DNA of 43,783 nt, taken from Candidatus Thermoplasmatota archaeon. GTDB lineage: Archaea; Thermoplasmatota; SW-10-69-26; JACQPN01; JAJPHT01. The stretch lies in assembly GCA_035540375.1 (NCBI GenBank), contig DATLGO010000079.1, forward strand, positions 1 through 43,783, read 5' to 3'. Below the pieces are notes generated by a model. It had not been told where the DNA came from and searched no databases. It was given only the letters and a program-made list of their open reading frames with translations. Shown one piece after another: positions 1 through 43,783 of this stretch; within the stretch, counting starts at the first letter, position 1; each line of letters begins with the position of its first letter. The position numbers were made by a program, and so were the translations under genes.

Positions 1-2
1 GG

Positions 3-509
3 GTGAGCACGCGGCCAATTCGCGCCCCTGAGTTGCGACCTTGTTCACCGGATCGGTATTTAGAGGGCGCGCGGACTTCGGGTTATGTGGATCACCCGGG
101 TTCGCCGCGCGGCGAGGAAGCGTGCCCCTTCTGCACGAATCTCGACAGCGTATTCGAGGTCGGCTCGATCCGCGCCATCTATGATCGCTTCCCAGTGAAT
201 CCGGGTCATCTCCTTCTCGTCACGCGTCGGCACGTCGCCACGTGGTGGGATCTCTCCACCAGCGAGGAGAAGGACTTGCTCGAAGCCATCCGGCGAGCGC
301 GCAACGTCCTGGGAGCGAAGTGGAATCCGGATGCCTACAACATCGGGCACAACGCGGGGCTGGCGGCCGGCCAGACCGTGCCGCATTTCCACGTCCACGT
401 GATCCCGCGTTATACAGGGGACGTCCCGGACCCTCGAGGCGGGGTGCGGCACGTCATCCCAGCGAAAGGGAATTACCTCACGAGTCACCCAGAACGCGAC
501 CGAACGTAG
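3..509 (+). CDS. HIT-family nucleotide hydrolase/transferase
   Basis: A 168-residue histidine-triad protein. HIT proteins hydrolyse or transfer nucleotide phosphoramidates and dinucleotides through the middle His of H-x-H-x-H. Seen: the triad HFHVH (H128, H130, H132), a CPFC pair (C41, C44) of the kind that binds structural zinc in HIT proteins, and an NxGxxAGQTxPHxH approach typical of Fhit/HinT-like members. It starts with GTG only two bases into the window, so an upstream start cannot be excluded. The gene ends inside the 3' end of the convergent HNH gene (25-bp tail overlap). The substrate cannot be read from sequence. HIT genes are widespread housekeeping genes but also occur beside nucleases and helicases in defence-rich regions, so the HNH neighbour is suggestive only. 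Confidence 0.88.
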   Translation: MSTRPIRAPELRPCSPDRYLEGARTSGYVDHPGSPRGEEACPFCTNLDSVFEVGSIRAIYDRFPVNPGHLLLVTRRHVATWWDLSTSEEKDLLEAIRRARNVLGAKWNPDAYNIGHNAGLAAGQTVPHFHVHVIPRYTGDVPDPRGGVRHVIPAKGNYLTSHPERDRT

Positions 510-1486
510 GCAGCGTACTCCTGGAGCATCGTCATCGAGTCATCACGCCCGCCTGTCCAGATGCGTGGGCTCATCTTCAGACAGCGCGCGTAGGCTGCGA
601 GCATCGTCTTCGATCGCCTTTCTCCGGTATTGCCGAGCGCGTCGATGAGGCTGTTGCGGAGCGGATTCATGCTCCGAATCAGCGCCTCGTTCCGCGAGAC
701 CAATCGATCGATCATCGGCCGCGTCGGCAGTTGGTCGCTCTTGTTCCCGTTGCAGACGTCGTCGGCGAGCACGAGGTTCCAAAGCTCGTTGTGCCCCACG
801 AGGGCGTGCGGCAGGACGTGGTCGACGTGGATGCGATCGAGTTCGCCGCCGCAGTAGAAGCATCGATCACGCTGGTAGGGACTCAGCGCCGGAATGAGGT
901 GCGTGAGCGATACACGCCCCTGGCGAGTCTCGATGCTTCCCAAGAGCTCGTTCGCGGTCACGGCCTCCGGGTTCGCCGCGGTGAAGGCGTGTTCCAGCAG
1001 GTCCCAACGACTCAGCGCTTCCCGCCGCAGCATCTCGGCCTCCCCATCCACGAGACCCAGGAGACGAGGCGTAAGCAACAGCACGTTGCCGTCCTCCGGG
1101 TCCTCGAAGAAGCGGGGCGCTTGGACGCCACGGTCCAGGTTGTGGAACTTCTGAAGGACCATGTTCCTTAGCGCCTCTTCGCGCACGAGGTCGAGGCTCG
1201 CGTTGGCATCCTGCTGGAGGATGTTGCGCTCGACCACGGTCCACCGGCCCGCGATCGGCTGCTGGGGGCGGCCGCGGGCGACCCGGTCGCGATAGGCGTC
1301 CCGGAATCCGGCGGCGAGATCCGAAAGCGGGATCCGGTCGAGCCCCGCGTTCGCATGCCGCAGGAGCTCCGACGCGAGCGCGAGCTTGTAGGTCGAGGAA
1401 TTCCGCCCGAGCTGGACGATCCATTGCCATGCGACCTTGTCCGGCTCCCTGTTCGCCAACGGGGTTTGACTTGTGCGGTAGGTCAT
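485..1486 (-). CDS. HNH endonuclease domain protein
   Basis: A 333-residue protein with a C-terminal-half HNH (His-Me finger) nuclease fold. Seen in order: zinc pair CFYCGG (C209, C212), the catalytic D-H of HVDHVLP (D222, H223), and N237 with the CNGNKSD segment (C245, N248) closing the second zinc pair and the third catalytic position. This is the layout of stand-alone HNH proteins that cleave DNA with a divalent metal. The N-terminal ~200 residues are helical with no motif I recognise and may form a target-recognition or partner domain. ATG start. It overlaps the HIT gene by 25 bp tail to tail and is divergent from the Nudix-MBL gene. G+C falls towards its 3' end, unlike the rest of the chromosome, so transfer is possible. 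Whether it belongs to restriction, mobile-element or repair functions is undetermined. Confidence 0.82.
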   Translation of the reverse strand: MTYRTSQTPLANREPDKVAWQWIVQLGRNSSTYKLALASELLRHANAGLDRIPLSDLAAGFRDAYRDRVARGRPQQPIAGRWTVVERNILQQDANASLDLVREEALRNMVLQKFHNLDRGVQAPRFFEDPEDGNVLLLTPRLLGLVDGEAEMLRREALSRWDLLEHAFTAANPEAVTANELLGSIETRQGRVSLTHLIPALSPYQRDRCFYCGGELDRIHVDHVLPHALVGHNELWNLVLADDVCNGNKSDQLPTRPMIDRLVSRNEALIRSMNPLRNSLIDALGNTGERRSKTMLAAYARCLKMSPRIWTGGRDDSMTMLQEYAAYVRSRSG

Positions 1487-1533
1487 CTACTCTTTCGTCG
1501 CCGTCAGCGCAACAGGCGAGGCCGGCCGCGACC

Positions 1534-1542
1534 CACAAATAC
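1534..1542 (+). promoter_or_regulatory. TATA-like box, Nudix-MBL gene
   Basis: An AT-rich CACAAATAC stretch in otherwise GC-rich DNA is centred about 27 nt before the GTG at 1564. This is the spacing of an archaeal TATA box to a leaderless start, and it is the main reason for choosing that GTG over the upstream ATG at 1429. Confidence 0.6.
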
Positions 1543-1563
1543 CCCGGCCCCCTTGGAACGGCC

Positions 1564-3000
1564 GTGCCCCGCCTCCGCCGCGCGTCCGCGGTCGTCCTCG
1601 CGCGCCGCGACCCGCTCGAAGTGTACCTCGTGCGACGGTCCCCCGAGCAGAAGTTCTTCCCCGACTACTGGGCGTTCCCGGGCGGGACCCTCGACGAGGG
1701 GGAGGACTTCGCCCAGGCCGCGCTGCGGGAGATGGTCGAGGAGACGGGCGTCTGGCTCGCGTCCTCCGTGCCGGCCGCGCTGGACCGGGAGAAGGCGCGC
1801 GGCGCGCTGTTGGCGGGCGACGCGGAGGGGTTCGCGGCGATGCTCGCGGGCGCGGGGGGCTCGCTCGCGGCCGGGCGGCTCGTGCCGGCCGCGCGGCTCG
1901 TGACGCCCGAGTTCTCGCCGGCGCGCTACGACACGCAGTTCTACGCCGCTTGGCTCCCGCCGGGCGAGATGCCCTCTATCGTGCCGGGGGAGCTCGTGGA
2001 CGGCGCGTGGTTCGCGCCCGCCGAGGCGCTCGCGCGGTGGGCTCGGCACGAGATGCTGATCGCGCCGCCCGCCATCGCCATCCTGACCGCGCTCGCGGAG
2101 CACGGGCTCGAGGAAGCGGCCGCTCGGATGCGGGCCGAGGACGGGAAGCCGCACCACGAGCGCTTCCGCGTGTGGTTCCACCCGGGGATTCATGTGCTGC
2201 CGCTGCGGACGCCGACGTTGGCTCCCGCGACGACGACCAACTTCGTGTGCATCGGGCGCGAGCGGGTGCTGCTCGTCGACCCGGGATGCGGCGATCGCGA
2301 AGGGCTCGCGGTGCTCGAAGCGTACGTCCGCGGGATTCTTGACGAGGGGTCGGCCGTCGAAGGGATCGTGCTGACGCACCACCACCCGGACCACGTGGCC
2401 GGGGTACCGTTCCTGAAGGAGCGGTTCGGGTTCCCCGTGATGGCGCATGCGGAGACGGCGAAGCGCGTGTCCTTCCCGGTGGATCGACGGCTCGGGGATG
2501 GCGACATCCTCGAGTTGGGGCGCGACGAGAACGTGGGCAAGAACTGGCGCATTCGCGTGCTCCACACGGCGGGGCACACGAAGGGATCGATCTCGCTCCT
2601 GGACAACCGGTTCGGTGCCATGGTCGTCGGTGACCTCGCGTCTTCCGTGAGCACGATCGTGGTGGACCCGGCGGATGGCGGGGACATGGGGGCCTACATG
2701 AGGTCTCTTTCTCGTCTTGCCGACCTAAGTCCGTCGATCGTGATCCCGGGACATGGGCCTGCCGTGGCTGGGGCGCGGTTGCTGACGGGGACGCTCGAGC
2801 ACCGGCGCGGCCGGGAGGCGAAGGTCGTGGAGGCGCTCAAGGCCGGGGCGGCGACGGTGGAGGAGATGCTGCCGCTGGTGTACTCGGATGTGGATGCTTC
2901 CGTCTGGGGGTTGGCTGCGCGTTCGCTGGAGGCGCATCTGAGGAAGCTAGAGCATGAGGGGAGGGTGAGGGAGGGGCGTTCGCGATGGACCCTCGCGTGA
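1564..3000 (+). CDS. Nudix hydrolase-MBL hydrolase fusion
   Basis: A 478-residue two-domain hydrolase. Residues ~1-220 form a Nudix domain with a full Nudix box (residues 41-63: GTLDEGE...REMVEETGV), which cleaves nucleoside-diphosphate-X compounds. Residues ~225-430 form a metallo-beta-lactamase domain with the H-x-H-x-D-H signature (HHHPDH, about residues 271-276) and later metal-binding His (HTAGHTKG, PGHGP). The last ~60 residues resemble the winged-helix tail of LACTB2-type MBL proteins, which act on single-stranded RNA or related esters. The start was placed at GTG 1564 because upstream residues are low complexity, the Nudix fold begins there and a TATA-like box sits 27 nt upstream. Such fusions are known in bacteria. 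Sanitation of modified or CoA-linked nucleotides is possible; the substrate is unknown. Confidence 0.88.
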   Translation: MPRLRRASAVVLARRDPLEVYLVRRSPEQKFFPDYWAFPGGTLDEGEDFAQAALREMVEETGVWLASSVPAALDREKARGALLAGDAEGFAAMLAGAGGSLAAGRLVPAARLVTPEFSPARYDTQFYAAWLPPGEMPSIVPGELVDGAWFAPAEALARWARHEMLIAPPAIAILTALAEHGLEEAAARMRAEDGKPHHERFRVWFHPGIHVLPLRTPTLAPATTTNFVCIGRERVLLVDPGCGDREGLAVLEAYVRGILDEGSAVEGIVLTHHHPDHVAGVPFLKERFGFPVMAHAETAKRVSFPVDRRLGDGDILELGRDENVGKNWRIRVLHTAGHTKGSISLLDNRFGAMVVGDLASSVSTIVVDPADGGDMGAYMRSLSRLADLSPSIVIPGHGPAVAGARLLTGTLEHRRGREAKVVEALKAGAATVEEMLPLVYSDVDASVWGLAARSLEAHLRKLEHEGRVREGRSRWTLA

Positions 3001-3057
3001 CCTGTGTCGCTTCCACCGCCGGCACCGGATTGCGACGTCGTTCACCGGCCAGTCGAT

Positions 3058-5721
3058 TCAATCTTCCACACGGCGCACGCGCAATGGGCGAGAACCAGCC
3101 TTTTCGTCCCCTGCCATCGCATCCACAGTCTCCATCACCTTTGTCTGGCCATCAATCTCAAACTGAGGCTGGCCCTGGTATTCGGTCACGAGGAGATTGG
3201 TGAAGGCATATTTCCTCCCGGCCTCCACTGTCGCCGGAAAATTTGTGGCCCAGGACGCGAAACGCACACTCTCTCGGCCGTTGTTCAGTAGGCCCGTCTG
3301 ATGCATGCGTGTTTCAGCTTGTCGTGGAGTGAGTGAATAGATCCGATCCACACGAAGGGTGCCAGAAACTCGTTGGCCCGCTTCAAGCGAATCCGTCTTC
3401 ACGATCTGATCGGCCTCCACCCCTTCGATCTCATCGATGAACCGCGACCGGCGGCCGTCTCGGACGACCAGATGGAGGCGTTGCATGGCACGGGTGAGAG
3501 CGACGTAGAACAGGCGTCGCTCTTCGGCGAGCGGATCTTCACCGCCCAATCGTACCGGTGCCAGCACGTCCGGATCTTCGACTTGAGGCGGGAACCCGTA
3601 TAGGTCCTCACTCGCGTCGAGGACAATCACCACGGCCGCTTCCGTACCCTTCGATTTGTGCGCGCTCTGCAATCGAACTCCCTTTGGCCCGTCTACGGGA
3701 ACTCGTTGACGGCGGAGCATCGGTCGAAGGTGGTCGAACGGCCAATTCACACGGGAGATGAGCAGGATCTCGTGCGGGTCATCCACCCGTTTTAATTCCG
3801 CGACGACCAATTCGACCACTTTGGCGAGGAGCTCTTCCAGCGCAGCTGCGACAATGTGGATCGTGGCTTCGGCCTCTGACTTGTTTGCCGCGTGCAGCTT
3901 CTTCTTGATCTGCCGGGTATTGTGGGCGATGACTGATTTTCCGGCCTCGACGATTAATTCGGGTGAGCGGTAGTTGGTCGTGAGGAATGTCGTCGTCGCT
4001 GGCCCAAAGTGATTCTCGAAGTCGACGATATACCCAATGTCGCCTCCGGAGAATGCAAAAATCCCTTGATAATCATCTCCGACGGCGAAGAGCTTCGTGT
4101 TCTCATTCACAAGGGCTTGGATCAGACGCGCCTTGTCAGGAGACACGTCTTGGAATTCATCTACAAGGACTTGGTCAAATGTGAATAGCTCGCCGACCTT
4201 ATCTGATTCGAGAGCCTCGGCGGCCTCGTAGAGCATATCGCTGAAATCAATTGCATCGTCTTTCGAAAGGAGCCCTTCGTATCGACGCAAGATCTCTGTC
4301 GCGCATTCACCAAAGGCGATGACGCGAGGCGTGTGTCCGATCAGTCTAATGGGTACATCGGCGGAAGAGAGTTGCAGGGCTCGGGCGTTCGTCACGAAGG
4401 CCCCGAACATCTTTGCGAGGTCGGCGTCTATGCGTTTAAATTCACGAATCTGCTCAGAAAGGGTCTTCAGGTCAATCGGATTCCCGACGATTCCAGCGTC
4501 CTCGAGTTCCTCCTGAAGTGAATCTTCGAGGATTCCATCTTTCCGCTGGTGATCGTAAGTCTCGATGAGCCGGTACCCTTTTTCCTCGAAGACGCGTCGT
4601 GCCCAAACCATCTTTTCTCGGTATTGCTCAGTCGTCTGGTTGAACCAGGCGGGCACCTCCCCATCCTCGTCGATTCCCCAATGCTCGATGTAGGCATTGT
4701 GGTCTACGAGATAGAAGTCGGGCCTGTACGGGCCCTTCCCCTGTGTTCGTGGCGCCCAGCGTGCGATATCCTCATGCACATACCGGATACCGTTCAAGAA
4801 AAGGTGATCGGCAATGATCCGTTCTCCGAGGGACCGGACTCGTTCTCCGTTCAGCGTGCGGTAGAGTTGATCCGGTGGTTGGGAGGGGACGTCCTCACGA
4901 TGGGAACGGAAATAATTCGCCAGCACCCGAAGATAGAGCTTCTCGAAGTGCAGGTCCTTCCCGGATTTCGCATTCTCAATCGAGCGGCGAATGAGATCCT
5001 TGAGCTTCTCCTCGTCGATGACGGCTGGGACATAGCCTCGCGCCTCTGCTACAATCTGCCTCCCGAGCGCATGCAGAGTCGAAGCGTGCGTCCCATCGAT
5101 GCCTCTGGCCTTTAAGCGCTCCTGAATCTCGCCCGCTGCTTCGCGGGTGTAACTCACGGCGAGGATCCGACTGGGCTCGACCCGGGCGACTCGCTTCGTG
5201 AGGTACTCCATGCGCGCGATGAGCACACGAGTTTTTCCTGCACCGGCGCCCGCGATGACGAGGTTGCGCTCGTCGTCGCGCAGGACGGCTTCGACCTGCT
5301 CGTCATTCAGTCCATGATCGATCCTCAGGAGCGCCTCGTGCCGCTTGAGTTCGATCTGAATGTGTTCCGTGTTGAATTCAGAGAGTCGCTTGCGAAGTAT
5401 TACCTCGTGAGCGGTTGCCGCCTCAAGGCGTCCGCGCAAGTCCGCGGGGAGTCGACGCGGAATTCGCGTTGATGCGGATGATAGGTCCTTCCGAGCGGCA
5501 TCCAGCTGGCTTGCCAGCTCTTTCTCCAACCGCTGGGTCATGTAGCGTGATGCTTCGCGAGTTTTTTTAATCGTAGCTGAGACCGATGAGAGAGTTATCT
5601 CGGCTCGAGGCACAGCCGCTGCGATTTCTTCGATTCTACGGCGTTCAACCAATCGAAACAAGGCATAGATTGCGAGAATGGTCGCGACGATGATTGCGAC
5701 TTCGAGGGCGCCAAGGGTCAA
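3058..5721 (-). CDS. Membrane-anchored UvrD/HelD-like helicase
   Basis: An 887-residue superfamily 1A helicase. Seen: an N-terminal hydrophobic segment (residues ~5-24, LEVAIIVATILAIYALFRLV) followed by basic residues and a coiled-coil-like stretch (~30-130). Motifs follow: Walker A AGAGAGKT (~158-164), Walker B DEFQD (~521-525), motif III GDDYQGIFAFSG (~548-559), motif IV NYRS (~583) and motif VI YVALTRAMQRL. Between the core halves (~295-350) is an insert with GERIIA...RPDFYL...YIEHWG, the PD-(D/E)XK-like pattern also present in helicase IV (HelD) relatives; whether the nuclease is active is unclear because the usual Lys is not evident. The start is TTG (plus-strand caa at 5719-5721), the only in-frame start that retains the membrane segment. 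It lies 88 bp downstream of the second helicase on the same strand. A DNA repair or anti-mobile-element role is inferred. Confidence 0.87.
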   Translation of the reverse strand: MTLGALEVAIIVATILAIYALFRLVERRRIEEIAAAVPRAEITLSSVSATIKKTREASRYMTQRLEKELASQLDAARKDLSSASTRIPRRLPADLRGRLEAATAHEVILRKRLSEFNTEHIQIELKRHEALLRIDHGLNDEQVEAVLRDDERNLVIAGAGAGKTRVLIARMEYLTKRVARVEPSRILAVSYTREAAGEIQERLKARGIDGTHASTLHALGRQIVAEARGYVPAVIDEEKLKDLIRRSIENAKSGKDLHFEKLYLRVLANYFRSHREDVPSQPPDQLYRTLNGERVRSLGERIIADHLFLNGIRYVHEDIARWAPRTQGKGPYRPDFYLVDHNAYIEHWGIDEDGEVPAWFNQTTEQYREKMVWARRVFEEKGYRLIETYDHQRKDGILEDSLQEELEDAGIVGNPIDLKTLSEQIREFKRIDADLAKMFGAFVTNARALQLSSADVPIRLIGHTPRVIAFGECATEILRRYEGLLSKDDAIDFSDMLYEAAEALESDKVGELFTFDQVLVDEFQDVSPDKARLIQALVNENTKLFAVGDDYQGIFAFSGGDIGYIVDFENHFGPATTTFLTTNYRSPELIVEAGKSVIAHNTRQIKKKLHAANKSEAEATIHIVAAALEELLAKVVELVVAELKRVDDPHEILLISRVNWPFDHLRPMLRRQRVPVDGPKGVRLQSAHKSKGTEAAVVIVLDASEDLYGFPPQVEDPDVLAPVRLGGEDPLAEERRLFYVALTRAMQRLHLVVRDGRRSRFIDEIEGVEADQIVKTDSLEAGQRVSGTLRVDRIYSLTPRQAETRMHQTGLLNNGRESVRFASWATNFPATVEAGRKYAFTNLLVTEYQGQPQFEIDGQTKVMETVDAMAGDEKAGSRPLRVRRVED

Positions 5722-5729
5722 TTTGCGTC

Positions 5730-5745
5730 ACCTTCAGGCGAAGGT
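5730..5745. promoter_or_regulatory. Inverted repeat between the two helicase genes
   Basis: A perfect 6-bp inverted repeat with a 4-nt spacer (ACCTTC-AGGC-GAAGGT) lies a few bases upstream of the UvrD-like gene, in the 88-bp spacer. It could be a weak hairpin in the shared transcript or a small operator. The repeat is seen; its function is unknown. Confidence 0.35.
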
Positions 5746-5809
5746 CGAACAGAATCTCGTATCCACTGGAGTCCGTCGCAGGATTGGCTAGACCTCCGCG
5801 AAGGTGCTG

Positions 5810-8110
5810 TCATAGGCCGACCTCGTGAAGCTGCTTTTGAATTCTAGCAACCTCGACGGTCAAGCCAGGGCTCATCGATGGTTCGCGCTTGAGCGCAGCG
5901 TCAAGCCCGTTCTTCTTGGCCATGAGGATTAGGCGGCGTCGTGTTGGGTCCTGGGAGGCTTCGAACACTTGCTTGATGCTGAGGATGGCGTTTTTCACGT
6001 CTCGATTCTCATCCTCGGGGGCCGTCGGTCTTTTGAGGAGCTCATCGTACAGTGCCGACACGTTCGTTCCCGGAGCGACTTGTGTCACAATCTGCCAAAG
6101 CTTCTGATGGCAAGTGTTCTTGTCGTGGCGTTTTTCGAAAGCCGATGCCAACATTCGGGCATGTTCGGCCGTGAATGTAAGCCGGTCGATGAGATCTGAC
6201 AGGCTCGTCAGACGGGTCAGAGGCGCGGCATCCCCAGTTCGGATGGCGACGTCCGCTTCGTTAACCCATGTAGGATCAAGCGAAATCATCGCCTCGATCT
6301 TTTGAATCCGTGGCCACTTCTGCAGTGACCAATAGGATGGATTGTTAGCCGGGCCCGTTGCGAAGGATTTCGACCCTATGATGATTGTGAGATGACGCGC
6401 ACGGGTCAGACTGACATTGAGGCGATTTGGGCTATCGTGACTTTTCTGCGGCTCGGTCGTGGTGAAGTCGTAGATAATGACGTCCTTCTCGCGACCCTGG
6501 AACGCATCAACGGTGCTGGATTCGATGCGGTACCCTCCTTCCAGGTGTCGGTGTGCGAGTCGGCGGAACACAGCGGTCTGGAGCCGATAGGGGGCGATGT
6601 AACCTAATTGATTTAATTCAAGTCCTTGAGGGCACAAATCTCGAACGATATGCAGCGCGAGAGCGACATGGCGCGCGTTGCCATACGAAGCAGAAGCAGC
6701 ACCCGGAAGCCAGCGGGGAAGGTGCTGATTCCTTTCCAGTTTCGTAGTATCGATCCATGCAACCGTCTGCTCCAATTGAACGCCGAAAAGCTTCGCATCG
6801 ACGGTGCCTTCGGTATCGTGGTCGACAAGGCGGTCCTGATAGAGTACGTGATTCGACCACGCCATGATTCCTGGAAGGCTTCTGTATTGAACTCGCAGAG
6901 TGACGACGAGGTCGGGCCTTTTCAGCGCAATCTGTTCGAAAGAACTGCGTGAGAAGCCCGGCCGCGAGGCGTAGGTCGGATCCTTGATGATGGGGGGGAG
7001 TTGCATATGGTCCCCGACAAGAATCAGTTTGTGCCCGGCAGCCCGGGCGATGAGGGTCGACGGAAGGAGGTTCATGCTTGCCTCGTCGACGATGACGAAA
7101 TCGAATGGAGTGTACTCACCTGCGGTCAGGTGCTTCATTCGGCCCGCGAGGCTCGAGAGCGTCATGCCGACAAGGGGGTGCTCAGCAAGAATCGCATCGA
7201 GGGGCCCTTCCCCTTCCGTCCTTTCCAATTCTTCGCGAGAGCGATAGTAGGGCTCCATGGCGTCGCTGATCTTGGCAGCCGTTCCAAGTCGCACCAGTTC
7301 GTCCTTGAGGTGCGGTGCAAGTCCGATTGCGCGCTCGAGCGCGTTATCGATGGCCACGTGAGTGTGCGCCGTTACGAGGACCGTTTGATTCGATTCTCTC
7401 AGGAGGCGGATCAAGTGGGCAATCACGGTCGTCTTGCCTGTTCCTGGAGGTCCTTGAATGAGCGCGACTCCCTGTTGTGCAACGCGGCGAGCATGGCAGA
7501 CGGCACGGACCTGTTCCTCGTTCAAGTCGTCTAAGCCATGAACCTCATCGACCTCCGGAGGGGTGATCGACAGCAAGTCGGTAGGGTCGAGGAAGCCATC
7601 TGCATCACTTGTATGCGTGCAGACGGCCTCGAAGGCCTGAAGGAGTGTTCGGGCCAGGTCAAGGCTCTTAACTCTTCGAACCTCTAACTCGGTTGCCTCA
7701 ATAATGTTCTCGGGAAACAATTCCGTTGACAGGGTGAGGCGACTCCCCGAGAAGGCGGTCACAAACCCCAGCTTAATGATCGATCCAAACTTGATCTCGC
7801 AGTTCTCTCCAATGTCGATGTTGAAATACTGATTCGATTGAACCTCGAGTTCAAGCCGCGCCTTGATCCGAGTCTCTCTCGCGTAGTCCAGCGCGCGGAC
7901 TTTGAACCATCGTATTTTCTTGTCTTCGGCAGCGGCCGCTTCAATTTCCTTCGTCAGGTAATCGCGATATACCTCAATGGGCGGAATTTGCAAGGGCAGC
8001 CCTGTGAGCAGCTGGGCGTCGCCACAGACCCTACAGATCGCCATTTGTCGACCGTCCGCAAGCAAGGACATGCGGGACGGTCGCGTGCAGCATGACTGGA
8101 GTGCGCTCAT
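5810..8110 (-). CDS. Upf1/DNA2-like SF1B helicase with N-terminal Cys cluster
   Basis: A 766-residue superfamily 1B helicase. Seen from the chosen start: an N-terminal Cys cluster (CC at 7-8 and CRVC at 26-29) that could bind zinc, a beta-rich region (~40-180), then Walker A GPPGTGKTT (~220-228), motif Ic-like TAHTHVAIDNAL, Walker B VDEAS (~341-345), motif III GDHMQLPP (~366-373), QYRS (motif IV), VDAFQGRE (motif V) and NVSLTRAR (motif VI). The C-terminal ~150 residues are helical and unassigned. ATG 8110 was chosen; a GTG at 8143 would add 11 residues. Family members unwind DNA or RNA 5'-3' and occur in nucleic-acid surveillance and in several antiphage systems. It is the promoter-proximal gene of the helicase pair, and its composition is unlike the chromosome. 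No gene symbol is justified. Confidence 0.86.
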   Translation of the reverse strand: MSALQSCCTRPSRMSLLADGRQMAICRVCGDAQLLTGLPLQIPPIEVYRDYLTKEIEAAAAEDKKIRWFKVRALDYARETRIKARLELEVQSNQYFNIDIGENCEIKFGSIIKLGFVTAFSGSRLTLSTELFPENIIEATELEVRRVKSLDLARTLLQAFEAVCTHTSDADGFLDPTDLLSITPPEVDEVHGLDDLNEEQVRAVCHARRVAQQGVALIQGPPGTGKTTVIAHLIRLLRESNQTVLVTAHTHVAIDNALERAIGLAPHLKDELVRLGTAAKISDAMEPYYRSREELERTEGEGPLDAILAEHPLVGMTLSSLAGRMKHLTAGEYTPFDFVIVDEASMNLLPSTLIARAAGHKLILVGDHMQLPPIIKDPTYASRPGFSRSSFEQIALKRPDLVVTLRVQYRSLPGIMAWSNHVLYQDRLVDHDTEGTVDAKLFGVQLEQTVAWIDTTKLERNQHLPRWLPGAASASYGNARHVALALHIVRDLCPQGLELNQLGYIAPYRLQTAVFRRLAHRHLEGGYRIESSTVDAFQGREKDVIIYDFTTTEPQKSHDSPNRLNVSLTRARHLTIIIGSKSFATGPANNPSYWSLQKWPRIQKIEAMISLDPTWVNEADVAIRTGDAAPLTRLTSLSDLIDRLTFTAEHARMLASAFEKRHDKNTCHQKLWQIVTQVAPGTNVSALYDELLKRPTAPEDENRDVKNAILSIKQVFEASQDPTRRRLILMAKKNGLDAALKREPSMSPGLTVEVARIQKQLHEVGL

Positions 8111-8143
8111 GAGGAGCCCCCTGAAGCACCCGGGGCTATCCAC

Positions 8144-8334
8144 GCACAGAATCGCCTCGAGAGGTCATGTTGAGTGACGGTCCCGATGCACGAGGTAAGC
8201 GCCGAGTATGCCGTGAGAAACTTGGATGGATATAGATTTGATGTTGATTTACGAGGCTAATTTATTTCGTGCCCCGGCCCTGGGAATCACGAGTCTATTG
8301 GAGGGCGGGCCTGACCCCCCGTCCCCCACCCGCG
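8144..8334. other. Intergenic, AT-rich right edge of islet
   Basis: No gene is seen. Positions 8222-8270 are the most AT-rich stretch in the window and would suit promoter elements for the minus-strand helicases or an insertion junction. A C-rich run near 8310-8330 marks the return to chromosome-like composition. No terminal inverted repeat is recognised. Confidence 0.45.
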
Positions 8335-8610
8335 CTATCATGCCGCCAACCTCATCGCCTCCGGCCGATGCCCGAGCACAGTGTACTGCGCCACACCCGC
8401 GGAACATTCTCCCCGGATAGCTCGGCCCCCGTCCAAGTCAACGGACCTTCGGCGGTCTTAAAAAGAGAAAACCTCGAGAGCCCTGTCCCTCGTCTGCCAC
8501 CCTCGACGTGCCGTTCCCTCGCCTCGCGCGTCGATTCCAGGGGCTGCTTGTTAAGCGAGCCCTTCGGCGCGCCCGCCGCAATCACGACCGACGCGCCGCA
8601 GCGCGGCCGT
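8335..8610 (-). pseudogene. Decayed DUF99 fragment (paralogue of 10043-10585)
   Basis: The minus strand encodes residues recognisably matching the C-terminal half of the intact DUF99 protein at 10043-10585: FSLFKTAEGPLTWTGAELSG here against FSLLETAEGPLAWTGAGISA there, preceded by EARERHVEGGRR against AAMERHVGEWRR and followed by ENVPR against DDVPR. Similarity continues at nucleotide level to about 8335 (the region encoding GYRPEALRLA in the intact copy), but in another frame after a stop at 8352, and fades upstream of about 8610. The N-terminal half is absent. It therefore looks like a truncated, frameshifted copy, either a local duplication or a remnant of a second DUF99 gene. Its divergence from the intact copy suggests it is not recent. 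Confidence 0.8.
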
Positions 8611-8628
8611 TCACGCTTAACGCGCCCC

Positions 8629-9899
8629 CTACCCCCCGCACCCGACACGCTCGAACGCGGGCGCCTCCGCGAGCCACGGCTCGTACGCGAGGTTCGCCCC
8701 GTACGGCGCGTACCGGTTCCCGTCGCCCGTTCCGGCGCCGCTCGGCCCGCTCGGGTGGCCCCACCAGTTGCCGACGGCGGAGCCGTGGTGGGCGCGGAGG
8801 GCGAGCCACGCGTTCGCGCCTTCGAAGCGGTTGCCGACCGCCGTCGCGTTGGCGGCGGAGATCGTGGCGCCGCCCCACGAGGCATCGCCGAAGCGGTTGT
8901 CTTCGAGCCGGAGGGTCCCGGTGAGGACGACGCGCGAGAAGGGGGTGTCGGGCACGGGTTCGACATGGTGGAGCTGGATGCGCGCGTGCCAGACGTTGTC
9001 CTGGAAGTCGTTGCCCTTCACGAGCACGGAGGTCGCGCCCTGGACCTCGAGCGCGGGGTCGCCCGAGGACGCGAAGCGGTTGCCGCAGAAGGCGAGCGCG
9101 CCGTGCGCGCTCGTGGATTCGGAGGACCACGCGTAGAATTGTCCGCCGTCGATGAACGCGTTGTTTCCACGACGAGCTTGTCGACGCCTCGGCCGAGCGT
9201 GAGGTCGGCGCCGCGGAACTCGCTGCCCCGGAACGCGACGTCCGTCGAGCGCGCGACCGTGACCGTCCCGGCGTCCCAGTTCGGATACGCGGACGGGCCG
9301 AACCGCGCGCCCGCCACCGCGACGCCGGACGAGTCCTGGATGAGGAGGTTGCGCCAGCCGAGCGATTCGGTGTGGAGGCCCGCGAGCGTCACGTCGGCGC
9401 TGTTCAGGACGCGGTTCGCGTCGCCGAAGAAGCGGGGGTCCGGGCCGCCGCGGTGGGAGAACCCGTCGACCGCGACGTCTCGCGAATCGAGGATCGTGAG
9501 GCCGATCTCGAAGTGGTGCACGCGAACGTCCTCGAGGACGACGTTGCGGGCGCCTTCGATGCGGACGGCCTCGTAGAAAGGGCACTCGACCTGGCAGGCC
9601 GGGCCGAGGATCTCGACGTCCTTCACGAGGACATGCGCGCTCGTGCCCATGAGGACGATGCCGAGCGCGCCCGTGAGCGCCGTTGGCTGCGCGATCGTCC
9701 AGTGCGCGATCACGAAGGGGTCGGCCTCCGTGCCGGACCCGGACCGCACGCCCGACCCAGGCAGGAGGAAGCCCGCGTCGCCGACGATGACGATCGGCGG
9801 ATGGGCCCGCGTGTGGGTTTCCGGAGCGGGCGTCGCGCTCGCGCCCGCGAGGGTGAGAAGCGCGAGGACGACGATGACGCCGACCTTGGCTGCGTGCAT
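8629..9899 (-). CDS. Secreted NosD-like right-handed beta-helix protein, frameshifted
   Basis: The reading frame is broken once. The first frame (ATG 9899 to about 9166) gives a signal peptide (MHAAKVGVIVVLALLTLAGA) followed by parallel beta-helix repeats of the NosD/PbH1 kind (NVVLEDVRVHHF, GVAVAGARFG, DVAFRGSEF). The second frame resumes at about 9163 (NNAFIDGGQFYAWSS) and continues repeats to a stop at 8629 (LEDNRFGDASWGG, NWWGHPSGPSG). Adding one base in the ttgtttcc run (plus strand 9161-9168) would rejoin both parts into one protein of about 423 residues. Right-handed beta-helix proteins act outside the cell as polysaccharide-binding or lytic enzymes, or as periplasmic factors. A GGAGG 7 nt before the ATG and a TATA-like box support the start. 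The break may be a real pseudogenising deletion or a sequencing error. Confidence 0.75.
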
Positions 9900-9906
9900 G
9901 TAAGAG

Positions 9907-9911
9907 CCTCC
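9907..9911 (-). promoter_or_regulatory. Shine-Dalgarno GGAGG, 7 nt before ATG
   Basis: Minus-strand GGAGG followed by CTCTTAC and then ATG 9899. The same GGAGG-N7-start layout recurs at the two lipoprotein genes and the second ArsA-like gene, where the start is CTG. Confidence 0.7.
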
Positions 9912-9935
9912 GCGATCCGGTCAGGGGTGGGCGGT

Positions 9936-9943
9936 GATTAAGC
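9936..9943 (-). promoter_or_regulatory. TATA-like box, beta-helix protein gene
   Basis: Minus-strand GCTTAATC lies about 40 nt before the ATG at 9899. With the usual ~26-nt TATA-to-start-site distance this leaves a leader of about a dozen bases that just contains the GGAGG at 9907-9911. Confidence 0.55.
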
Positions 9944-10042
9944 CTTTTTGGGGGCGGCGTATGGGCTTCCGTGGGCGGGATCGTAACGCCCTTCCCGCGG
10001 CCGCGCGCGACGCGCGGGGGATGGCGTCGCCGGTCGGATCGG

Positions 10043-10585
10043 TCACGCTCGCGCCACGAGGCCGGCCAATCTCAAGGCCTCCGGCCGGTAGCCGAGCACG
10101 GTGTATTGGGCGAGCGTCCGCGGAACGTCGTCGGCGGATATCCCGGCGCCGGTCCAGGCCAGCGGGCCCTCCGCCGTCTCGAGCAGCGAGAATCGGCATC
10201 GCTCGAGCGCCTCCCACGGGCGCCGCCATTCCCCGACGTGCCTTTCCATCGCCGCGCGCATGGCCTCGAGATCGGGCACCCCGGCGGAGACCGCGAGCAC
10301 GGGCACCCCCAGGCGGCGATGCAGCGCCTCGACGTCCACCACGTTGAACCCCCCGTACGTGACGCCGTCGAGGAACACGAGCCGGACCTCGTGCCCGAAA
10401 CGGGACGAGAGCAAGGCGTCCGCGAGGCGCTCGGTCGCGTCGGTCCCGTCCACCGCGACCGAGGTGCGGAACATGCCTTCGACGTACCAGGCCCCGCGGG
10501 TCACCACGGCCGCGACCGGGGCCCGCGCGTCGCCGAAGGAGAACGGCCCGTCGTCGAACCCCACCACGCGCGCTTCCGCCTTCAC
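10043..10585 (-). CDS. DUF99 family protein (endonuclease V-related fold)
   Basis: A 180-residue protein matching the archaeal DUF99 family, related in fold to endonuclease V; its biochemical role is not established. Seen: N-terminal RVVGFDDGPF, central LVFLDGVTYGGFNVVD, and C-terminal FSLLETAEGPLAWTGAGI and QYTVLGYRPEALRLA, all family-typical and in order. GTG start. It ends 143 bp upstream of the beta-helix gene on the same strand and begins 10 bp after the stop of the pterin dehydratase gene, so it is probably cotranscribed with it. A decayed partial copy lies at 8335-8610. Length is normal for the family. Confidence 0.88.
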   Translation of the reverse strand: MKAEARVVGFDDGPFSFGDARAPVAAVVTRGAWYVEGMFRTSVAVDGTDATERLADALLSSRFGHEVRLVFLDGVTYGGFNVVDVEALHRRLGVPVLAVSAGVPDLEAMRAAMERHVGEWRRPWEALERCRFSLLETAEGPLAWTGAGISADDVPRTLAQYTVLGYRPEALRLAGLVARA

Positions 10586-10595
10586 GCGCGCCTCC

Positions 10596-10886
10596 TCATG
10601 GAGGCGAAGGGAGTCGGTCGATGGCTTCCGCCAACCCCGTGTCCCATTCCGTGATGGCCTCCTCGGAATGCGTCCACAGCCGCAGCGTGACGCGGTTGTA
10701 GTGGATCTCGAAGTCGGGATGGTGCTCCCATTCCTCGGCGAGGGCTCCGACGCGGTTCACGAACGCGAGCGCCGCCGCGAAGTCCTTGAACGTGAAGTCG
10801 CGCGCGATGGCCCCGTCCTCCTCGCGCCATCGCGGCAATCGGGCGAGGGCGGACGCGAGCTCCTTCGGCGAAAGCGCCTGGACCAT
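10596..10886 (-). CDS. Pterin-4a-carbinolamine dehydratase
   Basis: A 96-residue PCD/DCoH-like protein. The enzyme dehydrates 4a-hydroxytetrahydropterin during pterin cofactor recycling; in archaea and bacteria lacking aromatic hydroxylases homologues have been linked to molybdopterin metabolism. Seen: RDFTFKDFAAALAFVNRV, then the active-site block EEWEHHPDFEIHYNRVTLRLWTH and a final WDTGLAEAIDRL, the complete family pattern with both His of the HHP motif. ATG 10886 gives the usual family length; the longer frame to 10973 would add low-complexity residues and run into the divergent GNAT promoter. It is followed 10 bp later by the DUF99 gene. Confidence 0.9.
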   Translation of the reverse strand: MVQALSPKELASALARLPRWREEDGAIARDFTFKDFAAALAFVNRVGALAEEWEHHPDFEIHYNRVTLRLWTHSEEAITEWDTGLAEAIDRLPSPP

Positions 10887-10943
10887 GCGTTCCAAGACGA
10901 CCCGCGGGTGGAAAAACCCCTTCGCCCTCCGCCCGCAACCATG

Positions 10944-10949
10944 GTATAC
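10944..10949 (+). promoter_or_regulatory. TATA-like box, GNAT gene
   Basis: GTATAC, centred about 26 nt before ATG 10972, fits a leaderless archaeal transcript and supports that start. Confidence 0.6.
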
Positions 10950-10971
10950 CAGCACGCCCTTGGCCGGAATC

Positions 10972-11412
10972 ATGTCCGCCCGGGAGCCCGTGATCCGCGC
11001 GTTGCGCTACGAGGACGTGAAGGCCATCGCCGCGATCGACGAGGCGAACACGAAGCACGCCGCGGAGCGCAAGGACATGGACCTGTGGCGCCTCATCGGC
11101 GAGTCCACGACGTCCTTCGGCGCGGAGGCCGATGGGAAGCTCGTGGGGTTCATTCTCGCGGACGTGCGCCCGTGGGAGTTCGGCGCGCGCGACCCGGTCG
11201 GGTGGATCATCGCGGTCGGGGTGGACCCCGCGTTCAAGGGGCACAAGCTCGGGCGCCGGATGGCGGAGCGCGTGATCGAGGAGTTCCGCCGCCTCGGCGT
11301 CGAGCACATGAGCACGCTCGTCGAGCCCGGGTCGGAGCTCGTGCGCTACTTCGATAGCCTCGGCTTCAAGCCCGGGCCGCGCCTCGTGCTCGAGCGCAGG
11401 GTAAGGTTGTGA
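10972..11412 (+). CDS. GNAT-family N-acetyltransferase
   Basis: A 146-residue acetyltransferase. Seen: an N-terminal [16 protein letters not shown] helix and strand, motif D/C strands, then the acetyl-CoA pyrophosphate-binding loop [19 protein letters not shown] (Q/R-x-x-G-x-G/A-type loop), and a C-terminal [17 protein letters not shown], the usual LGF block. This is the length and architecture of RimI-like GNATs, which acetylate protein N-termini or small amines; the substrate is not evident. It is divergent from the pterin dehydratase gene and followed 37 bp later by the DUF2200 gene on the same strand. Confidence 0.9.
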
Positions 11413-11449
11413 TCTCGGGCGGTCAGCCTGCGATCCGGGGAAGCCCGAT

Positions 11450-11800
11450 ATGAGCGAGCACCGCATCTTCTCGATGTCCTTCGCCGAGGTTTATCCTCTC
11501 TACGTGGCGAAGGCGGAGCGCAAGGGCCGCACGAAGGCCGAGGTCGACGCGATCATCGCGTGGCTCACGGGCTACGACGCGAAGGGCCTCGCGGCGTGCC
11601 TCAAGGACGAGCGCGACTTCCGGACCTTCTTCGCCAAGGCCCCGGCGATGAACCCGAAGGCCTCGCTCATCACGGGGGTCGTGTGCGGCGTCCGCGTGGA
11701 GGAGATCGAGGATCCCCTCATGCGGAAGATCCGCTGGCTGGACAAGCTCGTCGACGAGCTCGCCCGGGGGAAGGCCCTCGAGAAGATCCTGCGGGGCTAG
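11450..11800 (+). CDS. DUF2200 family protein
   Basis: A 116-residue protein closely fitting the DUF2200 family of unknown function: [30 protein letters not shown] at the start, then ITWLTGY-like [11 protein letters not shown]...[21 protein letters not shown] and a terminal [15 protein letters not shown]. It is soluble and mostly helical. ATG start. The family occurs in bacteria and archaea and is often carried by operons of general metabolism; no catalytic residues are assigned. It is convergent with the hypothetical gene at 11817. Confidence 0.88.
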
Positions 11801-11816
11801 CCCGCCGCCCTCCGCT

Positions 11817-12446
11817 TCACGCGAGTCCCGCGATCTCCGCCGCGCCCTCGATGCGGAGGACGTTGCCGTCGGCGTCGACGAGCACGTCGCGCGGCGGGGC
11901 GTTCCCTTCGCGCAGGCGCCAGCGCGTCGCCTTGAGGCGACCGGTCGGCGCGTCGATCGCGGCGGGGCCGAGGTTCGACCAATGCCGCGCGACGCGGGCG
12001 GGCTCGAGCGTCACGGGCGCGAGCACGACCGTCTCGACGGCGCGCTCCTCCCCGGGAGCGAGGCCGAGGCGGCGGAGCGTCGCGCCCGCCAGGAGGGGCG
12101 TCGGGCCGTCGAGCTCCGCGCCGGCGAGGTCGAGCGCGACGCGCGATTCGCCTTCGCGGTCCGTGACGTGCACGCGCCAGGGCGCAGCGGCGGTCGCGCC
12201 GGGGCGGCCTTCCCACGCGCGCACGCGCCGGCCGTCGGCCTCGACCTCGAAGGCGAGCGCGCGCCACGCGCCGTCCGCGCCGAGCGTGAGCGTCACGCGC
12301 GTCTCGTGCGGGAAGGGTTTCGCGCGGCGCGCCGTCGAGCGCCACGTCGAGAGGTCGCGCCCGTGCGCAACCTCCCAGGATTCCTCGCCGACGGCGTCGC
12401 CCTTGCCCTCGTAGAGGAGCCATGCGCCGCCCTTGAGCCGCGTCAT
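11817..12446 (-). CDS. Hypothetical beta-rich protein
   Basis: A 209-residue protein from ATG 12446 (a TTG at 12473 would add nine residues). Alternating short strands are predicted: GGAWLLYEGKGD, EESWEV, HETRVTLTLGADGAWRALAFEVEADGRRV, VHVTDREG and a terminal DVLVDADGNVLRIEGAAEIAGLA. The pattern resembles lipocalin- or DUF3108-type barrels that process a glycan- or lipid-like ligand, but no family motif is certain. There is no signal peptide or membrane segment. Codon use matches the high-G+C chromosome. Confidence 0.7.
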   Translation of the reverse strand: MTRLKGGAWLLYEGKGDAVGEESWEVAHGRDLSTWRSTARRAKPFPHETRVTLTLGADGAWRALAFEVEADGRRVRAWEGRPGATAAAPWRVHVTDREGESRVALDLAGAELDGPTPLLAGATLRRLGLAPGEERAVETVVLAPVTLEPARVARHWSNLGPAAIDAPTGRLKATRWRLREGNAPPRDVLVDADGNVLRIEGAAEIAGLA

Positions 12447-12483
12447 GCCGGCGCGAGCGCGCGGGCGGCACAAGAAGCTTCGG

Positions 12484-12508
12484 GACCGGGTCCGGGCTTG
12501 ACCCGGTC
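12484..12508. other. Stem-loop in intergenic region
   Basis: A perfect 8-bp inverted repeat (GACCGGGT ... ACCCGGTC) with a 9-nt loop lies in the ~200-bp spacer upstream of the hypothetical gene at 11817. It could be an operator or a leader hairpin; there is no U-tract. Confidence 0.4.
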
Positions 12509-12527
12509 ACGCGCGCGCCGCGTCAGC

Positions 12528-12653
12528 ATGCTCGCGAAGCGTCCATGGGGAGTCATGCCACACGCGGACGTCTTCCCGATGATCGAGAGCGAATTCCCCG
12601 GCCGCCCGAGCGAGCCCCCCGGGCGCGCCCGGGAGAACCCGTTCCACGCGTAG
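12528..12653 (+). CDS. Possible 41-residue small protein
   Basis: An ATG frame of 41 residues (MLAKRPWGVMPHADVFPMIE... ending ARENPFHA) fills the spacer and stops just before the convergent Xaa-Pro peptidase stop. Codon bias is chromosomal and the C-terminus is Pro/Arg rich. No TATA-like box at leaderless distance is seen, and such frames arise by chance in high-G+C DNA, so this is a weak call. Confidence 0.22.
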   Translation: MLAKRPWGVMPHADVFPMIESEFPGRPSEPPGRARENPFHA

Positions 12654-13754
12654 CTACGGGTGCACTTCCACGAACGCCTTCTTGGCGGTCGTGAGGAGGC
12701 GGCATCCGTCGCGCGTGATGACGACGTCGTCCTCGATGCGCACGCCGCCGAAGTCCGGGAGGTAGATGCCCGGCTCGACGGTCATGACCATGCCTTCCTC
12801 GAGCGTGAGGTTCCACCTCGGGTGGAGGCCGGGGCCATCGTGCACGGCGAGGCCGAGGCTGTGGCCCGTGCCGTGGATGAAGCGACCCTTGTACGGCGTC
12901 GCGTCGATGCGGGCCGCGACGGCCTTGTGCACGTCGCCGCCGTTCGCGCCCGCGCGGCACGCCTCGAGGCCGATGCGCTGCGCGTCGAGCACGATGTCGT
13001 ACACCTCGCGGTGCTTCGCCGAGGCCTTGCCGAAGACGAACGTGCGCGTGATGTCGCTTGCGTAGTGCTGATAGTAGGCGCCGAAGTCGCAGAGCACGTA
13101 GTCGCCCTCCGCGAGCCGGCGCTCGCCGCTCGTGTAGTGCGGCTCCGCGCTGTTCTCGCCGAAGCCGACAATGGTGGAGAAGCTCGGGCCGGAGGACCCG
13201 AGGCGCTGCATGCGGTAGTTGATCTCCGCGGCAAGCTCGTACTCCATCATGCCGGCCTTGAGCATGGAGGGGATCTCGTCCGCAACACGGCTCGCGATGT
13301 CCGCGGCGCGCTGCATGCGGTCGAGCTCCTTCTTGTCCTTCACGAGGCGCGCGTGCGCGACGGCCTTCCCCACGTCCACGAGCTTCGGGCCCTTGATCGT
13401 CGCGCTGAGGGTCTGGTGGTCCGCGTGGGTCAATTCATTCGGGTTGACGCCGACGTTCGAGAGACCCGAGAGGCGGCGCGCGAGGTGCTCGTTGCGCTCG
13501 TCGTTCGTCTCGTAGACCACGAGGTCGATCTCCGTGGCCTTGCGCGCGGACGGCTCTTCGAGGCGGCTCGTGAAGACCTCGACGCGGCCGTCGGGCCAGA
13601 GGATCGCGGCGGAGCGTTCGAAGAGGCCGCCCGTCACGAGGTCGGTCGCGTGGAAGAAGCTCATGTCGAGGTGCGGATCGACCGCGTTCATGAGGACGAT
13701 CGCGTCCACGCTCGATTCGAGGTTCTTGTAGATCCGCTTCACGCGTTCCCGCAC
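12654..13754 (-). CDS. Xaa-Pro aminopeptidase / M24B metallopeptidase
   Basis: A 366-residue creatinase-fold peptidase that would remove N-terminal residues next to proline using two metal ions. Seen: an N-terminal creatinase-like domain (~1-125), then the pita-bread catalytic domain with metal ligands in order: D-x10-D within CDFGAYYQHYASDITRTF, His in GTGHSLGLAVHDGPG, Glu in TVEPGIY and Glu in GGVRIEDDVVIT. Length suits archaeal PepQ-like enzymes. The start is uncertain: GTG 13754 is the first plausible in-frame start (GTG 13742 is next), as the frame upstream of ~13790 is the DUF72 gene. The DUF72 gene lies 34 bp upstream on the same strand. Confidence 0.9.
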   Translation of the reverse strand: MRERVKRIYKNLESSVDAIVLMNAVDPHLDMSFFHATDLVTGGLFERSAAILWPDGRVEVFTSRLEEPSARKATEIDLVVYETNDERNEHLARRLSGLSNVGVNPNELTHADHQTLSATIKGPKLVDVGKAVAHARLVKDKKELDRMQRAADIASRVADEIPSMLKAGMMEYELAAEINYRMQRLGSSGPSFSTIVGFGENSAEPHYTSGERRLAEGDYVLCDFGAYYQHYASDITRTFVFGKASAKHREVYDIVLDAQRIGLEACRAGANGGDVHKAVAARIDATPYKGRFIHGTGHSLGLAVHDGPGLHPRWNLTLEEGMVMTVEPGIYLPDFGGVRIEDDVVITRDGCRLLTTAKKAFVEVHP

Positions 13755-13788
13755 GAGGTCGACCCCGCGTGTCCACCCGCGCGCCTCA

Positions 13789-14691
13789 TCATGGCTCTTG
13801 CGGTTCCCGGAAGGCGTCGAGGCGCCGCTGGGGCCCGGGCGGCGGGCGGACGGACGGCGATCCCGCCTCCGCGAGGAGTCCGTCGAGGAGCGCCGCCGCG
13901 TCGTGCGCTTTCCCGTACGGGTGGTTGTTGAAATAGACGCGCACGACCGGCTTGCGCGTCGCGAGGTCCGCAAGGCGCGTCGCCCACGGTCGCAGCTCCT
14001 CGGCGCGGTACGCGTAGTCGTAGCGGTTCATGCGCGGGTCGCCTGCGTCCCCCTCGATGGCGCGGCCGCGGAACCACGCGTCCGCGTTGCGGCCGTGGAA
14101 GCGGACGTACGCGTGCGAGGCGCCGCCCTCGAGGAGGACGGGAAACGAGGGCCCGTCGAGCGCGACGAGGGCGGCGTCGCGCCCGTCCAGGAGCGCGAGG
14201 GCCCGCGCGTCGAGCGCGTCGTCGCGGACCCAGGTGGGATTGCGGAACTCGACCGCGACCTTCCGGTGCGCGAGGGCATCGAGCGCGGCCTCGAGGCGCG
14301 CGAGCGTCGCGTCGTTCGCGAGGACGTTCGGGGCGAGCTGCAGGAGGACCGCGCCGAGCCGCCCGGCCGCGGCGAGGTGCTCGGGGACGGCCGTGTCCCA
14401 TTCGCGGGCGTAGCGCGCGACGTCCGGGACCGCGCCCGTCGCGAGGAGGTCCTGCGTCAGCGTCTGGGGGGCCTTGACGGAGAGCTCGAAGCCGGGCCGG
14501 TCCTTGACCTTCGCGACCCACCCGTGGACGGTGGCGGGCGGGGGCGTCCGGTAGAACGTGCTGTTGACCTCGACCGTCGGGTGGCGCTCGGCGAGGAACG
14601 GAAGCCGTTCGGCCGGCGGGAGGCCCGCCGGGTAGACGCGGCCGACCCAATCCTCGTAGCTCCAGCCCGAGGTGCCGACGAGGATGGCCAC
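13789..14691 (-). CDS. DUF72 family protein
   Basis: A 300-residue TIM-barrel-like protein of the DUF72 (YecE-like) family. Seen: ILVGTSGWSYEDWVGRVYP at the start, VEVNSTFYRTP, FELSVKAPQTLTQDL, LLQLAPNV, VAVEFRNPTW, AYVRFHGRNA and VRVYFNNHPYGKA near the end, all in family order. DUF72 proteins have no agreed reaction; conserved acidic and aromatic residues suggest an enzyme. The start is GTG 14691. It is probably cotranscribed with the Xaa-Pro peptidase gene that follows and preceded by the ferredoxin gene 106 bp upstream. Confidence 0.9.
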   Translation of the reverse strand: MAILVGTSGWSYEDWVGRVYPAGLPPAERLPFLAERHPTVEVNSTFYRTPPPATVHGWVAKVKDRPGFELSVKAPQTLTQDLLATGAVPDVARYAREWDTAVPEHLAAAGRLGAVLLQLAPNVLANDATLARLEAALDALAHRKVAVEFRNPTWVRDDALDARALALLDGRDAALVALDGPSFPVLLEGGASHAYVRFHGRNADAWFRGRAIEGDAGDPRMNRYDYAYRAEELRPWATRLADLATRKPVVRVYFNNHPYGKAHDAAALLDGLLAEAGSPSVRPPPGPQRRLDAFREPQEP

Positions 14692-14797
14692 GCGGCCTCA
14701 AGGACGGGCGGCCGCTTCCCGTTTACGACGCGGCGCGTCCGCTCGTGCGCGAAAGGTTGGCCGCCGGCGAACCGGCGGAGAAAAAGCCCGAGGACGA

Positions 14798-15088
14798 TCA
14801 GCCGGACGGGGGCGCCGCGGCGTCGAGGCCGTCGGTGAAGTACTTCTTGTTGAGGGGCGTGTAGAGCTTCCACTGGTCCGGGACGGAGTCGTCCGGGAAA
14901 ATGGCTTCCACGGGGCACACGGCCTCGCACGCACCGCAGTCGATGCATTCGTCGGGGTTGATGTAGAGCATCTTGGCGGGGCCGAAGTCGGGCTCGTCCT
15001 TCTTGGGGTGGATGCAATCCACCGGGCAGACGTCCACGCACTCGCCGGACTTCACGCCGATGCAGGGCTCGGTGATCGTGCGGGTCAT
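14798..15088 (-). CDS. 7Fe-type ferredoxin
   Basis: A 96-residue seven-iron ferredoxin, a soluble low-potential electron carrier. Cys positions are C9, C17, C21, C25 and C48, C51, C54, C58. The first half lacks the second Cys of a standard CxxCxxC (V12 stands there), the pattern of Azotobacter FdI, where C9, C17 and C58 would bind a [3Fe-4S] cluster and C21 with C48, C51 and C54 a [4Fe-4S] cluster. ATG start. Such ferredoxins accept electrons from 2-oxoacid oxidoreductases in archaea. It is flanked by the aminotransferase gene (upstream, same strand) and the DUF72 gene. Confidence 0.92.
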
Positions 15089-15142
15089 TGGGAAACCCGA
15101 GGCGGGGAATGAATGCGACCTTCAAGAAACTATCGACCCGCT

Positions 15143-15161
15143 GATGAATTCGGACCTTCGT
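15143..15161. terminator. Small hairpin between ilvE and ferredoxin genes
   Basis: CGGAC-CTTCGTA-GTCCG (5-bp stem) lies in the 108-bp spacer after the aminotransferase stop. It may weakly separate the two minus-strand genes. It is short and lacks a convincing U-tract, so low confidence. Confidence 0.25.
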
Positions 15162-15196
15162 AGTCCGACTTCATCGGCGGGCGAGCGGAGACGCGC

Positions 15197-16099
15197 TCAG
15201 GTCGTGACCTTGACCGGCTTTTCGGGCTGGATCGCGGTGCCCGTCGAGTGCGTGAGCTTCTGGAAGCCCGCCATGAGCTGCTTCGTGACGGGTCCGGGCT
15301 TGCCGTTCCCCACGACGCGGCCATCGACGCTCACGCACGGGGCGACCTCCGCGGCCGTTCCCGTGATGAACACCTCGTCCGCGGCGTACACGTCGAACAT
15401 GGTGATCGGCTCCTCGCGGACCTCGTAGCCCTCGGCGCGCGCCACGTCGATGACGGCCCCGCGCGTGATGCCCTTGAGCGAGTTGTAGGTGGGCGGCGTG
15501 ACGATCACGCCCTTCGAGACGAGGAAGATGTTGTCCGCCGTCGCCTCCGAGACGAAGCCCTGGAGGTCGAGCATGATGCCCTCGTCCGCCCCGCGCTCGT
15601 TCACCTCGATGCGCGCGAGGATGTTGTTCAGATAGTTGAGGGACTTGATGTTCGGCGAGAGAACCTGCGGCGAGTTGCGGCGGGTGCTCACCGAGACGAG
15701 CGTGAGGCCGCGCTCGTAGGCGTCTCCGTAGAGCGCGCCCATCTGGCGGGCGAGGATCACGACGGTCGCCTCCTTGCACTTCCTCGGGTCGAGGCCGAGG
15801 TCGCCGCGGCCGCGCGCCACGATGGGGCGGATGTAGGCGTCGCGCAGGTTGTTCACGCGGCACGCCTCGAGGATCAGCTCCGTGAACTGCTCCTTCGTAT
15901 AGGGAATCGTGAGCGCGATGGCCTTCGCGGACTCGAAGAGGCGGTCCACGTGCTCCGTCAGGCGGAAGACGCGGCCGTTGTAGGCGCGGATGCCCTCGAA
16001 GACGCCGTCGCCATAGAGGAAGCCGTGATCGTAGACGCTGATCCTGGCTTCGGACTCGGGCACGAACTGGCCGTTGAGGAACACCTTGTATTCCGCCAT
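15197..16099 (-). CDS. ilvE: Branched-chain amino acid aminotransferase
   Basis: A 300-residue fold-type IV PLP aminotransferase converting branched-chain 2-oxoacids and glutamate to Leu, Ile and Val. Seen: [40 protein letters not shown] (substrate site), [23 protein letters not shown] with the catalytic Lys, [10 protein letters not shown], the TPP...GITR phosphate-binding block and [15 protein letters not shown]. This is the archaeal/bacterial IlvE pattern rather than D-amino acid transaminase or ADC lyase. The start was set at ATG 16099; a GTG at 16156 would add 19 non-conserved residues. Confidence 0.92.
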
Positions 16100-16287
16100 G
16101 CGTGTCGCTAGTCGCAATGTGACATGCCTTCTTGAGGCTTTCTCCGGGTGTGGCACGGGGGCGATTTTCGAGCGCGTTCGACCGACAAGCGAGCGAATCT
16201 CCGATCATACGACCGGACGCGAGGATTTTTTCTGGACGGCGCGGCTCATGCGTCCGGCCGCATGCGGTCGCGGCCGGCCGGACCCGG

Positions 16288-17709
16288 CTAGCCGAACGAA
16301 CGGAGCGCGGGGTCGCCCTTCGCATCGAGCGCGAAGTGGAGCACGTGGAGTCCGCTCAGCATGTCGCTCGCGATCACGTACCCGTCCTTCAGGACGACGT
16401 CCCAGACCTGCGTCGTCCAGTCGTTCCCGATGCCGTAGAACGTGCCCTGGTCGGGCTTGTACCCGTGCTCGCCGTGCGGCAGGATGTACCCGAGCGGTTC
16501 GGGGTTCGCGAGGTCCGCGAGGTCGAGCGCCCACACGCCGCCGTGGTAGGCGGCGATGTAGAGGCGCTCGCCGACAATCTGGAAGTTGTGGAGGCTGAAG
16601 ACGAGCGCGTGGCTGTTGTCGTGGCCTGCGAGCGCGTACTCCGAGAGGACCTTCGGCTTCGCGTAGTCCGTGAAGTCGAGGATCCAGAGGCGCGGGGGCG
16701 TGTCGACGACGTTCTCGGTCACCGCGACCACGATGCGCTTGTCCTGGATCTTCGCGGCGGCCGCGGTGTGGATCCAGCTGAAGTCCTTCGCGCCGTCCCC
16801 GTTCCAGGCCCCGAGGACGCGCCCGAGCGTCGGGTCCTTCCCGTCGAGGATGCGCACGCCCGCGTAGCTGTGGGACACGACGACGACGGGGTCGCCCGTG
16901 AGCGGATCGGCCTGCGTCGTCATGTCGTGCGGGCCCTGGAGGAGAAGGGTTCCGAAAACGCCGAACTCGGCGACGGCCCGAGGGGCGTTGCGCGCGGCGA
17001 GCGGCTCCTGGATGAGGTTCGTGTTGATCATCACGGGCGTGAGGCCGAGCGGCGTCGAAACGAGGCGCCACGCGCTCGGGCCCGAGGTGTCCGCGCAGTA
17101 CACGTAACGCTCCCCGCCGACGACGGCGACGTCCACCATGTGGCACGAGAAGCCGAGCGGCGCGAGGGCGACGACCTTCGGCGCCGTGGGCGTCGTCACG
17201 TCGTACACGACGAAGCCGCGCCCGACGGGTCCGTTGCGCGCGCATTGCGTCGCGAGCACGACGAGGCCCTCTCCGGGGCCGGCCTTCACGTCGCCGACGC
17301 AGTCCGCGTCGGCGGGCGACTTCTCGAAGTGGAGGAACACGGGCGCGCTCGCGTTCGACACGTCGTAGACCGCGAAGCCCGAGGGCCCGCGTCGGCCGTC
17401 GGCCATGCCGGTCCGGATGCCCGCGTAGAGGAGGTCGCCCGCGAGGTCGAGCTCGTTGTGCGTCACCCAATCGACCTCCGGGATGGCGGGCGCGAGGTGC
17501 GCGACGGCGTGGAAATTCCACGGCGCGGGGTGCGCGGCCGGGTCCGTGTGGTCGTGGTCCATCGCGAAGACGGCCTTGAGGTCGGGGACGACGGGGTCGA
17601 CCGTGGGCACGATGTCCTCGGGCGGCGGCACCTTGGCGCCGAGGCAACCGGCGATGGCGGCCGAGGCGAGGACGATGGCGAGCGCGACGAGGACGCGGAT
17701 GGCGCGCAG
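16288..17709 (-). CDS. LVIVD-repeat beta-propeller lipoprotein (CTG start)
   Basis: A 473-residue extracytoplasmic protein with a lipoprotein-type signal: hydrophobic run to about residue 20, then the lipobox IAGC (Cys ~22). The body has repeated FAVYDVSNASAPVFL, FVVYDVTTPTAPKVV and LWILDFTDYAKPKVL units, the LVIVD type of beta-propeller repeat, with many His/Asp residues (DHDHTDPAAH). It would be anchored on the outer face of the membrane; its ligand is unknown. The start is argued to be CTG 17709: GGAGG ends exactly 7 nt before it and the signal peptide begins there. The only canonical in-frame start is ATG 17751, without a Shine-Dalgarno and adding a non-signal-like prefix. thrS lies immediately upstream on the same strand. 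Confidence 0.82.
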   Translation of the reverse strand: MRAIRVLVALAIVLASAAIAGCLGAKVPPPEDIVPTVDPVVPDLKAVFAMDHDHTDPAAHPAPWNFHAVAHLAPAIPEVDWVTHNELDLAGDLLYAGIRTGMADGRRGPSGFAVYDVSNASAPVFLHFEKSPADADCVGDVKAGPGEGLVVLATQCARNGPVGRGFVVYDVTTPTAPKVVALAPLGFSCHMVDVAVVGGERYVYCADTSGPSAWRLVSTPLGLTPVMINTNLIQEPLAARNAPRAVAEFGVFGTLLLQGPHDMTTQADPLTGDPVVVVSHSYAGVRILDGKDPTLGRVLGAWNGDGAKDFSWIHTAAAAKIQDKRIVVAVTENVVDTPPRLWILDFTDYAKPKVLSEYALAGHDNSHALVFSLHNFQIVGERLYIAAYHGGVWALDLADLANPEPLGYILPHGEHGYKPDQGTFYGIGNDWTTQVWDVVLKDGYVIASDMLSGLHVLHFALDAKGDPALRSFG

Positions 17710-17716
17710 GGTTAAG

Positions 17717-17721
17717 CCTCC
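17717..17721 (-). promoter_or_regulatory. Shine-Dalgarno GGAGG, 7 nt before CTG
   Basis: Minus-strand GGAGG, then CTTAACC, then CTG CGC GCC ATC, the start of the hydrophobic signal. It decides the start of the LVIVD lipoprotein. Confidence 0.6.
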
Positions 17722-17761
17722 GGTGGCGCAGTGGCCCCGGCCCGGCTTCAACGTTTGCCCG

Positions 17762-19669
17762 CTAACCGCGGAACACGGGGCGCTCGCTCATCCGCATCGC
17801 GAGCGGGAGCTTGAGGCGCGGCCGGTCGCCGATCTCCCGGTCGGCCCACGCGGCGATCTCGGTCGTCGAGAGGTCCTTCTGCTCGCCCGAGCGCAGGCGC
17901 ACGGGAACGCGGTCCTTGCCCGCCTCCTTCTCGCCGTAGACGACGATCGCGGGGATCCATTCCTTCTCCGCGTCGCGGATCTTGCGGCCGACGCCGTGGT
18001 CGCGGTCGTCGACGTCCGCGCGGATGCCGCGGTTCGTGAGCTCCTTCGCGAAGCCGATGCAGGCCTCCTTGTAGGCGTCCGAGACCGGCACGAACCGCAC
18101 CTGCGTCGGAGAGAGCCAGAACGGGAGGGCGGGCTTCGCCCCCGAGGCGGACCTGATCGCCTCGCGCTCGAGGAGCGCGTATACGTTGCGGTCGATCGAG
18201 CCGGAGAGCGAGGCGTGGAGGAGCAGCGGGTGCTGCTTCTGGCCCTGCTCGTTCGTGAAGTTGATGTCGAACCGCTCGGTGTTCTCGACGTCGATCTGCA
18301 CGGTCGAGAGCGCGGAGGCCTTGCCCTGCGAGTCGACGGCGTTGAACTCGAACTTCATGACGAAGTAGAAGAAGCGCTCGTCCCAGATCTCGAGAAGGAT
18401 CGGACGGTCGAGGAGCTTCGCGAGGTCCACCGCGAACTGGCGGTTCTCGTCGAAGAAGGATCGGACGAAGCGCACGGCCGCGTCGTACGGCGTTCCGAGG
18501 TCGTTCATCCAGCGCATCGACAGCTGGAATTGGGACTTGAACTCCCGCTTCGCCTGCTCCATGTCGGCGACGAGGGTGTGCATGTCCGGCATCGTGAACG
18601 TGCGGAGGCGGCGGAGGCCGGAGAGCTCGCCGCTCTGCTCGCGGCGGAAGGAGTAGTGCGTCAGCTCGTAGATCCGGACGGGGAGGTCCTTGTACGAGAT
18701 GGTCATGTCGTGCATGATCAGGTACTGACCGAAGCACGCGGCGAAGCGCAGGAAGTAGTCCTTGTCCTCTGACTTGACGACGTACTGCCGCGCGGGGAAG
18801 CGGTTGAGGTACTTCGAGAGCGCGGGGTGGTCGTAGTCGTACATGATGGGCGTCTCGACGCGCATGCCGCCCGCCTCGGCGACGATGTCGGAGACGCGCG
18901 TCTCGAGGAGACGCTTCACGAGCTGGCCCTTCGGGTACCAGCGGAAGTTGCCCGCGTCGGACCCGGGCTCGTAGTCGACGAGCTCGAGCTCGCGCATGAG
19001 GCGCACGTGCGGCGGCTCCTCGCCCGCCTTGCGCGTGCCCTTCGTCTCGTGGAGGTAGAGCGCGCGGAGGTTGTCGTGGCCCCTGAAGTCGAACTGGTCC
19101 GCGGCGACGAGCTCGCCCGCGGGGGTCAGCACGTACCAGTGGCTCACGAGCTTCTTCTCCTTCTTCAGGGCCTCCGACTCGCGCGCCTCGGGCACGCCCG
19201 CGACCGCGGGCGCCGCGGGGGCCGCCGGGGCGGCTTCGCCGGCCTCGGCCTTGATCTGGCGCGAAAGCTCGGCAAGCGGGTGCCCCTTCGCGTGGAGCTT
19301 GAAGGCCTTGTAGTAGCCGAACGGCGCGGCCGTCACGTCGTAGCCCGCCGCCCTCGTCGCCGCGATGAGCGCGCTTCCGATCTCGCGGCCCTTCGCGGGC
19401 GAGGCGAGGCTCGACGAGAGGTGCGCGTACGGATAGAGGACGACCTTCGGCGCCTTCACCTGCGCGTTCACGTTGTTGATCTCGGCGACGGCCTTCGCGA
19501 CGACGACGTCGCCCTGGTTCTCGTCGTCCTTCTCCACCGTGTAGAAGACCACGAGCGCCTCCTCCACGCGGCCCGCCTTCTCGGCGTCGGCGAGCGGCGG
19601 CGCGCTTTTAAGCGCGGGCTTCTTCGCCTCGAACTCGAGGAGGTCGCTGTGGATGAAGAGGAGCTTCAC
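17762..19669 (-). CDS. thrS: Threonyl-tRNA synthetase, archaeal type
   Basis: A 635-residue class II aminoacyl-tRNA synthetase charging tRNA-Thr. Seen: the archaeal DTD-like editing domain (~1-145) starting VKLLFIHSDLLEFEAKKPAL with VVLYPYAHLSSSLASP, which clears Ser-tRNA-Thr. A Pro/Ala-rich linker follows, then the catalytic core with ACFGQYLIMHDM (zinc Cys and His), motif 2 FRREQSGELSGLRRLRTF, MPDMHTL, and motif 3 before the anticodon-binding domain (VSDAYKEACIGFAKEL, DDRDHGVGRKIRDAEKEWIP). GTG 19669 was chosen because the editing domain begins there and a strong TATA box lies 26 nt upstream. The LVIVD gene follows. Confidence 0.96.
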   Translation of the reverse strand: MKLLFIHSDLLEFEAKKPALKSAPPLADAEKAGRVEEALVVFYTVEKDDENQGDVVVAKAVAEINNVNAQVKAPKVVLYPYAHLSSSLASPAKGREIGSALIAATRAAGYDVTAAPFGYYKAFKLHAKGHPLAELSRQIKAEAGEAAPAAPAAPAVAGVPEARESEALKKEKKLVSHWYVLTPAGELVAADQFDFRGHDNLRALYLHETKGTRKAGEEPPHVRLMRELELVDYEPGSDAGNFRWYPKGQLVKRLLETRVSDIVAEAGGMRVETPIMYDYDHPALSKYLNRFPARQYVVKSEDKDYFLRFAACFGQYLIMHDMTISYKDLPVRIYELTHYSFRREQSGELSGLRRLRTFTMPDMHTLVADMEQAKREFKSQFQLSMRWMNDLGTPYDAAVRFVRSFFDENRQFAVDLAKLLDRPILLEIWDERFFYFVMKFEFNAVDSQGKASALSTVQIDVENTERFDINFTNEQGQKQHPLLLHASLSGSIDRNVYALLEREAIRSASGAKPALPFWLSPTQVRFVPVSDAYKEACIGFAKELTNRGIRADVDDRDHGVGRKIRDAEKEWIPAIVVYGEKEAGKDRVPVRLRSGEQKDLSTTEIAAWADREIGDRPRLKLPLAMRMSERPVFRG

Positions 19670-19690
19670 GTCCCGCTGAACCGCGGCAGG

Positions 19691-19699
19691 GTATAAAAT
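19691..19699 (-). promoter_or_regulatory. TATA box of thrS
   Basis: Plus-strand GTATAAAAT (minus ATTTTATAC) is the best TATA match in the window, centred about 26 nt upstream of GTG 19669, predicting a leaderless thrS transcript. It is near-symmetric and might also serve the divergent ribbon-helix-helix gene. Confidence 0.72.
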
Positions 19700-19816
19700 C
19701 CATCGGCGGGCCTGCGGACCGTGGTTTCCGGGGGACGGGAGCGTGAACCTTGAGCGCCCGCGCCCCCGCGAGGCGCAAGGGTGATCCCGCCTCCCGCGCC
19801 TCGCCGTGGGATCATC

Positions 19817-19981
19817 ATGCAGGTGCGGATTCCTCCCGATCTCGTGGAAGCGATCGAGGACCTGGTGCGGCGCGGCGCCTTCCCGACACCCGAGGCCGCG
19901 GTCGCCGATCTCGTGCGCATCGGTCTTTCCGCGCGGGGCGCGGCCGAGCACGCGGTGAGCGCGGACACGGCCTGGGGCTGA
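19817..19981 (+). CDS. Ribbon-helix-helix-like small protein (copy 1)
   Basis: A 54-residue protein from ATG 19817: MQVRIPPDLVEAIEDLVRRG, then FPTPEAAVADLVRIGLSARG. A short beta strand and two helices with a conserved G-x-F/Y-P turn fit the CopG/Arc ribbon-helix-helix fold used by dimeric DNA-binding repressors and antitoxins. The next gene encodes a second protein with the same core. No toxin-like gene is adjacent, so autoregulation or chromosome binding is as likely as an antitoxin role. It is too short for confident family assignment. Confidence 0.66.
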   Translation: MQVRIPPDLVEAIEDLVRRGAFPTPEAAVADLVRIGLSARGAAEHAVSADTAWG

Positions 19982-19987
19982 GCCAAA

Positions 19988-19994
19988 CCTTATC
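19988..19994 (+). promoter_or_regulatory. TATA-like box, second RHH gene
   Basis: CCTTATC, centred about 28 nt before ATG 20019, suggests that copy 2 has its own leaderless promoter although a GGAGG also lies 3 nt before the ATG. Confidence 0.5.
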
Positions 19995-20018
19995 CTGCTC
20001 CGGGCCGAAAGGAGGGTC

Positions 20019-20255
20019 ATGAGCGTCGACGTGCCGCTCCCGGAGACCCTCGCGCGGGAAGTGCGCGCCCTCGTGGACGCGGGCGAGTATCCCGACCTTG
20101 CGACCGCCGTCGCGGATCTCGTGCGCCTCGGCCTGCTTTCGCGCGAGCGCCCGTTCCGGCCCTCGCCCGGCCGGCCGCCGATGCCGCCGGGCCGGCGCGA
20201 CCCGGGCGACGACCGCCCGATCGAGATCCGTCCGGACGACGTCAACTGGATGTGA
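20019..20255 (+). CDS. Ribbon-helix-helix-like small protein (copy 2)
   Basis: A 78-residue protein: VDVPLPETLAREVRALVDAG, then EYPDLATAVADLVRLGLLSRE, the same strand-helix-turn-helix core as copy 1 (AVADLVR(I/L)GL identical in spirit), followed by a Pro/Arg-rich tail and an acidic C-terminus (RPDDVNWM). It is presumably a dimeric DNA-binding protein. The tandem arrangement, 37 bp apart, suggests duplication and possible heterodimers. ATG start; GGAGG at 20011-20015 is unusually close to it. Confidence 0.7.
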   Translation: MSVDVPLPETLAREVRALVDAGEYPDLATAVADLVRLGLLSRERPFRPSPGRPPMPPGRRDPGDDRPIEIRPDDVNWM

Positions 20256-20467
20256 GCGAAGCCTTCGCTCGAAGGATGAAGGCCCGGACGCGGGGGCGTC
20301 CGGGGACCGGGGTCCCGGGAAACGAAAAGAGAAGGCCCGAGTAGTTGTCGTCGTCCACCGCGCGGCGGGGGCGGCCTCCGCGCGTCGGACCACGTGCATC
20401 CGGTGCTGAAACACACCGGGGTCTCCCCCCGGCGAGCCGACGTATCCCCGGGGGAAGATTTCAAGCT

Positions 20468-20483
20468 TTCGTGGATTCACGAA
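20468..20483. promoter_or_regulatory. Palindromic operator candidate upstream of winged-helix gene
   Basis: Perfect TTCGTG-GATT-CACGAA inverted repeat, about 35 bp upstream of the TATA-like box of the winged-helix gene. The half-site spacing suits a dimeric helix-turn-helix protein, so autoregulation is plausible. The rest of the 291-bp spacer (20256-20546) shows no gene. Confidence 0.42.
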
Positions 20484-20517
20484 GTCCAAAATGCAAGACG
20501 ACGCGATTTTCCAAAAG

Positions 20518-20525
20518 CATAAATC
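20518..20525 (+). promoter_or_regulatory. TATA-like box, winged-helix gene
   Basis: CATAAATC centred 26 nt before ATG 20547, fitting a leaderless start. Confidence 0.62.
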
Positions 20526-20546
20526 CCGGCCCGCCGTGCCCTTCGC

Positions 20547-20894
20547 ATGGAGCGTCGTCGGTCCCGCGCATCGCGCGCCGAGCGGCGCGAGATGGCGATC
20601 GGCGACGATCCCGAGGCGATCGCGCGCCTCGTGCGGATCCTCGCCGCGAGCGTGAACGTCGCGATCCTGCGCGCGCTCGTCCTCGAGCGCGAGCGGCGCG
20701 GGGAGGACGGGTGGCTCTTCCTCTCGGAGATCGCGGAGCGCATCGGCGAGAAACCGGGGACCGTGGTCCTCGCCGTCGAGAAGCTGGCGCCGCTCCTCGA
20801 GGAGCGGAGGGAAAAGGGGAAGCGCTACTTCCGGAGCCGCGTGGAGGCGCTGAGCGTCACGCTCGCGATCCACCCGGCGGAAGCCGCGTTCTGA
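20547..20894 (+). CDS. Winged-helix (ArsR-like) transcriptional regulator
   Basis: A 115-residue DNA-binding protein. Seen: a basic N-terminus (MERRRSRASRAERRE), a helical core LVRILAASVNVAILRALVLER, the predicted recognition unit FLSEIAERIGEKPGTVVLAVEKLAPL and a wing-like EERREKGKRYFRSRVEAL. This is the ArsR/HTH_20 arrangement (X-VLxIL....L-S-I...L......V...L..L...GLV). No metal-binding Cys are present, so it is not a metal sensor of the classical type. The upstream palindrome at 20468 is a candidate self-operator. It is convergent with the acidic protein gene at 20895. Confidence 0.8.
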   Translation: MERRRSRASRAERREMAIGDDPEAIARLVRILAASVNVAILRALVLERERRGEDGWLFLSEIAERIGEKPGTVVLAVEKLAPLLEERREKGKRYFRSRVEALSVTLAIHPAEAAF

Positions 20895-21173
20895 TCAGGC
20901 CGAGGGCGGGTCGTCCGTCGCGGGCGCGGGCGCCGGCGCGATCGCGGCCGCGCGGGGCGCGTTCGCGGCGGGCGGCGTCGCGGCCTGGGGCGCGGGTCCG
21001 CGGCGGCCGTTCAAGCCGAGGGCGAGACCGTAGATGAGCGCGATCTCGCGCATCTCCTTGTACTCGTCCCGGTTGCGGACGAGCCCCACGATGGGAACGT
21101 CGAGCCCCATCGAGAAGCGGACAATGTCATCGTCGTCGAACGTCTGCATCTTTTTCGAGGTCCCCGACGCCAT
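20895..21173 (-). CDS. Small hypothetical protein with acidic core and Ala/Pro tail
   Basis: A 92-residue protein from ATG 21173: MASGTSKKMQTFDDDDIVRF, then SMGLDVPIVGLVRNRDEYKEMREIALIYGLALGLNGRRG, followed by an Ala/Pro-rich low-complexity tail. The conserved-looking core (~12-55) may be a small helical partner domain. An in-frame upstream start at 21203 would add ten residues. A TATAish TTAAATAG element lies at 21205-21212. No function is assigned. The CCCGG-type array begins just beyond its promoter. Confidence 0.6.
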   Translation of the reverse strand: MASGTSKKMQTFDDDDIVRFSMGLDVPIVGLVRNRDEYKEMREIALIYGLALGLNGRRGPAPQAATPPAANAPRAAAIAPAPAPATDDPPSA

Positions 21174-21203
21174 GTTACCCGAACCCAAGGGACGCGACAC
21201 CAC

Positions 21204-21212
21204 CTATTTAAC
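21204..21212 (-). promoter_or_regulatory. TATA-like box, gene at 20895-21173
   Basis: Minus-strand TTAAATAGG, about 35 nt before ATG 21173, giving a short leader of roughly 8-9 nt if the usual spacing holds. Confidence 0.5.
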
Positions 21213-21255
21213 CGGCCCAAGAGCGCCATTGTGGCGAACGGAAGAATGACGGCCA

Positions 21256-21274
21256 ACCCGGTTCCACACCGGGT
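21256..21274. repeat. Inverted repeat at the left edge of the CCCGG array
   Basis: Perfect 7-bp inverted repeat ACCCGGT-TCCAC-ACCGGGT. It borders the tandem array that begins at about 21290 and shares its CCCGG core. Confidence 0.5.
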
Positions 21275-21289
21275 CTCAAACCCTCCGCA

Positions 21290-21522
21290 ATCCCGGTCCC
21301 GGTCCCGGACCCGGTCCCGGACCCGACTTCCGGCTCCCGGCTCCCGGTCCCGGAACCCGACGCCCGGCCCCGGCACCCGGCATCCGGTCCCGGCTCCCGG
21401 CTCCCGGACCCGACTCCCGGCTCCCGGTCCCGGTCCCGGCACCCGACACCCGGTCCCGACGCCCGGTCCCGATGCCCGGCTCCCGGTCCCGGTCCCGACG
21501 CCCGGTTTCAGCGCCCGGCGCC
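21290..21522. repeat. Tandem 6/7-nt CCCG(G/A)N(1-2) array 1, G4-forming on minus strand
   Basis: About 230 bp of consecutive units such as GGTCCC, GGACCC, GGCTCCC, GACGCCC and GGCACCC. Unit length alternates irregularly between 6 and 7, so no protein frame is maintained. I count just over thirty CCC tracts; on the minus strand these are GGG tracts separated by 3-4 nt, the spacing of G-quadruplex motifs. The array lies in the 434-bp spacer (21174-21607) between divergent genes, upstream of the OB-fold gene. The pattern is seen directly; quadruplex formation is inferred. Confidence 0.88.
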
Positions 21523-21569
21523 CGACCGTGTGTCGTCCTCTGTGGATTCTTGATGGCCTCCCTCGTTGC

Positions 21570-21577
21570 CTTTAAGA
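21570..21577 (+). promoter_or_regulatory. TATA-like box, OB-fold gene
   Basis: CTTTAAGA about 35 nt before ATG 21608, directly after the repeat array. Confidence 0.5.
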
Positions 21578-21607
21578 AGGACGTGTGCCCTGGCGTGCCG
21601 AGCGTCC

Positions 21608-21898
21608 ATGCTGGCCCGCGACCTGAAGGACAAAAGCAAGGTCGACCAACTCGAAGTCACCGTCCTGAAGAAGGAGGAGCCTCGAAGCGTCAACTCGCGC
21701 GCCGGCGACGCCTTGACTGTCTGCGACTGCGAGGCGGTGGACGGGGAAGGCGGCAAGGTCAAGATCAGCCTCTGGAACGACGAGATCGAGAGGGTCTCGG
21801 AAGGGGCGAAGATCCGGATCACGAACGGATGGGCCTCCGCGTTCCGCGGCGAGATCAAGGTCTCTGCGGGCAAGTTCGGCAAGCTCGAGATCCTCTGA
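21608..21898 (+). CDS. OB-fold (RPA-like) nucleic-acid-binding protein
   Basis: A 96-residue protein. Seen: MLARDLKDKSKVDQLEVTVL, then KKEEPRSVNSRAGDALTVCDCEAVDGEGGKVKISLWNDEIERVSEGAKIRITNGWASAFRGEIKVSAGKFGKLEIL. The order L-V..... D..G...(I/L)SLW....... G....I..G......G.....G..G matches the single OB fold of archaeal RPA-like ssDNA-binding proteins (SLWND, ITNGWASAFRGE, GKFGKLE). It may bind ssDNA or RNA. The start is ATG 21608. It lies directly downstream of a G4-prone array, so autogenous binding is conceivable but unproven. The membrane protein gene begins 12 bp after its stop. Confidence 0.8.
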   Translation: MLARDLKDKSKVDQLEVTVLKKEEPRSVNSRAGDALTVCDCEAVDGEGGKVKISLWNDEIERVSEGAKIRITNGWASAFRGEIKVSAGKFGKLEIL

Positions 21899-21910
21899 GG
21901 CGGTGCGTCC

Positions 21911-22513
21911 TTGGAGTGGGGCGAGTGGATCCTGGCGTTCATCGACGCCCATCCCATCCTGGTCCTCGTCGCGGCGTTCACGCTCGACAGCCTGGGGATC
22001 CCGAGCGTCCCCGAGATCGCGACGCTCATCGTCTTCGGCGCGAACCCGACGATCGTCTGGGCTCTGCAGATCCTCGCCATCGTCGTCGCGGTCGAGGTCT
22101 TCGCGGGGTGGGTCCTCTACGCCCTGGTCAAGCGCTTCGGCGTCCCGCCGTGGCTCTCCAAAATCATGGTGAAGTACTCGTCCTCGCTCATGCTCGCGGA
22201 CGAGCGCCTCCTGCTCCTCAACCGCATCTTCCCGGTCCTGCCCTTCGGCGGGGCGTTCATCCACGTCGCGGGCTGGAACGTGCGCCGCGCCTTCGCGTTC
22301 GTCGCGGCCGGGTCCGCCATGAAGTACGCGCTGCTCCTCGCCTTCTCGGGCGTGGCGTTCGTGTACCTCGAGTCCGACTTCGCGCGCGGCGTGAGCCTCG
22401 GCGGCCTCGTGCTCTTCCTTGTCGGGAGCTGGTTCGTCGCGTCCCGCCGCAGGAAGCGCCTGACGGCGGCGCCCAACGCGGCCGCGCCTCAGCTCGAGAT
22501 CGCGGAGCGGTAG
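21911..22513 (+). CDS. DedA/VTT-like membrane protein
   Basis: A 200-residue integral membrane protein with four to five hydrophobic segments (~10-35, 45-75, 105-130, 135-155, 160-180). The block LLLLNRIFPVLPFGGAFIHVAGWNVRRAFAFV resembles the R-x-x-P....G...AG.....R.F conserved core of DedA/SNARE-associated (VTT) proteins, which flip or transport lipids or polyprenyl phosphates. The start is TTG 21911 (the codon before GAG TGG GGC). It follows the OB-fold gene by 12 bp and overlaps the convergent glycosyltransferase gene by 25 bp at the 3' end. Family assignment is tentative. Confidence 0.7.
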   Translation: MEWGEWILAFIDAHPILVLVAAFTLDSLGIPSVPEIATLIVFGANPTIVWALQILAIVVAVEVFAGWVLYALVKRFGVPPWLSKIMVKYSSSLMLADERLLLLNRIFPVLPFGGAFIHVAGWNVRRAFAFVAAGSAMKYALLLAFSGVAFVYLESDFARGVSLGGLVLFLVGSWFVASRRRKRLTAAPNAAAPQLEIAER

Positions 22514-23610
22514 AGCTTCTCCATCTCGAGGGCGACCTCGCTCCATGCGAGGGCCTTCGCGCGTCCGCGCGTGCGCTCGACGAGATCCGCGCGGAGCTTC
22601 GGGTCGGCGACGAGCCGCGCGAGCGCCTCGCCCGCGGCCGCGGTGTCGCCGGGCGGCACGACGACGCCCGCATCCTCGACGACCTCCGCGACGCCGCCCA
22701 CGTCCGCGCCGACGACGGGCGCGCCCGCGACGAGCGCCTCGGCGATCGCGATGCCGAAGCTCTCGAAGCGCGCCATGTGGACGAGCGCCGTCGCGTTCTG
22801 GAGGAGGCGGAACTTCGTGGCCTCGGGGACCCACCCATTGATCTCGACGCGGTCCTCGACGCCGAGGCGGCGCGCGAGCCTGAGGAGCGCGGCGCGCTCG
22901 GGTCCCTTCCCGCACACGATGAGACGCGCGTTCGCGCCACGGCGGTTCGCCTCGGCGAAGGCGCGAATCACGAGGTCGGTGCCCTTCTCGGGCGTGAGGC
23001 GGCCGACCGCGACGAAGTACGGCGCGCGCGGAAGCTCGCGGCCGTCGTCCGCCTCCCACTCGGCCGTCCCGGGCTTCGGGGGCGCGCAGCCGTTGGGCAC
23101 GAGCTTGAGCTTCAATTCGGGGAAGCCGCGGCGCGCAAGGTCGTCCCGCACGAAGCGGCTGATCGCCGCGATGGAGTGGGCGCGCTCGACGTAGCGCTTG
23201 TTCCAGCGGTCATTCGCGAGCGAGAGCGGACGAAGGAGGCCGGACCCTTCGCCGTAGGTGTTGTGGTACGTGAACACCTGCGGGATGCCCGAGCGGTCGA
23301 CGGCCTTGGTGTACTCGGGCGCCCAGCGGTAATGGAAGTCGAGGACGTCCGGCGCGAGGTCGCGAAGCGCCTTCTCGACGCCCTCGGTGCGGAGGATCGG
23401 CGGATTCCACTTGACGGGAAGCGGCTTCGCGGGGAGGCGCACGACGCGGAAGCCGTCCATCGTCTCCTCCTTCGGGGTGCCGGGGAGGCGCGACGTCAGG
23501 ACCGTGACCTCGTGTCCGCGCTCGAGGAGCGCGCGCGAGACGTGGTAGATGCGGCGTTCGATGCCGCCGAGGTGCGGGAAGAAGAACGGATTGACGTGGC
23601 AGACGTGCAT
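22489..23610 (-). CDS. Family 4 glycosyltransferase (second of a pair)
   Basis: A 373-residue GT-B glycosyltransferase. Seen: MHVCHVNPFFFPHLGGIERR with the GGIE/GGxE acceptor-side loop, PQVFTYHNTYGEG, YFVAVGRLTPEKGTDLVIRA, IVCGKGPERAALLRLA, VHMARFESFGIAIAEALVAGAPVVG containing the E-x7-E donor-sugar motif, and PPGDTAAAGEAL. This is the GT4 pattern of retaining enzymes that build polyprenyl- or lipid-linked glycans from nucleotide sugars. It starts 8 bp after the stop of the other GT4 gene, with a GAGG-type ribosome site. The two probably act sequentially on one acceptor in the inner membrane face. Confidence 0.92.
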   Translation of the reverse strand: MHVCHVNPFFFPHLGGIERRIYHVSRALLERGHEVTVLTSRLPGTPKEETMDGFRVVRLPAKPLPVKWNPPILRTEGVEKALRDLAPDVLDFHYRWAPEYTKAVDRSGIPQVFTYHNTYGEGSGLLRPLSLANDRWNKRYVERAHSIAAISRFVRDDLARRGFPELKLKLVPNGCAPPKPGTAEWEADDGRELPRAPYFVAVGRLTPEKGTDLVIRAFAEANRRGANARLIVCGKGPERAALLRLARRLGVEDRVEINGWVPEATKFRLLQNATALVHMARFESFGIAIAEALVAGAPVVGADVGGVAEVVEDAGVVVPPGDTAAAGEALARLVADPKLRADLVERTRGRAKALAWSEVALEMEKLYRSAISS

Positions 23611-23618
23611 CGGGACCC

Positions 23619-24785
23619 TCAGGCGACGGCGTAGACCGGGACCGTGTTCGCGACCTCGTGGTAGCGCTTCTCGAGAAGGTCCGTCGCGCGGGCGACCGAG
23701 AGCGTCATCGCGTGCTGCCGCGCGGCGTTCCGCATGCGGTCGCCCGCGGCGACGGCGCGCGTCATCGCGCGGGCCGCCTCCGCGAGGTCGCCGGGCGTGA
23801 AGAGGTGGCCCGTCTCGCCGTCGCGCACGTAGTCGGCGAGGCCCCGGGCGCGGGCGGCGGCGACGGGCGTGCCGCACGCCATCGCCTCGATCGCCGTCAT
23901 GCCCTGCGTCTCGAACGCGCTCGCGCTCGCGAAGGCGTCGGCGGACGCGTAGGCCGCGGCGAGGTCCTCGTCGGCGATGTATCCCAGGAAGCGCACCGCG
24001 TCCGTGACGCCAAGCCGGCGCGCGCGGCGCTCGATGGTCTCGCGCTCGGGGCCGCGGCCGCCGATCGCGAGCGTGAGGTCCGGCAAGGTCTTGCGGGCCT
24101 CGACGAGCGCGTCCACGAGGAAGGGGATGTTCTTCTCGCGCGCGAGGCGGCTGACGCTGAGGACAACCGGCTCGCCGTTCGGCGAAAGCCGCTCGCGCAT
24201 CGCGCGGCTCCTGCGGTCGGGGCGGAAGCGCGCCACGTCCACGCCGTTCGGCTGGATCTCCATCCTGGGGATCGCGTCGATCGGCATGTGGGCGAGGATC
24301 TCGGCCGCGGCCGACGGGCCCGGCACGAGGACGAGGTCGGTGGCGCGGAAGAAGCGCTCGGTCGCGCTCCACACGACCGAGCGCGCGAATCCCTGGAGCC
24401 CCGGCGGCGCGACGTACGGGACGAGGTCCGGCAGGAAGGTGTGGTAGCTCGTGACGACGGGGAGGCCGAGGCGCTTCGCGGCGAGGAGCCCCCAGAGCGC
24501 GACGGGACCGGGGCTCTGGAGGTGCACGATGTCGAAGCCGCCTTCGATGAGCAGGCGCGTCGTGTCGTGGCCCGAGGGCGAGAAGTTCACGCGGAGCTCG
24601 GGGTAGCCCCAGAACGGGTAGCCCTTGTAACGGGTCTCGCCTTCCGCGTGCGTGGCCTCGGGGCCCGGGGCGAACACGTGGAGGTGGTGGCCGCGCGACT
24701 CCAGCTCGCGCTTGAACGCGAGAAGGCTCGTCGTGAGGCCGTCCGTCATCGGGATCCAGCTCTCCGTGAAGACGGCGATCCTCAT
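23619..24785 (-). CDS. Family 4 glycosyltransferase (first of a pair)
   Basis: A 388-residue GT-B enzyme: MRIAVFTESWIPMTDGLTTS, FDIVHLQSPGPVALWGLLAA, VVTSYHTFLPDLVPYV, IQPNGVDVARFRPD, VLSVSRLAREKNIPFLVDAL, FASASAFETQGMTAIEAMACGTPVAA with the E-x7-E motif, and TGHLFTPGDLAEAARAM. It resembles archaeal and bacterial enzymes adding mannose or glucose to lipids (PimB or 1,2-diacylglycerol 3-glucosyltransferase-like). ATG start. It is the promoter-proximal gene of the pair; a minus-strand TATAish GGCCTTAGC lies about 35 nt upstream. Confidence 0.92.
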   Translation of the reverse strand: MRIAVFTESWIPMTDGLTTSLLAFKRELESRGHHLHVFAPGPEATHAEGETRYKGYPFWGYPELRVNFSPSGHDTTRLLIEGGFDIVHLQSPGPVALWGLLAAKRLGLPVVTSYHTFLPDLVPYVAPPGLQGFARSVVWSATERFFRATDLVLVPGPSAAAEILAHMPIDAIPRMEIQPNGVDVARFRPDRRSRAMRERLSPNGEPVVLSVSRLAREKNIPFLVDALVEARKTLPDLTLAIGGRGPERETIERRARRLGVTDAVRFLGYIADEDLAAAYASADAFASASAFETQGMTAIEAMACGTPVAAARARGLADYVRDGETGHLFTPGDLAEAARAMTRAVAAGDRMRNAARQHAMTLSVARATDLLEKRYHEVANTVPVYAVA

Positions 24786-24881
24786 GGGGGTCCCGGGGGC
24801 GGAAAGCGGCGGGGGGTGCTAAGGCCTTGCCGCTTCGCCGGACAGCGCATCGGCATTCGACGGTGGCTTTCCTGGCGTTTT

Positions 24882-25382
24882 CTAGCGCTTCGCCGTCGAA
24901 ACGAGGGCCTCGCGGACCCGGCCCGTCCACGCCCGGGGGTCCGCGCCGCGGGCGCGCGCGACTTCGAGAAGGGCGACCTCGGGCGCGAGGAGGTTGGCCG
25001 CGCGGGCGCGCACCTCGGAGGCGGCCTGGGCGACGGCGGCGGGCGTCTCCCCGATCGCGGCCGCGACCGCCGCGACGAGCTCGTCGTACAACGCGGGGGC
25101 CGCCGGGGCCGCGTCGGGCTCGGGAATCTCGCTCAGGATGTCCTCGGTCGGGCGGAAGCCCATCGGCACCTCGATCGTGGCCACGTTGAACGCGGGGCGC
25201 ACGTGGTCGCCGTCCGCGACGAGCGCGCCCACGGCGAGCGCGTGCTCGAGGAGCTTCTTCGTCTGCTCGGGGGCGAACCAATGGAGGTCGAACGTCACGG
25301 ACTGCTTGAACACGGTCTTCGGGAGGGTCGTCTCGCCCTTGCGGCGGAAGACGTAGGCGAGGGCGCGCCGGAGGTCGCTCAC
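24882..25382 (-). CDS. DUF2240 family archaeal protein
   Basis: A 166-residue protein of the euryarchaeal DUF2240 family: VSDLRRALAYVFRRKGETTLPKTVFKQSVTFDLHWFAPEQTKKLLEHALAVGAL, then FNVATIEVPMGFRPTEDIL. These are winged-helix-like N-terminal features; function is unknown. GTG 25382 was chosen: it overlaps the stop of the HisA-related gene by four bases and has GGAGG 7 nt upstream. It is last in a four-gene minus-strand run (JAMM, small CPRC protein, HisA-related, DUF2240). Confidence 0.85.
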   Translation of the reverse strand: MSDLRRALAYVFRRKGETTLPKTVFKQSVTFDLHWFAPEQTKKLLEHALAVGALVADGDHVRPAFNVATIEVPMGFRPTEDILSEIPEPDAAPAAPALYDELVAAVAAAIGETPAAVAQAASEVRARAANLLAPEVALLEVARARGADPRAWTGRVREALVSTAKR

Positions 25383-26038
25383 GCGCCCTCCTCCTTCGCG
25401 CGCGCCGCGAATGCGCGGGCCTGCGCCGCCGGCACGAGGACGCCCGTGTAACCGAGGGATTCGAGCGCGGCGACGTCGCGCTCGCTCGTCACCCAACCCG
25501 CGAACCACCGTTCGGTTCCGGCCGTCGCGAGGCTCTTCGCGAGGGACTCGTTGAAGGAGCGCCCGCCCGCGTCCATCACGACGACTCCGATGCCGAGCGC
25601 GTCCGCGCGCCGGGCGAGCGCCGACACGGGCATGCGGTCGCGGCGGTTCGGGACGAACTGGCCGTTCCTGTGCTCGAGGCCGAGGAAGAACGTGTCCGGC
25701 TCCGCGAGCTCGACTGCGTCGTCCAGCTCCTCGGGCGCGTCGAGCAGGCTCCATCGGAGAGTTGCGCGGTGCGCGCCCGCCACGACGACGTCCATCGCGT
25801 CCGGCGCGTCGCGCGAGCCCGCGTCGAGCCAAAGCGACGCGTGGCGCGAGGCCGTCTGGATGAACGCGAGGTCCGGCTCGTTGCGCTCGAGGCCGCTCTG
25901 ATCGATGACGACGACGCGGCCGTGCGCGCGCGAGAGCGAGGCGAGCGCCTTCGCGGGGTCCTCCGACGCGAGGTCGTCGCTTGCGGCGACGAGGCGGCCC
26001 TGGTGGACCTGCATCACGGGCACGACTTCGATGGGCAC
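25379..26038 (-). CDS. HisA-related TIM-barrel protein (COG1411-like)
   Basis: A 219-residue (beta/alpha)8 protein: VPIEVVPVMQVHQGRLVAASDD resembles the first strand of HisA/HisF barrels (IPVIDLKGG-like). Later strands carry VVVIDQSGLERNEPDL, LWLDAGSRD, DTFFLGLEHRNGQFVP, IGVVVMDAGGRSFNESL, ERWFAGWVTSERDVAALESLGYTGVLVPA. This fits the archaeal proFAR-isomerase-related family with no settled reaction, some members being linked to one-carbon or cofactor pathways. The start is GTG 26038 with a TATA-like box 25 nt upstream. It overlaps the DUF2240 start by 4 bp. Confidence 0.82.
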   Translation of the reverse strand: MPIEVVPVMQVHQGRLVAASDDLASEDPAKALASLSRAHGRVVVIDQSGLERNEPDLAFIQTASRHASLWLDAGSRDAPDAMDVVVAGAHRATLRWSLLDAPEELDDAVELAEPDTFFLGLEHRNGQFVPNRRDRMPVSALARRADALGIGVVVMDAGGRSFNESLAKSLATAGTERWFAGWVTSERDVAALESLGYTGVLVPAAQARAFAARAKEEGA

Positions 26039-26059
26039 AGCCGGGGAGCGCCTCCCCCG

Positions 26060-26067
26060 GATTAAGC
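26060..26067 (-). promoter_or_regulatory. TATA-like box, HisA-related gene
   Basis: Minus-strand GCTTAATC centred about 25 nt before GTG 26038. It overlaps the end of the upstream small gene, giving the HisA-related and DUF2240 genes their own promoter inside the run. Confidence 0.55.
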
Positions 26068-26277
26068 TTCCTCGGAGCCCCAGCACCGGGGACAGGGAAG
26101 ATAGTGGCGCGTCTTCATGACGAGCGTGGCGTCGAGCATGGTGTCGCGGAAGCTCGCCGTGGAGGCCGGAATCTCCCGCGCGCACGCTTCCTTGAGCGTC
26201 GACGAGCGATGCACGCGTCGATGACGGGGATCGATCACGAAGGCGCCGCGCGCCACGAGGTCCGATACCGTCGCCAC
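26062..26277 (-). CDS. Small protein with C-terminal CPRC motif
   Basis: A 71-residue protein, GTG start: VATVSDLVARGAFVIDPRHR, then STLKEACAREIPASTASFRDTMLDATLVMKTRHYLPCPRCWGSEEA. The C-terminal CPRCWG could be half of a zinc site or a redox pair; a third Cys is in KEACAREI. There is strong chromosomal codon bias and good fit between neighbours (25 bp after the JAMM gene stop), so it is likely real. I do not recognise the family. It may act with the JAMM protease encoded just upstream. Confidence 0.68.
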   Translation of the reverse strand: MATVSDLVARGAFVIDPRHRRVHRSSTLKEACAREIPASTASFRDTMLDATLVMKTRHYLPCPRCWGSEEA

Positions 26278-26302
26278 GGGTCCCGTTTCGCCCGGGGCGA
26301 GC

Positions 26303-26740
26303 TTAGCTCTTGCCGGATCCGCGGATCTCGACCGCTTCCGGGACGAACCTTCCGCGGCCGTCGTCCCACCGCCACGCGCCCCATCCTTCGCTTTCGCCGT
26401 ACCACGCGAGGAAATACACGGCGCCCGGCCAGTTCGCGCGCGCCGCGTCCGTCGTCGAGAGGCGGGCGGGACCGCGCGGGTGGCTGTGGTAGAAACCCAC
26501 GATCTCGAGACCCAGCTCGTCCTCGACGAGGAGCGTGAGCTTCAGGTGCTCCCCGGGCTCGACGAGGTACTCGGTGCGCGGGTTCGGGTGGGCGTTCGTC
26601 ACCCGGAAATGGCGCGCAACCTCCACGGTCCCGTCCGGGAGCCGCCGGCCCGCGAAGAGCCCGCAGACCTCCATCTCGCCGCCCTCGCGCCCGTGGGCGA
26701 GGACATCCTCGAGCACCTCGGCCGGGATCGCGAAGGTCAC
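26303..26740 (-). CDS. JAMM/MPN+ metallopeptidase (JAB1-like)
   Basis: A 145-residue archaeal JAB1/MPN domain protein. Catalytic set seen: Glu24 (EVCG), H85-x-H87 within FYHSHPRG, S95 and D98 (LSTTD), the full E...HxHx7SxxD zinc signature. Such stand-alone archaeal enzymes remove ubiquitin-like SAMP proteins or cleave isopeptide-like bonds; some sulphur-transfer clusters also use them. GTG 26740 was chosen because the fold begins at VTFAIPAEVLEDVLAHG and a TATA-like box sits 28 nt upstream. It heads the four-gene run. Confidence 0.9.
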   Translation of the reverse strand: MTFAIPAEVLEDVLAHGREGGEMEVCGLFAGRRLPDGTVEVARHFRVTNAHPNPRTEYLVEPGEHLKLTLLVEDELGLEIVGFYHSHPRGPARLSTTDAARANWPGAVYFLAWYGESEGWGAWRWDDGRGRFVPEAVEIRGSGKS

Positions 26741-26764
26741 GGGCGCGCCACGCACGCGCCCCGT

Positions 26765-26771
26765 CAAATAG
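26765..26771 (-). promoter_or_regulatory. TATA-like box, JAMM gene
   Basis: Minus-strand CTATTTG centred about 28 nt upstream of GTG 26740, supporting the chosen start. Confidence 0.55.
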
Positions 26772-26804
26772 CCTTTCGATCCCGGGTGGCGAGCGTGCAA
26801 GAGC

Positions 26805-26811
26805 GTTTATG
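26805..26811 (+). promoter_or_regulatory. TATA-like box, gene at 26836
   Basis: GTTTATG centred about 28 nt before GTG 26836. It contains the upstream ATG at 26809, which argues against that ATG being the start. Confidence 0.5.
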
Positions 26812-26835
26812 ACCCCCCCGGGGGACGGTGCGCTC

Positions 26836-27231
26836 GTGAGCGACGTTCCCGCCCCCGCGGTCCCGGTGCGCTTCGTCATCGAGAACGAAGAGGCCCTCGA
26901 GCGCTTCCTCTCGCGCTTCGAGCTTGGCGCCGGCGAGCACCTCGTGCGCGTCCTGGATTACGCCTCCTCCACCGTCTCGCGCGGGACCATCCCGCTCGAC
27001 CCGCAGGCCACCATCGTCGCCGTCGGTCCGTCGCGCCTGCAGGGTCGCGGCGCCGTCACGGTCACCTACTGGCGCGTCCGTCACACGAGCGCCAAGGAGG
27101 TCATCGTGGACAAGGACAAGCGCACGGTGCGGTCGAGCGACCGCCCGCTCCAGATCCTGAAATCCGGAGCCCGCGCCGTCGCGCGCCCGCTCGGACGGAT
27201 TCCGCCGCGCGACCGCATCGACCCCGCGTGA
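26836..27231 (+). CDS. Hypothetical protein
   Basis: A 131-residue soluble protein: VSDVPAPAVPVRFVIENEEALERFLSRFELGAGEHLVRVLDY, then STVSRGTIPLDPQATIVAVGPSRLQGRGAVTVTYWRVRHTSAKEVIVDKDKRTV and a basic tail. Alternating strands from ~55 to ~105 suggest a small beta domain. No family is recognised. It is divergent from the JAMM gene and meets the next minus-strand gene stop to stop. Confidence 0.68.
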   Translation: MSDVPAPAVPVRFVIENEEALERFLSRFELGAGEHLVRVLDYASSTVSRGTIPLDPQATIVAVGPSRLQGRGAVTVTYWRVRHTSAKEVIVDKDKRTVRSSDRPLQILKSGARAVARPLGRIPPRDRIDPA

Positions 27232-27468
27232 TCATCCGCGCCGCGCGCGGTCCGCCAATTCCTCGGCGAGGTACGTGCGCCAGGTGTAGGGTTCCTGGTG
27301 AGGCCCCCAGGCGGCCTCGTCCCCGAACCCTTCCGCGCCGGCAAGCTCCGCCCAGGGGCGCAGGCTCCCCACGAGCGCGCGAACGCGCTCCGTTGTCCCA
27401 TCCCAGTCGAGCGCGAAGGCGCCGCTCCTCGTCGAAGTCATCGCCCTGAGGATCACGCGATGGAACAT
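27232..27468 (-). CDS. Small hypothetical protein
   Basis: A 78-residue frame from ATG 27468: MFHRVILRAMTSTRSGAFAL, then DWDGTTERVRALVGSLRPWAELAGAEGFGDEAAWGPHQEPYTWRTYLAEELADRARRG. There is a helix-rich C-terminal half, chromosomal codon bias and a stop abutting the convergent gene's stop. A second start at Met10 is possible. No family is recognised. Confidence 0.55.
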   Translation of the reverse strand: MFHRVILRAMTSTRSGAFALDWDGTTERVRALVGSLRPWAELAGAEGFGDEAAWGPHQEPYTWRTYLAEELADRARRG

Positions 27469-27509
27469 AGGGCGGGGTGTCGGCGCGCCTCCGGCGGCAC
27501 CCGACGCGC

Positions 27510-28415
27510 TTATGCGCCATCCCAGACGGGCGTCGAGAGGTAGCGGTCTCCGCCGTCGGGAAGCACCGTCACGATGACGCCTTTCGTGAGCTCCGCGGCG
27601 ACCTCGAGCGCGGCCGCGAGCGCCGCGCCGCTCGACGGACCGCAGAAGAGGCCCTCCTCGCGGGCGAGCGCCCGTGTGAGCGCGTAGGCGCGCTCGGTCG
27701 CGACGGGCACGAGGCCGTCGAGCGCCGAGGGACGGTAGATCGGCGGCACGTGCGCCGTCGTCTCCATGTGCTTCAGCCCCTCGATGCCGTGGAACGGACC
27801 CGCGGGCTGCATCCCGAGGACGCGGATCGACGGATCGCGCTCCTTGAGGAAGCGTCCGACGCCCATCGCGGTGCCCGACGTGCCGAGCCCCGCGACGAAG
27901 TGCGTCACCCGACCGCCGGTGTCCCGCCAGATCTCGGGGCCCGTCGAAGCGTAGTGCGCGCGGGGGTTGGCCTCGTTTGCGTATTGATCGGCGTAGAAGT
28001 AGAGGTCGGGATCGCTCGCCGCGCGCGCTCGCGCCTCGTCGATCGCCCCGTCCTGCCCCTCGGTCGGATCCGTGAGCACGAGCTTCGCGCCGTAGGCCCG
28101 GAGGATCCGCTTGCGCTCCTCGCTTGCGTTCGCGGGCATGCAGAGCTCCACCGCGAAGCCGCGCGCCGCGCCAAGCATCGCGTACGCGATGCCGGTGTTG
28201 CCCGACGTCGCGTCGAGGAGCGTGCGCGCGGGGAGGTCGCCGCGCTTCTCCGCCTCCTCGACGATCGCGAGGGCGGGGCGGTCCTTCACGCTCCCGCCCG
28301 GGTTCCGGCCTTCGAGCTTCGCGTACACGGCGACGCGGTCCGCGCGCGGGTTGAGCTTCGCGATCTCGACGAGAGGCGTGTTTCCGATGAGCGCGGCGAC
28401 GCCGGTCCGGGCCAC
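27510..28415 (-). CDS. cysM: Cysteine synthase (PLP, CysK/CysM family)
   Basis: A 301-residue fold-type II PLP enzyme making cysteine from O-acetyl- or O-phosphoserine and sulphide. Seen: ALIGNTPLVEIAKLNP, AKLEGRNPGGSVKDRPAL with the Schiff-base Lys, DATSGNTGIAYAMLGAARG (substrate and phosphate loop), VAGLGTSGTAMGVGRFLKE (PLP phosphate loop) and GLFCGPSSGAALAAAL. KLEGRNPGGSVKDR is closer to CysM than to CysK. GTG 28415 was chosen with a TATA-like box 28 nt upstream; the frame upstream of it is not conserved. The symbol is a best guess within the family. Confidence 0.9.
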   Translation of the reverse strand: MARTGVAALIGNTPLVEIAKLNPRADRVAVYAKLEGRNPGGSVKDRPALAIVEEAEKRGDLPARTLLDATSGNTGIAYAMLGAARGFAVELCMPANASEERKRILRAYGAKLVLTDPTEGQDGAIDEARARAASDPDLYFYADQYANEANPRAHYASTGPEIWRDTGGRVTHFVAGLGTSGTAMGVGRFLKERDPSIRVLGMQPAGPFHGIEGLKHMETTAHVPPIYRPSALDGLVPVATERAYALTRALAREEGLFCGPSSGAALAAALEVAAELTKGVIVTVLPDGGDRYLSTPVWDGA

Positions 28416-28438
28416 GGGGGTGCGACGGCTGGCCGGGG

Positions 28439-28448
28439 GAAAAAACTT
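28439..28448 (-). promoter_or_regulatory. TATA-like box, cysteine synthase gene
   Basis: Minus-strand AAGTTTTTTC centred 28 nt before GTG 28415; the only AT-rich patch in the spacer 28416-28549. Confidence 0.5.
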
Positions 28449-28549
28449 CCACTCCCACCGGGACCTGCGACCCGCGCCGAGGAACCGTCTGGAGCGCGCG
28501 AGGGGCTCCGGACCTTGATGGGGGAACGGCGTGCGATGGAGCGAAACCG

Positions 28550-28948
28550 TCACGCCGGAGAGAAATGCGCCGTCGCGATCCGGTAGACGCCGTAAGGCAT
28601 CCGCTTGAGGCCGAACGTCGCGTGGCGTTGGAGGAGGGTCTCGGTGCCCCAGACGTCCCGCACGACCATCTCGTACCGGAAGACGACGTTCACCGCGTCG
28701 TCGGCGAGCGTGACCTGGGTCTCGTCGAAGATCTCGACCTTCGTGATCCCGAGGTCGCCGCGCGAGAAGTCGCGGGCGGCGTGGTCGCGGATCGCCGTCC
28801 AGCCGACGCTCGTCTCGCCGGTGGACCACACGGCGATGGGATGGGGCTCGCCGCGCAGGAACAGGTCGGCGAACGCGCCCGCGTCGCGCTTGAGGGTCGC
28901 CGTGACCCAGTTGTCGAGCACCTCCGCAACGGCGACGTCGAGCATCAT
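28550..28948 (-). CDS. SnoaL/NTF2-like domain protein
   Basis: A 132-residue alpha+beta protein of the NTF2-like superfamily: VLDNWVTATLKRDAGAFADLFLRGE, WSTGETSVGWTAIRDHAARDF, TLADDAVNVVFRYEMVVRDVWGTE and HATFGLKRMPYGVYRIATAHFS. This is the helix-cone-sheet order of SnoaL-like/DUF4440 proteins, which bind small hydrophobic ligands or hydrolyse them. No catalytic residue is assigned. Two tandem ATG codons (28948, 28945); a TATA-like box is centred 27 nt before the first. Confidence 0.84.
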   Translation of the reverse strand: MMLDVAVAEVLDNWVTATLKRDAGAFADLFLRGEPHPIAVWSTGETSVGWTAIRDHAARDFSRGDLGITKVEIFDETQVTLADDAVNVVFRYEMVVRDVWGTETLLQRHATFGLKRMPYGVYRIATAHFSPA

Positions 28949-28971
28949 CCGGGAACGGAGTGGCGAGTCTT

Positions 28972-28980
28972 GCTATTTGG
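28972..28980 (-). promoter_or_regulatory. TATA-like box, SnoaL-like gene
   Basis: Minus-strand CCAAATAGC centred about 27 nt before ATG 28948, fitting a leaderless transcript. Confidence 0.6.
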
Positions 28981-29039
28981 ACCCAGCGCTTCCCGTGATG
29001 GCCCATTCGGGACCTTCGGCCGACCTCCCCTCCAGGAAG

Positions 29040-29582
29040 TCATGAAGAGCGGTCGGGCGGAGGGCCCTGGCCCCCGCGACGCCCCTGGCGTCGGCTCAGC
29101 ATGCGATCGTACTCGTCCGCCTGCCGGCGCCGCGCTTCGAGGTACAACGGGTCTTCGTAGAAGGGAAGCAGGATCGAGAGCCGGTAGGCGAGGTCCGCGC
29201 ACTCCGCGAAGTCGGCCGTCTCCTCCGCATTGTGGAGGAGCGTCTGCAGCCGCCGGAATCCGTCGAAGAAATCGGGGTTCCGCGCGAGGTCCGGCTCCTG
29301 CTCGAGCAGGAACTCCACCTCGAACGCCAGGCTCTTGATCGGCAGCAGGTACGCGCGAAGCGCCGCGGGGTCGTCCGTCGCGAGCGCGTCCTTGAGGAGG
29401 CGCAGGTGCCGCACGTGCTTTTCGAACACGGTGAGCCGCGCGCTCCGCCGCGGCACGTACGTGCCGTCGGGAAGCGGGAGGTTCAGGAGGTTCACGAGCG
29501 AGATGAGGAGCTGGTACACGGTGAAGTTCATCATCTGCACGCGCGAGGGGCCCTCGCGCGGCGGCTCGGGCGCGCGCTCCAC
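29040..29582 (-). CDS. Hypothetical all-helical protein
   Basis: A 180-residue protein: VQMMNFTVYQLLISLVNLLNLPLPDG (~15-40), then long amphipathic helices with paired acidic residues (FEKHVRHLRLLKDALATDDPAALRAYLLP, FDGFRRLQTLLHNAEETADFAECADLAYRLSIL). It has no signal peptide and an Arg/Gln/Pro-rich C-terminus. GTG 29582 was chosen because a TATA-like CTTAAG is centred 26-27 nt upstream; ATG 29534 is an alternative. No family is recognised. Confidence 0.66.
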   Translation of the reverse strand: MERAPEPPREGPSRVQMMNFTVYQLLISLVNLLNLPLPDGTYVPRRSARLTVFEKHVRHLRLLKDALATDDPAALRAYLLPIKSLAFEVEFLLEQEPDLARNPDFFDGFRRLQTLLHNAEETADFAECADLAYRLSILLPFYEDPLYLEARRRQADEYDRMLSRRQGRRGGQGPPPDRSS

Positions 29583-29604
29583 GCGCCGCGAGGGGCGCGC
29601 GGGC

Positions 29605-29612
29605 GCTTAAGT
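29605..29612 (-). promoter_or_regulatory. TATA-like box, gene at 29040-29582
   Basis: ACTTAAGC, centred 26-27 nt before GTG 29582, overlapping the stop region of the upstream secreted-protein gene. Confidence 0.5.
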
Positions 29613-30431
29613 CCGCGGGGGCGGGAGGCGGATGCTCGCGGCGTGCAGCATCGCCGGCCCCACGCTGCGGTCGAGGCGGAACGCGTAGTCGCCCGGCCCC
29701 CACGCGGCCTCGCCCGCGGCGTGCACGAACTCGCAGGGGCACGCGACCTCCCCGCGCGGCGTCGAGACCGCAAGGGTCGGCCGGATCCACCCGCCGCCGA
29801 CGAAGAACCCGACGAGCGCGGCGTCGTTTTCGAGCGCAAGCGACGTCTGGAGATTCGCGGTCGCGTCGACGGCCTGCGCCGTGAGCGTCCCCTCGAAGTG
29901 GCGCTCCGTGAAGACGAAGGACGCGTTGCCGTGGTCGACCGCCCAGGCGCCGGCGTCGTTCGAGCGCACCGCGTAGGACCAAACGGCCGCGTTCTCGATC
30001 GCGAGGACATCGACGAAATGGAGATCCGACGTCGAAGGCTCGCACGCGGGGCAGCCCCACGAAACGGTGGAGGTGAGGCGCGCGCCCCCCGCATAGACGA
30101 TGCGCTCGACGGAAACCTCGACCGTGGGCGCGCCTTCGAGGGCGAGCTTGACGCGATACTCGGGCCCGTAGAGCGCGACGCCCGAGCGCGAGACGATTCG
30201 GCCTTCCGCGTCGTACACGTAGAACCGCGCCGCGAAGTGGTCCGCGTCCGCGTCGCCCGCGCGCACGACGGCCTCCATCGAACCGTGTCGCGTTCCGGCC
30301 GGGATGCGGACCGCGTACCACAGGTTTCCTTCGCCTTCGTCGGAGGCGACGAGCGCGAGCGTCTCCGCACCCGCGGCGGGGGGCGGGACGGCCATGAGGA
30401 GGGCCGGGAGCAGGACGGCGAGGAGACGCAC
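29607..30431 (-). CDS. Secreted hypothetical beta-rich protein
   Basis: A 274-residue protein with a signal peptide (MRLLAVLLPALLMAVPPPAAGA, cleavage about residue 22) and no lipobox. The mature part is beta-rich: LWYAVRIPAGTRHGSMEAVVRAGD, FAARFYVYDAEGRIVS, VKLALEGAPTVEVSVERIVYAGGARLTSTVSWGCPACEPST, ENAAVWSYAVRSND, GEVACPCEFVHAAGEAAWGPGDYAFRLDRSVG. Two Cys pairs (CPAC, CPC) may form disulphides. Blocks near the C-terminus (GPGDYAFRLD) recall extracellular archaeal surface proteins. GTG 30431. Function is unknown. Confidence 0.72.
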   Translation of the reverse strand: MRLLAVLLPALLMAVPPPAAGAETLALVASDEGEGNLWYAVRIPAGTRHGSMEAVVRAGDADADHFAARFYVYDAEGRIVSRSGVALYGPEYRVKLALEGAPTVEVSVERIVYAGGARLTSTVSWGCPACEPSTSDLHFVDVLAIENAAVWSYAVRSNDAGAWAVDHGNASFVFTERHFEGTLTAQAVDATANLQTSLALENDAALVGFFVGGGWIRPTLAVSTPRGEVACPCEFVHAAGEAAWGPGDYAFRLDRSVGPAMLHAASIRLPPPRT

Positions 30432-30501
30432 GGCCCTCCATCGTCCCGGGAGGCTTCAACGTGCGTCCCGATTGTCCCCGGAGGGGTCCTTCCGCGCGGG
30501 C

Positions 30502-30510
30502 AACCTATTT
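30502..30510 (+). promoter_or_regulatory. TATA-like box, MoxR-VWA operon
   Basis: AACCTATTT centred near 30506, about 30 nt before ATG 30537 and only 18 nt before the upstream ATG 30525. The spacing favours 30537. Confidence 0.55.
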
Positions 30511-30536
30511 GGCTGGAACCGCGGATGGACGCCGCC

Positions 30537-32000
30537 ATGGCCTCGACGACCACCGCGCGCTTCCTCGTCAAGGAGCGCATCGAACCCGCGACCCCCCGCG
30601 ACCTCTTGAGGGGCGCCATCCTCGCGCGCCTCGAGGCGCTCGCGCGCGACGGCACGACGGGTCCCGAGGCGCAGCAGTCGCTCTACCCGCACGCGATCCT
30701 CGACGACGGGACCCTCGCGGCCGTCACGAGCGCGCTCCTCGCCGGCCAGAACCTCCTGCTCCTCGGGCCGACGGGGTCCGGCAAGACGAGCCTCGCGAAG
30801 GACGTCTGGGATCTCTACCCGAAGGAGGTCCTCGCGGTGGACGGCTGCCCGGTGCAGGACGACCCGCTCTCGCTCGTCCACCCGCGCTTCTCGCGCGAGG
30901 TCCCGCCGTGCCCCTACTGCAAGACCGCCTACGGCAAGGTCTCCCTCAAGGAGCTCGGCGACTTCGACGCCTCGAAGGTGAACCCCGACGACGTGCCCGT
31001 CCGCAAGATCCGCCTGCGCGAAGGCCACGGTCTCTCGCGCATCCAGGGCTCGCCCGAGGTGTTCCCCGATTACCTCACGGGCGCGATCAACCTCGCGAAG
31101 CTCGAATCGATCGGCGACCCGAACTCGCCGCTCGTGCTCGAGCCCGGCAAGGTCATGCAGGCGAACCGCGGCCTCCTCATGGTCGACGAGATCGGCAAGC
31201 TCCCGCGCGGCACGCAGAACGTGCTCCTGCAGGCCTTCCAGGAGCACATCGTGAGCCCCGCGAAGAGCCGCGAGACGTTCCCCGCGAGCTTCCTGGCCGT
31301 CACCACCTCCAACCTCGAGGATCTCGACCACATCACGGAGCCGCTCGTCGGCCGCCTCGCGGGCATCCACGTCGGTTTCAACGAGGATCCGATGAAGAAT
31401 CTCGCCGTCATCGACCTCGCGCTCGGCCGCGACGACCGCGTCCCGCGCGTGGCGCGCGAAACGAGCGCCCGCATCATGGCGAAGTGGCGCAAGACGACGG
31501 AAGGCGTGGGCGAGCTCTCCGAGGCCGGCAGCAACCGCACGATGATCGACGTGCTGCGCCGCGCGGAATCGCGCGCGCTCCTCGCGGGCCGCCCCGCGGT
31601 CACGGCCGACGACATCAAGCAGGGCGCGCTCGACGCGATGCAGGGCCGGATCCGCGCCCGGAGCGAGGAGAGCTTCCGCCAGAACCGCGACGTCGTCTCG
31701 GCGTTCGTCGCGAAGCACTTCGGGGCGCTCGCCCGCGACGCCTCCGACGGCTACTGGTGCCGCTTCTTCAACGAGGAGCTCAAGGAGGACAAGGCCGAAG
31801 CCGGCCGCGTCATCCAGGAGATCCGTGGCGTCCTCGCGACGAAGCCCGCGCCCGCCGCGGCCGACCTTCCGCCGAAGTTCAAGCGCTTCGCGGACTGGGT
31901 GCGCCGCGAGGACCGGCTCGACGGCGCCGACCACGGCCCGCACGCGGCGCGCGTGTTCCGCTACCTCGAGGCGACCGGCGCCTTCGAGGCCGCGAAATGA
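30537..32000 (+). CDS. MoxR/BchI-like AAA+ ATPase with CPYC insert
   Basis: A 487-residue AAA+ ATPase. Seen: Walker A GPTGSGKT (~77-84), VDGCPVQDDPLSLVHPRF, a PPCPYCK pair (~125-128), RIQGSPEVFPDYLTGAINLAKL, VMQANRGLLMVDEIGKL (Walker B ~216), TQNVLLQAFQEH, the sensor AVTTSNLEDLDHITEPLVGRLAGIHVGF, and a helical C-terminus. The layout recalls Mg-chelatase I / PrkA-type AAA domains that remodel partner proteins. Its stop overlaps the ATG of a VWA protein (ATGA), the classic MoxR-VWA pairing in which the ATPase acts as a chaperone with a metal-binding VWA partner. ATG 30537 was chosen on promoter spacing; ATG 30525 is possible. The client is unknown. Confidence 0.88.
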   Translation: MASTTTARFLVKERIEPATPRDLLRGAILARLEALARDGTTGPEAQQSLYPHAILDDGTLAAVTSALLAGQNLLLLGPTGSGKTSLAKDVWDLYPKEVLAVDGCPVQDDPLSLVHPRFSREVPPCPYCKTAYGKVSLKELGDFDASKVNPDDVPVRKIRLREGHGLSRIQGSPEVFPDYLTGAINLAKLESIGDPNSPLVLEPGKVMQANRGLLMVDEIGKLPRGTQNVLLQAFQEHIVSPAKSRETFPASFLAVTTSNLEDLDHITEPLVGRLAGIHVGFNEDPMKNLAVIDLALGRDDRVPRVARETSARIMAKWRKTTEGVGELSEAGSNRTMIDVLRRAESRALLAGRPAVTADDIKQGALDAMQGRIRARSEESFRQNRDVVSAFVAKHFGALARDASDGYWCRFFNEELKEDKAEAGRVIQEIRGVLATKPAPAAADLPPKFKRFADWVRREDRLDGADHGPHAARVFRYLEATGAFEAAK

Positions 32001-33808
32001 TGCGCGTCCCCGACTGCCGCGAGCGCGTCGAGACGCCGGCGCTCTCCCCCGAGGACCGCCGCGAGCTCGTGCGCCGCATCGCCGAGGAAGGCGTGGGCGC
32101 GATCGAGGCGTTCGTGCGGGAGCGCGAGAAGAGCGACCGCGGCATCCGCGCGCGCATCGAACGCCTGCGCGACGAGCTCCTTCGCCGCGCCGAGGAGATG
32201 CGGCGCGCGCTCGAAGGCTCCGTCGCGGCTCGAAAGGAGAACGTCGCCCGCGCCTGGGAGGAGGCCCACGCGAAGGCCGAGGCCGAGCGCGCGGCCCTCG
32301 AACGCGAACTCCAGCTCACGAAGGTCGCGCGCGCCGAAGCCGAGCGAGCCGCCGTGGCCTCCGACGATCTCGTCCGCCTCATCACGGAGCCCCCGCCGCC
32401 GCTTCCCTGGTGGCGCCGCGCGCTCGCCGCGATCGGCCGCTTCCTGCGCGCCGTCCTCGCGGCCATCCTCTGGCCGATCCGCGCCCTCCTGCGCGCGCTC
32501 GGGATCGTGAAGCCGAGGAAGCCCGCCGTGAAGGGCCGCGACGTGCTCCTCCCGGGCGGTTTGAGCGTCCCCGGCTTCCGCGGCCGACTCGCGAGCGACC
32601 CGCGCGTGCGGAGCGCGATCGCGGGGCGTCTGAGGACGATGGGAACGAAGGAGCGCATGCGCGCCCTCTGGGACCGGCTCGTCGGGCGCGAGGACTACGA
32701 GGACCTCGCGATGCGCCTCATGGAGCGCGACGCCGCCGAGCGCGCCCGCTCGCGCGGAAGCGAATACGCCACGCGCGAGGAGGCTTTCGCGAAGCGGCTC
32801 TCCGAGGTGCTCGACGCCGAGCGCGCGGAGGCCGAGCGCCGCGACGCCGCGCTCGCGCGGCTCGAGCAGGAGCGCGAAGCGGAGATGAAGCGCATCGAGG
32901 CGTCGCTCAAGCAGGGCCCCGAGCGCGCGCTCGAATCGGAAATCGCGAGCGAGCTCGAGGACGCGGGCTTCCTCTCGAAGGACGGCGATGCGTTCCTCCC
33001 GACGACGCGGCTCCTCGAACGCTTCTCCCAGATCGTGTTCAGCGAGGAGGCGCGCAGAATCCCGCCCGGGCAGGCCCGCGCGACGGGCGCCATCGTGGAC
33101 GGGTCCGGCAACCTCTCGCGCGAGCCGATGCGCAGCGCCTACGAGACGGCGCACCTCGACGTCGTCGGCACGCTCGTGAACGCGCGCACGCGGCACCCAC
33201 ACAATCGCCACATCTACGAGGAGGACGTGATCGTCCACCGCGAGGACCGCGAGGCGATCAACCACGTCGTGATCGTCTTCGACCGGTCTGGCTCGATGGA
33301 GGAGAACGAGCGCCTCAAGGCCGCGAAGCGCGCCGTGCTCGCGCTCTACCGCGCCGTGAAGGACGACGACCCCGCGCACATCGTGGACGTCATCGCGATG
33401 GACACGGGCGTCGAGCGCGTCGACCTCATGGGCGTCTGGAAGAGCGAGCCGCGCGGGTTCACGAACACCGGCGCGGCCCTGCGCCTTGCGTACGACCTCC
33501 TCCGTTTCTCGAAAGGCGAGCGCGCGCTCGTGTACCTCGTGACCGATGGGCTTCCCGAGGCCTACACGAAGGGCGGCGTCGACATCGCCTCGACGCCGGA
33601 CAAGTGCCTCGCGTACGCGCTCGAACAGGCGCGGCTCCTGCGCCGCCGCCCCGGCCTCGGCGTCGTGCAGATCCTCCTCGAACCCGAGGACGAGCTCTAC
33701 GTCAAGGCCGCGGAGCGCATCGCGAAGGAGGTCGACGGCCGCGTCCTCAAGGCCTCGCCGAAGGATCTCGCGGCGACGCTCCTGACCGAGTTCGAAACCG
33801 TGCGTTAA
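31997..33808 (+). CDS. VWA-domain protein with coiled coil and membrane-like segment
   Basis: A 603-residue partner of the MoxR-like ATPase. Domains in order: a charged helical/coiled-coil N-terminus (~35-125), a Trp/Ala/Leu hydrophobic segment (~134-165, PWWRRALAAIGRFLRAVLAA then ILWPIRALLRALGIV) that looks membrane-binding or amphipathic, a Lys-rich linker, a second helical charged region (~215-330), and a C-terminal VWA domain (~420-603) with the MIDAS DRSGS (~429-433), TNTGAALRLAYD and VTDGLPEA metal positions. The gene start overlaps the ATPase stop (ATGATG at 31997). The pair probably forms a membrane-proximal remodelling machine, analogous to but not orthologous with RavA-ViaA. It is convergent with the YHS-domain gene (4-bp overlap). 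Confidence 0.86.
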   Translation: MMRVPDCRERVETPALSPEDRRELVRRIAEEGVGAIEAFVREREKSDRGIRARIERLRDELLRRAEEMRRALEGSVAARKENVARAWEEAHAKAEAERAALERELQLTKVARAEAERAAVASDDLVRLITEPPPPLPWWRRALAAIGRFLRAVLAAILWPIRALLRALGIVKPRKPAVKGRDVLLPGGLSVPGFRGRLASDPRVRSAIAGRLRTMGTKERMRALWDRLVGREDYEDLAMRLMERDAAERARSRGSEYATREEAFAKRLSEVLDAERAEAERRDAALARLEQEREAEMKRIEASLKQGPERALESEIASELEDAGFLSKDGDAFLPTTRLLERFSQIVFSEEARRIPPGQARATGAIVDGSGNLSREPMRSAYETAHLDVVGTLVNARTRHPHNRHIYEEDVIVHREDREAINHVVIVFDRSGSMEENERLKAAKRAVLALYRAVKDDDPAHIVDVIAMDTGVERVDLMGVWKSEPRGFTNTGAALRLAYDLLRFSKGERALVYLVTDGLPEAYTKGGVDIASTPDKCLAYALEQARLLRRRPGLGVVQILLEPEDELYVKAAERIAKEVDGRVLKASPKDLAATLLTEFETVR

Positions 33809-33963
33809 CCGCGCTTCGCGTACTCGTGCTTGCACGCGGGCGAGCAGAACCAGATCGTCTTGCCGTCCTTCACGAGGCGTTCCGCGCCGAGGGTTTCCGC
33901 CTCCTCTTCCGTGAATTCCATGCCGCAGACGGGATCGACGATCACGCGAACGTCACGGGCCAT
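33805..33963 (-). CDS. Small YHS/TRASH-domain protein
   Basis: A 52-residue protein that is one metal-binding domain: VDPVCGMEFTEEEAETLGAE, then FCSPACKHEYAKRG. DPVCGM with CSPAC is the YHS/TRASH pattern that binds soft metals (copper, zinc) in transporters and chaperones. It may deliver or sense metal, or pair with a partner enzyme. ATG 33963 with stop overlapping the VWA gene by 4 bp. It is divergent from the 54-residue zinc-motif gene. Confidence 0.82.
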   Translation of the reverse strand: MARDVRVIVDPVCGMEFTEEEAETLGAERLVKDGKTIWFCSPACKHEYAKRG

Positions 33964-34025
33964 GCGGGCGAAAAAGGCTACGGCGTGACGCGATCCGTCA
34001 CACGTGCCGCCGTTTGGGGGGTAAC

Positions 34026-34034
34026 CTACTAAAA
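34026..34034 (+). promoter_or_regulatory. TATA-like box, 54-residue zinc-motif gene
   Basis: CTACTAAAA centred 27 nt before ATG 34057. It shows that this very short frame has a proper archaeal promoter. Confidence 0.6.
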
Positions 34035-34056
34035 CGGTGACGTCGAACGCACGTCC

Positions 34057-34221
34057 ATGCGTTTTACCTGCGAATTCTGCGACGAGCGGATCCAGACCTC
34101 CGAGCCGGAGAACCTGGCGCTCTTCCACCACCTCGAGGACCGGCCCGCGTGCGACGAGCAGTACGCCTACATGCTCTCGAACCTGCGGGCGAGCTGGACC
34201 GTCAACATGTCCGGCGGGTAG
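34057..34221 (+). CDS. 54-residue zinc-motif protein
   Basis: Reads MRFTCEFCDERIQTSEPENL, then ALFHHLEDRPACDEQYAYML, ending MSGG. Ligand pattern C5-x2-C8 ... H24-H25 ... C32 is that of a small zinc ribbon or knuckle. It is shorter than common gene-calling limits, but a TATA-like box at leaderless spacing, strong codon bias and the Cys/His pattern support it. It is possibly a transcription or translation accessory factor; no family is recognised. It lies just upstream of dtdA on the same strand. Confidence 0.76.
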   Translation: MRFTCEFCDERIQTSEPENLALFHHLEDRPACDEQYAYMLSNLRASWTVNMSGG

Positions 34222-34227
34222 CGTCAA

Positions 34228-34235
34228 CGCTAAGT
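34228..34235 (+). promoter_or_regulatory. TATA-like box, dtdA
   Basis: CGCTAAGT centred 27 nt before GTG 34258, overlapping the tail of the preceding small gene's spacer. Confidence 0.45.
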
Positions 34236-34257
34236 CGCCCGCGCGCCTCGCGGGCGC

Positions 34258-35073
34258 GTGACGCTCGCCATCCTCGTCTCCCGCGCCGACCCCGCTTCCG
34301 TCGCCATCCGCGACGCGCTTCTCGGCGAGGCTTCGTGGGAGACGCGCGGGGACTTCGGGGCCGCCCCGCTTCGCGTCGGGCCTGACCTCGTCATCGCCGA
34401 GGTCGAAGGCCTGCACCTTTTCGAGGAATCGATCGGCGAACGCCTCGCCGCGGCGCTCGGCGAGACGCCCGAGGCCATCTTCGTCGCGAGCAAGCACAAG
34501 GCCGCATCGGGTTCGCCGTCGCTCACCGTGCATCCCGTCGGCGTCTGGGGCGACGTCGCCGAGTACGGGGGTAAGCCCCGCTCGTTCGCGCCGGCGCCCG
34601 CGCGCCGCATGGCGCAGGCGCTCCGCGCGCTCGCCCGCGAGGCGAAGGGCCTCCGCCACGCCATCACGTACGAGGTGACGCACCACGGCCCCTGGACGGG
34701 CGTGCCCCTCGCGTTCGTCGAGGTCGGCTCGACGGAGGAGGAATGGTCGAAGCCCGAGCCCGCGCGCGCCGTCGCCCGGGCGCTCCTCGCCGTCTCGCGT
34801 GAGCCGCCCGGCGACGAGCCTGTCGTCCTCGGCCTCGGTGGCGGCCACTACGCGCCGAAGTGCGTCGACCTCGCGCTCAAGGGCCGCGCCGCGCCGGGCC
34901 ACATGCTTCCCGGCTACGCGATCGACCAGGGCGTCGCGCGCGAGACGGTGCTTGCCGCCCTCGCCGCAACGCCGGGCGTCGCGGGCTACGCGCTTGATTC
35001 GCGCGGATCGAAGAACGGCTACGACGAGGTCCGCGCGATCCTCGAGGACGCCGGGGTTCCGCAGCTTCTATAG
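34258..35073 (+). CDS. dtdA: D-aminoacyl-tRNA deacylase, archaeal type
   Basis: A 271-residue DTD2/DtdA enzyme that hydrolyses D-amino acids from mischarged tRNAs, preventing D-residue incorporation. Seen: ILVSRADPASVAIRDALL, VASKHKAASGSPSLTVHPVG, ITYEVTHHGPWTGVPLAFVEVGSTEEEW, VVLGLGGGHYAPK and GYALDSRGSKNGYDEVRAIL, the archaeal/plant family pattern (SKHK, THHGP, GGGHYAP). GTG start with a TATA-like box at leaderless spacing. The ArsA-like pair follows 23 bp later. Confidence 0.95.
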   Translation: MTLAILVSRADPASVAIRDALLGEASWETRGDFGAAPLRVGPDLVIAEVEGLHLFEESIGERLAAALGETPEAIFVASKHKAASGSPSLTVHPVGVWGDVAEYGGKPRSFAPAPARRMAQALRALAREAKGLRHAITYEVTHHGPWTGVPLAFVEVGSTEEEWSKPEPARAVARALLAVSREPPGDEPVVLGLGGGHYAPKCVDLALKGRAAPGHMLPGYAIDQGVARETVLAALAATPGVAGYALDSRGSKNGYDEVRAILEDAGVPQLL

Positions 35074-35074
35074 C
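35066..35074 (+). promoter_or_regulatory. TATA-like box, first ArsA-like gene
   Basis: TTCTATAGC centred 27 nt before GTG 35097, overlapping the dtdA stop codon. Confidence 0.55.
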
Positions 35075-35096
35075 GCACGAGACCGCATCCCGCCGC

Positions 35097-36005
35097 GTGG
35101 CGGCGAAGACCACGCTCTTCCTCGGCAAAGGCGGCGTCGGGCGCACGACGCTCGCCGCCGCGTTCGCGCTCGCGCGCGCCGAGGCGGGCGAGCGGGTGCT
35201 CCTCGTCGGCCTCGTGGAGGCGCGGGACCTCGTCGCGCGCCTCGCGGCCGAGGGCGGGCGCGTTCCCGCGACGCTCGACGTGAGTGGCATCGATCCGCGC
35301 GGGCTCCTCGACGACATCGTGCGCAAGATGGTCCCGATGGGCGCCCTCTCCGACGCGGTCGTGAAGTCGCCCGCCTACGCAAGCCTCGCGGACATCGCCC
35401 CCGGCGCGAAGGAGCTCGCCGTCCTCAACCGCGTGTGGAACCTCGCGCGGGAGGGCCGCTACGACCGCATCGTGCTCGACGGGCCCGCCACGGGTCACGG
35501 GCTGCACTTCCTCGAGGCGCCGCGCAAGGCCGCGGCCATCCTCGCGGGCCGGCTTCGCGAGCGCGCGCTCGTCCTCGACACGTTCGTGCGCGACCCGGCG
35601 GCGACGTCCGTCGTCCTCGTCACGCTTCCCGAGGAGACGCCCGTGCGCGAGACCGTCGAGCTCGCCCGGGCGCTCGCGCGCGACGGGATTCCCGTGACGG
35701 GCGTCGTCGTCAACCGCTGGGTGACGCCCGTCTTCGAAACGCCGGGCTCGAAGCGCGTGCTCGACCGGCTCGCCGCGGACGCCGGGGCGCGACGGGACGT
35801 CGCGCGGGCGCTCGCGGGGGCCTCGCGCGAGGACGTGGACGCGCTCGTCGCGGCTTCCGAGCTTCTTGACGCGCAGCGGCGCGAGGCCGTCGAGCATCGC
35901 GAGCGCCTCGCGGACGTCGGCGCGCCGATTGCCTACGTGCCGTGGACGCCCGCGACCGAGGGGCGTCTCGTCGCGGTCGCGCGAAGCCTGGAGGGGATCG
36001 CCTGA
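35097..36005 (+). CDS. ArsA/Get3-like ATPase, subunit 1 (P-loop Lys to Arg)
   Basis: A 302-residue SIMIBI-class ATPase. The P-loop GKGGVGRTT (residues 10-18) keeps the ArsA/Get3 signature Lys (K11) but has Arg16 in place of the nucleotide-binding Lys. Switch-II-like region LDGPATGHGLHFLEAP; strand VVLVTLPEETPVRETVEL and VVVNRW. It resembles the first member (Rv3679-like) of the actinobacterial adjacent ArsA-like pairs, which have been described as a Get3-like two-subunit ATPase. GTG start. Its stop codon overlaps the proposed CTG start of subunit 2. Probably ATP-weak and dependent on its partner. A role in membrane-protein or redox handling is inferred by analogy. Confidence 0.86.
   Translation: MAAKTTLFLGKGGVGRTTLAAAFALARAEAGERVLLVGLVEARDLVARLAAEGGRVPATLDVSGIDPRGLLDDIVRKMVPMGALSDAVVKSPAYASLADIAPGAKELAVLNRVWNLAREGRYDRIVLDGPATGHGLHFLEAPRKAAAILAGRLRERALVLDTFVRDPAATSVVLVTLPEETPVRETVELARALARDGIPVTGVVVNRWVTPVFETPGSKRVLDRLAADAGARRDVARALAGASREDVDALVAASELLDAQRREAVEHRERLADVGAPIAYVPWTPATEGRLVAVARSLEGIA
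35990..35994 (+). promoter_or_regulatory. Shine-Dalgarno GGAGG, 7 nt before CTG
   Basis: GGAGG, then GGATCGC, then CTG AAG CTC at 36002, overlapping the TGA of subunit 1. It decides the start of subunit 2, for which the only canonical alternative is GTG 35942, 60 nt further upstream. Confidence 0.6.
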
Positions 36006-37093
36006 AGCTCGCGGATCAGATCCTCGCGCGGAAGCTCGTCGTCTTCCTCGGGCCGGGCGGCGTCGGCAAGACCACGCTTGCGGCCGCGGCCGCGCTCGAG
36101 GCCGCCCGACGCGGGCGGAAGACGCTCGTCTTCACGATCGATCCGGCGCGGCGCCTCGCGGACGCGATGGGGGTGAAACTCGGCAACGAGCCGTCGAACG
36201 TGAAGCCGAACCTCGACGCGATGATGCTCGACACGAAGGCCGCGCTCGACGGCCTCGTCGCGCGCCACGCGCCGTCGCCCGAAACGATGAAGCGGATGCT
36301 CGCGAGCCGATTCTACGCGCAGCTCAGCGACGCCTTCGCGGGATCCGAGGAATACGTCGCGATGGGCGCGCTCCACGACGTCGTGAAGGAGGGCGGCTAC
36401 GACCTCGTCGTCGTCGACACGCCGCCGTCGCGCCACGCGGTCGATTTCCTCCGGGTCAACGAGAAGCTCATCCGAGTCTTCGAATCGGGCGTCGTGAAGT
36501 ACCTATTCCGCCCGACGCGCGTCCTCCGCATGGGCGGCGGCTACGTCGCGGGAACCCTCGCGAAATGGACGAGCGCAGGCTATCTCGACGAGGTGTCGGA
36601 CTTCCTCACCACCCTCGACCCGATGTTCGTCGCGATGGAGGAGCGCGTTCGACGGATGCAGGGCGTCCTGCGCGATCCGACGACGACGTCGATCAACCTG
36701 GTCGCGACCGCCGAGGCCGCGAGCGTCCCGCTCGCCCTCGACCTTGCGCGGGAGGTCGAGCGCGACGCGCGCCTCGAGGTTGCGGGGGTAGTCGTGAATC
36801 GGTTCTATCCGCGCCTGCCGGGCCTCGCGGACGCGCGCATGCTTGTCTCAGACGGCGCGGCGGCGACCGCCCTCGCGCGGGCGACGGGCGCGTCGGCCAG
36901 CGATGCCGCCGCGTTCCTCGAGGACGCCGCCGTCGCCGCGACATTGTACGACGCCGTCGCGCGGGAGCACGAGCGTCGCGTCGAGGAGCTTCGCGCGGGC
37001 ATACGGGCCTCGTTCGCGCTCGTCCCGGCCCACGCGGGTTCGATCCACGACCTCGACGGTCTCGAGAAGGTGCGCGCGCGGCTTTTCGCGTGA
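36002..37093 (+). CDS. ArsA/Get3-like ATPase, subunit 2 (signature Lys to Pro, CTG start)
   Basis: A 363-residue ArsA-like ATPase. Seen: P-loop GPGGVGKTT (17-25) with the catalytic Lys (K23) but Pro18 instead of the ArsA signature Lys; FTIDPARRLADAMGVKLGN (switch I), MMLDTKAALDGLVARH, FAGSEEYVAMGALHDV, VVVDTPPSRHAVDFLRVNEKL (switch II), VVVNRFYP. It closely recalls the Rv3680-type partner of actinobacterial pairs. The changes are complementary to those of subunit 1, so a heterodimer with one competent site is likely. The start CTG 36002 is preferred from GGAGG-N7; GTG 35942 is the canonical option. The C-terminus ends at LEKVRARLFA, convergent with the prenyl synthase gene. Confidence 0.86.
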   Translation: MKLADQILARKLVVFLGPGGVGKTTLAAAAALEAARRGRKTLVFTIDPARRLADAMGVKLGNEPSNVKPNLDAMMLDTKAALDGLVARHAPSPETMKRMLASRFYAQLSDAFAGSEEYVAMGALHDVVKEGGYDLVVVDTPPSRHAVDFLRVNEKLIRVFESGVVKYLFRPTRVLRMGGGYVAGTLAKWTSAGYLDEVSDFLTTLDPMFVAMEERVRRMQGVLRDPTTTSINLVATAEAASVPLALDLAREVERDARLEVAGVVVNRFYPRLPGLADARMLVSDGAAATALARATGASASDAAAFLEDAAVAATLYDAVAREHERRVEELRAGIRASFALVPAHAGSIHDLDGLEKVRARLFA

Positions 37094-38056
37094 TCACGCG
37101 GCGCGGCGCACGACGCCCTCGGCGAGGGCGAGGAGCTGGTCCTTGTAGGGCGTCGTCGGCACGTTCGCGAGGGCGGCTTTCGCCTTGTCGCCGTACCGGA
37201 GCGCGACCTCCTCGGCGGCCTTGAGGTAGGGCGAGCGCGCAAGCGACCTCGCGAGCGCGTCGGCGTCGCGCGTCGCCTCCTCGGGGAGCGCGCCGTCGAT
37301 GCGCGACAGGAGCGCGGGAAGCGTGAGGACGCCCGCGCGCACGTCGACGCCGCGCGGCTTGCCCGTCGTCGCGGGATCCCCCACGAGGTCGAGGATGTCG
37401 TCCTGGATCTGGAACGCGATGCCAACCGCGAGGCCATACTCCGCGTAGCGCGCGACGGTCGCATCGCCGGCCCCTGCGAGCACCGCGCCGGATTCGGCGG
37501 CGGCGCGGATGGGCTCGGCGGTCTTCTTCACGATCGTCTTGAGGTAACGCTCGACCTCGGGCGGGAACTCGCCGTGTCCGTTCCCGTTCGTCGCCTTCGC
37601 GGCGAGGATCGAGAGCTGATGCTCCATGATCTCGCCTTCGGCGAGGCGCGTGCAGGCGTCGAGCGCGATCTTCACCATGCGCGGTCCGAGCTTGCCGGAG
37701 AGGCCGAAGGCCCGCGTGAAGAGGAAATCGCCCGCGACGATCGCGGGCCCGAGACCGTAGCGGACGTGCACGGTCGGGCGACCGCGGCGCAGCGCCGACT
37801 GGTCGATGACGTCGTCGTGCACGAGGCTCGCCGTGTGGATGAGCTCGCCCGCGACGGCCGCGTCGACGACCGCGTCCGTGAGGTCGCGGCCGCCCGCGGC
37901 GGCATAGGAGAGGAGGAGGACGCGCGGGCGCAGCCGCTTCCCGCCGGCCCGGATGAGATCGGTCGCGATCTCCTCGAGCAGCGGGTCCTCGGCCGCGGCG
38001 GCCTCTTCGATGAGGCGCGCTTCGACCCGGGCCAGGCCTTGCTCGACGAACGCCAT
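37094..38056 (-). CDS. Polyprenyl (geranylgeranyl-type) diphosphate synthase
   Basis: A 320-residue trans-isoprenyl diphosphate synthase making the C20 or longer chains used in archaeal lipids. Seen: GGKRLRPRVLLLSY, the first Asp-rich motif HDDVIDQSALRRGRPT, VAGDFLFTRAF, EGEIMEHQ, KTAEPIRAAAESGAVLAG and the second Asp motif FQIQDDILDLVGDPATTGKPRGVDVRAG. The residues before the first DDxxD determine chain length; SLVHDDVID has no bulky block evident by eye. ATG 38056 was chosen; the longer frame upstream is the shadow of the divergent regulator. It is divergent from the TrmB gene with a shared promoter region. Confidence 0.92.
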   Translation of the reverse strand: MAFVEQGLARVEARLIEEAAAAEDPLLEEIATDLIRAGGKRLRPRVLLLSYAAAGGRDLTDAVVDAAVAGELIHTASLVHDDVIDQSALRRGRPTVHVRYGLGPAIVAGDFLFTRAFGLSGKLGPRMVKIALDACTRLAEGEIMEHQLSILAAKATNGNGHGEFPPEVERYLKTIVKKTAEPIRAAAESGAVLAGAGDATVARYAEYGLAVGIAFQIQDDILDLVGDPATTGKPRGVDVRAGVLTLPALLSRIDGALPEEATRDADALARSLARSPYLKAAEEVALRYGDKAKAALANVPTTPYKDQLLALAEGVVRRAA

Positions 38057-38082
38057 CCGCGTGGCGGGGGACGTCCCATCCC

Positions 38083-38095
38083 GGGATAAGCTTTT
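38083..38095. promoter_or_regulatory. Bidirectional TATA region, prenyl synthase/TrmB genes
   Basis: GGATAAGCTTTTA gives minus-strand GCTTATCC about 29 nt before ATG 38056 and plus-strand CTTTTA about 27 nt before GTG 38120. The two promoters overlap, so initiation in one direction may affect the other. Confidence 0.55.
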
Positions 38096-38119
38096 ACCTC
38101 GCCCATCCCGTGGTCCCGC

Positions 38120-38992
38120 GTGGACCGCGCCCCCGGGAAAGCGGCCCCGCCGGACGGCGGCCGGGACGACCTCGTCGCGAGCTTCCGCGCCCTGGGGCTC
38201 GGGGGATACGAGGCGCAGGCGTACGTGGCCCTCCTCCTCGCCGGCCCGAGCGAGGCGACGGCCCTCGCGCGCCGCGCCGGTCTTCCGACGGGGCGCATCT
38301 ACGACGTCCTCGCCGCGCTCACGACGCAGAACCTCGTGCGCCTGCGCGACGAGCGCCCGAAGGTCTACCGGGCCGTGCCCGCGAAGGCCGCGATCCAGAC
38401 CCTGCTCGCGCAGCGCCGCCGCGAGCTGGACGAGCGATACGAGGATCTCACGCATCGCGCAAGCGAGGTGGAGAAGCGCCTCGCGCGCCGCATGCCGCCG
38501 GGCGATCGCGATTCGACGTTCTACCACGTCGCGATCGGGGAGGAGGCCGCGCGCGAATACCTCACCGCGCGCATCGCGGAGGCCGAGCGCGAGCTCATGG
38601 TGAGCCTCCATCTCGACCGCTACGACGCGCGCGACGACGCGCTCTTCGAGACCATCCGCGGCGCGCTCGACCGGGGCGTCGAGGTGCGGGTCCTCATGCG
38701 CGACCGCGACATTCCGTACGTCCTCGAGTCGGGCTACAACGACCTGATCGCGCGCACGGTGCTCCCGCGCCTCGGCGAGAACCTGCACGTGCGCGTGAGC
38801 GCGCGCGAGCAGACGCCGTTCGCGGTGATCGACGGCGAGAAGGTGATGGTGGGCGTCCCGCACCCGGTCGCGCACGGCGCCTATTTCGCCGTCGTGTTCG
38901 TCCGCGACGCGAAGTTCGGAAGCACGCTCACGTCCCATTTCGGGACGCTCTGGAGCGACGCGGACCTGGATCTCGCGGACTTCGCGCGTTAG
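38120..38992 (+). CDS. TrmB-family transcriptional regulator
   Basis: A 290-residue regulator. Seen: N-terminal winged helix (~20-95) [62 protein letters not shown], a coiled-coil linker ([27 protein letters not shown]), and a C-terminal domain with [40 protein letters not shown] and [14 protein letters not shown], the sensor domain that in TrmB relatives binds sugars or related ligands. Overlapping promoters with the prenyl synthase suggest it may regulate that gene and itself. GTG start. It overlaps the acylphosphatase gene by 4 bp tail to tail. Confidence 0.9.
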
Positions 38993-39264
38993 CCCGTCCG
39001 CCGGACCTCGAACGCCGGGAACCCCTCTTCGTTCCCGCCACGCTCGACGTCCATGAAAGCCACGCGCGCGCGAGGCGGTCCGATGCGGGCCCACGCGACG
39101 AGCTTCTCCACGGCCTCCTCGGGGCCTTCAAAAACGGCCTCGACGCGGCCGTCCGCGAGGTTGCGGACCCAGCCCGTGACGCCGAGCTTCTCGGCCTCCT
39201 GCCGGGTGGATTCACGGAAGTAGACGCCCTGGACGCGGCCGCTGATGCGGAGGTGCGCGCGCAC
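38989..39264 (-). CDS. acyP: Acylphosphatase
   Basis: A 91-residue enzyme hydrolysing the carboxyl-phosphate bond of acyl phosphates. The catalytic pair is present: Arg17 (GRVQGVYFR) and Asn35 (GWVRNL), plus [19 protein letters not shown]. Length and motif are standard. GTG start with a TATA-like element at leaderless spacing. It is divergent from the thioredoxin gene. Confidence 0.94.
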
Positions 39265-39286
39265 GCGGCCGCAACCCGCGTCGAGG

Positions 39287-39294
39287 CTGAAATC
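39287..39294 (-). promoter_or_regulatory. TATA-like box, acylphosphatase gene
   Basis: Minus-strand GGATTTCA centred about 27 nt before GTG 39264. Confidence 0.4.
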
Positions 39295-39315
39295 CGTTTC
39301 GACCGCCTGCGCAAC

Positions 39316-39323
39316 GGTTATCC
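39316..39323 (+). promoter_or_regulatory. TATA-like box, thioredoxin gene
   Basis: GGTTATCC centred about 29 nt before ATG 39348. Confidence 0.45.
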
Positions 39324-39347
39324 CGGGGAACGCGCGATGGGCGCCGC

Positions 39348-39806
39348 ATGGACGACGACCCGGAACTCGCGGCGCTGCGCAAGCGCAAGCTCGCGGAGCT
39401 CATGGGCCTCGCCGATGCGCCCGCGGCGCCCCCGGCCGAGGCCGCGCCCGCGACGCCGGTCGACGTGACGGACGCGACGCTTCCGGCGCTTCTCGCGAAG
39501 CACCCGCTCGTCGTCGTGGACTGCTGGGCGCCGTGGTGCGGTCCGTGCCGCATCGTGGAGCCGGTCATCAAGGCCCTCGCCTCCGAGATGGCGGGCGAGG
39601 CGGTGTTCGCGAAGCTCAACGTGGACGAGAACCCGCAGACGGCGCGCGCCTTCGACGTCCGCAGCATCCCGACCCTCATGATCTTCCGGAACGGCCGGCT
39701 CGTGGACGCGATGGTCGGCGCGCAGCCGAAGCCCGCGATCGCCGCGGCCGTGCGCCGGCACAGCCCGCGGCGCGCATCGCCGGGTCCTCCGCGCCGTATC
39801 CCGTGA
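39348..39806 (+). CDS. Thioredoxin with PDCD5-like N-terminal extension
   Basis: A 152-residue protein. Residues ~40-142 are a thioredoxin fold with the active site WCGPC (63-67) and the cis-Pro loop SIPTLM; it reduces protein disulphides. Residues 1-20 ([20 protein letters not shown]) strongly resemble the N-terminal helix of PDCD5/TFAR19-type archaeal DNA-binding proteins, followed by an Ala/Pro linker; this may target the thioredoxin to a partner. The C-terminus has a basic Pro/Arg tail. ATG start. It is convergent with the large lipoprotein gene. Confidence 0.92.
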
Positions 39807-41612
39807 TCAGCGGGCCTCGTATCGGGCCAGGTGGTCGCAGTCGTAGATCGGGTCCTCGTGCAGGACTCCGCCGGTTTCGTGGCGCATCGTGAACGTCGGC
39901 GTGCAGATCGTGAATCCCGGCGACCCGAACGGAAGGAAGAGCGTGCCGATCGAGCGGTAGTAACCGTCGCTTCCGAAGCTCCGGTCGACGCCCGCTGCGA
40001 GCGTGAGCGTATCCTTTCCACGGTCGACGGGCCTGAGGCAGACGCCGGCGACGTGGGTGGCGGACGGGTCCATGCAGGCGCCCGAGTTCGGGTCGCGCGA
40101 ATAGACGTCGGAGGGCGTTCCCCCCGTGTTCATCTGATAGACACCCGGGCCCCACCCTTCGTCGGGGATGAGGCGGACCTGGAAGTTCTCGCCGTTCGGC
40201 TGCTCGGCGGGAAACGCGCCCACGAATTCCGACCCCGGTTGCAGATAGTCATTGCCGTCGGGGCGCCGGCCGCCTTCGTACGGATCGTGCTTCGCCGCGC
40301 TCCCGATGAACCCGTCCCCATCGATGTCCTTCCAGACGCCCATCCACAGATCGAACGCGAAATAACCGGGCCCGATCGTCGTCCCCTGCTGCGGGTCCCA
40401 TCCCTGGGGGCTCGCGGCGACCGCGGCGGATTCCACCGTGGGGAAGCGGATCCCGAAGTTCACGACGTAGGCCGACGGCGGGCCGGGGATGCGCGTCGCA
40501 GGGCGCACGTCGATCCAGCCCCTGTACGTGTCCGTGAAATCCTCCCTGCGTCCCGCCGCGGAGGAGCCGCTGCCCTCCGTCCACTCGGGCGCGGCGCGCG
40601 GATAGGCCAGGTCGTACACCCCGTCCAGACCCCCGTCGACCGGGTCCACGCCCGTGCCGAACGGGAGGCGGCAGGCGTTCGGGCACCACCCCCAGCTCGG
40701 GTTGCCGTAGGCGTTCACCGTCGGGGCAAGGACCGACGCGTAGATCGCGGCGACGGGTCCGCCCGCGATCGCCGAGTAGGCGTCGATGTCGACGCGCGAA
40801 TGCTCCGTGGGCGTGAACGGGAGGCCTTCGGAGGACGGCGCAAGGACGGGATCGGACGCCGTCGCGACCCGCATCGACTGGGCGAGGGATCCATCGGGGA
40901 ACACGAGGACGTCCGAGGATTCGGCCCCCGCGAGGTAGAGCGTGTATCCTCGCAGGTGATACGTGAAATCCGGGTGGTGCGCCGGGGGCGCGTAGGCGCT
41001 CGACCATGCGGGACGAGGTCCGGGCTCGACCCAGGAGTACAGTCTCGCGTCGCGGCGAGGACTCCACTCGGAGTCGGGATCGTCGTCATCCTCGGAAAAG
41101 CTCTGCGAGAGGCGCACGACGCCGTCGCCGTCGCGGTCGTCCCAGTAGCCGAGAGCGGCCCAGAACGTGCCGAATCCCGGCAGGATCACGTCGTTCATCG
41201 CGCCCTGCGTGCCGCGGCGCGGATTCGAACCGCCGAGCCCGTCGGTCACGAGCGCCGCGGGGTCGCCGCGGTCGAGCATCTCCGAGGGGTTCTGGGAGCT
41301 CAGGAGATCCTCGTAGTTGTCGCGCTGCGCCCCGGCATTCGGGGCTCCGATCGTGGTGTAGAAATCGTCGAGCACGAGCGTCGCGAGCGGGATTCGGGGG
41401 TCTCCGGTCTCCACGCGGGGGCAGGGGCCCGTCGACTGTTGCTCCCGGGCCTCGAGGAGGCACGTCCGCTGGCCGAGGGCCGCGTGCGCGAGGGCCGACG
41501 GTTCGTCGACCTCGTAGCCGACCTCGACGCGGTATTCCCGCTGCAGGCAACCCGCCGCGAGGATCGAGAGGGTGGCCAGGAGGACGATGGAGAGGGGACG
41601 CAGGGTGATCAG
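39807..41612 (-). CDS. Large secreted lipoprotein of unknown function (CTG start)
   Basis: A 601-residue extracytoplasmic protein. Signal peptide ITLRPLSIVLLATLSILAAGC with lipobox LAAGC (Cys ~18-19). The mature part has no repeats I recognise but many Gly/Asp/Pro loops, a Ca-binding-like DDRDGDGVVRL and KDIDGDGFIG (DxDxDG-type, ~120 and ~440), and Cys pairs (WCPNAC, CMDP...CLRP) likely to form disulphides. It is probably a cell-surface or extracellular protein. The start is argued to be CTG 41612: GGAGG ends 7 nt before it. The only canonical in-frame start is TTG 41690, which would put a 26-residue prefix before the signal. Divergent from ftsZ. Confidence 0.75.
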   Translation of the reverse strand: MITLRPLSIVLLATLSILAAGCLQREYRVEVGYEVDEPSALAHAALGQRTCLLEAREQQSTGPCPRVETGDPRIPLATLVLDDFYTTIGAPNAGAQRDNYEDLLSSQNPSEMLDRGDPAALVTDGLGGSNPRRGTQGAMNDVILPGFGTFWAALGYWDDRDGDGVVRLSQSFSEDDDDPDSEWSPRRDARLYSWVEPGPRPAWSSAYAPPAHHPDFTYHLRGYTLYLAGAESSDVLVFPDGSLAQSMRVATASDPVLAPSSEGLPFTPTEHSRVDIDAYSAIAGGPVAAIYASVLAPTVNAYGNPSWGWCPNACRLPFGTGVDPVDGGLDGVYDLAYPRAAPEWTEGSGSSAAGRREDFTDTYRGWIDVRPATRIPGPPSAYVVNFGIRFPTVESAAVAASPQGWDPQQGTTIGPGYFAFDLWMGVWKDIDGDGFIGSAAKHDPYEGGRRPDGNDYLQPGSEFVGAFPAEQPNGENFQVRLIPDEGWGPGVYQMNTGGTPSDVYSRDPNSGACMDPSATHVAGVCLRPVDRGKDTLTLAAGVDRSFGSDGYYRSIGTLFLPFGSPGFTICTPTFTMRHETGGVLHEDPIYDCDHLARYEAR

Positions 41613-41619
41613 GGGAGAG

Positions 41620-41624
41620 CCTCC
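41620..41624 (-). promoter_or_regulatory. Shine-Dalgarno GGAGG, 7 nt before CTG
   Basis: Minus-strand GGAGG, then CTCTCCC, then CTG ATC ACC at 41612. It decides the start of the large lipoprotein. Confidence 0.6.
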
Positions 41625-41731
41625 GGGTCGATCAGCGGTTGGGCATAGGAAAAGGGTTGCGTCCGTCGAGAGATGCGACGCACTTCGCAACCGTTATGAG
41701 CGCGCGGCCACCCTTTCCGGGACGGATGCAC

Positions 41732-41749
41732 CGCCAGGTCCACCTGGCG
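41732..41749. promoter_or_regulatory. Palindrome in the ftsZ 5' region
   Basis: CGCCAGGT-CC-ACCTGGCG, an 8-bp perfect inverted repeat with a 2-nt centre, lies between the TATA-like CGTTATG (about 41691-41697) and the AGGAG at 41754-41758 that precedes ATG 41767. As DNA it suits a dimeric repressor; as RNA it would form a stem just upstream of the ribosome site. Confidence 0.55.
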
Positions 41750-41766
41750 CACTAGGAGCCGCCACG

Positions 41767-43014
41767 ATGAAGTCCCTCATTCAGGACGCTATCAAGAAGG
41801 CGAACGAGGAGTCCGGCGCGCCCGCCGTCCGCTCGTCGCCGTTTTCCGCGCCGAAGGCCGCGCCCGCCGCAAACGGCGCGTCGCCCTTCGCGAGCCTGTT
41901 CCCGGGCCAGCCGCAGCCGTACGCGGCGCCGGCCCCCGCGGCCCCCGCCTACGCGCAGGCCGCGATGCCGACCTCCGAGATCGACCAGGAGCTCGAAGCC
42001 CTCCTCGCGGGGCTCAACACGAAGATCAAGGTCGTCGGTTGCGGCGGCGGCGGCTGCAACACCATCATGCGGCTCAGCCAGTCGAACCTCGAGAACGTCG
42101 AGCTCATCGCGTGCAACACCGACGCGCAGCACCTTCTCAACGTCAAGGTCCCCCAGAAGATCCTCATCGGCCGCAACCTCACGCGCGGTCTCGGCGCGGG
42201 CGCGATCCCGGACGTCGGCAAGAACGCGGCCGAGGAGTCCGAGGAGGCGATCCGCAAGGCGCTCGACGGCGCGGACCTCGTGTTCGTGACCGCGGGCATG
42301 GGCGGCGGCACCGGCACGGGCTCCGCGCCCGTCGTCGCGGAGGTCGCCCGCGATCTCGGCGCGCTCACGATCGCGGTCGTCACGACCCCCTTCGGCATGG
42401 AGGGCCATATCCGCGCGAAGAACGCGGAATCGGGCCTCTCGCGCCTGCGCGACGCGGCCGACACGACGGTCGTCATCCCGAACGACAAGCTCCTCGAGGT
42501 CGCGCCGCGGCTCCCGCTCGCGCAGGCGTTCCGCGTCGCGGACGAGATCCTCATGCGCTCGATCCGCGGCCTCACCGAGATGATCACGAAGCCCGGCCTC
42601 GTGAACCTCGACTTCGCGGACCTCAAGACGGTCATGAAGAAGGGCGGCGTCGCGATGATCGGCGTCGGCGAGGCCGAAGGCGACCAGCGCGCCCGCGAAG
42701 CCATCGAGGAAGCGCTCACGTCACCGCTGCTCGACGTCGACGTGAGCAGCGCCACGGGCTGCCTCGTGGACGTCGCGGGCGGCCCCGACATGACGCTCGA
42801 GGAGGCGCAGAAGGTCGTGCAGGAGATCCACGACCGCGTCTCGCCCGACTGCCGCATCATCTGGGGCGCGAACGTGCAGCCCGACCTCGGGAAGACCCTG
42901 CGCGCGATGGTCGTCCTCACGGGCGTCCGCTCGAAGCAGATCCTCGGCCGCGACGACAGCGTGCCGAACTACCGCGAGGCGGCCCGGCCGAAGGGCGTGG
43001 ATTTCGTGCTCTAG
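41767..43014 (+). CDS. ftsZ: Cell-division GTPase FtsZ (FtsZ1-like)
   Basis: A 415-residue tubulin-superfamily GTPase forming the division ring. Seen: N-terminal MKSLIQDAIKKANEESG recalling archaeal FtsZ1, an Ala/Pro-rich linker (~20-75), then VVGCGGGGCNTIMRL (G-loop, normally GVGGAGGN), the tubulin signature GGGTGTGSAP, NAESGLSRLRDAADT, PNDKLLEV, GLTEMITKPGLVNLDFADLKTVM, SPLLDVDVSSATGCLVDVAGGPDM and IIWGANVQPDLG. The C-terminal peptide is PKGVDFVL. Three hairpins follow the stop. The unusual Cys in the G-loop (GGGGCN) may affect nucleotide binding. AGGAG 8 nt before ATG 41767. Confidence 0.95.
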   Translation: MKSLIQDAIKKANEESGAPAVRSSPFSAPKAAPAANGASPFASLFPGQPQPYAAPAPAAPAYAQAAMPTSEIDQELEALLAGLNTKIKVVGCGGGGCNTIMRLSQSNLENVELIACNTDAQHLLNVKVPQKILIGRNLTRGLGAGAIPDVGKNAAEESEEAIRKALDGADLVFVTAGMGGGTGTGSAPVVAEVARDLGALTIAVVTTPFGMEGHIRAKNAESGLSRLRDAADTTVVIPNDKLLEVAPRLPLAQAFRVADEILMRSIRGLTEMITKPGLVNLDFADLKTVMKKGGVAMIGVGEAEGDQRAREAIEEALTSPLLDVDVSSATGCLVDVAGGPDMTLEEAQKVVQEIHDRVSPDCRIIWGANVQPDLGKTLRAMVVLTGVRSKQILGRDDSVPNYREAARPKGVDFVL

Positions 43015-43034
43015 CGCAGGACTTTGTCCTGCGC
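43014..43034 (+). terminator. ftsZ terminator hairpin
   Basis: A perfect 9-bp stem with a 3-nt loop (GCGCAGGAC-TTT-GTCCTGCGC) begins with the last base of the ftsZ stop. It probably terminates or stabilises the transcript. Confidence 0.6.
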
Positions 43035-43072
43035 TTCCCCGCTTTCACCTGCGCTCGCTTCGCTCGCGCCTC

Positions 43073-43091
43073 GGGCGGCCTTCGGCCGCCC
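43073..43091 (+). terminator. GC-rich hairpin downstream of ftsZ
   Basis: GGGCGGCC-TTC-GGCCGCCC, an 8-bp perfect stem followed by CTCTTT. Second of three stem-loops after ftsZ. Confidence 0.55.
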
Positions 43092-43097
43092 TCTTTG

Positions 43098-43113
43098 GGG
43101 CGCTGTCGCGCCC
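43098..43113 (+). other. Third hairpin downstream of ftsZ
   Basis: GGGCGC-TGTC-GCGCCC, a 6-bp perfect stem. The hairpins fill the spacer between ftsZ and the repeat array; no gene is seen. Confidence 0.45.
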
Positions 43114-43199
43114 GTCCCCGCTTTCGCGTTAGGACGGAGTGGCAGGCGCTCGCTCCGCTCGCGCTCTCCCGGCGCTCGGCTCGGCGGGCAACCCCGTCC

Positions 43200-43612
43200 G
43201 GTCCAGTCCCGACGCCCGGACCCGGTCCCGGTCCCGGACCCGGACCCGGTCCCGGACCCGGACCCGGCGCCCGGTCCCGGGGCCCGGACCCGGCGCCCGG
43301 TCCCGCGGCCCGGTCCCGGTCCCGGCGCCCGGCGCCCGGTCCCGCGGCCCGGTCCCGGTCCCGGCGCCCGACGCCCGGTCCCGACGCCCGGTCCCGGTCC
43401 CGGCGCCCGACGCCCGGTCCCGACGCCCGGACCCGGTCCCGGTCCCGAATCCCGGTCCCGGCACCCGGCGCCCGACGCCCGGTCCCGGCGCCCGGACCCG
43501 GCGCCCGGTCCCGGCGCCCGACGCCCGGTCCCGGTCTCGGTCCCGGTCCCGGTCCCGAATCCCGGCACCCGGCACCCGACGCCCGCCTCCCGGCACCCAG
43601 TCCCGATACCCG
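43200..43612. repeat. Tandem 6/7-nt CCCG(G/A)N(1-2) array 2, G4-forming on minus strand
   Basis: A longer version of array 1: about 410 bp of GGTCCC, GGACCC, GGCGCCC, GACGCCC, GAATCCC and similar units, in the same orientation (C-rich plus strand, GGG tracts every 6-7 nt on the minus strand). Higher-order repeats are visible, for example GGTCCC-GACGCCC-GGTCCC blocks that recur. Both strands give long open Arg/Pro/Gly frames without gene features, so it is not coding. It lies beyond ftsZ. Confidence 0.88.
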
Positions 43613-43783
43613 TCGCCCGCCCCCGGCCCGGCCCCGCATCCCAGCGGGCGCCCTGGAACGGCGATCGCGGTGGCTGAGGGGTTTTGTCCGGACGCGTCTA
43701 GCGTCCCCGTTCCATCGGCGTCCGGCGCACGCACGTAGGAAAGCGCGCCGGGGTCTCGACGGGGGTGAGTTCCGCGTCCGGGG
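43613..43783. other. Window end, no gene seen
   Basis: A short GACGC-GTCTA-GCGTC inverted repeat is near 43692-43706. Otherwise non-repetitive G+C-rich DNA, possibly the upstream region of a gene beyond the window. Confidence 0.35.

Follow-up and report, generated by a model that had tools for sequence, protein, structure and literature searches.

Two SF1 helicase genes in a low-G+C islet of a Thermoplasmatota archaeon: a predicted membrane-anchored UvrD-type nuclease-helicase and its Upf1/DNA2-type neighbor

When two helicase genes stand side by side in DNA of foreign composition, do they form one defense module, or have two independent genes come to share an islet? This question is raised by a locus of Candidatus Thermoplasmatota archaeon (GCA_035540375.1), in which the genes P0001 and P0002 lie on the minus strand with an 88-nt gap and no gene between them (Table 1). 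The window, that is, the entire stretch of DNA analyzed (43,783 nucleotides), is the whole of contig C79 (DATLGO010000079.1) from a genome of 3.13 Mb that is 97% complete. An earlier note on this DNA had described a same-strand pair of unrelated SF1 helicases, 1A and 1B, sitting alone in foreign DNA. Both ORFs are present, filling an islet of 5.1 kb, and Pfam supports both classes. The foreign composition was also borne out: the G+C content of the islet is 56.7% versus 71.0 ± 1.1% in native 5-kb tiles, and the GC3 of the two genes is 0.64 and 0.65 versus mostly 0.82-0.97 elsewhere. The islet does not stand entirely by itself: the nearby HIT and HNH genes (3-1486) are also of lower G+C (0.645). 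The note had placed its end at 8110, which is an internal ATG, codon 12 of the GTG-started P0002 ORF. No close relatives of P0001 or P0002 were found in the six other genomes of the class that were searched, which together with the foreign composition indicates that the islet is horizontally acquired. Scans for bacterial-type promoters and terminators gave results at chance level.

Table 1. Coordinates of the islet genes, their domains, the genes to the left and freestanding relatives of the nuclease insert (window positions unless a locus is named).
Feature	Coordinates	Strand	Description
P0001	3058-5721	-	887 aa; membrane-anchored (predicted) UvrD/helicase-IV-type SF1A helicase, inserted putative PD-(D/E)XK nuclease, C-terminal RPA-like OB domain
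Predicted transmembrane segment of P0001, residues 3-21	5659-5715	-	Mean Kyte-Doolittle 2.35; runs into helix 2-56, then helical stalk 63-135
Vsr-like putative PD-(D/E)XK insert of P0001, residues 288-394	4540-4860	-	E300, D335, E346; K370
RPA-like OB domain of P0001, residues 802-867	3121-3318	-	NF005553 over 803-865; phmmer 5e-11, 1e-6, 1e-3
P0002	5810-8143	-	SF1B helicase of the Upf1/DNA2 type, 777 aa; ATG at 8110 as alternative start
CC-x17-CxxC cluster of P0002, near residues 18-40	8024-8092	-	Putative zinc ribbon
C-terminal helical domain of P0002, residues 601-777	5813-6343	-	Model helices at 714-774
HIT gene	3-509	+	Lower G+C; convergent with HNH gene
HNH gene	485-1486	-	Lower G+C; absent from other class genomes
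Freestanding proteins with nuclease domain related to P0001 insert	L203:4721-5704; L206:4434-4874	-; -	Hydrophobic N-terminus

The assignments to SF1A and SF1B are right because P0001 matches UvrD-helicase (2e-41) and UvrD_C (3e-18) in Pfam, versus AAA_11/AAA_12 (about 1e-33) for P0002. P0001 had been called HelD-like; this does not hold for HelD as an RNA-polymerase recycling factor (NF041464, 50 bits against a cutoff of 419), and the correct label is helicase IV/UvrD-like. Read along its sequence, P0001 consists of a predicted transmembrane (TM) helix, a helical stalk, a complete UvrD motor with an insert, and an RPA-like ssDNA-binding domain. A structure model of residues 1-775, built with 27 sequences, is confident (mean pLDDT 78.8 overall) and displays a single helix at 2-56, the stalk to residue 135, the motor, and an alpha-beta-beta-beta-alpha-beta insert at 298-389. 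Foldseek ranked PcrA/UvrD as the best match, followed by AddA, AdnB, RecB and HelD. The N-terminal membrane anchor suggested earlier was likewise predicted here; P0001 is probably anchored, with a predicted topology that depends on the TTG start, which is preceded by AGGTGA 7 nt upstream and by a stop codon a few codons before. The OB domain, which is not resolved in the model, matches replication factor A and is shared by three haloarchaeal plasmid relatives (phmmer); an RPA-like protein from a genome of the same phylum (L207) is a further basis for it.

The insert, located between helicase motifs Ic and II, is a putative PD-(D/E)XK nuclease on the basis of conserved residues and predicted fold, as the earlier note had proposed. 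E300, D335, E346 and Y367 are invariant across the aligned archaeal, plasmid and prophage relatives (alignments A1 and A3), and the first three are accompanied by the order of secondary structure elements in the model. P0001 shares the UvrD core and the SxxE, PDF and Y-x-E-H/Y motifs of its family together with a helix-borne lysine shifted by one turn. Most relatives carry this catalytic-type lysine on the following helix, aligned with A374 of P0001; in P0001 and two haloarchaeal plasmid proteins this site is an alanine, and a lysine is found one helical turn earlier (K370 in P0001). Judged from the alignment, the lack of a lysine at the commonest position counts against the nuclease reading; the arrangement suggests a migrating lysine with no evident loss. 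The nearest Pfam families of the insert are Vsr and DUF559, both sub-threshold and reached via a freestanding relative.

Does P0001 belong to a known system? DNA helicase IV (E. coli HelD, NF008276) shares its UvrD-type SF1A core and was the best equivalog match, but the score of 269.7 bits fell short of the cutoff of 543, and the model, at 684 residues, is too short to accommodate the nuclease insert and the OB domain. AddA, RecB and AdnB resemble P0001 in joining a UvrD-type motor and a PD-(D/E)XK nuclease in one chain, and their folds match. Their nuclease is C-terminal, whereas that of P0001 is inserted between motifs, and P0001 is probably membrane anchored and apparently solo. Hna, an SF2-type protein that is not known to have a membrane anchor, also combines helicase and nuclease in a single protein. 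It is a single-protein antiphage system acting on ssDNA (PMC13381803). The RmuC-domain protein ShdA of the Shield system, a membrane-bound, nuclease-active antiphage defense protein (PMC10270631), and E. coli RmuC (PMC1189080) each have an N-terminal TM helix, a helical/coiled-coil stalk and a cytoplasmic PD-(D/E)XK-type nuclease. P0001 is predicted to have the same elements and adds a full helicase motor; the RmuC domain (PF02646) was not among its Pfam matches. GajB of Gabija shares the UvrD-type core, with partial PADLOC profile matches down to 9.5e-51, but these covered core segments only, whereas a true GajB (L051) matched at 1.5e-266 over its whole length. Furthermore, GajA, the OLD-type ATPase-nuclease, was not found among P0001-P0004; the neighbors are P0002 and the MBL/NUDIX, HNH and HIT genes. 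By analogy, P0001 most likely works like ShdA, Hna or AddA/RecB while being a member of none of them.

P0002 has the AAA_11/AAA_12 core (SF1B core at 207-595) and the conserved helicase motifs of Upf1/DNA2-type SF1B helicases. Its core is nearest to Dna2, Ighmbp2 and Upf1, with Dna2 as the top fold. The same type of core occurs in Mokosh MkoA/MkoC, CoCoNuT CnuH and IGHMBP2 (TIGR00376). In Mokosh the helicase is fused to, or encoded next to, a kinase (type I) or a PLD domain (type II). P0002 aligned with the helicase part of MkoA only (profile 775-1081 of 1112), with no kinase or PLD domain among its best Pfam matches, and scored 209 against the TIGR00376 cutoff of 348.9. CnuH, also Upf1-like, carries a helical insertion behind its Walker A motif and is encoded beside CnuE and McrBC-type genes (PMC11090510); the alignment of P0002 contained no such insertion, and no McrB or wHTH-effector gene was present among the neighbors scanned. 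The earlier note had failed to match the pair to a named system, and we also found no match to a complete one, since Gabija, Mokosh, CoCoNuT, the RNA-polymerase-associated HelD and RmuC each failed in a defining feature.

Outside the core, P0002 has the N-terminal CC...CxxC cluster noted previously, with the CC pair about 17 residues ahead of CxxC. Its closest relative in the phylum, encoded in the genome G062 (L224; 39% identity over residues 150-619, E 2.5e-83), has CxC-x16-CxxC at the equivalent place; the spacing is similar but the alignment is no better than shuffles (score 28 versus a shuffled mean of 27.8), so that homology of the two clusters is suggestive only. The N-terminal part used as a sole query gave no match on plasmids. 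The C-terminal domain had been called unassigned, and it indeed had no detectable homologue in Pfam or plasmids and lies outside the alignable region of the best relative. The G062 gene has native-like G+C (0.63-0.71), is without the C-terminal domain, and stands alone. A second, partial relative was found in G151 (44% over 459-617). The most fitting reading of P0002 is a surveillance helicase that works independently.

Relatives of P0001 are widespread. They were detected in 738 plasmid records, many prophage or viral contigs, and several genomes of the same phylum; a search of genome contigs gave one distant match, from Roseobacter. In viral contigs, single-sequence patterns revealed no close relatives, whereas alignment-based scans did find many P0001 relatives. 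Full-length relatives are mostly solo. Among distinct relatives with the nuclease motif, 9 of 45 have a TM-like N-terminus (10 of 46 counting P0001), including proteins of Paenisporosarcina, Roseomonas and Halorhabdus and of three genomes from the same phylum as the window; the others have a longer soluble N-terminus instead. Freestanding proteins that combine a hydrophobic N-terminus with a nuclease related to the insert occur in G001 (same family) and G005 (same class). Both the recurrence of the anchor and these freestanding versions among related genomes suggest that DNA is degraded at the membrane. The plasmid neighbors of P0001 relatives vary, with DUF262, Lit, abortive-infection, MazEF, methyltransferase or helicase genes often among them, a hint of defense from elements that are generally rich in defense genes; several relatives in the same phylum have neighbors that look like housekeeping genes.

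Two haloarchaeal plasmid relatives (L045:6918-10700 and L046:5679-10292, both on the plus strand) are ORFs of 1260 and 1537 aa with large N-terminal extensions, and the Halorhabdus member of this pair also begins with a TM-like segment. Soluble fusions of an insert-related nuclease to winged-helix/KilAC-like domains were observed as well (L204 and L205).

Literature searches, of incomplete coverage, found no description of this UvrD nuclease-helicase family. Taken from sequence comparison, the family comprises widespread, unnamed solo nuclease-helicases common on plasmids and prophages, and it is a real variation on the UvrD-nuclease theme that has been too little described. UvrD proteins with an embedded nuclease are abundant on plasmids and prophages, yet PADLOC, Pfam and NCBIfam, as searched, hold no model of the class, and such proteins are currently annotated only as 'UvrD-helicase domain-containing protein'.

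We then asked whether the two families travel together. Outside the phylum of the window, the search for the pair covered plasmids, phages and viral contigs. A concatenated query of the P0002 and P0001 cores matched 970 plasmid records, none with at least 80% coverage (best 60-63%), and no phage record exceeded 60%. The fetched loci, many of them short, comprised 79 with a P0001 relative, 47 with a P0002 relative and none with both; alignment-based scans of viral contigs likewise gave no locus with both genes, and the G062 genome had no P0001 match. The earlier note had proposed the pair as one module and had itself named rare adjacency elsewhere as an observation that would speak against it. 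This is what was found: plasmids, phages, viral contigs and the phylum sample yielded no co-occurrence of the two families. The absence of shared loci and the lack of P0001 beside the best P0002 relative leave a two-gene module unsupported. The islet looks like two independently mobile, possibly antiviral enzymes in one place, not a conserved two-part system. This negative result prevents a spurious two-component system from entering catalogues.

We lean, by a little, toward an islet in which two helicase genes, each mobile on its own, share a direction of transcription; P0001 would be a self-contained membrane-tethered translocating DNase, and P0002 would act by itself. The TM helix would keep P0001 at the cell membrane, the OB domain would load it onto single-stranded or unwound DNA, the SF1A motor would pull in the 3'-5' direction, and the inserted nuclease would cut the unwound DNA, whereby incoming viral or plasmid DNA may be degraded or the infected cell aborted. 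P0002 would be a helicase of the Upf1/DNA2 type with 5'-3' polarity and a putative zinc ribbon, working alone on DNA or RNA. The substrate, polarity, location and antiviral role of P0001 are those that its families suggest, and a defense role for P0001 alone is plausible. Against reading the genes as independent, a one-off operon can still be functional.

A bolder version, which we regard as possible but unlikely, is that P0001 represents a class, so far undescribed, of single-gene antiviral nuclease-helicases that are tethered to the membrane of archaea and bacteria and degrade DNA on entry. Its members would combine a TM anchor, a coiled stalk, a UvrD motor with an embedded Vsr-like nuclease and an archaeal RPA-type OB clamp, and P0002 would serve this lineage as an accessory sensor. 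It also seems improbable that a mobile element brought both in as accessory genes for DNA repair or replication, P0001 as a repair nuclease resembling helicase IV and P0002 as a helicase resembling Dna2, with no part in defense. E. coli helicase IV as the closest named relative of P0001 (NF008276, 5.5e-80), the Dna2 fold of P0002, and plasmid relatives near ssb and umuD genes are consistent with repair, but the distribution is patchy, mobile and absent from the rest of the class, and a membrane anchor is unusual for repair.

More doubtful still is a cooperating module, either a bipolar two-motor complex like RecB plus RecD (a 3'-5' SF1A helicase with nuclease and a 5'-3' SF1B helicase) or a helicase acting as sensor for a membrane-bound nuclease effector. 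The shared strand, short gap and common foreign composition would fit it, and pairings of this kind occur, since two Vibrio plasmids carry an SF1B plus NERD-UvrD pair of another kind; the failure of the two families to co-occur and the P0002-only state of G062 argue against it. A physical partnership between P0001 and P0002 is possible, though unsupported by co-occurrence.

The Vibrio pair (L050:5369-9069 and L051:5479-8999) consists of an SF1B helicase of about 575 aa with a NERD-type UvrD helicase directly behind it. One copy lies near Gabija and the other in an integrase/VapE/HNH element, and the pair is a candidate two-helicase defense module.

The surroundings of the islet bear on how it arrived. 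To the left lies an MBL/NUDIX gene of native composition, followed by the lower-G+C HNH and HIT genes, whose families also adjoin on Hymenobacter and Persicobacter plasmids (NZ_CP114769.1 and NZ_AP025302.1) and may represent a further mobile unit of two genes. Lying exactly at the islet's right edge is a decayed, frameshifted 3' fragment of Endo_dU (8331-8529, minus strand) with 69% identity to the intact Endo_dU (DUF99) gene at 10043-10585, 1.7 kb away; it could mark an integration site. Given this fragment on one side and the HNH and HIT genes on the other, the islet may be what is left of a mobile element, or else a small hotspot. That it is the remnant of an element integrated at the Endo_dU 3' end, with the helicases as its replication, maintenance or exclusion genes, is very unlikely despite these two border features, as the low-G+C stretch yielded no integrase, replication or relaxase gene, the MBL/NUDIX gene separates the HNH/HIT part, and the contig ends at the HIT gene. 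Beyond the fragment, an apparent beta-helix-like surface protein (8629-9899, minus strand) extends across two frames (9018-9899 and 8629-9585), which points to a frameshift or a sequencing error.
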